A stretch of DNA of 64,000 bases from Tubulanus polymorphus (taxonomy: Eukaryota; Nemertea; Palaeonemertea; Tubulaniformes; Tubulanidae). Positions within the stretch are counted from its first letter, which is position 1. Each line of letters begins with the position of its first letter. This document shows, piece after piece, positions 1 to 64,000 of the stretch. A model generated the notes under the pieces. That model ran no database searches. It saw nothing but the letters and a program-made list of their open reading frames with translations, and was not told the DNA's origin. The stretch covers positions 25,512,001-25,576,000 of the forward strand of contig NC_134025.1 of assembly GCF_964204645.1 (NCBI RefSeq). Direction: 5' to 3'. The position numbers were made by a program, and so were the translations under genes.

Positions 1-2976
<2,976 letters not shown>

Positions 2977-2982
2977 TTTATT
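2977..2982 (-). terminator. Putative poly(A) signal of MAP3K2/3
   Basis: TTTATT on the plus strand reads AATAAA on the minus strand, about 640 nt downstream of the kinase stop codon at 3619-3621. It is the first canonical hexamer I noticed there. It would give a 3' UTR of about 0.65 kb (2.95-3.62 kb). Other sites further down are possible. Confidence 0.4.
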
Positions 2983-3618
2983 CACAAAGGAAAACAAACC
3001 AGAAGAGGTAATATTTTGAGTTCAGATTTCACGAAAAATTGAAAGCTAAGCAACAAGAAAACATGCATGAAACTAGAATGTAAAGTACATTCTTTGTACA
3101 TGAATTCTGAAACAGAAATAGCCGAACTAAAAATATATGATATCTGCAAGATTATCCTCCGGTAGAATTTGTTCTGAAATGAGCAAGTGAACAAAATCGT
3201 TTCATTCATAACAGAGAATTTTTGCATCAATTGCATATCAAGAGACAAAACGATTCTCGTTCCAACAGCTTCCCCGAATGTACACGAATGTCGAACCGAT
3301 ACAGGCAATCGACTGAAACAGACACCAATGGAATGTAATTCTGCCTCACGAGAAGTCACAGCAGATATTAGTAAGAATATTCATAAACAATGACCTGCAT
3401 TCACGCTTGCGATACGAAGTGTATGTCTCTTTAAATCCTCATATTTCCCACCCGAAAATCAAACTTGTAATGCAGCACCGAGTTCAACGGACAGCAGGAC
3501 GTATTTTAACTGTAACGCATGGCAATTGCATTACATTGTTTTGCTTTGTTTTGTGCATAGACCAATTTCCAGCATTTCCCGAAATGATGGATTAATAAGC
3601 CTAACATTCACCGCCCAT

Positions 3619-4947
3619 TTATGTAAACTCGTTGCAAAATCGGTGACACAAAAGTTGCTCCGTGGTTGGTCGCTCGTGAGCGGATTTGATAAAAGTCAAC
3701 TGTAAGAAAGCTTTAGCAATATCCGACACGTAGTCCGGTAATGTATATTTAGGGTGGTCGGCTGTAGCTATCTTGAATATTGCTGCCATGGCTTCGAAAT
3801 CGGCCCAAGGTGGAGATTTTGTCAGCATTTCAACCACTGTACAACCCAGGCTCCTAAAAAATGAAATTTACAGATAATCGTCTAGACAACCATAAATTGA
3901 ATAATCCAATTTCCCAGTTATGGAATGAATAGAATAATACCCTTAGAGCTAAAACATTGAAGGATATAGATTTATTTTGAAATCAGAGTCGAATTCCGAA
4001 TTGAAACTGCGACTTCAAAAATTTACTATCTACTAAGATTACTACACCAAATTCTCAATGAAAGTCGGGCAGAGTTGAGTTTCACTTACCATACATCAGC
4101 TTTTCGTCCATAACCTTCACCACCAATTACTTCAGGTGACATATAATACGGAGTGCCAGTTACTGATTTAATATTACTGGATGTGCAGATCGTGTGTAAT
4201 CGTTTGGAAGCCCCGAAATCACCTAATTTTACATTGCCTGATGAATCACGTAGAATATTTGCACCTGAAAAATAAACAAGGTTTATGCATGATGTAACCC
4301 GTAGTAATACTAATAGCATACGATTTCTAAAACTAATACGACAAAATAACCTTTTATATCTCTATGTACAATCATGTGTTTATGTAGATAAACGATTCCT
4401 TGTAAAACTTGGGAAGTATATTTTCGAGTAACGTTTTCAGTTAGAGCACCGTAACTTTGGAGTTCATCTTTCACAGAACCCTGTTTAAATCAAAAATATG
4501 ACTCATAATTAAGGACTGTCACTGCACATCTCAGGGAAAAACTTATCAACGAGTAGTACTTACTCCAGGCATGTACTCCATGAATATTGACAAGTAGCTT
4601 TTGTCACTTTGGGTTCCAAAATACTGCACAATACGCTCATGTTGTAAATTTTTTAGAAGCTGAATTTCTGACTCAAGGGCACGAACTTCCTATAAATTTA
4701 TTCATTCGAAAGATTATGTAATGTATACCGCAACAAAATCTGGATTTTCATATTCAAGAGAACGTCAATTGAGTTGAATACATCGACGTCAGACTAACCT
4801 TCGAAATATCTGCACTCATCGCACCTATAGCAACTTGTTTAACACCCAGTTCTCGGCCAGAATCCACATCGTAACAAAGGAATACTTGACCAAATGCACC
4901 AGCGCCAAGCAATTTACCTTTCTTCCAGTTGACGGGAGCACGCGGGG
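3619..4947 (-). CDS. MAP3K2/3: MAP3K2/3 exons 11-15: protein kinase domain
   Basis: Exons in transcript order: 4947-4799, 4689-4564, 4480-4351, 4264-4090, 3853-3619 (stop at 3621-3619). The catalytic features of an active kinase are visible. They are the glycine loop GAGAFGQV (about residues 338-345), the ATP-binding lysine in GVKQV (about 360), a helix C segment with EVRALESEI, the catalytic loop HRDIKGANILRD (about 454-465), DFGASK (about 474-479), the activation segment end GTPYYMSPE, and [10 protein letters not shown]. The GTPYYMSPE stretch has Tyr where vertebrate MEKK2/3 have Trp. The C-terminus ends about 13 residues after the RPTTEQLL motif, with no extra domain. Confidence 0.95.
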
Positions 4948-7755
4948 CTAGAATTACAAGATTACCACAATGATTGTTACGACCATGTTTACCACGTACA
5001 CATATCAATTCTGCAACCACCAGTTATGCCGATGCTTACTTTCTTTTTTCCTTCGCCCGTCGGGAGAATCAAAATCTTGTGCAAGGCCACTACTACTGCT
5101 ACTAGTACTGAGCGAACGCTCACTTCCGACTGTAGGGCTGTAAAATGTCCCTTGCTCTAGATTACGACCCCAACCTCTTGGAAATGTTTTGCTACCTGTT
5201 CAATAGAAAAATATGCAGAACTGAAACTAAACTATTCATACAATAGTCTGCAATGAGGTTAAAAAGTGCGAGTAGGTGGTTTCTCGCATTGCATATAAAG
5301 AAAATTCAATGATTATGGACGGACTAAAATCATCAAAAATATAAAGAGGTGTCATTACAGTATGCATTTTTTACAATATTCAACAACTATATAATATAGA
5401 ACATTGTTACATCAACAACTAACTACAGAACATAATTCGAATTAGGTGAACACATAAATGAATCAAATTAATAAACACAAGAAAACTACGCAATCCGATG
5501 ATATGATTAGAAATAAATTCAAATGAATAGATAAATCATGAGTGCAGATTGATACCTTCACGATCTTTAGTTGTAGTTGGACGAAGTCTGGTCGGATAAG
5601 TACCACCTTTACTGTATTCACGTTCTTGAGCTACAATTCAGAACATCAAACATGCGCTGCAACATTCTATAATAAGCTTTGTGGAGTAACTTGTGTGTAT
5701 CAATGACATTTATGATGAATTCACATTCAGAACAGAGTGTATCATGCGTTTCAGACATCATCGGTAAATTCACTTGTTGGATAGAAATCTACCGATGAAA
5801 CGTTTATCAAGTGTGAAAACTGTAAAAGGTGCATAACATCGAAGAACATCTTTCTGTCTTAATTCACACACAGAATTTTATGACTACATTATTGATACAC
5901 CGATGGCCTGGATTTTTCAAAGCACGAAAGTTCTCATTAATTCAGATAGTGACCTGAATCAGAAATATGAAGTTTTACGCAAATACCTTTCGGATCCTCA
6001 TACGCCGTATCTGATGTAGCACTTCGCCCTGAATTTTTACGTCTCATCGGATATGTATCACCTCTGAAAGAGAATATCAAGAAACGTATCGTCCCAGTCC
6101 CTGTTCAAGATCGATATTTGAATCGTTGAAGCAATTGAGAAATATAGAACGTTGTTGTCAGATTTCGGGACTTACAAATTGCTCACGTAGCTGCTATCGA
6201 GAGAATTTCTACTGCCAGATAGAGAACTATCGTTGGAATCAGCCAGAGGATGATCATTATGAGATCGAACCTGAAATATTGAATAGATACGTATTCGCAA
6301 TGAAAATGAGAAAATTGGTAAGAATTGGTAAGAAAGCAGTCAAGTCTTAACTATTAATAAGTTTGTAGGTCATATCTTTACAACAGAGAGGCCTGTGTCA
6401 TTTTTATGATTGGATTTGTTAAATGCAAAGATTGGGATAAGTTTGACTTACTGTTTCTGAATGTTCAGGAATGAATTCACCTTCGCTTGTTGTGAACGAA
6501 CTACTTGGGCACAAGTGCCCCTCTTCATGGGCGGGTATTGAGCCCGGAGGGGGAGAATAACGATCATGAGTCGTTCCGATTGACCTGCCTTCATACTGTA
6601 AAACAGCAATCAAATACATTCCATAATTTTCTAACCATTTAGCATAGAATGCATCATATGACCAGATTTACTACAGATTTGCAGCATCTTCAAGTGACTG
6701 TTCACCACCCTAGTTAAACTTATTTGAATATAAAGGAATTCTTTCTGTTTCTGTTGTCTTCTCCATCACACACACATACACATGAGCAGAATTTGATGCA
6801 CACTTGCATACATATTTTTTGGCTAGTACATGGAGCCTTTAAACACTGATTCATGTTAACCACAGTTTATACTATAGCATCAACGTTTAAACTTTGAAGA
6901 CATCAATAAACCACCTTTTGTGCAACTGGCCTACAATTTTTTGGGTCAACTTACCGTTGTACTGAAGAGTTCACCTAATTTTCCAGGAGGTGTGGGTGAA
7001 TTATTCGAGTTTACCTCATCACGACTCAAATGAATGCGCAAGCTTCTCTTGTGATCCCCCTTTTCCCACAAATTAACAGCCTGCTCTAATTCATGCTGGC
7101 CTTTTATAGGAATGTAACACTGAAAAATACAGTTAAAAATACAGAGAATGTTGATCATTTTATCTGCCGAAAGATTGATTTTGATAATCGATTTGTCTAT
7201 GGAACCTACCTCGCCATCAGATATGGTATAATGCATCCCTAGCGCAGATCCATAGTACTGCTTCACTTTACTCAATAACTCATCATATTTGACTGGCACA
7301 GGTACTTGTATGATTCTGTTTATAAATAGAAAATTTCACATTTTCATGGTTATTTCATATTTTCATGGTTCAAGTCAGTTCTGCGTTTAAAAATCACTAC
7401 ATTTTCATGTTATATCATACCTCCTTTCTTCCAAATATTCACATTTAATTCGCATTTCATTCTGAAACAGAAATAAATTCTGAACACATATTGTAACAAC
7501 GTGTCAAAATATATGATCAAAATGGAATGATCAAAACTTACGTGGATCCCATGACCAACTTCTTTATTTCTTCGATGACCCCCGGCTTGACGGAGACCTT
7601 TGGTTAGTCCATCCTTTATATCATTCCAAACTTCAATATCAGGAGGATCTAAGGTACAGAATTTGTCGATATATTCATAGTTATTTTCTTATTAACAGTA
7701 ATCAAGTTATTCAAGCTAGATGGTGAATTATGTACGAAATAATTTGCTTACCCAT
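3619..7755 (-). CDS. MAP3K2/3: MAP3K2/3 (MEKK2/MEKK3-type) kinase, complete, 15 coding exons
   Basis: A mitogen-activated protein kinase kinase kinase. In vertebrates MEKK2/3 phosphorylate MEK5, MKK4/7 and MKK3/6 in the cytoplasm and bind MEK5 through PB1. The joined exons give 1,785 nt, exactly 594 codons plus stop, close to the about 620 residues of vertebrate MEKK2/3. Order: short N-terminus, PB1 domain (about residues 38-118), Ser/Pro-rich linker with a conserved SEGEFIPE motif, kinase domain (about 330-590). The start ATG (7755-7753) is split from the second codon by an intron. The reading frame upstream is closed by a TAA 14 codons earlier with no other ATG between, so this start is well supported. 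Every intron is GT-AG and the frame is continuous. Invertebrates usually have one gene for both vertebrate paralogues, hence the double symbol. Transcription points away from dystrophin. Confidence 0.95.
5040..7755 (-). CDS. MAP3K2/3: MAP3K2/3 exons 1-10: PB1 domain and linker
   Basis: Exons in transcript order: 7755-7752 (only ATGG), 7648-7542, 7461-7421, 7315-7210, 7119-6955, 6595-6452, 6270-6176, 6063-5987, 5630-5556, 5195-5040. PB1 is recognised from [19 protein letters not shown] followed by MHYT and [16 protein letters not shown], as in vertebrate MEKK2/3. The linker contains YSPPPGSIP and SEGEFIPE, a GGTYP repeat seen twice (exons 8 and 9), and Ser-rich low complexity, then TPRAPVNW leading into the kinase. 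The linker is where 14-3-3 binding and phosphorylation occur in vertebrate homologues (family knowledge; not shown here). Confidence 0.92.
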
Positions 7756-7823
7756 TTTAGATTTCACACTTTGAGTAAACAGCCATTTGTTATATTAATA
7801 TCATTCTTCACACGACGCAATTC
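7752..7823 (-). other. MAP3K2/3 5' UTR exon with 9-codon uORF
   Basis: The acceptor CACGCAG precedes 7823, and the exon ends with the start codon and a GTAAGC donor. An upstream ATG (7786-7784) opens a 9-codon frame that stops at 7759-7757, leaving one nucleotide before the main ATG at 7755. A further upstream non-coding exon probably ends at 8179 (AAG/GTAAGT), which places the transcription start somewhere above 8.2 kb. Confidence 0.55.
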
Positions 7824-8179
7824 CTGCGTGAAAAATATGACCGAATTGAACTAATGATGTACACAACATATTAACGAGCCACATGGAGTAAACTAAAACA
7901 AGCATACTTCGCTTTGGCATTTACATACAGATTCAAATGAGCCTCACAAGCATATCCTCGACTATTACCACATACAAAATGAAAAGATTTGAAGAGGCAT
8001 CTAATATCAAGAGTATTCTAAGTACTGTAACGATATACTCAGTTGACGGACAAGATAGCTCTTCAAAAATGGCAGGATTTGGAAGTGTGAAAAAATTGTC
8101 TATCTTGCAAGAATTCGAAGCGATATAAAAGATATCGGCAACAGCTTTAATTAGAAATTGACGCCATGCATGACTTACC

Positions 8180-11100
8180 TTCAAGTAAAGATCGAAAATA
8201 TCAGCTGCGACATGATAACAACGACCAAAAATGGAAAATAAATTGATTATTTTTACACCAAAAAGTGTGACAACTACGCCATGTCATTCACTTCTCGATC
8301 AACGGCGATGATAAGCGAGTGGCGTTTAAGTGCACCGTGCCTGTCGCGTCGAGCAGATTGCAATCAAGTAACCGATAAAGTTCAAACTTTTTACCGGTTC
8401 GTCCATACTTATGTATGAGGCATTTAGGATTTAAAATAATACAACATTACTACAACTCAATCAGTAAATACTTTTTTAAATCGAGGATAACTGTAAAACT
8501 AGGTTTTAGACAGAGACCATAAATTTCTGTCATTTATCCTTTCGTTATCAGATTATTTGAGTATAGAAAAGATAAACTTGTAACTGGTACGATCACACGT
8601 ATACTTGGCTTTTGGAAATTTGATATTGCATCATATTACACTTTTTAGAAAAAATAAGATAATCTTAATATTTTTAGATATTTAGAAAGATATAGCTCCT
8701 TGAAATAAAAGCACAAAAAATTGTTTGCTAACTATTTGTTATCAATGAACGTTTCATGTTATGGTTTTACAGAATGCGCAACTCAGAAATAAACACCTCG
8801 AACCCGAAACAATGGCTCGTGCTATCTAAGCTGTCACGCATCAATTGCATAGTTAACTGGAACTATAACACCTATTCGATACGCACCGGACTATTCAGTC
8901 GAATGTATTGATAAGGTAACATTCCGCAATTATCTCATTTATTGCCAAAATACTTAAACGCCGCTTTAGGTTCGACGACTCGTCGAATAGTCTGAATGGA
9001 AATCGTTAAGCAGTTTTATATACTTACACACTATTTGTACTCCAAGTGTGAAAACAAATAAATGTTTAATGAATTAGTTCATTTTTTTAGGTTTTTATTT
9101 CAAACGAGCCCTCACACTCCACTTTAATTGTATATAGACCTAGCCTAGATATGATTGAATTTATTTTTTCATTATGCTATTTGCTATTGTGTAATTGTTG
9201 ATGACATCGTTGTTAAAGACAAAGTAGCGTACACTACAGAGGAGAGAGAGGATAAAATTGCGTACTAAATTGTCTTAAATTGGCTGCTCTCCCTCCCTCC
9301 AGCATTTTGAAATCAGCATTGATATTGATAAGTGACTTAAATAGCGATTTACTATTTTCATCAAAACATATCATTTTTGGGCTTGAATTAACTGCCTCTA
9401 GTCTAGAAATGTTCTGCATGCACTGCTGCCACATGAATTGAAACCCGGAGACTATTACAATGGTTTGGACGTCTTAAAACTAGCTTCACAACTCCTCATT
9501 GGGCACAATTGTTTTCATCCTCCATCAGTTGCAGAATTATGTTTCACCTTATTGCTATATTTTAACACCCCTGCTGATTTCAATCACAGACACTTCAACT
9601 TCCTTGGGACCAATTTAGATTTATCGATTTAGCTAGGCTGTGTAGGCAGCATGATAGTTTTAATACACTAGTGAATATAAGTAGCGACTGTAATTATATG
9701 CAATCTAGCTTGTGTCAAGTGTTAATAATTAATCCAATTCTATGGTGTATTCATTTCTCCATATTCTAAGTTCAGTTTGTTCTGATTATCCTACAATTAG
9801 CCAATTTGCTTTTATCATAGAAAAATACAAAAAACCATTTAGATGTAGAAATGAATGGCATTTATCTGAAGTAAAATGATATTTATGTAGTAGGCTTGAG
9901 TTTCATCCATGTATTCAAATTGAATTCATGGCATTTAGTTCAACTGTTTTGTTTTGGGTTAGGATTTGACTCAAGGGCTGTAGACCTTAATAGTTGGACG
10001 ACCCAAACCATGGATGTTTATGCCCAAACTAGGCTAAACTAAGTTTGTTCTATCCTACAATGCTTTTTATTACAGAAAAGTAGTTGTTATAGAAATGCAT
10101 GTCATTCATCTGAAGTAAAAATGATTTTTTGATTGTAGGCTTGAAATTCCCATTTCGATTAATTCATGGCATTCAGTTCTACCGTTGTGGCTCAGGATTT
10201 GACTCTAGGGCCCTAGAATTGAATTATAAGATTAAAACTTAAACTCATATGGAATCTGTAGCATAGATCCCTTCATATTTGTCACTATAACATTACTCTT
10301 TTTGCTAGATGTACATATAATGTTATATTCCCCATATTTACTTTGCGTGAGTGGCTGCTTCATTGATTTGTTACAGGTTTTTCCTACAGTTATAAGAAGC
10401 AATGCCATGTGTATTTTATATGCATTCGTGTTGTTATTGCGAACGAATGGATGGAATTCCGCTATTAGATTAGACAACATTCGAAAGCTATTTGTCTCGT
10501 AATAGCTGTGATATATGAAAAATCAATCCATGATCCCAATCCAGGGCTGTAATTGATGATAGCATACGATGAAATCGGCGATTCCAATAAAAAAGTAATT
10601 TTCACGAGGAGTGTTTAGTCAGACAGACTCTAATAATGGTAATAACAGATTTTTATTGGCGTTATAAGAGAGTGTTCAACTTCAAGTATCTAAGAATATA
10701 ATGGTAGTCTGAATCCATATGTCCTGAAATTCGCGTCAGGTTTTATGAGTAATAGAATAAGTCACGAAGATGAATGTAAATTTTGCCGATTCCTCGCTAT
10801 TATCACGTCTGTCTGGACTGACGGAGATTATGATTCAGCATCTGGGGAGCTTTATGTTACATCGGTAGTCGAGGTATTTATAGAGACAAAAATGAAAGCA
10901 ACGAGAAAAGACAACTTTTGTCCCGCCTGGATCCAGTTCTACAGTTGCGAGAGTTCGATGAGTTAACTCCGGTTCCTGATTCATGATATTTTTGTTTTAC
11001 GGAATGTTCGAAAACTGGAGTAAATTCATTACGGTCGGCGCAAGGATTACGTGAACTTTGATATTCACGGAATATACAGTTTATTTATATTTAGTAGTTG

Positions 11101-13278
11101 CCTCTCATCACTGCGTAATAACTTCATCCTAGTTATGTCTACTACAGTAGATATATCGGGTTACGTAACTCATTACGAATAAAATATTCTGAAAAAGCCA
11201 CTTCAAACAATTCATCCTCCGCAACAAACGCTTTACATCAAGGATACGCTTTTGATAAAGGTACATAATTATTTAGAATTCAGGTAGGATCGGTAGCCTG
11301 TATCCTGTATGAGTCTATATAGTATCATACAAGGTTAGGATTTTGTTTACCGGTACAACACATTCTCTACTGCAGGCCTTATTGCATTACCGGCTTCTTT
11401 ACTCGGCGAGGATTTGTTGTATAACATGTTTATGAAAGTCAGAATCGGGATAAGTTTTCCTCTCTCTCTCTCTCGACAACACAACACAACACCCGCGCGA
11501 CCGGGGGATGAGCGTATCTACTTTTCAGTTTGCTGTGAAGTACAGAAGTTTTATTACAAATGTTTCTCTTTCGACGGCGCGGCTGAAAAATAAGTAAATC
11601 ACTCGCGCGTAGTAAGCGTTAAGCTTGTTTACAATATACTTACAAAATCTATCCTCGCGGTATGCGGATTTCTCCTGCGAGATATTACTATTTCTCACGA
11701 AAAACTGTTTCAATAGTCACCTTTTCGTTCATACTGGTAATTAATACGCGGTGTAATATCAGATTTTTGTCGGAGTATTATTTATTCTTCGGCAGCTCAT
11801 ATTATTCATTAATCTATTTATAAGTTTAAGTAGTGTACTTAAAAAACCCCTTTAGATCAATTAATAGGAAGAATGTCGCCGATATTTTATCCCTATGCAA
11901 TGATCGTTAGTTAATTAAGTGTAGAGCTGTGTTTGACAGCGGAGCCTGGTTATAGCGACGTTATTTATCATTTAAGGAAACATGTTTTAGCTTTGATTTA
12001 TGCCAAGAAGAATGTCTTTCTCCCACAAGGTCTCACTTACTCTACCGCCAACTGTCAAAGCTCTCAATAATCCACGTTACAATCTTTATCTAGCCTGCAG
12101 AGAAAATCAGGCCAGGGTATTATTTATTTCCTTGCGTTTTTCTTTCGGAATGTGGATTTTCTTGTTTTCTATTATGTTCACTCGATCGTATTGATTCGGC
12201 ATTGTGGCTTTCCGTGAGAAATAGGGAAATGTACTTTTCGAATAAGATCTTTTTGTTGAAAACGAAGAGAAAAAGTGTGAGAATGAATGTTGACGATTTT
12301 GTAAAATTGGTTCTAATACTCTAAATAATTAGTTTTTGTTATGGAAACACTTGTCTATGAAAAATAGTGCATAATATCCAGAACTTTAGTGAACTGGTTG
12401 AGAATTTCATAGATTTATGCCCCTTATCCTAGTTTGGAATCCAAAACTATGATCAACTGCCACATTTTCAAATTCTAATCTCTGGAATCTCTAATCTCTG
12501 TTCGAATTAAACTCTTTTTATCTTAAAATGTTGATGTATTGGATGTTTCAGGTATGGTGCTAATATGGACTCGCTGGATATACCTACAGCAATGTAAATC
12601 TTGATTGCTCCAATCTAAAACTATATTTTTGGTAAGTTACCCTTTTTGATTCATCCAGAGTTGTGAAACAAAAAAACAAAACTGCCAGAGCAAATTTGAG
12701 GGCTGGTTTCAGACAGCAAAGCATGATTTTGTTCGGGAAACTTGGCCTATGGAGGAAGCGATTGACGGTCATGTCAGAAATATTTACTGATCAGCTTTTA
12801 GAGATTAGTATCTATTTTGATATGAATGTTTACTCAAATGGTCTTAAGTTGCATCTATTGTCCTCTGGGTGGAGACCTACAGCAATATGATTAAATCCAG
12901 GTTGCTGTCAGATATGCGTATACGGTATTGAGTTGTATGTTAATATGTTTCGCTGATATGAAGTCAGATGTTTTAACCTGAATGTCGGTCGCCCATAATA
13001 TGAAGTATATGAAATATAATTAGTTGATGGAAGATTACACAATCCATCCGTTTTCAATATGGTGCCATGCTATAGTATGACCATCAATTCAATCTATCTA
13101 GAGCTCTATCTATGTAAAGTCGTCTCTGCCTTGCGCTGGGATCAATTTAGTTACAATTACGGGTATACTGTGAAAGTAAAACGGCGCTAGTTCTATGGAT
13201 TCTAATCTGTTTATATCAATACATCCATTTTCATCGTGGATAGTGTTCATTCTGTTTTCGATCTTTTAAGGCTGAAAG
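8180..13278. other. Non-coding stretch between MAP3K2/3 and first dystrophin exon in the window
   Basis: I looked on both strands for calponin-homology (actin-binding) exons of dystrophin and found none. Short ORFs here (for example 9438-9632, 10745-10966, 12000-12194) show no family resemblance. About 8.2-8.4 kb probably holds the MAP3K2/3 promoter. Around 11.44-11.72 kb composition shifts to CpG-rich with a (CT)n run at 11460-11474 and ACAAC repeats just after, which is the most promoter-like part. Otherwise this is AT-rich sequence with one diverged tandem duplication. Confidence 0.5.
9770..10222. repeat. Diverged two-copy tandem duplication, unit about 250 bp
   Basis: Two copies share, in order, a segment around GTTTGTTCT...ATCCTACAAT, AGAAATG.ATG, CATCTGAAGTAAAA.TGAT, GTAGGCTTGA, AATTCATGGCATT.AGTTC and AGGATTTGACTC.AGGGC. 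Copy one spans about 9770-9990 and copy two about 10040-10222, with clear substitutions and indels. No coding potential is evident. Confidence 0.75.
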
Positions 13279-15965
13279 ATGTCTCTCAGTAGCAACCCCT
13301 TGAGTTCTTCAAGCAGTAATAATAGTAGCTACAGCGACAACATGGATACGTATCAAGAATCATTAACCGGCATTCTGACATGGCTTCTAGAGGCCGAGGA
13401 ATTGTTACAAGACGAGAATGATGCCTCTGATGAAGAAGACGTTTCAAAAGTCAAAGATAAATTCCAAACGCACGAAGTAAGTCAAAGAAATGGTTCACCT
13501 ACAAATGTCAATATTGAAATAGCATTCTGAAAAAGAGCACTTTTAGGCTTTTAAACATAATCCTCATTTTACGAAATCCATAACTGGAAGGGCACTTTCC
13601 TAGAAAGCTGGGATTGTTTGAACCTGTTTAACCCTCCTCGGTGTGTGCGCGTCATGTCATACTTATCACATTTCAACTCGAGAATTGTTGATGATTCTTC
13701 GCAATTATTGTTCATTGTAGGATTTCATGATGGAGCTCATGAAACACCAGGCAAGTGTCGCGAATGTTTTGCACGAAGGAAATCAACTGATACAAGATTC
13801 TAAAATATCCCATGATGAAGAGGCAGAAATCCAAATTCAAATGGCATTATTGAACAATCGTTGGGAGGAACTACGAATAAAAGCTATGGAGAAACAATCA
13901 AAGTAAGTTATTTGTTCGGTAAGAGGCCTTATATGGCAATAATGGGCTGACCATGGGTTTGGTGTAGTTTAATATCAGAGTGTAGGCCTCCTAGTGTTGT
14001 ATTGACATCGTACCCTTTGTGAAGTAATTAATTACTCAGCATGAGTTGTCTCTGTGAATTATATGTGGCATTCTTGTCAGATGCTATTGCTTCATATAGC
14101 ACTATAAACACTATGTTCTATAGCGTAGTCAATTGAGAAGCGAAGCAACTTGATCAAAACAATCTGATATTTCAATATTGATAGTTATATTGTGTTCGCT
14201 GTGAAAGCATGTACATGGTTGTGAAATCGTTGTTGTTTATTTCAGGTTACAACACACATTAATGGATCTACAACAAAGACAGTTGGATTCTCTTGATCAG
14301 TGGTTGACGAAAATGGAAGTGCATATCGTCGAAGCAGAAACAATCGGTTCCGACCTGCAGGCGTTGAAACTACAAACTGATCAGCATAAAATCATACAGG
14401 ATGAATTGATCGAACAGCAAGATAGAGTGAACAATCTTCAAAATATGGTTGTCGTTGTTGATGATTCTAATTCTGAGAAAGGTAAGCTTTACGACTTTCT
14501 AAAGAAAAATAAGTTATGCTATAAAAATCTGTACTGAATTATGTATTATGTTATTAGATTATGGAGATTTCGAAGGTCAGTTAGAACGTTTAGGAACTCG
14601 GTGGTCTAGTGTTTGTCAGTGGACTGAAGATCGTTGGACGCTGTTACAAGAATTATTGGGTAAATGGCAACAGTATGATAGCGAACTTCAGTCATTCAAT
14701 GAGTGGTTAACTGCTAAAGAACAGATGCTGGCTGAAATGAAGTCCGATGATCTTGGTGATCCAGCACAAGTTGTTAGTCAACTGAAAAAGTTGAAGGTGA
14801 GATCAGAGTAGTAGTTATGTGCCTAATTTCTTGTGGCATCAAAAATTGGCAAGGAATGATCCGGTATCGATTTTATGTATTCTGCTTCAAGTTAGTATTT
14901 TGTTTTTCAAATATTGCAGTCTGCTGAGGAAAGTATGGATATTCAATTAAAGAAATTTGATTTGATAAATCAACATTGTCAGGATATGGTTGAAATTTTA
15001 AACCATAACGAACAATTCGTTGTGAAATTCAATGCTACAATGGAGGATTTACAGGGTCGTTGGGAGGCACTTGTGCATCATATGGGGTATCAAAGTCAAA
15101 GAGTAAGTCATAGCTACTACTGCTAATAGTAAACTCTGTATGAGTGATAAAAACCAATAAATTATGTTTACTGATTGAAACTAGATGGAATGAATTATGA
15201 ATTTAATTTTCTAGATTGCTCAATCACACATTCATCTTTCTGAACTCGCTGCTCAAACAAAAACTGTTGTCACTGCTGATGAAAGTAATCAATCAACTCA
15301 TCCAAACAGAGAGAACCATCTACGAGGTGAACTCGAGATTGAAATTGGAGAGATCAAGGAGTGGCTGGATAAAACTGAATCAAATCTAGAACTCCTGACT
15401 TCCGAGGCTCCAAACCCCGAGGATCAGCTTACATTCGATGAGCAAATGGTTTTGATAGAGGTAGTTTTTGTGATAAATTAAACATTTTAGAATCTGGTAA
15501 TGTTCATGAATGTTTCAATTCATTAACAACGATATCATTTTAGGATATTGAAAATGAAATAACTATGCAACAGTCGAAGTTTGATGCTCTCGAAAAGAAA
15601 TGGTCCAATTTACTTGCAGAGAATGCACTTGGTATAGTTAACAATGCAAAATAGATACAAGTGTTCGTGTATTAAATAACCTTGGTAAATAAATCTGGAA
15701 ATAATTTTTTTCAGATGAAGAAGCTAATAATGTATTAGTCGCTAAAATGGCAGAAGTGTCTGAACGTTGGAGTCAGGTTTGCTCTTTATTTGATAACACG
15801 CACAAGAAAGTCGAAACAAATATTCGATCGTCCAAAGTGTTTGAAGATCTCATTCAGCTGAAAGAAGTGCTGCTTAACTATCAGAAATGGATTGACACTG
15901 CTGAGTCCGGAATTGTAGGTGAAGACTATGCATCAGAAATAACTGCTAAGCTGGAAAACTGTAAG
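13279..15965 (+). CDS. DMD: Dystrophin exons 1-8: first spectrin repeats
   Basis: Exons: 13279-13476, 13721-13902, 14246-14481, 14558-14796, 14920-15102, 15215-15460, 15544-15631, 15715-15965. Exon 1 begins with a Ser/Asn-rich hinge-like stretch, then [20 protein letters not shown], the start of repeat 1. The exon 1/2 border lies right after a QTHE motif, as in human DMD after HTHE, and exon 2 is 182 bp, the length I remember for human exon 11. Exon 3 carries the nearly invariant VVVVDDS. If exon 1 is internal, its acceptor is the AG just before 13279 or the CTCTCAG ending at 13289. Neither has a strong pyrimidine tract. Confidence 0.93.
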
Positions 15966-18900
15966 GTAAGTCTATAATTAATGTTTGATTCGTAAACACG
16001 GCATTCTTTTCGTCAGTTGTATAGGTATGTCATATCTCATTTGTTTGTTTGAAAGGATAAACTGAAATCAATGAAATCACACGAAGAACAAGTTGATCAG
16101 ATTCGAATGCAGGTGAAAGAACTTCCCGATACTGCTGATAATCTGGGGCAGCTTCAAGATGACCTGCATCTTTTTTTGCAGGAGTGGGAAGCAGTTTTTA
16201 ATAAAATAGGTACGAGTACTATTTTAATTACTGATATCAATGCAAATAGATGAATAGACATTTGGTTGAAGCCTCTTGTCATTATGAGATTCAAAAGTTT
16301 GAATGATCTTAAGTTGATGAATTGTTATGTCTATAGGCAGCTATCAAGAGAGTCTACTTCAGTCCATTGATGAAACTCCGTCCAGTGCCTTTAATGAAGC
16401 TGTTGATGCTTTCCACACCTGGTTAACTGATATTGAAGCAGTCCTTGATTCAGAATCTTTCGAAGTCAATGATATTGATATTCTTGAAGCACAATATAAA
16501 CAATACAAGGTATTATCATGGATTTGTTATAGTGGTATCGAGATGAGTATTTGAATTGATCTCGTACCCGATTAGATGAAAGTAGAATATGGTAGGGAAT
16601 ATGACTTGGGTTACATTTTCTGTTTTAAGGAACTTCAAGATGACATCTCTGAACATGTATCGACTGTCGATTACATCAAGTCGATTACTGAGGAAATGAT
16701 ACAACGCGCAACGTTTCCGGAAAAAAAGGACAGATTCACCTCCGACTTGGAAAAAATCGAAAAACGTTGGTTAAACGTTAACACGACAATCGATGAGCGA
16801 ATGACGAAATTTCAGACCGCCATTCAGAATCTTGAGAAACTTCAGAGTCAAACGGTGGGATTATTACAGTGGATGGACGAAATGGATATGTTTTTGCACG
16901 CTGCAGAGGTGTCTTATGGCGATAATGAAACGATACAAGCTCAACTGCAAGAAAGTGATGTGAGTAGCTGCCATGAATACTGGTAACTTAAAGTAGGCGC
17001 CGTCTGTTCATCATACACGATTTTGTCTCTTTTTAATCAAGGGTGTCCAAGAAGACATTGTTCAACTGCAGAAAAATGTCGATAACATCAAAGAGTTGAT
17101 GTCAGAATTAGTCTCAAGTGGGAACAAACAGTTCATAGAACAGCTTGATGAAGATGTATCTCAGCTTTACTCTCAATGGGAAGAGGTTGTCTCATTAGCT
17201 AAAAAGCAAAATCACAAGTACGCATTCAAAAAGTCTTCTGTCAATACAGATATAAATTCTTTCTCTCATGAACTGATGTATTATCTGTTTTTGAACTTTT
17301 TTACAAAGGTTACGGATGGCTTTGGAGAAAACAGAAATGCTACAACAAGAAATCTGTGCCCTGGACAAGTGGCTGGATAGTTTTCTACAAATTCAACTTA
17401 GCAAAGAGTATGTCGTCGAAGACAGTCATGATCTGGGAATTAATTCGAAAGCTATGAAGGTAAAATCCACTTATTCACAGAATCACCTCGTTGACGGACT
17501 TCATCAATTATCTTATTGCTAGTTGAATGTTTTATGCATAGAGTAAGTCAAATTCTGTCAATTGCAGAAATTAAAGGTGGAGGTGTCCGCGAAAGATAAT
17601 GAAATGAAGAGTATCCAAAAGATTTATGGGTCGATGTTAGCTGACACTGTAATGGCTACGCATAAAGATTTAGATCAAAGAATGTCCAGCATTAAAGATA
17701 AGTGGGCCGATGTCTGCACTCAAGTAAGTTTGTATACTATTAAAACCTACTTGTACGAAAACCTCTAGAATGACATTACCCAGTAACTTGTTCGTAACTT
17801 GATAGGTCGAAGAACTTTTTGATCGATATGTGACCGGCGAAGGTGAATGGTTAGAGTTTAAGAATTTGCTCAGTAAGGAAGTGGCTTGGGTTAGCCGTGT
17901 ACAACGCATTTTACACATACATAGAAACAGTAACAGCGTTGATGCTGAAGAGGTTTCTGAAGAACTTGATGTAAGTAGTCCAGGAATTTGTCGTAAATGA
18001 TACAACCTAGAGACCTCATAAAGTATTTGATTTAGGATTCATATCTACTTTCACTTCATAAAGAATTTGATTTAGGATTTTCTCTAGTTGCAATTTAGAT
18101 ATTGATGAGCTAGATATTTCTAAAAGCACTAGAATTTTGGTGAAACCCAACTGAGAAGAATTGAATATTAACATCTTGTAATATTTTATGGAATTTGTAG
18201 GAGCTCGAAAATCTGGTGATACATAATCATACTGATGAAAACAAGTTACGTATGGAAGAACTGGTAGGTTTTCTTGTTGCCAAGAAAGTAATGGTTGGCA
18301 CAATCAAAAAGGAATGGGAGAGTTTTCTCAACAAGTGGAATTCAACAAATTCTGAGGTAAGTGAATGATTAGTTGATTACCGGGTAAAAATATGTGTCCA
18401 GATATTTCTCTACTAATATTTCAATCATTTCAGGGTCACAAGCGCATCACGTATTTAGACTCAACTATGAAAACTTCTCAGAACATTGAACGACAGTTGA
18501 TCGAAATGTCGCAATGGACGAACGATGTTGCCTTGTCTTTACGGGAGTGGTTGGATGCAGATTTCTTGGCAGCCGACTTTCCTGACGTGACTGAGGTAGA
18601 GCTTTCATGTATTGGCGTATTCAGAATAGTTATGTTTTGTAAATGTAGATAATTTTCTTTTTAACGAATTTGTATCCGTTCTCGGTTGCAGACGTTGCTG
18701 CGTGAGTTCACTCACCAAGAGAAAATTCTCTCTGATCTGAATGCTCAAGTCGCCACTTATCAGCAGGAAGGGAAAGCAGAAGCTTCTACGAGGTTACAAC
18801 AACAAATCAACATAGCATCCGTACGTAGTTCTCTCAATTTTTATCTGCTATCCTCTTCCTTATTCATATCATTACTCATAGATACATAGGCTAATGCGCA

Positions 18901-21900
18901 TCTACATTATTTGTTCATTGCAGAAACATTTCTCTGAAGTGAAGGGAATGTTCAATAAGTTTCAACGTCCGGCCAACTTCGATCTGAAATTGAATTTTGT
19001 GCGAAGGACTCTCAACGATATCGAAGAACGCCTGCATTTCATAGATCTGATCGATACAGACCCTGAAAATGTTGAAACTCAACTACAACATTGCTTAGTA
19101 AGTCAATTTAGAAGTTTAGAGTTATTTCTGAAATATTTCATTTCGTCAAATCTGGCTCTAAATTATTTCATTAATTATTTCATTATTTTATTAAGTCATT
19201 ATACGTATTACAGACATTTTATCATTCGATGAGCGAACTGAAACCTGATGTTGAATACGTAATTAAAACTGGACGTCAAATCGTCGATAAACAGCAGGTA
19301 GACTTTCCAGAAAAACTCAACCAACAAATAGAAGCTATAAAACAACATTACAACAAACTCGGAATTCAGGTGGTTAATCTTTCTTATATTATCAGATGTG
19401 ATTAGATATTTTAGTTTGAATCTCTGATTGAGCTCGTTTATTCCTACAGGTCACTCAAGGAAAAGCTGATTTGGAAAACGCTGTCCAGCTATCCAAGTTC
19501 ATGCATGCAGATATCATAGTTATTAGCAACGTACTTAATCGTTGGGAGAAAGTTCTTCAACGGGAAGAAAAGTTAAGCATTGTTGAGGTAATAGATTAAT
19601 AAGGTTACCCTAGATAATTACTAGAATATTCGCTACATATTTCTCATTACTGCTATCATAAAACATTGTATGTATAAATAGTTACATAAGCAACAACAAG
19701 GAATCTTATTATCACACCCTGATCATTGGTTTTTGCTAGGATGCGGATAAGGATGTTGCTAAGCACCAGCCACATATCGAAAGTTTAAGCAGCACATTCA
19801 ATAAATTACAAGAGATGGCAGACGAGAGTGGTCTGGTCGAATCTCAGGAACAGGTCGGTGACATTAAACGTAGATGGGCTTCTTTAGTCAATTTAGTTCA
19901 GTCTAAGAAGACATCTTTACAGGTACGTAACACTACATTTCGGCCTTTTATTTCAACGAGAAAAATTATGGGGTATTGTATTATTTCAGTTCATTGAGGC
20001 TGTCATTACGTTGTTTATTATTTCGCTAGGGAAAAACTTCCGATGACGATGACTATAGCTTGGATAGTTTAGATATCGAAATGGAGAATTTCATGAAGGC
20101 TTCGTCATCGTTTAAACAAACTCTTCACATCACTTCAATTGAAGAAGAAAATCTTCCTTCTGAAGTCGTAAAGAACCAGACTGTAAGTTATTACCAAAGT
20201 TATATGATTATTTTCAAATACATTTATTCATCTTTATGTACAAAATGATGTAAGTATTCAACTTGATTCGTATTACAGCTATTAAATGAGGAAAAGGAAC
20301 GATTAGAAGGTGAAATGCAAAGGATTACTGAAAAAGTAAAGAAGGGACTACCGGAAAATAGCGAAGATATCGCTATCGATGGTTCAGATGAAAATATACA
20401 ACACAAGTTAGAAAAAGCTAAGGTAGGAATTGGTTTTATTGATAGGCCTATTCTGCGCTTCAGATTTATTCAGGTGGACATTTTCTGTAATATTTCACTC
20501 CGCAATATTTGTGCGTTTTACCAAATATGTGTTTCAGGATGTTTTTCGTTTTGCATTTTTTCGTTTTGCAAAGGCACGGTCTGTATTTAAAAAAAAATAT
20601 TGCAGCGGTTTTGTATAAATGACAATACCCTCTCGTAGACCATTTTGACACATCGTAGCAAGCATTTTTGGCGTGTTTCACAAATAGACGTTCGCAGTAG
20701 CAGAAATGATACGATGGAATTTCACTGCAAAGATACAAAAATCAAAATCAATGTTCAGTCCAGACCTGACTACGATGACTATTTGGGAGTAGTTTCTACT
20801 CTTTTAAAATTTTTAACCACTCAGATATATCAAAATACTCTCAAAATCAGAATAATTTAAAGTTCAATTACTGTTTTTGATGTCAAATCACTCTCAGTTT
20901 TGTGGTGAAAACTACAGTGATAGGAAATATCAGGTAGTTTGGCCAGACAGTCAAATTCACTTTATCCAGACCAGGTTAATAATGGTTTTGATCTAGTAGT
21001 AGTAGTATTAGTAGCAGATTTATAGGTAGTTAGAATACCATTTCTTTATGGATTTCTTTGAAAACTGAATGATTCGACTTACGTTCTATCGCAATGAACG
21101 CAGCGATCGTGTTGTAAACATGCCTCATCCAAAGCATCAGCCGGTTTCCTACAGCTCCTGAAATGACAACATTACAAGGCTGAGTTTACTTTATGGGAAT
21201 GGTTTGGTGCATAAAAGGAAGCAATGAATGTTAAACGACAGATCATTACCGACACGTTTCAATGGGGTCCGCGCAGGTACAACAACCATTTGCATTTTTA
21301 GGGTACAACCCCGTGTTGTACTGTCCGCACCAATTCTTATAATCTAATATTCCCAGTGCTGGTGTAATTGCTGAAAATTTTAACGAGATGGAAATCAGAA
21401 GTTCTTTGAAGTATTGGATTTCATGGACAGCTGTTAGTAATAATTATCTCGGCAGCTTCAACGTTCGCAACGTTTAAATTTAAACGTTTTAAGTTTGAAT
21501 AGTTATGGTAAACATTAGAGTATAGGCACACTGTTTTTGGAACAGAATTATCAACAGTATTAACGAATTGAAATTCTGAGCAGCCATAAATATGTTTTTA
21601 CTACGACAAACTTAAAACTGATTAGACTCAAAATAAAGACGTACCAACAAATTAGATAGCCGAATGATGATGTGAAAATGAGTGACTATAATGTAAGATA
21701 GACCATCAAAGTCTTAAAGCGAAAAACTTGTTTCTATTGAACGTCTTGAATTTACCTACCTGCACATAGTATTAGTATCCTCACAAGCATTTTACTGTTC
21801 GATGAATGAATGTTTACTACCTATGTACTCTGGGAGTTTTAACTGTTTTTGAGCAGCTGTATCTATATCGTTAAATGAATACCCAATAATAAAGCACTCA

Positions 21901-24900
21901 ACGGTTTTATTCCAGCCTTTGAAGGTCGCCAACCATGCTGGCTATACAATTATGTTCTTTTTCTATATTTCAGCAAACGATTAAAAATTAGATTCCCATC
22001 ATTTAGATAGAATACCCAGAGCTTTTGATTATCATACTTGCGAGTAGATTCAACTCATGTTCCGCTGTTTTAAAAGTTTTGGAATTGAGTTATTCATGTC
22101 TTGAGAATTTTTGAACAGGATGAGCGCTTGACATATTTTTATCTAAAATAAGCATCGGAATTGCATTTTTCCAATTAGCAATTCATTCAGTTTCTAAGAA
22201 AAAAGTACATCCTATTTAATTCCCCATAAAAACCCGAGCGATTATGAATGCTTCATTTGTCCATCTAAACAGAATTAGTATAGCTCAACGAATTCGTATA
22301 GAATTCATTAGTATTACGAAGAAAAACTATTCATCGCGAGGTGCCAAAGCGTGGTTATGCGAATAATTCCATCCTATCAGATCCTGAGTAACTCGATCAA
22401 AATATGAAGAAATGTACTGACTATTTATTTACGTTCCAAGAAGCTCATAATACAGCGACTTGTTATAATACTGATGAATACTTAAACTGTGCAATGTTTG
22501 TATATCGATAATTGCGTCTTATTGATCTTCTCTGCGGGTTGCTTTTTTAGCGGATAACGAAAAACGATAGGAAATGTTGTCTTTTTCTCTTGTGTAGCAC
22601 GAGTGGAATGAAACGAACGCCGACGCGGAGCACCATTCGGAACTTCTAAACTCGATCGTACTGATCTGGGAAACGTATGCGCAAGACGTGGAAGATCTTC
22701 AACAACGACTCGATTCCATTGAACAAACTTTACATTCGGATGATGACACCGATGGTTCCATTAAGGTAAGCAATTTCCATTGGATTTCATCCACCTGGTT
22801 TTCTTTTATTTGTTGCTCCACTATTTCTAGGTTTGATGTCTGAGTAAAGGTTTATTTAATACACATTTCATGTTATTGAATTGTGAATGTACTAAGGCAA
22901 TATATATGTAATTTGTAATGGCTCGAAATTTTTTTATATCCTATTAAAAGAACTACATTCTTGTCCAGGAATCGTTTATCGAAAACTCCATGAAGTTTTA
23001 ACTTAAAAACAATATGAATGTCTAATTGTAAAATATGAGTCTAGTAGTATCTGGGAGAGATCCAGTGAATATTGATCGATGATATCCAATTATTATTACA
23101 TAGACCAACGCCGTATTTTTTGGCTGTTCTCCGCAGAAAATGTAATTGATGATGAGATCAAATCTCATTAGGAGCGATTAGTGCTCTCTGTCGTAGAGAG
23201 TTTCTCATAATCTGCCTTATTATCGTTATCAATATTTCATGCACGTCTACTGATTTTTCCGTGTAAGCTTTTTTATGTTTCATCCGATAATTGTTTGGGG
23301 AAAATTTACGGCGAAATGGCTACGAATTGTGTCAGTAGTTGCACTGATAAAGCCTCTTTATGTAGATATTTATAGTTATGATTTTTATGGCAATTGAAAG
23401 TAAAGTTTTTGTTGCGTTTTTTAAGTTTGAGTTGAAGTGAGATGTGTATTCGTGTTGTGGGTATTTTTAGGATGTACTCGATGCCGTTGAAAATCATCAG
23501 ACCAGAATAGATAGCGTTAATAAGCAAGCATCGGAATTAGAGACTCGCGGCGTACGTCTAAAGACTTCACCCTCAAATTTAACTTATCTCAACGACCAGT
23601 GGAAACACATCCTCGATTACCTGAAATCATCAGAGGAGGAGTTCGCGCTACCACCAGTTGTCGATGCTTCGACACTGTCGGCGAAGTCTACTGATTACCA
23701 TCAGGCGGTACAGCCGACGCATGTTATCAATGACGAAGATGCCGAATCGGAGGGACATTCGTTAGAAACTGTAGTTTCTCGTAGTAGAAACGGTTCCGAA
23801 TCGACACCGGTTGTCGTGCTACGAGACACACTCACTGAATCATCGGATGAGATAGTCCTTGCTGAGGAGGAGACCAGCCATTCGGAATCAACGCCTACCG
23901 CCACGGAAAATATCGACGCAGTTTTGTCGCCGCTTTCCTCGGGCGAATTTTCCGATTTTGCCAGATTCGATAACAACGAAGATTTGGAAAACTTGATATC
24001 GCGCGTGAACTCGTTACGTTCGACGCTCGTGACTTCGCCGGAACTTTCTCGTGGAGATTACGACGCGTTTTCTGAACAAGACGATTGTTTAAAGGTAAGT
24101 TCTAAAATCTTCGTTTAAGTAGTTTTTGTGGTCGTATTTTCGAAGCGAAAGAAGACATTAATTCGACTTCGATAAAGTTTAAGATGTTCGTTCGTTATCT
24201 ACAGGCTGTCAAAGAGGAAATGGATGAAGTTGGGAATTCTGTGACTAGCGCCGAAAGTCGAGTCGACGAGCTGCTGAATAATGCTTCTGAGGAAGATAAG
24301 CAATCATTGAATAGCATCATGGTTAAACTGAGGAATGAGTGGACAAACTTGTGTCATGAATACGATAACAGACAAAGGTAAGCAGCTGATATATTTGGCT
24401 ATAAAACCATTCCATTTGGCTATAAAACCATTGATAATCATCAGCTTTCTCGATATAGACCTATTTGTTTGTTCATCTTGAATTTCTGTGGATTTTATTT
24501 CATTTATCATTTCATGGTTTGAACAGCTTTTTACGGTCTGATAACTACCTATGATGGAAAAAGTGAATACATTTTGAATGAATTTCATCGAAATAAGAAT
24601 TGTAAACGTGAATATTCTTCCCTATTTATTTTCATAGTCAGCTGACGAAAGCGCTCGAACAGTGGCAACATTACCACTGCGATATGAATGATATGAATTC
24701 CTGGTTAAACGAAGCCCAAAATACACTTTCATTGAGCAGACGTGAAGATGGTTCGTTGTGTCTCGACATTGCTCAGAACTACCAAAAGGTACATAACGGG
24801 TCATGATGTACGAACATGTTCATCAAAGAAATAATTAAAGATTTGATGCATTTCTATTGTCATTATGTGTAACAGGACCTCGAAGAAGGTGTCAGTATCC

Positions 24901-27900
24901 ATCAGTTTACTCTCAGTAAAGTAAACAACGTCGGGCAAGAAATAATCAAGCATCTATCCGCTCCTGATGCGGCCGTATTGTCGGAGAAACTCGAAGCGAC
25001 CAGCAAGAAATGGAGAATTGTCTGTTCAGAGATAAATGACAGAAAAACAAGGTAATTATTGAGTTATTATTATTCTACTGCGACCTTAATATATACATTG
25101 TACAATACACCTCCATTAAAAAGTGCTGACAGTGCTAGAATTGATTTCACAGAACTGTGTCGTAGATTTCCTAATGCCAGTGTCTGGTGCTATAAACAGC
25201 CTAATGGAAAGGTTTGCTGGATTACTCAAATTGATTCCCAATACATTTTCCTATTAAATCAAGATAGAAATATCAGATTCATGTGGTGAACATGAGTTCC
25301 CCAGCGGCGGGTCAACTGCCAAGAAATATAACCGTATAATTCAAATTTTGTGCAGGCTGGAAGATCAGATATACCTAACAGAGTTCTCCAAAGCAATTCA
25401 TGAAATCTTCTTTACCTTCGATGAATTGGAGACGATATTGGCAGAGACTATTAGACCAGTTGAAGAGAAGAATATGGATGAATTATACAGCAAGTTAAAG
25501 GTCAGTTAGTTGCCTTTTCTGTACCATACGTTTGTAGCGAAATTATTTCGATTAATGCCCATCATTCATAGATCATACGGTTAATACTGGTACATGATGC
25601 ACACGCGATTAAGCCAATTATCTTGAAATTATGTAATAATTCAGACATGTTTCTTTATTGATTCATAAGGATTGCGATGCTGATTTAACTGCTCATATTG
25701 ATCATATGAATGCGGTTAACGATTTGGGACACAAGATTCTTGGTCGCTGTTCTCTGTCTCAAGGCGATCATGCTCAAACTCAAACCGAGTTGAACACTTT
25801 ACACGATCGTTGCACCTTCGTAAGTACAAAGATCTTTTTTACCTTCCCGAAGTGCTACTTATTGAATTTGCTGTTTTCTATTTCGAAACTTTTTGAACTG
25901 AATGACTTTGAATGCAGCTGAGAGAGGCATTAGCCGAAAAATGTCAGAAAGTTGAAGAAAGATTACGCATCTGTCGAGCTTTCACGGTAGACATAAATGA
26001 ACTTTCTACATGGATCGAAAAAACCAACAAGGAATTACAGAAATGTAATGGCAGTGCTTCCAAGGTAAGAAAGCGATGTCGATATTCTTTATTCAATGGA
26101 GTATTTGGAACCTGAATTTTCTTATAGTTACTATTTCATGCTGTCAATGAGCACACTAATTAGACTTAGAACTGTTGGTTTAATTTTAACAAAAAACCAC
26201 AGATGCTGGTGCAATTGTTTTTGTATGATAAATGCATATGTTTTATTTTTCTCTAATTTGCAGTTGATTTGCAATGACATGCGTCGATACCAAAAGATGT
26301 TTGACAAAATTAACAACACGTACAGTAAACTATCGGAAGAATACATTCAGTTGGAACTAGAAATGCCTTCTGACATTAGAGAAAAGGTCGCTATGATTAA
26401 CGAAGGTTGGATGACTATAAGTAGCATAGTTGATGATAGTCCTGAACAGGCGGAAACAAAATTGAAATATGGTATGAAGGAATTTGAGTTATTAAAAATG
26501 CACTTGTCACTTAAAGTATTCTAATATACTGAATGATTAAGTAAAATTGAAGCCTGGAGAATTATTTTTTGGGCAATCTGTGTTAAGCAGTGGTTTTATT
26601 TAGCAGCAAGTTGTAATATAATGATCCAATGAGGTCTTTTGTTGCAGATCTGCAATTTGTGAGGTTTATCATGGATTTACTGCATGTACATTCTTAAAAT
26701 TCCTTGGTTTGATCTGAGAAACTTGTTTTTCAGAAGAAACTAAGCCAGTAGCGTCACCAGTCGACATGAATAAAGATGAAAAGAAGAAAGAATCGTATAC
26801 GGACATGTACTCGGCAATCGGTGAACTTCGAGACTGGCTCGTCATCATGCAAAGACAGTTACGATTTCAACGTGTTGATATCGGAGACATTTCTGATATT
26901 GAAGAAACTTCTGCCAAACATGCGGTACGTTGGTCAAGCAATAAACTTCAAGGGACAGTTTTATAGACCAGATCCCGGTCTTGAAAGTAACTCCAGTTTA
27001 TCCAGACCTTCCGAACCGGGTCCAGGGGCTGGTTTTCTTTAACTCAATTCGTCTATAAATCTGGACTATGAAACCATTTCCTGAAACAAAAATTCTTGAA
27101 GAAATGAAGAAAAGTATATCTCTCTATGTTCATCCGTTCTATCCTATTTCTGGATTTAAATGTTTCTATTTTTAGCGAATAGTAGCTGATGTTGACAGTC
27201 GAAAACCGGCGCTGGAAAGATTAATGTCATCTGTTAAAGACAAGATGAAAGACTCTGATGTCAAACAACAAATTTCTTTCTCAGAGAAAGGTAAGCCGAT
27301 TTCATATTATCGTTGAAGATTAGAAAACTCGACGAGAAATTGCTATTTCCAATATGGAAAAAATGGCAATTTTTCCATGCAGTTTTTAACTCATATTTTT
27401 GCTGTTCATTTCGCAGGCTTCTATTTGATAAAATTGTTTTATGTTAAACGAGTTTGTTTGATAATGATCAGAAAGTCTCATAGATGGCACCGAACTCTAC
27501 CTCGTCGGTCTGCCGTGTGTTTTGTTTCTGTTTTTCGGCCGTTGTTTATGCCTGGAAATATAGCGTTTTTCTTCACGGTTTCCATGACAACGTCGGCAAC
27601 TATCTACATTAGCCGTTGCCGTTTGAGCGTTTTAGACATCTTAAAGAGATGTTATCAACCACCAGTATTCAAGTAGTATTATTACTGAGTCGTTTTGATA
27701 AGCGCTATCAAACGGCGTACGTCTTATCAACTATGTTTCTCTCACTCCCATTGGAGTTTCATTTTATGATCTGGCTTTTCGAACAAGACATTCGATTATA
27801 CGAATGCACGGATTTACTGATCAATTTACATTTCATTGAAATCATATATGTTTTTGCATATTTTTTTTTTCATTTAGAATCTGCACTATTTGTTTTAGAT

Positions 27901-30900
27901 TGACACATGCCGGTATATATATCTGTGGTGAATGCGTCGTAATTTCATTTACGGAGCGCGAGGTTAATGCGATTTTGTAGTTGTGGGTTAATCTGTTCTT
28001 TATTCAATCTAATCACTAGTTCGACTATATAGTGAACATTGCGTGTGTACACCTACGATGACAATTTGGTCTAGTCGGTACATTACCAATCGTTGAGGAG
28101 ATTTCGCCTGAAAAAGTACCCGCAACGACATGTATTGTCAATTGATAAAACTGCAATTAATCAAGAGTAATGACAATTACGTTTCATCCCGTTTCATGAT
28201 TAATCACCGGATTTTGTATTTGGAAAAAAAGATGACCCTCGCCGCGCAAAATTAATTTCGTCATCAGATTCGATCAGTTCCGAATGTGAAAGAAAAATCA
28301 CGGCTAGACGACGATGTATCTATTGATTTATGTATATGAAACCTATGTTTCGAATAATACCTAGCAAACTTTCATACATGATTGCTATATTTTATATATC
28401 TATCGCGCAAAACTGTCTCATAATATCGACTGTATTGACTTAAGTAGGTATGAATTTGTTACTTGATATGTTTACAGCGACTCAAATTTATGTCCGGTTT
28501 GATATTAGTCCGTGTTATGAATAATAAAACGACGTATATACACAGAGCGAAAAATCTTCCAGACATATCGTATCTTCATTATCAATGCGCTGTTGATCAT
28601 TTCGCGTTGTCGTTGATTTCCACAATGATTTCTAGCCAGTAACAAATTAATGAACTCATCATTGTCTTTTCTCCGAGTAGCCGTCGTCGTATATAGACGT
28701 ATTATTATATACATCTGCTGAACTCGGTTAATTTGACCTTGAGAAAATACGTGAGGAATGTTCCGATGGGAATATGTGTGGTCTTTCTCGATATATCTCA
28801 TCTGCACCATTCATCATTGATAAGTTCTTCATCAATTGAATCATTCATTTGACTTCCAGCTTTGTTGCAGTTAAGTTTACTCACCACTGCCGCCTAGTTT
28901 CTTAAGATTTTTCTTAAGGGCGAGTCCCGTATGAAAACAGTTTTTACAAAACATCCATTCCTACATCTCAAAATCGAAGTCCATAGACGATAGCTCCCGT
29001 TAGAAATTTATGCATCCATCTTAATTGCATAGCAGATGGTTAAGCTACCTTTGCCGATTTAAGCAAACACTACGGTGTATCAACATTAAACAAACCCGAC
29101 GAGCGCTCGGTTGATCTCTTCCTATTTCGTGTCAATCCGTTTCATCCGTCGGACATACCAGAAACATCGTGTGCATGTTTTGGATTTTTAATTGCGGTGG
29201 ATCAGCAGCATTCATGAGTTATTTCTGATAGTTAACGCCTACTATGTATTGTTTTTCAATTGTTTAATGGACGGTTGATTCAGTTCAGAAGTTCTTGTTA
29301 ACAGTAAACATACATTCCTTACCCTTTTACTCGGCACCTGTAATGCTGAACCGTTACTTCGGTATTTTACACATTCAACAGTACCTCGGCTATTAGTTTG
29401 GTAATTGTTACAAATCTTAAAGTATTATTTGGCATCTCTTACATCATCAGGTGCATCAGTAAAAGGACTTTTTTCTTTCTTTTTGCTGAAATTGAATTCA
29501 CGAACACTAATCCTAGGTTTATGCGTGATTGATATCGCATTGCGAGTGACTTAAAATGGAGTTGTGAATATTCTTGACTTTGCGTTTTGCGAGCACTTGT
29601 GTTGACATGGATTTTGATGAACTCTTTGCGGGATGTAGTCGTACGTTGAAGATTGCAATATCTGTCATCTTCACTCGCTTTTATATATTACACTTTTTGA
29701 TACTTACGACGATGCGCAAAATGCTTCAGTGCGTGTAACTATCAAAGTCTACAACTAGAAACAACATTGCCTGAGAAGAACTCCATATGTTCGTAAGGTT
29801 GCTGCAACTAAAATAAGATCCAGTGAGATTACAGGTGTTCAGCTGGTACTATAGGTATAGTAGTGTATCTATCCAGCCAGGTATATGCCTTCGGAACTTG
29901 TGGATGCTGCTTGGAACTCCACCCCAGACGTGTTTATTTTGTGTGTATATAACGGATCATAACGCCATGTATTTTGAGATGGCTGGGCCCCCTTTCGCAA
30001 CAAATGCTGTTAGAATATTTGTTAGTAGTATTGAAAGCTATGCAAACAGTATATTACCTGGTTGGTAATGGAAATATTCGCTTAATCTCTTCAGCTGCTA
30101 GTTAAGTGCAACTTCTCACTTTATTGAGCAGGATTTGCATCGTCAGTTCGTTAATTCAGAAAAAGGATATGTACCCATATTTTCACGACTTTTCGCATGG
30201 AATAAACGGAATATCTACGTGGAAAACAATGTTGTTGAAGAAACTTTCGAAGGCTAGCTCATTCAACCAAGCAGGATTATGATACAAGTTTCGATTCTAT
30301 AGTTGTCGAAGTGATAGGCTATGATGGAATACCTGGTGACTGTCTGGGATTTTACTTGGGGGACTATAATCCCTGGGTTCTATAACGGAGGTAAGTAAAA
30401 ACCAACCATCTTATAAAGCAGATTAATTTGCTTGTCAATGGGTTCTTTACTTGATATGCGATTATATCAAAAAAAATGTTGTATTCCTTTAATAGTTGAT
30501 TATAATCTGGCTTATTATAGCTGATTACGGTAAGAATTATGCGTATCCGAGTATGAATGGTTATTTTCTAGCCACGCTTGATGCACTTTTCCCGCCTAGA
30601 ATCATCTATCTTCTCGGAGCATAGTTCGTTTCCTTTGCCAGAATTGATCAGCGTCTTTGACAGACGGCATTCAGGCAATAGTCAGTCCCGCCACCGCAAC
30701 CACTGTCCACCAATATTCTCTCTAATGTCATTCAATACTCGGTAATCAGCCTTCTTCAGCGGTGGATTCATAGCTTCAAGCAGAAGACGGACATTCCATC
30801 GGAAAGTAAATAAATCTCGGATTGTCGGTAATCCGCGTTTCAGAGATCGCTATATCGACCGGTGATTACAGCATTCGAGGTCACCGAACTACGATCATCT

Positions 30901-33900
30901 ATAAGTGTAATTGATGGAAGAATTTTACTATAGATTCTTATTATCGCGTGAACGGCATCTCGAAGCAGAGTCCACGTCGTCCGTCCTCGTCGTTCAATAA
31001 TCGACGCGGGTGCGAACAGTAACCGGGTTGTTGCAGTCTTCGGAGTGATTGTTGAAGCGGTATGCATCAGTGCTCATGAAAGAACAACGTCATCCTGTTA
31101 GTGCGGTCTCCGGATGGATTGTTATTCCGTTAGTCGTAGGATTGCGTACCGTGCTGTTTTCACCGAGCTTCACCGAGCTGACACACACGGCACGACGCCG
31201 CAATCAGATGTAATTCAGGCTCCGGCATCGAGTTCAGATTTCCTGGCGATTGCATTTTGCGGCTACATTGTCATAGTCAATGAACATCGAGCGTTTTCGG
31301 GTCAAAGGTGACCGGATTTATCTGGGGATTGCGCGTCGTTAATCGATCTAAGCTCGTGTCGGCAACTCGTGATTATAAAGCGAGATTCCGAGAGCGAGAG
31401 AGTCGCGGAAGAGATGTCTGACTTCAGATCGAAGATTGACGACACTTGTGGGACACTTTATGTAAAAACAACATTATAATACATACGCAGACAGTATACG
31501 GACGATGGCGCGGCGAATCCGTGTGAATGCCGGATATTACTATGAAATAATTTTCGCCCGCGTTTACAGCGACGAGACTTTTTCACGGCGATAAACAGTT
31601 GTCCACTGTTGGCTCGGTTTCACCAAGGTAACCATGATTATTTTCTCTCGTGCTCGTATATCGGTGTTTTGTTAGCAGGGGTTTGTGTCGGCTGTGACAG
31701 CGCGGCGCTCTCATCTCGGTTCGTTCGTTCTATCACTCGTAGTCTCTCTTCTGAATTCCTGAATCGTAAGTGCTTTAACGCTCGAACATCACTCCAGCGT
31801 TGTTCGGCGATAATATTCAGTATATCGTTCGAAATCCATAAATTGATCAGTTAATTCCCAGTAGCTAGCGTAGTAGCATAATGTCGTAATTTGCTCGTGT
31901 TACAGAAACCTATATTATGTTGACATTGCGTTTGACATTCGATTCGTTAATTGATGTGCTCACTGGGAGAAAAGGTATATTACAACAACGTCTTGGCGAC
32001 GAAGATGCAACACGTTTTTTTGTTCTCTAGGAAACCATCAGAAATTCATGGCAACCTACGTAGCTGATATTTGATGAAGGTGGAGGTTTTGAGTTACTGT
32101 TCCCGACGGAAAAACATTAGCAATTACTTTAACCTGTTCGGTCGTTCTCGACAATGGGTGGCTTCGATTTCCTCATATTACCGATCAGAAGCGGAACTAT
32201 AAAACTTGCCTCCTGTTCGCGAGTTTATGATCCATCTGTGATCGAACGATTGTTTAGTTCACAACCCGGGGATGTTTTATTTACTGCTGGTTGTTAGATT
32301 GAATAATGACCACAGCCTGTACACAATCAATGCGAGCAAATGTAAGAATTACAAAGTTTCATGCTTATCGATCTCTCAGCTGTATTTTTATATTTTCTGT
32401 ACATCAAACGACAAAAATATCGCGCGATACGCCATTCTCGAGATGCAGGCCTTCCGTGATGCCATGAATCAGTTCTAAAGGCATTACATGAAAACATATT
32501 ATCACGCGCCATAGGCAATCTATGTAACAAATCTCGGGACTATAATCGTGTTGGATACAATCGATTTGATGTAATTCCTCATCCTGACGGCGAGAACACT
32601 CGCATCTCCTGCGAAACTCACTCAGTTGCGATTGAATAGGTGCGCAGGCTGTTAATAGAATTAAGGCAACAACACTCAGGAACATAATCTATGTTGAAGA
32701 CCGAGCTAAGGGCCAGTTGCGATAGCTTCTATTTCAGAGACTAATATCATACGTAGAGTTGGTACACATAATTCTGCTGAATATCTGCGTTCCCTTTTCT
32801 TCAGTGCATCTAGTACACCTGAGCTCATATTCCCTCGAACAGTTTTCATGTAGAGAAATATGATCAGTCGGTAAGGCTTCCTGAAAATTTCATAACCAGA
32901 TGAAGAAACTGCTGTTCCCTGGAAATACGATTCCGGCTGATCAAAAAACTTATCGAAAAAACATATTTTACTCGATAGAAAGTGATGGCGGTGGTAATAT
33001 ATTTATTGCGATGGTTGGAACGAAATATTGCCTGAATATATTTACATTTGTTAGACCCACGCGGTATTTGTGTATTGTCACTTGTAACACACTCCTAACT
33101 GTTCGAACTTGACTTTTGAAGTTATTCTCGCGCTAATTAACTGAGGTAGCCGGAAAAAATATTGGTAAGTTATTGCCCGAACCATTTCCTTGCTCGCTGA
33201 CTCTGATGAACAAACAACTATCGAGAATTTCCTACTTGCCATTGGGGGTTGCGGTACCGAGAAATACGCTAACTGGCTTTGATGTTTGTTTTACGGTCAT
33301 AGCCGATGAGTGGAATTGCAATAGTGTACTTACTAGTGCTGTTTCCTTGATGTAAGAGTTACTACGACCAGAGCACCGTCGAGCTTTCGCCGATAATGGT
33401 CAAATTTATGCCCGGCTGTGCCCGAACTTATTAAACGGCTTAATCAAATGCTAATGGCCGGTCCGAAATTATCTTTCACACCTAGTTTAAGTTTCTTCTC
33501 AGAAACGTTGAAATCATTTGACGACTTGATTCGCCAATAGCGACGACTTCTTATTCATAGATTTCAGGCAATCATCATTTCTGATTTGTGAAATCCGTTG
33601 GTTAAATGTCGCCGATTGCGATTACTGACTTAAAGCTTGACAAATGAAATTTATTAGAAACTTCACACGGTTGAGGGCTTCATTTTTCAAATCTCATTTC
33701 GTCGCGATAAAAGTTTCAATTCCTCAATCTCATCACTTTACAATTCACCATAAGTGTCGTTGCCATAGTTACCCGTATCTTAGGTTCCGGGGGGGCGCGG
33801 AAAGAGCGCTTTCACACTTACGAAAAAAAAGATGGCTTCATAAGTATTTAATAGGATTCCGCGTATTGAAATGAATATAATAACATATCGATGATATTAT

Positions 33901-36900
33901 GTATGATGCGCTTTAGACAGAGCTGAACGTCTTCTAAATGCTTCTAGTTGATTGACTTCTGTTCGTCTTCACTAAGGTCTGTAATCTGTTTAGGTGAGCA
34001 AATTTGAAAGAGATGATTCCGAGGAAGACACTCTGATGAACACACGTGCCCTTGGGAAGGCTAAATGCTCTCGCAATCTTCGAGACAATGTCACGGCGTC
34101 GTTGACGTATGGGTCTGAAGTACGCTTCTTGATATGAAGACGTATTCAATCAGGCTCGTGATGGAGCTGGCCAATGGTCTGTGTCATAGCCCTGGTGATA
34201 TTCAGCGATCAAACATTTTTTTCATTCCCCGGCTGTGTTGTTGATTGCTGGTGGATTCTTTCGGGGGTTACATTACGATATTTTCCTTATTCTTTCGCAT
34301 TCCGATAATTTCTCAGCTCGCGATGACGGAATAAAATCATGCATCAACAGTTCGCGTGTTGGTATTTGTCCCCCGGTCCGAAAGGTTTAGGACTTGTAAT
34401 GTCGATGTAATTACTTTGTTCCTAGAGAAACCATTAAAATGCGACAGTAGTTTGAATTTTATGTTCCACGAACCGACGATCGGGTATACGACGACGAGTA
34501 CATAATTAAAATTTATCCGCTGTTCAAATCGAAATGACAAACGAGAGCGCCGACTAGAAAAAAATAGATAATTTTAGATTAATCAAAAGATTGTTTTGTT
34601 ACAGTTACTCCGTTTCCCGGCTCGATTACAAAAAGCCGATAGGTTTTACGTAGCCATTAAATGGTGACATTGATGTTTGAGGATACGGTGATTGTTACAT
34701 GGTCTCTCCATCTCCCGCTGTGTGTACGGTTATGGATTTTAGATGCATTTGCAAGTTTTTCTGAATAATCGAGTCAAGCGGCTTGTCGTCGTAGCGTAAG
34801 ACGCCCTGTCGCAATTCGCAGCGAATTTTTCAACGGGATACCGCGATGTAGATTTCTGTTACACCGGTTGAAAATGTGAAACATTGGTAGTGTAGTAGCA
34901 TCGATCTGTGAATTGAATGAAAAGATAATTTACCGATGTTTGTTGGCGATTCTTCGAGAAGTCCGTTGAGGTATGTAGAATAGAGATTATACGATTAAAA
35001 ATCAGAATCAGAACTACTCGCTCTTAAAGAATATGACACTTTTTACGTAGGTAGCGCATTCTGAAAACAGAATCTTACCATTGCTTATATCTTATCTTAG
35101 AATAAGGATAATATACAATTATTAGAACTACTTGCGCTTGAGAAATACGACGCTTTTTTACGTAGGTTGCACATTCTGAAAACAGAATCGACCATTCCTT
35201 ACATCTTATATTCATCATGTATATATTTATTTAATGTTTCTTTCATCTATGAAAATAAATATATTTTTATCTTCTTTATAAACCATTGCCACATCATGTT
35301 GTGGGTGTATGAATGATGTTGCGCTATATGCTTCGGATGTCACTTGCATTTTGAGGGGAGGTGTTATAAATCTCTACTTGAGTCACAGTATCTTCTACGT
35401 TCTTTTGGATTTTCTCCCAAAAAATGCGTCACAAATTATCAGTAACCTGGCAATAGTAGACTATTTTAGAGAACAAATCATTCTAGAATTACTCCTACTC
35501 ATGCGGAATATAAAGGTTATCTTAATACCGGTGTGGGAAACGTAATTTTGTCTCTGCTCATTAGAACTACTGATTTTCTATGTAATTGTAGTTTTTGCGT
35601 GTATGGCTCTCCGTATTCTGGGAAAAAAAACCCTGATTAGATAGTTGGGTGTTGAGTAGCCTTCGGATAGTCATTTCGCAGTGGCCGTCAATAGGATTTC
35701 ATGAAGCTATCTTGTGTGATGACTATTATCTTTGCTGGTGAAAGGAAATGTATGTGGGATCAGTATTCAGCATTAATCACGGGTAACTTGACGTTTTAGG
35801 GCTTATCTGTGATAAGACGCCGGTCGGCTCGAGCAACATCAGTTCTAGATCTCATAACTCGGGCGATTAGACAGTCCGGCACCATTTACTGGACTAAAAA
35901 ATGGTCTGGCATGTCTGTCCTTTTAAATGAAAACAATCATTGTTCAGACAATTGGGGGGCTAAAAGGTTGGGTATGTTGATCTGATATTATATGTATATT
36001 TTCATATATGTGGCAACACTTTTTATTCCGTGTATACATAGTTTATAATAAACATCTTTACATCAGATCAAATAGTTTTGCTCGATTTCTATTGATAGCA
36101 TTCGTGAATCATATACTGATATGTCTTTATATACTACGGGATTGTTTTACTTATTCTAATTGCGAAGGGGGTCGCGGTAAGTTTTTTTCCATCATTTGTA
36201 CTCATTATAGCGAATTAATCAGCCATAATGATAAGGGATTGTTTCGTACCACCTGTTGAGCAAAAATGTCCCTATAACGTTTGTATGCTTCGTGAGAGGT
36301 CATGTGCAGTTTTCTGTAATTTTCTCAGACATAAAATTACTAAGCGCGACGATCGAAAATGTGTATACCCGGTACACATTTGTTGAGTTGTTGGCGGTTA
36401 AACTACGGCAAGAACGTCAAACTATCTTCAAGCTGTTGTTGAAGAAACTGAAAAACACTTGTTTTTGCGACAGTCTCATGTGTTACCATGGCAGTAAGCT
36501 CGTTAATGCTGTGAAGGAGACAATTTTAATTTTCGGATATACGAGACATTTCACTTGAAATATGATCGCTTAAGATCTGACACGTAAGTCTAGCTTATCG
36601 GGGCTTAATAGGAGACAGTCTCATGTTCTCTTCATCGCTCGACTACGCATGCTATATTCTCATTGAATTCTGCCATCTTGAAACTTCTGATTATGTTGTC
36701 AGTTCATTTGCTCGTTCGTGTGCGTAGATATTTGCACCTGTACTAGAATTAATCTGCGCAGTCTCTCGTAGCATTCAACAGCGTCATAAATTTAAAGAGA
36801 ATTTTTCATCATCCCTCGTACAAAGCAAATTCTGTTTCGTGTATATAGATTGAATTGTAGATGGCGAAATTCATATTCATATGATAACTTCTTTGCATGC

Positions 36901-39900
36901 TAGGTTTGGGTATGGTTTGATAAGGTATTCGATAATAAAGATAAGGTGAAGATTGGGGGTTAGGATGAGTAAAGGATAGTAAAGGTGTACCTCACATCTT
37001 TTAGATAATAAAATTGAAATTGTAGGTTGATTCATCCCAATCAGGGGCGGATTCGGGGTACCTCACATACCTCGCTTGAGGCACTCAAAATATCCGAAGT
37101 GCCCTCTTTGGAAAGACAGAAAAAATTCGAAATGAATTTGAAATGAATTTTCAAATGACTTATCGGGCAAAATTTCAATCAATCGTACGCGTTGAGTATT
37201 TTCTGAAAAAGGGCCCGTTTTTTCATTGGTGAAGCAATCAAAATTGGACCCTGGATCCGCTTCTGCCAATGTAGCAGTTCGTATACATATTGTAGCGTAC
37301 AATGGTTTATAGATATCTCTTTTTCCATATATTTCGTCCAATGATTATCTTGATCGATGGCAGAGTTGTGTATTTTGAACGTCGTCGGGATAGGTCTGTC
37401 GATAAACGGGTTCATTATTCATTTCAGTAAGTTGAAAAATGGCGGAAAGTTACGTTCGCACGACGAACCGCGGGGAAATAGAATTGATGTGAAAACCCAC
37501 TATATAAAAATTCTAAAATAGAAATTCCAAATTTGACACATTTCTACGAAGATTACGTGGCATATCAATCGTTACATCGCTTTCACGATATTAATCATCG
37601 CGTGAAAGTTTCTACCCGGCCGCTTTTTTTTTATAATTAAAATAGAATACGATTTTTAATATCGTTAGAATTTGTGAGCGAACAAATGAGCGCTGACATT
37701 GGTAGGCGAAGCGTTGCCGTTGCCTCCCAGGGGTACCGGGGTTTCCCTCGTTATACCGCGCGGATCATCTATAGACTCGCCGATCGTGTTTGACAATAAA
37801 TTATTTACTGGTATTAAAGGGACTGCGCTTCGTACCTAACTTAATGGCCGAATGGGCAAATAAGCAGGTCCCTGTTCATTTGATGATTGGAGCGTCTAAT
37901 TCATATATATATATGCGTCGGCATTTATTGCATGGTGTCAAAATTACTGGATGCGTACGTCTAACAACAGTGAGCGTAGCGGAATATCACAACGGAATAT
38001 CAGTCCAGGCTTCGCTGGCTCTTCACTTTCAATTCAACTATCCGCTACTTTTTCTCATTATGGATAAGATAAACGAGCTGCTTAATTCTTTTAAAAACGA
38101 TAGATTTCGTAAGTATGATGATATCTGTTGAGCTCGTCGTTCTAACGGTCCGGGTCCGTCGAGGATAAGCCGGCGCGCCGCGTCGATACCGTCGCCGACG
38201 CGCGTTCCTTATTGCGATTTTCGAGCAAGTTTTTTGCCGTTAGTTTTCGTTGTAAAAGGTTTCTCAATTTCTCGTCAGTCATCGAATGACGAACCGATTT
38301 CATCGAGAAGCAACCAAATACGGTTGCTTAGATACAAATATCGTCACCAATTGCGCGGTTTGCTTGATTACACACGGTTTTTGTTACGTTTTTAGTTTAG
38401 ATTGCGTGGTAAAGCGCGGAGCCACCTGATGGATTTGTAATCGTCTACGCTGATATTAGTTTCCAAGCATGAATTTTTGGTTAAAGCCGCTTCGTAGCTG
38501 CGATTAATCGCGCAAAAAAGTAGTAGAGCTTTTAGCCGTGAACGGCTACGGTAAATAACTTTCGACGCTCTTCCGCAAATAACGCGGCTGTTTGCCTTTT
38601 ATTTTCCAGTCGAGCGACTGCGCGAAACGTGGGAGGACTCGAACAACAAGGTGAAAATACGAAAAAATCAACTCGATGATATGCTCTTAGAATGTCGCCA
38701 GTTTGAAGAAATGCAAGCTGAATTCGAACGGTGGGCAGGTCAGGTCGACGACGAGCTGCAGGGCTACGGTAAAGTCGGCGAGTCCGCATCAATCGTCGAG
38801 AAACAATTACTCGAACAAAAGGTAAGATATCGACAGCGCTTTTTTTTCTTAAACCCCGGCGGTAAATTGCTGGCAGTGCTCATTTTCTCTTCGGATTGTT
38901 TTACCCGTCGTCCATATTCGAATATCCATCGAGAAATATGTGAATAATTTCTTCGGCGCGGAACTGATTCTCGTAGCCGCTGATAAACGCAGACCGTATT
39001 GTCGACGCGCGGTCAATGTACGGCTTCGAAAATAACCATCGGAGTTAACGTCGTATTTACTTATGATTGATCATGTGCGAGAAATTGATTAATAGAGTCA
39101 GGTTTATGAATCGACACCATTAGGCCTCGTTTGTCCTTATATATTAAGTCTTACTTAAAAAAAAAAAACGATACAATAGATTCGGGTTTAGAGACGTCGT
39201 TTGACGGATGCGCTGAATGTCTCCTCGTCGAAAAATGACCGGTTGCAGCGATGCTAGGCGCTTCGATTGTCTCAGTTCAGACGCAGTAATTTCATCTGAA
39301 GTGCACGCGACCGAAACGTCTCAATCGGTTTACGATGCTTCGGTGTGCCGGTTTATGTATTTTGTTTGTTCTCCGATCATCTCTCGCGGGACGACGATAA
39401 ATTTCGTCGTTTTTACGAGAATTCGACGATAACGACCGAGTTCATCCGCGGTATCGTTTCAGAAAATTAAAGAGGAAATAGACCAACGACAACGCACGGT
39501 GAAAGGCCTGAACAGAATGGCGGAGAAACTGGTCGATGAATACAAGCAAGATGATCCAAGCAAGATAAAACAAAACATTGATCACATAAACGCAAAGTTC
39601 TCAAGCTTGCAGAACAGGTGAGGAATATTCATGTCGTCTCATAGATGTAAGCGATACGTCGTCGGCGCTACGGGAAAGCTGATTATTTGATGATTCGGAA
39701 AATGCCTTATTAGTCAGAAGATCATAGGTATTAAGATAATGTAGGTTGTTATCATATAGCAATGACAACTAGCCCGCGGCGGATATATGAAAGACACTGT
39801 TGTACGTATGCCGTCATTTTTCTTAGAGCCGGTCTCATGGAGTCAAGTAAATTGTGGCCTTACAATCGCTTAATTATTTTCACAAAAATAATGCCCAACC

Positions 39901-42900
39901 CTAGTTTTAACATCATCAACATTTCAGATAATGATAGCACAATAATGTAATGGATGTTACTATGAATATTGAAGAGCATTACTAACAATGATGATTGTTA
40001 TCTATTTAAATGCTGCACTTTTGCACCCTATGTAATTTGCAATTAAGTCACTTATCGAAATTAGTTGACAGTGTTCAGGGCTGGATGTAGATCTGGTATC
40101 CACCGTAGCGAATTAGCATTAACTGTTGATGCCTACCAGCCCATTTTATATATCTGATAATTCAATTTAACTCCATATAGTCCGAAGTAATGAATATATA
40201 TTATTTCATATTTAGAAAGCACGCATGATGTGAGAATATGCTTATGCTCAAATCATGTAATAGAAATAAGTATTAATTTGTCATAATTCGGGATCGGTTT
40301 CCTCTGAAAACTTGCGGTTTTTTAAACACTTCTCAGAAATGGCTTCATCGCTCGCTGTTCTCATATTTAATTTGAAATGGTTGATCATTTGTATGGGTTG
40401 ATTAAAACGTCACCAGGAAGGGTCACGTATCAATCCGCGCACACATACACATAACACTTTCCCTCGAGGCACTCTGCATCAACCGAAATTGAAAAACTCG
40501 AAAATATCTCGAATGATACCATTTTCGTTCATGAGCAGGGAAGAATTTTTTTTGCAAATCGCTTGATCATCGTGTAGATGAACCTACAGGTTTTCAATGC
40601 ATGCGCATGCAGCACGCCGCGTGATGATGAAGCCTATAAATGTGACTCTCGCGTTCAAAAAGCAACAGTCGGCGGCATCATAATAGAAAGTGATCGGCGC
40701 GGTAATTCGATCAAATTGATTAATTATCGAGAACTGATGTTTACGCGAGTATAAATGCCGTTTCGTATACATAAATGCATATCTGCATAATTTGGCTTCA
40801 CGGTATTCTCTTAGAAGTGAAATGCAGATTTAAAACAATATCCTGTATCAGGAAATAAAACCGTTTATTCCACATCAAAGGACGTAATTCGTAGATGCAT
40901 AAATTAAGCAGAACTAATGTCGACGACGGAACGCTGCTCGCAAGTTTTCAATCTTAGGCTAAATTCATTTTACCGATCACCTACGCAAATGAGAAGAAGC
41001 CTTTGTCATGAATAGGTTAAGTAGGAGGGAACTGTCACTCGAGTTAATTCAATTATTTCAGCGAGCAAATCAAATGAAATCTGCCGCTTTTAAAATATCG
41101 TCGATCATTGATTTGTCGTTTTTATTTTGCTCGTTTTCATACAGAGTCTCATCTCGAGGCAAGGCTCTTCAGAATGCGCTCGCTTCGATTAAGAACTACG
41201 ACCTCGGGTTCGAGCAGTTCGTGCGTTGGATCGCCGAAGTTGAGATGAAGCTCGCGGCCCTCGAAGACGAAGTCAAACGTCCGAGCATCATGGAAAAGGA
41301 GGACCGAGTGAAAATTCTGATGATTCGACAAAAGGTGAGTCCTTCGATTATCAATGTGCTACTACTATGCGTAGAAATAGGTATGTAATGACGGTGTTAG
41401 TTGAGAACCGATAGATCGGATTCCTGGAAAAGAGAAGCTGGCTGTTTAAATGGAGATATTTAGGAGTTTGATCGATAGGTCCGGTAATAGGTGTGTAATG
41501 ATACAATGCATTCGGGTATTGGTATTGTGGTTCATAGATTTAGAGCTATAAATGCTCGGGACATCGTTGTAGAGATAAACCAGCTCCCTGGTGATGGCAG
41601 CTTCGCTATCATCTCTTCCACTTGTTTGTTCCCGGTAAATGTAAATGCAGCAGTCACCGGCAAAATACACAGAAGGCTTCGGCACAAATTACACGAAGGC
41701 CCTTTGCTCGAGTTGCCACTATTTGTGGAATACAGATGTGATCTGTCGAGCTATGAGATACTTTTTAATCCAGTAATGGAGGCCTTGACTTTATCGCTTG
41801 ACAGATCGAGAAATCGGACCTTTCGAGAAATGTATCAAGAAATCGGAAAGCGTTTGGCGTAGATTAAGAGTTTCGTGTAGGTAGAAAATGGGGGTGGAAT
41901 ATGTGAATGATCTGCTGTATATGTCGTACATGATATTTATTACATCGCGTGGCACATTAATGAGTTTCATATTCACATTACACCTACGAGGTGAGTGCCA
42001 CAACACGAAACTTATATTAACCGAGCTTGTACGGCTTTTCTGGTATGGAGTCGGTTTTGTGTAGTGCTTCGTCTAATTATGATGGACTGTATCTCTGAAA
42101 ATAACTGACAACAATTGATAGTATGAAACTACGGCCTTTTTTCTCAATAGAATTGTTGTTACGTGCTACGTTTCGAATTCCAAGCTACAAAAAAAGTGGT
42201 ACTAGTGTTCATACAGTATAGGTGGCGTTACTATACAGTACAGTGCATAAGATTATTCTTCGAAATCTAAATTAACGAAACCATACGGCGAATTTACATG
42301 CAACTAGTGTTACTTATGTCTATCCCAATGTTTCAGTTGTTTAAGAATATCTGTAACATCTGTGTGAGATAATAGTTTTCCCAGTAATTGTGTCTCCTTA
42401 TCCTCGCGTTATAAAATAATGAATCGACTGAAGTACTTCGATAGCTTGCATGACAACGGTGCAGTTTCACACAGTCCTGTATTCGTTACTGATATCTTGA
42501 ATCTAGAAGAGATGATATGGTCAAGTCAAATCATTATGTATATATTGTTAACTATTGCTCATTGGTATATATTGTATAGGATGATATAGAAAATTTAGAA
42601 TGAACATTTTTGTATTATATTATATACACTTAATCTGGATTAGTTGGGACCAATGAAATTGAATCGGTTCCAAAGAAATCTGCTAAAGATATCTGGATTA
42701 GATCAAAATCCATATTAAAGTAGTTCATATTAAACAGCGTCTACTGTCAAAGTTGAATTTTAAACGTTGAAAAAAACACAATTTTGTAGAAAAGATCCAA
42801 ATCTATGCATGCACATGCATGTAGTAAATTGTCCTAAACAAGGGGGAGCTGGTATTGACCCCATTTCTGTATAGGCTGGGGTGATGGATCCTGATCTTTA

Positions 42901-45900
42901 TGGCTTCCCTGACTCCTCTTGGATAGTTTAAGCTTTATTTACTGATTTTCATGAAATTCCACATTCCATCAACCAATTAACTCACGAGTCCCAAGTCAAG
43001 GCTTTCTATATGCCATGGAATACAAAATTAAGATTTCTGATGTACATTTACCCCACTATATAAGATTCAATTAACTATTGGCATTAATCAATACCTGATA
43101 ACTACTCGGTTAATGATTCTTATGTATTTGCATGTGCGTCAATTAGACCGTTGACTAATCGTACATTAGAGCAATCACGTCTAGATTAGACCATATTTTT
43201 CTCCGTGTGTCTGACTGTCGACAGGATCTTTTGATGTATTCGCTTTCCGGTGGTATTACTAGCGCCGCGGCGGCAGCGATTCAGAGAGACCAGCGCCGAA
43301 CATCAGTAATCAGTCGACTCGGTGGTTCTATGATATATAATCACACGGACAGTTTTGCCAGTTTTGCCGCGGGCAAAAAACTGACAAAACCGTGCTCCGT
43401 GCTCCGTCCGTCGTCGTCGGATTCCGGCGATCGCAACGTGGAATTTGTTTCCGAAATAATTATTTTGATGAATGGTTCGCCGTTAATCCGTGGGGATCAG
43501 CGTATGCTGTATTTTGCAGCATTTACTCGACGTTGTACGGTTTATAATTGATGGTCAGTAATCCGTACTTGTCAAACTTTCAACGGCGGGTGAACGTTGT
43601 TCGTTTCGCGTTGGGTATCGTTTAATAAGACGTCGACGACGATGAATTTTCGATCAGCTATCGATGTAACGAGGATTCGTCGCAAGGTTGCGACGAATGT
43701 TTCATTTCGTGCGAGCGATTATCAATTATGACGCGTTTCATCGCGACTAACAAGTGGTTGCTAATGATTTAGAGGCGAATCCGTCGTTAATGGTTTTCAT
43801 CGCGATCATCGGAAAGAAAAGATTCAAATTCCAGAAATTGCTTTGAATTTCGCCGTAAGACGTACACGAAGACGTTCATTCCAAGAATTTCAAACCGTTT
43901 TATCGAATAAGTCTTTCGTGTATAATGTAACTGATTTGATGAATATGCTGGTGTTGAATGTTTTGCATCATTAATGATGTTTTGCGTGCGTTTGAGAGAA
44001 GATCGCATGCAACTCGGCAATTCGGAAAAGATTTGTAGACAATTTAATAAGATTACTACCCTTTCTTCGTCAGCGAACCAGAGCAAAATTGATCCATTTT
44101 ATGTTTGTTTCTCCAACCTCATAATTTACAAACCATATTCAAGTGACACTGGTGCAGTACAGAGATGATTTAGAATGCCACTAAAACAGGGTGGCCACTG
44201 ACCTGGAAAACATAGAAAACTCAGGGAATCAGAAAAATCTATAAAGAAATCAGGGAAAACTTGATGAATTTGACCAATTATACAAAGACCCAGAAAACTT
44301 GGGGAATTGGGATAACGCTTTTGATAAGTACGTGATTGAATGAAGTTTAACAATTTAAACCTAGAAATTTATCTGATTCACGCGGGGAATTTTGTGTTAT
44401 CACATGGAAAAATCAGGGGATTTGTAAATGAGCAGTAAGTGGCCATCCTGTAAAATCCCACCTGACAATAGCCCCTAGAGGCTGTCTAAAGGGTTTGTAG
44501 TGAGATTAACAGATTCTGAAATATGCTTACTTTTAGAAAAATTTAGGATAGGCCCTGATTAGTGTTTACTTTTCCGAAATGTACTTCCTTTTTCGACTCA
44601 ATGTCATCACAGGAAATTTCTACTCGCAGATTTTATAGCGCTCTATTGTGTGTTTCCGGTTACAACTTAATCAAAATATAAAGTGGTTGTTTCTTTCGAA
44701 ATGAATTTTAGATTTGAAGGCATTTTCCTATTTCATGGCCCAATCATTGATTTAGCTACAAATCCTGTAAAACATTGAACGTTTGCATTTTCATTCAAAT
44801 TCAAATTCAAATTCATGCAACAGATTGATTAACATCTACATTTACATGTATATTGTTTTCATCACATTTTTCTTTAACCTCAATTTGGCCAGACTGTAAT
44901 GTCTAACATATCGGAAAGACATCGTCATAATGAACAAGAAATATAATCTCGAATTTGATGGAAATAACATTTTCTTTCGTCATAGAATAGCTGATTGATC
45001 TGAGTTGATGAGATATGTGTCAAGCGATCGATCGAGAGGTTATAAGTGCAGCCCTAATTCTAATTAAATTCGACTGACTTCTGCAGTTTATTCCTCCATC
45101 AATCATTCTCGAAGGCTTAAAGCACCGATGATGATACCCCGGCAGGATGTGCGGACAACACAAAATCATCACCTATATCATTGTCAGAATTTTCTATTAC
45201 TCAATACATAGATGTTTTCACATGTAACCTGCTCAGTGTGATGTTGGAGTGATTACTACGAGATCTACATTTTATATCTCATTTCTTTTTATCCTGATAA
45301 TAACTTGTTTTGCATATGTTTTGCTTGTATCGTATTTCTTCGGCGGGTCTCGACGGGAGATTCAAGTCTCCCGAAGAAATGATTATTCTCTCGAAGCGGA
45401 AGGATTTTGTAAGTTTGTATAAGCGCCATGTTAAAAGCAGTCGGAAGATTATATTCTGAAGCTCAGTTGTTCGGGTTTTCTTAGTCATACAGTCACCGGG
45501 GGTTAATTCGTGGCTCCGGAAAAGAAAAGCGTACCAACTTTTTTATGTTCGGCCATATTTATTATCATCCAGCTTTATATTCTTTGCCTTGTCGGTATAT
45601 TAATGCGAGAATCATGAAGACTACTAAGAACTGATCCATGCGCCCAATTAGTTCTCGTTTCGCCCGGATCGCGAAAGCCACTTTTGACTCGTAAATTCAT
45701 TAAGCCTTAATTCTCATTTGCGGATCTCTTTCATTAGAATTAATTTGACTCGGAACCAAACTGTCTCCGAGATACCAACGGGATTAATGTATCTGTCATA
45801 GTCGGAGATCATACAAATTCCGCATTATGTGATCTTCCTCCTTCGGAAAAAAATGTGTGAAAATCAAGCTACCATCACTGATTGACTACAGAACGAACAA

Positions 45901-48900
45901 CCCGGGTAATGCGCAACTTCCTAACAGCTGGTTCGTTGTAGTAATGGCTCGCATTCTTCGCAAATTAGCCTGACAAAAAAATCCGGCGTTTATTCGTTTT
46001 AAAAGCCACGAGTCTTAAGAAAACGCCGGTCTTTCACCGTGTTTGATATTGTAAGGTGTGGATAGAGCGAAACTGATTGATTCTTGCAGAGAACGGCTGC
46101 TAGACGCATGTGCATAGGTGTAGCTCATATCCAGGCAGTGCGTGCTTGTATAGAGCGTACCGGTATTGGTGCGATGGAATAGCTAGCGTCGTGGGTACGA
46201 CATCAGCGCTCGCTCGAAACATGGGTGCAATAGATTTGGTGTGTTGGGGGCTGTAGCTAATGCCAAAACGACCATAATAGCTTCTATTGAGTACTCGGAG
46301 GCTATGATAGGCCTTAATATCCGCCTGCAAGAAATGATCACAAAACTGATGAAGGTGAGTGTAGTCGCCATGTGTGTGTGTGTGTACCTGTTAATTATTG
46401 ACTAACGATGAAAAATATGCTTGTTTCCATTCACGTTTTTTTTTTCATTATCAAAATATCATCATCGACCGACAGCTCGACAGCGTTGGCTGCCGCATGC
46501 GTCTTGCGTGTCGTATATATTATTTATCAATTTATCAGTTGTGTTGGTTTTTATCGTAGATATACTTTTTTTTACAAAAATTTGTCACTCACACACACAC
46601 ACACACGCCGGAGACATTCGGTTCATTATTCATACAGGCGTGACTGTATTACGATTGAAAATATTTTTGTCACCCATTTTTAATACCGATCGATATATAC
46701 ACAGTTTATGTATCAGTCGATGTTCCTGAATCCATGCGTTTTTACAATCGATGGTCTTCGTTTATGAGAGAGCTCATAGAGAGCTCACAGAGCTCAGCTC
46801 GTCGTGTGTGTCTCTCGCCAAGAAGGCATTAATCATTCATTGTCAATTACATAACTACACAGTCAACGTAAACTTTTTTCCCAGTCCGATGATCACAAGT
46901 CGATTTTATATACTCAAATCATTGGCACACTTGTGATAGATGAATAGATTAATAAGCTCTTACATACAACAGTGGTCGGACCAGTCCTTCCTGTACGCGC
47001 GTGGATGTTGTTGGCAAGGAAAATTGGTTGCCATAGGTAACGAGAATCTTTCTTACATTTGAACCCGATTGTCGTTAGCTAGGAGCATCTCATGGCTGTG
47101 TAATTTGAAATATAACCACCATCTTATCACACAGCGTGTCTGTGTGTGTCTCTGTGTGACATATTCGAGATAAAAGACTTCTTCTTTGGTTTAAGTTGTT
47201 AAATGTCACACGGTTGTCGCATAGCTTCATTTCTTATTAAGCACGAGAAAAGATCAGCAATTTGGCTAAGGAGTGTTTAGGTCGAATGTTCTAGTTGTCG
47301 GTAGAGTTGCTTCAAATAAGCCCGGAATAATCAAGCTAATCGTGATTCTAAGCTTGTAGTTCAGAAATGAATGTTTAAACTCAAAAATGTGGTTTTCATG
47401 GTTGTCTTATGAATAAAGAAGAATGGTTGATTTATTTATGGTAAGTGATACATATGGGCTACTGCTGCTGCTTTGAAGAATTCTATTCAACAAATTTCAA
47501 ATGTTGACAATTACCACGGTCACAGAAAACTGTACTTTAAACAAGTCGCGATGTCATTGAGGTTGTTTCATCTTGGCGTTGCTTTTTTCGCAATCAAATA
47601 TTTCCGCATTGTAGAAAAAAAGGCTGAGTAATGAAACGCGGCTTTCATCATTGGGGCTTGCTTTTTACGAGTAAATGATTCAGACTTCGCCCTGGGCAAA
47701 TATTGGAAATCAACTGATGTAACTGATAAGAGACCGGCTGCACGTGAAAACTGGAATTATCCGCTTTTAATTGCTGTTAACGTTTTCTTAAGGTTTTTGC
47801 CATCGGACGGATGAATCATACTAATCACGAAACAATTCCGCGTTTCTTGTTGAATAGTCGTGACGTGAGATTGCAGCTTCAGGTGCAGGTTCACGAGGAA
47901 ACTCAGCCGTTTAATGCTGCCCAATTTCACTGATTCGCTACTCTTTAACGCGCACTCGCCCGATCCTGCAATTCTATTACTTTTTAACGAACAAAAACCG
48001 TGTCAAATACTCAACTAATGATGAAGTTTCATTTTCCGATTGAATTTGGAATTGAATCACGTTTCATTTTCACATAATGATGAAGTTATCTCAAAGCTTT
48101 TTTACAAAATATATGTTTTTTTTTTAATAACAGTGTGTACTCGTAAATATCTTTGAATGAAAAGGGTTTTTTGAGCATAGTTAAAAAAGACTCTGCCTAT
48201 GGTTGGTTACAAGTAGGCAAATTATTCCACAAACAGGATGGCCACTGACCTGGAAAACTCCTGGGAATTTTGATATGTTATTGACCACGCATTTCTATTT
48301 CTTAATCAATATGTGATTCATAGCAGTTGAATAAATTGCAACATTTTAAACCAAGAAATCCCTAGATTTGCTCGAGGAGTTTTGTGTTATAACATGGAAA
48401 ATCCGGGAAAACGCAGGGAATTTGTAAATTGGTGAAAAGTGGCCACCCTGAAAACGAGGTGTCGAGACAGAAAAAGATTTTGAACCATATAACTGTGCTT
48501 GCCTTGTCTGGTGCTGGTTGGGTCTCCGCTATTCTAAATAATTGAATTTTGATGTAATTTACTGATACAGCGCTCTGCATCCGACAAAGAAATGGGAAAA
48601 ATTCCTGAGCTGAGACAGTGACGACAACCAACGCGTGAGTCGGGGTTTGTCAAAACGCTGTTGTCAGACGCGTTACAACATGTCGTCGTCGTCGCGGTTC
48701 TTAAAGTTATCCATCCTTAAACGAAACCGCGGCAGACGAATTGATTTTGTTGTCACCGGTCAATAATCTCCGTGTCACCGGCGCCCGACGTTATAAAGTG
48801 TTTAATGATGGAAATCCACGGTTCAGATTTTCGCTCTCCTCTCACTTACGTCGTCGGTTTTATGAGTGAAGTAAATTCGGGCTGTGTTTCGTGTATTATT

Positions 48901-51900
48901 CGATATGTCGCGCTGATCGTTTGAAAGCAGCCGACGAGAAAAAACGTTTTGTTTCCATTAAATATTAAAAATTGTTTTTCCTGCAGGAAGTATTTGCCGA
49001 TGAAAATCGATAGGCGCACGTCCTGTTTTGAATAGCGAGTTCATAAACAAAACATAAGGGAAAAAAATTCTGGTACTTTCCAGAAGAATATTAATTTATT
49101 TATTATACGGTCTTATTTCCCTAATCCGTTCTTTGTCTCGAGTATGCTAAGTAGCTGAAAGTAATCCAGATGGTTTCAGCCAACTATTTCTTCAAGGCAA
49201 CCAGTGAGCTGAAGTGAACTAGTGGTATATCCAACCGATATGGATTTACCATTGCACCTGGCACGAGGCTGTGGAAAAGTGGAAAACTTTGTTAGCAACG
49301 TCATCTGTTTTCAATCCTTTGTATCCACCTTCCCGAACACTATAGACTGTTTTTGAAAATCCATGTATTTCGTGTAACATTGTTTTTGAGCAAAATTGTA
49401 CAAATCAAAAAACAAGTTTTTTTCATCGCTCTTGCTGTTGTGTTAGTTTGATAACATCTTGCAATAGAAGATCATCAATTTATTGTCTGGAAATGGACAT
49501 GTTTGTTTCATGGTTGTTTCTGTTTTCATGTATTGTAGGATCTTGCGGCAGAGATTGAGGCCCATGATCAAGCCTTTGAGTCGCTCAATAAACAGGGTCG
49601 TCAACTCCAAATGAAAGAAGACAGTACATTCCTGAAACGAAGATTGGATGAAATGAATCATCGCTGGATGAACCTACGCACCAAATCTATTGAAATAAGG
49701 TGAGATTATGATGATGACTGAAACAAAAAACTGCCTTCGAATTGGAGAATTGGGATTAATATGTTCAACACGGTGCATCTGTTAGCTGATACCATTGTGA
49801 TTAGACCACTTGTTCTGAAGTTGCTGACACAATCTGCGGTCGCTTATCGACTTATTCGTCCCCCAAGATCTGATGGAGATCTGGTGTCATTTCATCAATG
49901 ATGTAGAAGATTGATTGATGAACTGTTGTCAATACTAAGATCTTGAAATATTTATTGTCACAGGAAATTCGTACAAGTTTATGGCTTGTCAGAAGCGCGG
50001 TTTGAATATGACCTGGCACAATTAGTGGCGCTTTCGGAAAAGAACGATCAATACTGCTAGCAAACCATCGATGAAACACTATATCAGTGTTGTAACGATA
50101 TAACGATAAGAATCCCTCAATAATAACGCAAAGATAATATTAAGTTTAAAAATTTTTCCTTTAGCTAGTAGTTTTTATTGGACGTTTCGACTATATTCTA
50201 ATAGTCGTCATCAGGAATACTGAGATACAACAGAAATTATGAAATATACATACAATCCAGAACCAAAATGCTAATCAGAAACCTTCTGATAACTTGATTA
50301 ATCTCTTTGTTCCGGACATTTTCGGACTTGATATTATTTTTTTGTTATTATTGTGTGATTCCCTACTCGATACTTCTATTTGGCTTTAGAATCGAGATTT
50401 TGCAGATTTGACGACCGAAAGCTTCATTTCGTTTTCGTCGATTGCTAGTGGTTTCAGCGAAAGTTTCCGCGGAAATGAATTAATTCTTGCAATCAAAACC
50501 GACAATTGTAAGCTGTCGTATACAAATTACTTGAGGAGAAATCGTTAAAGTAAACGACTATAAAAGAGCACTAAATCAGTGAAATGAGAACCGACGATGT
50601 TGCTCTATGAGTTGAATCAAGTCTGAATGATTTCTTATACATGCAGATTACTCCTTGTTGATCGTCGTTCATTTTTACCAATTATAATTGTGTTCTTTGT
50701 AACCGGTTACCGAAGGAGGTTCATAAGCGTGAATGCTGTCGCGACTATTTTACGGGATGGGTATTTAAGTGCTTTCGCTGTGTCAACTGTTTAAGGTTTT
50801 GATGGATTGGTGTGGTGATATTAGATTAGAGGAAATGCTTTCTTTGATGCTTCAGTTAGTGGATAAGCCCGCGTTTCATCGGGAAAAGACGGTCACTGGA
50901 AATCTATCTAATGGTTAATTCATCATACCACCCCAGAGACTTACATAACGTCGGTTTTTTCAAAATTCTTTTCAAAATTTGATCTAAACTGAGAATTGAA
51001 ATTCAAAACGGTCTCCTGATTTTGTTTTGATTCTTTGTACATGTTTTCTGTGATGATGTACTGACGCAGATTGCGTTTCCTATGAATCCTGTTTGAAACA
51101 GAACACTCTTCAGAGTTCGTCTCTTTCTATTTGATACCTACCCCCAGTGGCAGTACTGTTCTTGCAGCGACCTTTTACACGCCAGTGGCTTTTGGTTACC
51201 CTGTACTTCAAAGCTTTTATTTGTACAATTATCTATGGTAGCTGATGGTTGGTGTTTGCTCAATTTTCAGGAGTAGGCTACAGACGAACGCTGAGCAGTG
51301 GACGCAGCTTTTGAAAACGCTGAAAGAGATAATAGAATGGCTGCTACAGAAGGAAGAAGATTTGCAACAACAGCAGCCAATAGCGGGAGACTTGAATTCT
51401 GTCTATAAGCAGAATGAAGACCACAAGGTACGGTATATTGAAGATTGTTTACTGTTCTGGTGCAAATATGCCGGAACTTGGCTAATAATACGCACTGAAC
51501 ATTATGAGATACTTATAAAGTGCGTCAAATAATCCCTTAATGGAGCAAGCAATGTCATAAGAGGGCTCTGTCTGGCCGAAAGTCGCCTAACATGAGTATT
51601 ACCCACATAATAGTTGCTGTTATATATATATGCGAGGAGACTTCTCGCATTTAGCTTTAGGGAAATTTCGCTGTTCTTACATACTTCAATATTGTTTTTA
51701 AGCGAAATGTTATTGTATCAATGAGTATTTAGTATTATAGACGTTGGATCTATTTTTTTCCAGGCGATCAAACTGTCTCTGGAAGCGAAACGTGTTCTCG
51801 TGGAACATACACTCGAAACGGGTCGAATGTATCTGCTCGACGAAAAAGAAGATAAAAGAGCAAGTTCAGACAGTGGAGAGGGGAGTCAGTCGGGTAAGGC

Positions 51901-54900
51901 CATATCTACGCAACCCTCTAGGCTGTAATGTATTGACTGTAAATGAGCTGTGTTTGATTGATCGAGTCATTTCGCAATCTCATTACACGACTAGTTCTTC
52001 TTGAGGACTTTGTATTGGTTTAATTATTTCTTGATTTGTGCTGTTTTTGATTCTCATGTCGTCGTATGATGCCATCAATCCTCGTAATACGATCTAGTTG
52101 ACATTTCGGTTACTTAACTGTAACCAAATAACCTTTAGTTTATTCAAGAAGAATTCCAATATTGTTTCGCATTTACCTTCACGTTTGAATATTGTAGAAT
52201 CAGAAATGGCTCCCATCGAACTAACGCCGGAACAAGAAGCGCGACATATCATTCGAAAAATCCGACATCACGTCCGTTTGTTAAACAGAAAATGGGCAGA
52301 AGTGCATCAGAAATCAAATGAATGGCAAGCTAGAATTGATAGAAATATTCAGGTTTGTAAACTAAGTAAAGTACATGTATCTGCATGTCTTTTTTGTTAA
52401 AATTTGTAGCTTGATATAAAATATTGATCAAGTTCAATCACTTAATGGATTAAACTCTTGACATTTTCATCTCCGCGTTGAATATGGATTTTTTCGCATT
52501 CCTCATTCACCAGCAATTTGGTATGCTCGAAGATGCTCTTGAACATCTCAGCGTTGATGTCACATCTGCCGAAAAAGACCGAAATAAGTGGAAACCAGTT
52601 GGTGAAATAGTGATACAAAATCTACACGACGAAATTAAACGAACAAAGGTAAATTTTTTCGAGCAGTGTGAATGAATCCAATGACCCCTAGCGCTGATAA
52701 GAATTGTGCTTGTGTTTTGATTCATGAAATCAATTGCCGTGTCTTAACAAAATGATTGTTCAGATTACTTTGGCCATCTCAAAATTCCATAAGATGGTTG
52801 ATTATTTCGATACAAATGAGATATGTTTATCCAAGGTAAAACTGCTGCGTCGAACAACTTAAGATGCTTTACACATTTACAATGAAGTCATTTCATTGAG
52901 ACCAGCTATAACAGAGAATTCTTTCCAACACTCAACACTTCAGTATGTTTCTATATTGCAGAGCTTCCAACAAAAATTTGTTCCTTTGCAAACGCAGGTT
53001 GACCATGTCAATAATCTAGCCAACGAATTCCAAAATAACCATATAGTATTATCGCATATAAATGTGAATAAACTAGAAGATCTGAACAGTAGGTAAGTAG
53101 TTAAGCCGCCTGCACAATCTATTTTCATTCCATTCGTATGAACTTGACCAAAATAATCCTCCATCTGTTGTACTTTCTTCTAGGTGGCGAACTCTTACAG
53201 TAGATATAGACAATAGATTAAAAGAATTGAATAATGCCTTGAAAGATTTTGGACCAGAATCTCAGCATTTGTTATCAGGTTAGTTCGTCTCGATTGACTT
53301 CTGCTCATTTCGACTCGACAAAGTTCAAATAGTCTTAGCCCATTAATGAATAAGTCATTAGGAAGTGTAATAAGGTAATCTGAGATGTCAATGATTGGAT
53401 GTAGTCTTCTTCGGTTTCAGCATCTGTTGATCATCCTTGGGAAAGAGCCATTGCGGGGAACAAAGTGCCTTATTACATCAAGTAAGCCTCCAAATTAGTG
53501 CCATCGAAAATGTAATTGAAACTCTCATGAATAAATAGTTCCTCCCTTTTGTCTGAGGGTTTCTGACACCGTTATTCGTCAGGTGGTTTCAAGTTTTTGA
53601 TCTGCCTTGATATTTTGTATTTTTGGAATAAGAAATTAAATCTGTGACTATTTCTAGACATTATGTTAATGTTACTTGTTATCGAAGTACATGTATAGTC
53701 TTAGTGTATTCATATTGATTGTCAAATTTGTTGAATCAATGTGGCTTTAAGATACAATTAAGTATAATGTAACCATTTATGTCTATGAATATTTTTAAGC
53801 TACTGCCGCGAAAATGTCATATTTTGGTACAGTTCTCTCACACAAGAGGGCAGCATGTCTTTATCAGAATCGATATTCTAATGATATGTATGCTCTTTTA
53901 CAGTCATACTACAGAAACTACTCATTGGGATCATCCATTATTTACTGAGTTAATGAGTGCCATTTGTAAGTAGAATTTAGAAGCCATCAAAAGTAGCACG
54001 AACGAATTCGAGTTGTTGTATCAAAGCCATTATGAACATCGCATAATAGTGAATCATTTTTTCAATTTTGAATTTTCCAGCTGAGTTAAATGGTGTGAGA
54101 TTTTCTGCTTATCGAACTGCCATGAAACTCAGGACTTTACAGAAAAAAATCTGCTGTGAGTTGTCGTAATCAGTCACCGCTCCCTGTTAATTTAATCGGG
54201 TCATGTTTATGATGTATGACTTTGTATATAATTGCAGTACACTTGGTTGGCATGAATGTGGCAATAGATAGTTTCCAATCTCACGGACTTCGTGCCCAGA
54301 ATGATAAACTTATGGACATTATCGAGATGATGAATTGCTGTGTAACGATGTTCGAAAAAATCGGTCCCGAACATCCAGACTTGATAAACATACCTTTATG
54401 TACTGATTTGGTGCTAAATTGGCTACTCAATGTATATGACACGTAAGTTATGTTACGTCAGTTCTTAAGATACCTAGTGAATCACAAGTCAAACCATTCC
54501 AACTAGATATTCTTAGTTATTTTCAAACTTATTAAAATGTTCAATTAATTCGATTTAAACAAAAAATTCTGTAAATCCAACCGCTGATCACACAACTATA
54601 TCTGTATTTTGATTTCTGATTTCAAATTCAAACCCACTGTTTTGCTCCCGGCTGGTGTGGTGGGTTTGTAATGGACACCAAATCAATACAAATCAAACCA
54701 AATCTACCAATCAAACCAAATCTACCGATCAAATGAATAACAGGGACAATCCCTATTTCAAGATCAAAAATAGATGAATTGATGTAGATGTATTAAATTT
54801 TCAGTGTACGTACTGGTCGAATAAGAGTATTATCTTTTAAAGTCGGAATCATTCTTTTATGTAAAGCGCATTTAGAGGATAAGTTTAGATGTAAGTATAT

Positions 54901-57900
54901 CGATGTATTACGCCAGTTCGTAGTCGCTGTGCTCGGCATCAAACAACAAGTATATCAATCCTTTTTCAATTCAGTTATATTTCGACTAATTGCTGATGCT
55001 AATGGATTTGTGGATCAGAGACGATTAGCTCTGTTATTACATGATTGTATACAAATCCCGCGACAACTCGGAGAAATAGCTGCATTCGGAGGCAGTAACA
55101 TCGAACCGAGTGTACGGAGCTGTTTTGAGAAGGTATCCGTATTGTTTCTAACTTTTTGAGGAAAGAACAATTACTATCTAATGCTGTACTATTTAATATA
55201 TGTGAAATCAACTGGCTGATTTCAGGCACATGCCCGTGGACGAACTGATATTCAAGCGTCTGATTTCTTGGATTGGTTGAAAATGGAACCGCAGTCGATG
55301 GTCTGGTTACCAGTGTTACATAGAATGGCTGCTGCTGAAACTGCTAAACATCAGTCAAAGTGCAATATTTGTAAAACCTGTCCAATCATCGGTATGAGGT
55401 AAGTAAGATTTAGCCTCGAGTTGTGTATGTGTATCCGTGTAGACTTAAATAGATTTTATCAATCTCATCTTTGTTAATTATATAGGTATCGATGCCTCAA
55501 ATGTTTCAACTTTGACATGTGCCAGAACTGCTTCTTTACTGGCTGCAAGGCCAAAGGCCATAAACTAACGCATCCTATGCAAGAATATTGCACAACGGTA
55601 AGTTACTTCTACACGATAGTCAACAGAAGATTATTTATTTCACTTGCCACAATTGCTGGTGCTGCCATCTTTCAGTAACATTCAACGATAAAACAATTGA
55701 TGTTCGGACTTTGCCAATGATCAGTTCTTTCTATATACATGTATTGCAAATCTTGATTTTGAAATTCATCTTTTCTTTTTAGACGACATCTGGGGAAGAC
55801 ATGCGAGATTTCACCAAGGTGATGAAGAACAAATTTAAGTCGAAACGTTATTTCAAGAAACATCCTAGGTTGGGATACCTTCCTGTTCAGACAGTGCTTG
55901 AAGGAGATGCTATTGAAAGGTAAGGAAGACAAATGAGCATTATTTTCCCATTTCTGCAGACGATTTCGGTCGATGAAGTTTGAAAACTCGCATTGATAAG
56001 CAATTTTGTCGTGAGGAAACTTATTTCAGCGCGGTATGAAAATTGATGTTGATTAAGTTCAGTTGCCACCAACGCTGACAAATGATTCTTATGCAAACTA
56101 ATGGTGGCTTTCATACATTCATCTAGCAACACATTTTATTGCTAATGTAATTTATAGTTGATGCATATAGAATGTATTGATCATATTGATGATGTAGTGC
56201 ATTATTATCTGTCATACCGGGGTGTATTATTTGAGTGTTTTGAGTGGAAATAAAGCGAGTGATTTATTCTTCACGCACTGCTTATAAGTTATGGCATTTC
56301 AGTGTAAATAGCCCTCCAGGGACGATTTCATAACGACGTTATAGGCTCGAGAATTGGGCGAATATTTTAACGAGCATTCAGAATATCGTTATATGAACGA
56401 ACGACGATGATGATTTATTGAATTGAAAACTACTTCATTCTTGTAGCTGCATGAAGACTTTTTCCATAATACTTGCTCGTAAGAAATCGCGATTCTGTTG
56501 ATTTTGGATTTGATAGAACCCGTTGAATCTCCTTGCTTGATTATCTCTCTTCATGTTCTCAGATCGTATTGAAAGAAGCTAGTTTATTAAAATGCGGACG
56601 GTGCAACCGTAATTGTATTTCTAAAACCGGTAGATTGAAAGATTCGAAAGATTTGTATTCAATGATGCATTCTCAAGGGAGTGTTTGACGTTGGGTATTA
56701 TTTTCTTGCCGCTTAACTTCATTAATTTATTCCCAGACAATGTTTATTAAATGCACAGTATTAGACTCTAGAGCATTTTCAACCAATTCAAAGGCTTTCT
56801 GTAAAGAGACTAGCGACTTAAACATTCATGAATGTATTGAAGTGAATTTTCAACATTTAATTGATTTGGATCATGCAGCTAGACTATTTTTGGGTAGCTA
56901 GTGTGAGTAATCCGACGTGGATAAAGCTAGACGAATTTTCTGAACAGAGTATAATGTATCTGCCGTATAGCTGAAATGGATGAGTATTGATTAGTCACCA
57001 TGGATGATACTGCAATGGAGGAGGCTGCGTACTCGGTCGCCTGTCTCTAAGGTGTTATAGTTTGTCATATTCGCGTCTGGCCACACTCGACTGAAAACAT
57101 CGCGACGCAGACGTACCGGGAGCGAGCGTGCAGTCTGCCCTGCTTTGTTGTCTAAAACAATCTGCAACGATGGTAATGGGTGGTGTATTGTGTAATACAA
57201 ACAATAACGATGAGGAAGTTAAACCTGATAATAATGTTGAAAATTCACCTCATGTCGTTCTTATTTTGTCTGATAGGTAAGTCTTTCAGCCTTCTACGTA
57301 GGTTATTTTTTGTTGTTGTCGAGGGAATTACTCAGTAGTTTTAAGAAGCTATTTACCACGGCTTTTTCCGAAGCGAAGATGATTTATTTAAAGGTGTATC
57401 GGTATAGTCATTTCTGGTATCGATTTTCTATCAACCGCTTAGTTAGACATTTGAGAAAACACACTAATCGTGCTCTGTTAGCTAAACAAACTGATAAATT
57501 CATTAATTACGCTCTTTGGTCGTAGTAAAATCATTTAAAAAGAAGTCATATTTGAACAGTTAATGGCTGGTCGGTGGGTGTGTCAACTTACACAACCTCA
57601 TATTTCTATTTGATGTTGCCTTTTGTATGGAATAGTATTGGCCTCGGGTTCAAAATTGAAATGGAATTCATATCGAGCTGGCGTGCGTAACAAAATGACA
57701 TCATCAGAGAGCTAATTTCGGATAAAAAACTGAGCCTTGAAATTTGATCGAAATGTCACTTCGTGGAAGCAGCAAAAATTGTACGAAACACTGCAATATT
57801 TCAGGTTGAATGATTAATCTTGTTGAAAGCTACTTAGCTTAAATTGATTATCACATTCAATGCAGTGACCCAGCGAATCATTTGACCATTGACATTGCTT

Positions 57901-60900
57901 TTATCCTTTGAAGGGTATTTGCATTGTTTGTTCCTGGTATTACGTTTCAACTTGGTATGATGGCTTACAAGTCTGGAGCAGATGATTTATCATTTGTTAA
58001 TTTGAAATCTGATAGCGTTTCGCCAAAAGAAGCGGTTTGTGGTTGATTGTTGTGGTCAACAAGTGTATCTGCGCTCCACCAGCTGACGGTGAGCAACTCT
58101 TCATCCACATGGCAATCGAAATCTAATCACGAATGTTGGCTGTAACGAGCGTGTGATGTAGCCTTCACCAATTTACCCACTTCATCACAAATTCATGATG
58201 TAATCATACCCCTAGGTTGTTTGGTAATTTCCCATGAGCTACAAAGGGCCAGGGTGGATGAATAAAAACTTATGCGGGCGTTGACATTTGTGGAATTGCT
58301 TTAAACTATTGCTTTATTTATTAGATTATAATGTCGCTGTTCTACTTATTTCCGTTTTTACTGAAATGTCCGATGATACCCAGTATGAAAGAAACTTCGT
58401 CAAAAATCATCTCGTATTTCATACCCATTATCTAACCTGTGTAATTTCAGTCCAGCACCCAGTCCACAACACAATGCAACTCAAGATATGCACTCGAGGT
58501 TAGAGCTCTATGCAACCAGGTAATGTGATCTAACTCCATTGCAACTGCCGTATTGATTTTGACTAAACGTCTAAGAAAAAATTATATGATTTGTATTGAA
58601 ATTTTAATATATTTCTGTTGTTCATTTCAGACTAGCTGAAGTCGAACAAAGACAGCTGAGTTCTACACCAGATTCGTTAGTATATAATTATATTCTCGAA
58701 TTCTCGAAAAACGCATGTCATAAAATTGGGTTTCGGATACGAGGCTGCTTTTCGTCGAAACTCTTATTAGATTCCTTACTGTCTCTAATTATCGGAGATA
58801 CGACCACGCTTTCGATGGCTCTACACTCGCAATTCGCCTCAATAAAAAACCAATTTTATGAGACTTTTCACCCTTCACTGTGCATTGTACAGTTTAATGA
58901 AGTCTTATAACGAGCTTGTAGCAAAATTAACTCGGCGAGTTTGTTCCGGGTATTCTACTGACACACGCTATTAATTGCTAGTTTCGCTTTCTACGAACGA
59001 GCGAGAGATGTTGTCTACGCAATTTTCATCGTCATCGTCATCAGTGTTGTTTCACCACCGCTGCTGTTTACTGACATTCAACACTTCGTCTTCTGCTTGT
59101 TTCGGTATTATATTAGAATACAAATATCTTACAACTTGAAAACACGAAAATGTAATAATACTACTGGCGCCGGGCGATCGTGACATCAAACGTCGAGGTG
59201 ATTAATCAATTGGCTTATCGCTCAACATGGGAAACAAATTATCTGCAAATCATAAAAAAGCCAGTGATTTATTTGCACACTAATGCTGTCTTTAAGCGGC
59301 TTTCCGCATTTTTCCATTGGGGTCTGAACAGAGAACTAATTTCAATAAATGCCGGTAAAGCCACGGTAAATACCGTGCAGCTTTACTCTAATTTCTTGAC
59401 CACTGATTGATTTGATCCGATTGAGAGTAATATAGGTTACAATTTACATTGAATTTACCATAGGAGATGCTACATCCTGGTACTGAAGGCTGTATCTGTA
59501 GAGCTTGGAGTAATCATTTGACAAATGATTACTCCGAGACCAGAGTAACCAGACTCTGACCATAACAAGCTTTATCAGTCGTGGCAGTTTAAGTTTAAGC
59601 GCTCTGATGACCACTTTGACTTGCTAATTAAAACATTCACATCAAATGAATCGAATCGTTTTGACTAATAGCGCGATATAGTGACACTCATTCGAGCAGT
59701 TGATTTGATCATTGCAGTCTATCCGCTGCACTGACCATTCGGCGTTTATTTGAGTCACGTCTGCTTTGCCGATAACGCTCTTTCGGGAATACATATGATC
59801 GTTTACACATTCTAATTGCCATTCCTTCATTAATTTCGTTGTACATGTATGTGTGTAGATATTAGTTTATCGATCTTTCTTGTCATCCGAGAACAGGACG
59901 TTGCATATCCACTCAACGTCATCGCGAAGGTCCAAATTATTCGCGCGAGATTCCGACTGGATCGCAAAAACACGAAAAAATCCATAATCAACACGCGGAT
60001 TGGCGATTGGATTTCACAGTTTTTGAAACAAGTTGCGCACTTCATCACTCAATTTCGCATTGATGACTTGTTGAAGCTCCTTGTCTGTTAATTAAACAAC
60101 TACATAATTTCGCTACTCTCAACATATGGAAAAAAACTTTGATGGCATATGGTTTTTGCAGCGTTTTATATTAGTGCCGTAGTGTTTGCCAGGGCACTTC
60201 AACACCAGATATCCGAGATACGGTGCTATGTCTAGAACATTTTTATGTCGTCGCATTTGTCAGAATCCATGAATAAAGCATAGTATTAGGGATGAATACT
60301 GAACCATCTCCTTTTCATACTATTACCGACTAGATGTTCATAATTATATCAGACAGTCCAACTAGCAAGAATAATACATATTTCCCGGTGCTCTTCCATT
60401 TATAATTGAATACGATGGAGTGATTGTGTTATTGCTATTGGCTTACATTCCGATCATCAATCGCTACGATTCATTTCGTGTCGAATATGATCGATATATA
60501 CTTGCGTATTGTATGAATGAATACTGTGATGTTGTCTCTAAAATTGCTTCGATTTTCCGTTGTTTATTCCTGATTCTAGTATGATCGTGACTGTATATCC
60601 TATCGATAGTTCTCCCGAGCACACTCCATTACCGATGTAAGTTCAAAATTGTAACGATTTTACGTCCGTGTCTCTATATGTGTCATCATTTCAATTGATC
60701 TGTATCGATTATGCTATTATTGACTGTTGTATTAAAGTGCATGGACCGATTTATCTCACTATTAACTCCTATTAATGATAAAGGAGTAAATCACTTATTC
60801 TATAGTGAACATCCTATTTCGAAAAACCATCTTGAGATTTATGAATATTTTATCACGTTCATGTGTACTTGTATATTTCTATTTGTTTACTTTGTTTTAT

Positions 60901-62999
60901 CATATGGCATGCACTGGTAAGCTCTTTTCATTAAAGCATTATTATCAATGGGTTCATCAGAAACACCATGTTTGTGTGTCGCTATGGAAATTTTCTTAGC
61001 CATGGGCAAGATGAAAATTGTTTTTACAATCGTTTTCAAACTGTTTCATGTGTTCGATTGCATTTTGCACTTGGATAGAGTTGTTTCGAGTAATGCGTTT
61101 TAGGTGTTTTATATGATGAACTGGCATGTGAATATACAGGAAGCATTCATTTTAGATAATCAGTTAGCGCAGAAAATATAACCTTCAATCCTTCAATTTA
61201 CCGTGACAATAGAAAATGATGAATTAAAGCTTTTAACTTTCATAGATTATAAATGTGTCTGTCATTTTCTATCCAATTACTCATAATGGAACTATTTATC
61301 ATAGTATCTTAGTTGATACTGGATCGTTATGAAACTCATGTTTCAATTTCGGGTTTTGTTACTATTATTGTAAATATCTACCGGGCTTTGATATTTTTAT
61401 ATGATTGTATCTATAGTTGTCATGGTTACATCGTGTCGAACGATGTACAGTACGGAAAATAAATCTATAGAGAAGTTGTTGACAGTAGCCGCTAAAGTTA
61501 TCTTTTTTTAACTTAGATTGGTTCGCATTCAAAATCAGTTGACAAGTTTTGGCTAAGCTATAATATAGGACCCATTCTGAGTCAAGTGTCAGGGGCTTCT
61601 TTGTTTTTACGTTTAGGACCCTGTAAATAACCTTCTATATCAATTATCGCATTCTCATTTCAGGGAAGATGAACACAACCTTATTGCTCAGTACTGCCAT
61701 AGCCTAACAGGAGATGGAAAATCATTTACGGTAAGTTCTTCACCTGACACCTTTGGTACTGAAGGTATCTACTGAATGTGAAAGGTTCCTGGTTTCATAT
61801 TAGTTGCATTCTTATTTCAGTTGAAAAGTCCATTGCAGATCATGATGTCACTGGACACTGATCAAAGGGCAGAATTAGAAACTATGATAAAAGATTTAGA
61901 GGAGGAAAATAAGTAAGTGAAATGGATACGCATTGTGTCATATGCACGATATGTGTCTTATAGAAATTGACATTATGAATGTCTACTTGAGATACCAGAG
62001 AACAGTCGATATTTAAGCCAATAAGTATCCATGTTTTATGCGGGAGACGTTTGATTTTTTCAGACAACTACAAGAAGAATACGACCGATTACGTCAGAGC
62101 GAGGAAGAAGCGGCGCGAACGGGCGATTCGGAACCTTCGAGTCGCGACGCCGAAATGATAGCCGAGGCTAAACTACTACGGCAACACAAGGGACGTTTGG
62201 AAGCGCGAATGCAAATCTTAGAGGACCACAATCGACAACTAGAAGCACAGTTACAGCGTTTACGACAACTACTGGAACAGGTAATTAATTTCCTGACTTA
62301 ATTCGGTCTCTGTTCGCATGAATTAAATATTATTTTCGTTACGTCATATGCGTTTATTTATTCATCTTTGTTCAGCCTCAACATGCATCAATGACCTCAT
62401 CGCAGAGAACGACTCCATTCATGACTCCTTCATCGTCACAAACCTCATTACAAAATTCACCTCGAACGAAACTCATATATGAGTCACCGGTCCATTTAAA
62501 CGGTCACGGCGATGGTAAGACTCCCGCAATAATAAACATTATACTGAATTTATTGCAGTATTCCTGATTCTGACAGTAAATCACATTTAACTATTACCGC
62601 GTAACAATGTTTATAGGATGGTTTTATTTTTTTTTTTTTTACATCTAGGACGAAAATCCGATGATATCCGTTTACAGGAAATGATGAGGGAAATAAGCGA
62701 TACATTTCCAATGGATCCAGCTCCGCAGCCACCCCCGCCCCCACCTGCGAAAAGCACTGGTATCAAAGGTATGCATTAGGCAAGCCTTTATTTTTCCGAA
62801 TCTCTGAAAACCGTGTTATCGGCTTTCATGATTGATATTTAATTTTTCGTGGTTGTTGTTTGCAGGAAGCAATGTCGGCAATCTATTCCACATGGCCGGG
62901 CAAGTAGGTCGCGCTGTAGGAACATTAGTGACTGTAATGACTGACGAGGAAGGAAGTGGAAGTGATGACTACGAAGACGAACGCAATATACGAAAGTGA
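13279..62999 (+). CDS. DMD: Dystrophin, 63 exons from spectrin repeat 1 to the C-terminus
   Basis: Dystrophin is a large membrane-cytoskeleton linker of muscle and neurons. It binds actin at its N-terminus, dystroglycan through WW-EF-ZZ, and dystrobrevin/syntrophin through its C-terminal coiled coil. The 63 exons join without a frame break into 10,101 nt (3,366 codons plus stop at 62997-62999). Human Dp427 without its CH domains is about the same length. Identity to remembered human dystrophin is strong in repeat 1 ([17 protein letters not shown]), WW ([15 protein letters not shown]), [25 protein letters not shown], and [20 protein letters not shown]. The CH exons are missing from the window. 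The first ATG (13279) follows an in-frame TGA and may be either an alternative start or simply the first codon of an internal exon. The rod length excludes DRP2 and dystrobrevin. Invertebrates have one gene for dystrophin and utrophin. Confidence 0.97.
16056..20422 (+). CDS. DMD: Dystrophin exons 9-24: central rod, part 1
   Basis: Exons: 16056-16209, 16337-16509, 16630-16959, 17042-17217, 17309-17459, 17568-17723, 17806-17970, 18201-18356, 18434-18595, 18692-18820, 18924-19097, 19214-19369, 19450-19587, 19740-19922, 20030-20182, 20279-20422. All borders are GT-AG and most are in phase 0, so many exons encode whole helices and could be skipped without frameshift. The translated sequence is heptad-rich and glutamine/glutamate-rich with the recurrent W near the start of helix A and C typical of spectrin repeats. 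Sequence conservation with vertebrates is low here, so individual repeat numbers cannot be assigned by eye. Confidence 0.88.
18017..18079. repeat. Short direct repeat in dystrophin intron 15
   Basis: CATAAAGTATTTGATTTAGG at 18017 recurs with one change at 18057. This is a 23-bp unit repeated at a 40-bp interval, probably a replication-slippage duplication. Confidence 0.8.
20435..20440 (-). terminator. Poly(A) signal of nested PLA2-like gene
   Basis: AATAAA on the minus strand, about 25 nt past the PLA2-like stop codon (20468-20466) and only 12 nt inside the dystrophin intron donor at 20423. The transcript's cleavage site would fall at or within dystrophin exon 24, so the two transcripts may overlap antisense by a few bases. 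Confidence 0.55.
20466..21790 (-). CDS. Secreted phospholipase A2-like protein, 4 exons, nested in dystrophin intron 24
   Basis: Exons in transcript order: 21790-21760, 21370-21250, 21157-21083, 20724-20466. The joined frame is 486 nt, 161 codons plus stop, with all GT-AG borders. Residues 1-17 form a hydrophobic signal peptide starting MLVRILIL. The mature part has 18 cysteines. The motif C-L-Q-H-D-R-C (residues 64-70) matches the secreted PLA2 active-site pattern CxxHDxC, preceded by an ALDEA segment, and a later C-Y-C-E-R (84-88) sits where PLA2s have CxCD. If active, the His67/Asp68 pair would hydrolyse the sn-2 ester of phospholipids outside the cell. The Asp-to-Glu change at 87 makes catalysis uncertain. 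The C-terminal third is Lys- and Cys-rich. Alternative: a non-enzymatic PLA2-fold protein. The gene lies entirely inside a 2,175-bp intron on the opposite strand. Confidence 0.75.
22598..24094 (+). CDS. DMD: Dystrophin exons 25-26, with a 624-bp exon encoding an acidic Ser/Thr-rich linker
   Basis: Exons: 22598-22765 and 23471-24094. Exon 25 and the first about 57 codons of exon 26 are spectrin-like ([18 protein letters not shown]). The next roughly 100 codons are low-complexity, rich in Ser, Thr, Glu and Asp, with many TCG codons and a higher GC content than neighbours. A helical stretch ([14 protein letters not shown]) resumes before the donor. This looks like an unstructured hinge inserted in the rod. 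The exon is 208 whole codons. The minus-strand ORF 23701-23976 is a shadow of it. Confidence 0.9.
22766..23470 (+). other. Dystrophin intron 25 (705 bp), nothing further seen
   Basis: AT-rich intron with a GTAAGC donor and a GTATTTTTAG acceptor. I see no nested ORF or repeat in it. Confidence 0.6.
24205..27290 (+). CDS. DMD: Dystrophin exons 27-35: central rod, part 2
   Basis: Exons: 24205-24377, 24638-24788, 24876-25051, 25356-25500, 25670-25819, 25918-26064, 26264-26471, 26734-26924, 27176-27290. Spectrin-type helices continue, for example [20 protein letters not shown] in exon 28 and [20 protein letters not shown] in exon 34. The start of exon 34 has a Lys/Glu-rich linker. Exon 35 ends in phase 1 with SEKG, split by the 11.3-kb intron 35 that follows. 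Confidence 0.9.
24392..24433. repeat. Two-copy 21-bp tandem repeat in dystrophin intron 27
   Basis: TATTTGGCTATAAAACCATT followed directly by CATTTGGCTATAAAACCATT; a slippage duplication. Confidence 0.85.
32276..32281 (-). terminator. Poly(A) signal downstream of six-cysteine ORF
   Basis: AATAAA on the minus strand, about 120 nt past the stop of the 32404-32685 frame. It supports that frame as a transcribed unit. Confidence 0.45.
32404..32685 (-). CDS. Putative small secreted cysteine-rich peptide precursor (93 aa), nested in dystrophin intron 35
   Basis: The frame opens with [20 protein letters not shown], a textbook signal peptide (residues 1-20). A tribasic RRR (25-27) lies immediately before Cys28-Glu-Cys30, then Cys43, Cys53, Cys57 and Cys64, giving six cysteines in the mature part. 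Signal peptide, basic cleavage site, then a disulfide-rich core is the layout of peptide hormones, growth-factor-like and defence peptides. No family is recognised. A CxC start and a CxxxC followed by aromatic/aliphatic residues faintly recall endothelins, but the spacing is longer. The frame ends with VSRDIFVV and is followed by AATAAA. A possible donor (GTAATG after residue 66) would replace the less convincing C-terminal part. Confidence is limited because the ORF is short and lies in an intron. Confidence 0.45.
   Translation of the reverse strand: MFLSVVALILLTACAPIQSQLSEFRRRCECSRRQDEELHQIDCIQHDYSPEICYIDCLWRVIICFHVMPLELIHGITEGLHLENGVSRDIFVV
35009..35210. repeat. Two-copy tandem duplication, unit about 90 bp
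   Basis: Copy one (about 35009-35095) and copy two (about 35123-35210) share GAACTACT.GC, TTTTTACGTAGGT and GCATTCTGAAAACAGAATC (ACATTCTG in copy two), then ACCATT.CTTA.ATCTTAT, with about 15% differences. The inner CATTCTGAAAACAGAATC is itself nearly palindromic. Confidence 0.8.
37042..37265. mobile_element. MITE-like element, 224 bp, imperfect terminal inverted repeats
   Basis: The left end CAGGGGCGGATTCGGGGT and the inverted right end (read from the other strand) CAGAAGCGGATCCAGGGT match at 14 of 18 positions. A 5-bp direct repeat CCAAT flanks both ends (37037-37041, 37266-37270). There is no transposase ORF, so it is a non-autonomous remnant. Ends beginning CAGGG are common among hAT-type elements, but their usual 8-bp target duplication is not seen here. 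Confidence 0.65.
38060..38108 (+). CDS. Candidate alternative first exon of a short dystrophin isoform
   Basis: An ATG opens 16 codons ([16 protein letters not shown]) plus one base and ends at a strong GTAAGT donor, 501 bp before exon 36. Phase 1 matches exon 36 exactly, so splicing would give an uninterrupted frame into [10 protein letters not shown] with the junction codon CTC (Leu). The short peptide is heptad-like and would extend the helix. A TATATATATA tract lies about 150 bp upstream (37902-37913). Vertebrate dystrophin has unique first exons of this kind at internal promoters (Dp260, Dp140, Dp116). Without transcripts this remains an inference. Confidence 0.35.
38610..41334 (+). CDS. 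DMD: Dystrophin exons 36-38: distal rod
   Basis: Exons: 38610-38821, 39463-39617, 41145-41334. Spectrin-type helices: [16 protein letters not shown] in exon 36, [19 protein letters not shown] in exon 37, [20 protein letters not shown] in exon 38. Exon GC content is higher than in the rest of the gene. Introns 36 (641 bp) and 37 (1,527 bp) hold no feature I can support. Confidence 0.9.
43217..43551 (+). other. Coding-like GC-rich segment in dystrophin intron 38
   Basis: A CTGTCGACAG acceptor-like site precedes 43225. The frame from there runs open to 43551, beginning [20 protein letters not shown] and continuing with Ser/Arg-rich sequence. Base composition differs from surrounding intron (GCC/GCG runs, CCG-TCG-TCG-TCG). 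Phase 0 would follow exon 38, and an internal ATG at 43234 could serve as an isoform start. I cannot find a good donor in frame, only AAC/GTGGAA near 43438. It could be a cassette exon, an alternative first exon, or chance. Confidence 0.25.
43352..43390. repeat. Imperfect hairpin, 17-19 nt arms
   Basis: GTTTTGCCAGTTTTGCC is followed after two bases by GGCAAAAAACTGACAAAAC, an inverted copy with a few extra A residues and one mismatch. The left arm is also a direct repeat of AGTTTTGCC. Confidence 0.8.
44187..44450. mobile_element. MITE copy 1, ends CAGGGTGGCCACT
   Basis: Begins CAGGGTGGCCACTGACCTGG and ends with the inverse (AGTGGCCATCCTG, 12 of 13 matches). It is flanked by a perfect 5-bp direct repeat TAAAA (44182-44186 and 44451-44455). 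Internal sequence is full of GGAAAA and CAGGGAA-type motifs shared with copy 2. There is no transposase, so it is non-autonomous. Confidence 0.8.
46591..46606. repeat. (AC)8 microsatellite
   Basis: Perfect AC repeat in dystrophin intron 38. A short (TG)n lies near 46372-46384. Confidence 0.9.
48234..48450. mobile_element. MITE copy 2, same family as 44187-44450
   Basis: Begins CAGGATGGCCACTGACCTGG and ends AGTGGCCACCCTG, with the same interior order (CTGGAAAACTC, GGGAATTT, TTTTGTGTTATAACATGGAAAA, GGGAATTTGTAAAT) as copy 1 but about 47 bp shorter. Both copies are in the same orientation in the same intron. Flanks are A-rich and the target duplication is not clear. Confidence 0.8.
49539..53278 (+). 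CDS. DMD: Dystrophin exons 39-45: last spectrin repeats
   Basis: Exons: 49539-49699, 51271-51427, 51764-51893, 52198-52352, 52514-52648, 52962-53092, 53184-53278. Similarity to the human C-terminal rod is clear: human KQNDVHR against KQNEDHK (exon 40), WQPVGD against WKPVGE (exon 43), HVNDLA against HVNNLANEF and LEDLNTRW against LEDLNSRW (exons 44-45), DFGPASQHFLS against [11 protein letters not shown] (exon 45). Exon 41 ends in an acidic Ser-rich segment ([13 protein letters not shown]). Intron 39 (49700-51270) is 1.6 kb and contains the hairpin motif at 50184-50214; other introns are short and empty. Confidence 0.95.
50184..50214 (-). ncRNA. Hammerhead-ribozyme-like motif (degenerate)
   Basis: On the minus strand the sequence reads CTGATGA, then C, then the stem GACTAT-TAGAAT-ATAGTC, then GAAAC-GTC. 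CUGAUGA, a short stem II, GAAAC and a GUC site are the hammerhead core elements. An extra C sits before stem II and stem III is absent or minimal. Short hammerheads of this type are known in Penelope-like retroelements. It may equally be a repeat hairpin without activity. No retroelement ORF is seen nearby. Confidence 0.3.
53421..53965 (+). CDS. DMD: Dystrophin exons 46-47: WW domain
   Basis: Exons 53421-53481 (61 bp) and 53904-53965 (62 bp). Together they encode [17 protein letters not shown] and [17 protein letters not shown], a WW domain with both signature tryptophans and the YYIN core, which in vertebrates binds the PPxY tail of beta-dystroglycan together with the EF region. The intron splits the Asn codon of YYIN at the same place as human intron 62, and exon lengths equal human exons 62 and 63 as I remember them. 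Confidence 0.97.
54081..55398 (+). CDS. DMD: Dystrophin exons 48-52: EF-hand-like region
   Basis: Exons: 54081-54155, 54238-54442, 54805-54890, 54975-55132, 55226-55398. The region begins [15 protein letters not shown], then [80 protein letters not shown] and [14 protein letters not shown]. These are almost residue-for-residue the human EF-hand-like modules that brace the WW domain on dystroglycan. As in other dystrophins, the loops are unlikely to bind calcium well. Exon 52 ends inside the ZZ domain ([13 protein letters not shown]). Intron 49 (362 bp) contains an 18-bp tandem repeat. Confidence 0.97.
54691..54726. repeat. Two-copy 18-bp tandem repeat in intron 49
   Basis: AATCAAACCAAATCTACC occurs twice in succession, with partial copies on both sides (AATCAATACA before, GATCAAATG after). 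Confidence 0.9.
55486..55919 (+). CDS. DMD: Dystrophin exons 53-54: ZZ zinc finger and following block
   Basis: Exons 55486-55597 (112 bp) and 55783-55919 (137 bp). Exon 53 completes the ZZ domain: with CNICKTC from exon 52, the [15 protein letters not shown] motif and the two histidines of [12 protein letters not shown] supply the zinc ligands. Exon 54 encodes [20 protein letters not shown] and [16 protein letters not shown], a block nearly identical in all dystrophins. ZZ stabilises dystroglycan binding and contacts calmodulin/ankyrin in vertebrates. Exon lengths equal human exons 69 and 70. Confidence 0.97.
55920..58450 (+). other. Dystrophin intron 54, 2.5 kb
   Basis: Carries one exon-like segment (57170-57276) ending in a combined acceptor/donor. 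The rest, including ORFs 56991-57200 (minus) and 57310-57525 (plus), has no recognisable family. Confidence 0.55.
57170..57276 (+). other. Candidate alternative exon or recursive splice point in intron 54
   Basis: An ATG at 57170 opens 35 codons ending VVLILSD plus AG, followed by GTAAGT. Phase 2 matches exon 55, giving ...LILSDS-PAPSPQ. The end resembles the human exon 71-72 passage INFWPVDS-APASSPQ. The same spot reads TTCTTATTTTGTCTGATAG/GTAAGT, a pyrimidine tract with AG directly abutting a donor, which is the arrangement of a recursive (zero-length exon) splice site. I cannot decide between a first exon, a cassette exon with an unseen acceptor, and a ratchet site. Confidence 0.3.
58451..62999 (+). 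CDS. DMD: Dystrophin exons 55-63: C-terminal coiled coil and tail
   Basis: Exons: 58451-58519, 58631-58675, 60580-60636, 61664-61730, 61821-61912, 62064-62280, 62376-62514, 62649-62768, 62866-62999. Exon 58 has [14 protein letters not shown] (human DDEHLLIQHYCQSL). Exons 59-60 encode the two-part coiled coil for dystrobrevin ([44 protein letters not shown]). Exon 62 has a run of eight prolines broken by one Gln. Exon 63 ends with [15 protein letters not shown] and [14 protein letters not shown]. The exon 56 donor was set at GTTAGT (58676), the only choice that keeps phase with exon 57. Introns 56 (1.9 kb) and 57 (1.0 kb) hold only the palindrome at 59507 and AT-rich sequence. Confidence 0.94.
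59507..59535. repeat. Perfect 14-bp inverted repeat with 1-nt loop
   Basis: GGAGTAATCATTTG, then A, then CAAATGATTACTCC. Pairing extends outward by CT/AG after one mismatch. It lies in dystrophin intron 56. Confidence 0.95.
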
Positions 63000-64000
63000 T
63001 CCGACGGGAGGCCTCGTTTTGTTTCCAGTTGGAAATTGTTGACAGTTTGTTGAAGCGTTTTTGAAATTGACAATGAAAGATGGACTTTTATCTGACGGTG
63101 GTGCTATTTTGATTATATATATGTGTATAGATATATGTACGAATAATTTATGTATCAGTTATTTGTTGCTAAGTGATAAACACACAGGGCTTACCGAAAT
63201 GGATATATCTCTTCTATAGTTTCCTTATAATGAACTTTCTGTCCTATCTGGTCCTGGATATTACAGATCCATTCTTCAGTTAACAATTTCAAAATTCCAA
63301 TGAATTATTTATAACTCTGCTGTTCAAAACATAATCTTCTTGTTCAGTGAAAAAATAGTAACATTAGCTACGTAATTGTATCTTAGTCGCATATTCCTAA
63401 TCATTATATACTTTGTGATTTATCAATGTGAAGTTACTTTGAAAAATAAGCAGTTTGTCGATCAATGTCTGATTAAAAGATGAAAACCGGTGTTTGTCTA
63501 ATCATTACAAGTTTGGTTATGATTAAGCATGAGGACAAATGATATAATGGCATGAAACAGAAGTAACGAACACCTGGAGCTGGTTTCATAGACTGGGTAT
63601 CATTGTTATCCCTAGAACTACGAAAAACCTGGGATTGAACTGTTAGCCAGCCCTCGAAACTGGGCCCTGTTATCTCTGACCTCAAATTTCTACTAGAATT
63701 TTTTTAAATGGAGGACAAGAGACAGCATATTTTTGCAAAGAAATGTGTCTATTTTACACTGCCAACCGTTGTTAAAAGATCAAGCTAGAATAATGTAGCC
63801 TGCATTTAAAAGTAATGTGTGCTTTATCAATGTACTGAAAAAGTGTTTGCAGTATTCGATTCATGTCACTATTGTCTGATGTCATTTTATGTCTGTCTGT
63901 GTCATTTATTGACAATCAAATTCATTTTTCATGTGTGAGCGTTGCATTTATATTACCTACTGGTAGATAGTTAGTAGCTGTAGCCCATTCTGGATCAGAA
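63000..64000 (+). other. Dystrophin 3' UTR and downstream sequence
   Basis: No canonical AATAAA appears in the first kilobase after the stop. ATTAAA at 63472-63477 is the best variant. Long 3' UTRs are usual for dystrophin, so the transcript may run past the window. A passage at about 63575-63670 (CTGGTTTCATAGACTGGGT ... CGAAACTGGGCCC) looks like an interspersed repeat, with similar wording near 26.99-27.07 kb. Confidence 0.5.

Follow-up and report, generated by a model that had tools for sequence, protein, structure and literature searches.

Within a 64,000-nucleotide stretch of the Tubulanus polymorphus genome (the window, whose positions are used below wherever no contig or locus is named), a single intron of a dystrophin gene contains, on the opposite strand, what is probably a functional protein-coding gene, whose product would be secreted, basic and disulphide-rich and would share a common origin with the secreted phospholipase A2 (PLA2) superfamily. 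The nested gene looks real and conserved, and its position looks like one more case of the common nesting of genes within introns. Nesting alone changes little, given that nested structures hold 4.3-8.7% of protein-coding genes in seven vertebrates (PMC8467205). What the locus adds is a well-formed antisense nested gene carrying introns of its own, together with a PLA2-like family that lies beyond the reach of the Pfam models.

Structure of the nested gene

On the minus strand of positions 20466-21790, four exons of 31, 121, 75 and 259 nt (the last counted to the stop), all with GT-AG borders, join into a protein of 161 amino acids, and the exons, borders, phases and 161-codon frame are all as a preliminary description of this DNA had given them. 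Splicing is predicted throughout, exon 1 of this gene and of its paralogs having been placed by reading splice sites; the first intron is in phase 1, as it is likewise modelled in three paralogs. The features of the gene are as follows.

21760..21790, minus strand: exon 1, start codon and most of the predicted signal peptide; 31 nt, phase-1 end, donor AG/GTAGGT
21250..21370, minus strand: exon 2, end of the signal peptide, calcium-loop-like WCGQYNTG and Cys-rich insert; tblastn matches at paralog loci
21083..21157, minus strand: exon 3, catalytic-helix-like segment; 75 nt, a length identical in three paralogs
20466..20724, minus strand: exon 4, HFCYCERLF segment, Cys-rich C-terminal part and TAA stop; tblastn matches at paralog loci
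20465..20470, minus strand: AATAAA overlapping the stop codon, as read from the sequence
20435..20440, minus strand: AATAAA 25 nt past the stop, then a T/GT-rich stretch antisense to the dystrophin exon

The protein has 19 cysteines, 18 of which lie past residue 17, in agreement with the 18 mature cysteines counted earlier, and the 144 residues after residue 17 have a pI of about 9.1. Group I/II secreted PLA2s are about 120-125 amino acids long, so a mature protein of ~144 amino acids is not, as had been supposed, shorter than the common secreted PLA2s. The AATAAA noted previously 25 nt after the stop is indeed present, at 20440-20435, and is accompanied by the further one that overlaps the stop codon. 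Cleavage usually takes place 10-30 nt beyond AATAAA; use of the downstream signal would put the cleavage site at roughly 20425-20405, on the dystrophin donor (20423) or slightly beyond it, and the transcript would be wholly intronic only if the upstream signal were used. A repeat scan of the intron holding the gene found short, weak repeats only.

The dystrophin host and the nesting

The host gene runs through spectrin repeats, several of them matched below the Pfam cut-off, to exons for EF-hand_2, EF-hand_3 and ZZ, and the PDB protein that its EF-hand exon matches (2.9e-32) is dystrophin; on the strength of this domain order and of the PDB match we identify it as dystrophin. The relevant parts of the host are listed here.

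20423..22597, plus strand: dystrophin intron holding the nested gene; 2,175 bp, phase 0, GT-AG, open frames on both sides
20279..20422, plus strand: dystrophin exon left of the intron; 48 codons, the surrounding open frame being without a Pfam match
22598..22765, plus strand: right-hand dystrophin exon, spectrin-like, of 56 codons; its weak match of spectrin type (E 0.0019) falls short of the Pfam cut-off
54213..55675, plus strand: dystrophin EF-hand and ZZ exons; Pfam EF-hand_2 2.6e-15, EF-hand_3 1.3e-16 and 4.1e-11, ZZ 6.8e-09

Ahead of the EF hands, an open frame at 53773-53970 is WW-like by eye and has no Pfam match at E up to 0.01. A human query, used without a positive control, found no N-terminal pair of CH domains in the window's initial 20 kb or in the 90 kb upstream; the genome has 31 CH matches, none of them near C1:25.5 Mb, and in the two of three plus frames that were scanned no CH (actin-binding) domain precedes the earliest spectrin frame, which lies near 13.3 kb. 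Either the CH exons lie farther away or were missed, or they are absent from this dystrophin. Upstream of the first spectrin frame, a minus-strand frame at 6946-7335 has a weak PB1-like match (E 0.0068).

All coding exons of the PLA2-like gene fall within the one dystrophin intron, so that the gene model and the Pfam and PDB matches of the host bear out that it is nested antisense in a cytoskeletal gene, in an intron of 2,175 bp. Simple nested pairs on opposite strands are common (74.3% of such pairs in human and 77.8% in mouse; PMC8467205), and the nesting in dystrophin is therefore not exceptional in kind. The same study puts the proportion of nested genes in human and mouse at about half that of Drosophila, and states that internal genes often arise through duplication and are typically intronless (PMC8467205). 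The present gene resembles the opposite-strand pairs of animals described there in being short and in lying within an intron of a long, oppositely oriented host, and differs from them in having three introns. It also resembles the lrrtm genes in alpha-catenin introns, which are protein-coding and lie on the opposite strand in an intron of a cytoskeletal host; according to PMC3933685 that nesting occurs in most jawed vertebrates, whereas the nesting of the PLA2-like gene is known here from one genome. A search of the open-licence literature, judged by title, turned up nothing about a PLA2 gene nested in a dystrophin intron, and among its papers on dystrophin and nested genes none was on PLA2 by title.

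Relatives in the same genome

When the protein of the nested gene was searched in six frames against the genome it comes from (77 contigs, 267.8 Mb in total), 12 exon-level matches fell at five loci: the nested gene itself, C1:12.15 Mb, C9:11.08 Mb and two adjacent loci at C2:27.22 Mb, which gives four further loci of the family spread over three contigs. With the C9 paralog as query there were 15 matches, at the same five loci and at C2:3.88 Mb, the last of which (E 0.3) was left out of the locus count. Full models at C2, C1:12.15 Mb and C9 (exon 1 of the C9 gene being chosen out of three candidates) encode 153, 154 and 171 amino acids, share intron positions and phases with the nested gene and have an exon 3 of exactly 75 nt. 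That four other loci encode relatives, three of them with the same intron phases, argues that the nested gene is more than a chance open frame. The intact C2 copy has a decayed-looking neighbour immediately upstream (L010:3330-3860). In viral contigs, 71 pattern matches were obtained for relatives of the family, none of which was confirmed.

Residues invariant in all four members include W24, C25, G26, N29, G31, P56, D58, L60, D61, C64, H67, D68, C70, C84, C86 and E87. The nested gene differs from the three paralogs with dN of 0.52, 0.56 and 0.53, and neither NG86 nor YN00 yielded a dS against any of them; the differences at codon positions 1, 2 and 3 number 60/51/103 over 150 codons, 63/56/92 over 144 and 63/50/92 over 143, a pattern that shows the mark of purifying selection on the encoded proteins. 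At the DNA level, four matches with E below 0.01 link the intron region to paralog loci; all are in exons 2 and 3, three of them in exon 3, and they overhang into introns by at most 7 bases. A fifth match (E 0.05) joins exon 3 to the decayed C2 copy, and a further four, of only 14-23 bases and with E of 0.18-0.63, fall in non-exonic sequence. Taken with the substitutions, these matches look like those of an old duplicate under selection.

In the 9 kb around each of the two intact paralogs at C1:12.15 Mb and C2, no nesting is visible. The C1:12.15 Mb copy converges on a last exon that by eye resembles a sugar transporter (its matches being below the Pfam cut-off) and is located downstream of it; the C2 copies are located upstream of an exon of a neurotransmitter symporter and point away from it. 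Nesting as a habit of the family is thus unsupported within the 9 kb per locus, the copies standing beside other genes and not visibly inside them. Near the C1:12.15 Mb paralog is also a 754-amino-acid open frame (L009:6623-8884) with similarity to reverse transcriptase at E 3.5e-05, below the Pfam cut-off; it is probably a retroelement of the Penelope type.

Relation to secreted phospholipases A2

The protein of the nested gene has no match in Pfam, NCBIfam or the PDB at E up to 10, and a profile of the four family sequences has none in the PDB. A Pfam search of all four members returned one weak match to Phospholip_A2_4 (E 0.035) and one to a tRNA synthetase family (E 0.64). Conversely, searches of the genome at E up to 0.001 gave 24 exon matches for PF00068 and 5 matches elsewhere for PF05826, none of either at the nested gene or its paralogs; the absence of any Pfam-A match extends to group XII PLA2 (PF06951), provided that this family is in the library used. 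The mature family alignment was then compared by hhalign with spliced sequences of three PLA2s from this genome, drawn from 4 of a set of 12 PLA2 loci and including one sequence joined across the exons of two loci. The comparison gave a probability of 86.2, an E of 4.9e-6 (for a single comparison) and a score of 38.57 over 29 columns, and none of 500 column shuffles reached that score, the best scoring 23.25.

The match covers the calcium loop and the catalytic His-Asp helix only, helix 3 lying outside it. It pairs DYKNWCGxxNTG with the YGNYCG calcium-loop stretch of the PLA2s, and a 16-residue helix segment of the family with the PLA2 stretch DQIDRCCKVHDDCY; loop and helix are separated in the family by a Cys-rich insert that spans 24 columns of the profile and, in the nested gene, 23 residues. 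Within the loop, WCGxxN(T/S)G is aligned to YCGKGGSG, the place of Gly32 being taken by Tyr, Lys, Ser and Ser in the four members (Gly32, like His48, Asp49, Tyr52 and Asp99, being named by the residue numbers of PLA2). The CxxHDxC motif, with its His-Asp pair, is present in 4/4 members as C64, H67, D68 and C70. His67 and Asp68 stand at the places of His48 and Asp49, Val71 at that of Tyr52 and Glu87 at the probable place of Asp99; this place was assigned by eye, from the likeness of the CxCERL segment to CxCD of helix 3, and reads CxCE in 4/4 members. The active-site pattern of PLA2, of the PROSITE type, has CC before the histidine; the family has AC in 4/4 members.

The preliminary description had proposed a PLA2-like protein and a check against PF05826 and PF00068. 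That check gave no match at E up to 10, and membership of either family is unsupported; the PLA2 likeness itself is borne out in part, over the calcium loop and the catalytic helix, where the profile match argues for relationship. Like the group I/II/X enzymes of PF00068, the family is disulphide-rich, with a signal-peptide-like start and a [YW]CG loop and, after it, a DxxDxxCxxHDxC helix. Unlike them, it has the Cys-rich insert, Ala for the first Cys of the CC pair, Val for Tyr52 and Glu for Asp99, and it has no counterpart to the DxxD/CxxHD break seen by eye in the PLA2 genes of the same genome. Its likeness to Phospholip_A2_4 (PF08398) consists of the weak match in one of the four members, the other three, including the nested gene, being without one. 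The parvovirus VP1-type PLA2 is a viral capsid domain, neither cysteine-rich nor secreted, whereas the present family is cysteine-rich and probably secreted.

Interpretation and alternatives

That the protein is an unrelated cysteine-rich secreted protein, its PLA2 likeness convergent or accidental, would agree with the lack of any family match at E up to 10 and with the missing DxxD/CCxxHD break, but we consider it improbable, since the column shuffles that failed to reach the hhalign score kept the cysteine content, and calcium loop and helix motif align in the same order. Far less probable is a decaying or silent copy stranded in the intron, for which the decayed-looking neighbour of the C2 copy offers a precedent: the open frame, the GT-AG splice sites and the retention of every family-invariant residue speak against a pseudogene, and the third-position excess over the paralogs, together with those kept residues, led us to judge it unlikely.

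A more serious possibility, and one branch of the explanation that we favour, is that the protein is a catalytically dead PLA2-like secreted protein serving as a ligand, inhibitor or antimicrobial scaffold; we give this somewhat less than an even chance. Glu at the probable Asp99 place, Val for Tyr52, the varied residues at the Gly32 place and the basic mature protein all suit it. Selection for binding only, however, would not require that the equivalents of His48 and Asp49 be invariant in 4/4 members, and the Glu could still hold the histidine.

In the explanation we favour, a functional gene of common origin with the secreted PLA2s, transcription would start from a promoter of the gene's own within the 807 intronic bp that precede the ATG and the product would be secreted. 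It would then either hydrolyse phospholipids through His67-Asp68, with Glu87 replacing Asp99, or have been converted to a binding protein, outcomes that we hold about equally probable; if active, it would test the tolerance of the PLA2 active site for Glu in place of Asp99 and for a large insert beside the calcium loop. As to origin, the three introns point to duplication at the DNA level, and a retrocopy is ruled out by introns at the same places as in the paralogs; most likely a duplicate with its introns landed in the dystrophin intron, or the other copies left from there. It is improbable, slightly more so than an unrelated protein, that the whole of a further picture holds: a PLA2-like family that escapes today's Pfam models and has a Cys-rich insert behind the calcium loop and Glu for Asp99, of which one member sits antisense in a dystrophin intron with its poly(A) signals beside a splice donor, so that 3' end formation could influence the splicing of that exon.

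Other phospholipase-type genes in the genome

Exons matching PF00068 on contigs C4 and C8 indicate many ordinary PLA2s, and several of the C8 copies are nearly identical, which suggests a recent expansion of secreted PLA2s. Contig C14 (38,687-240,851, loci L028-L034) has at least 47 matches to Phospholip_A2_4, these being 47 of the 48 listed. They lie in an open frame of 362 amino acids (309 and 294 in two copies) that by eye resembles a parvovirus-type capsid protein, and the copies are mostly 3,406-3,407 bp apart, although two of those listed are separated by some 49 kb; the array may be a tandem endogenous viral element or an assembled concatemer.
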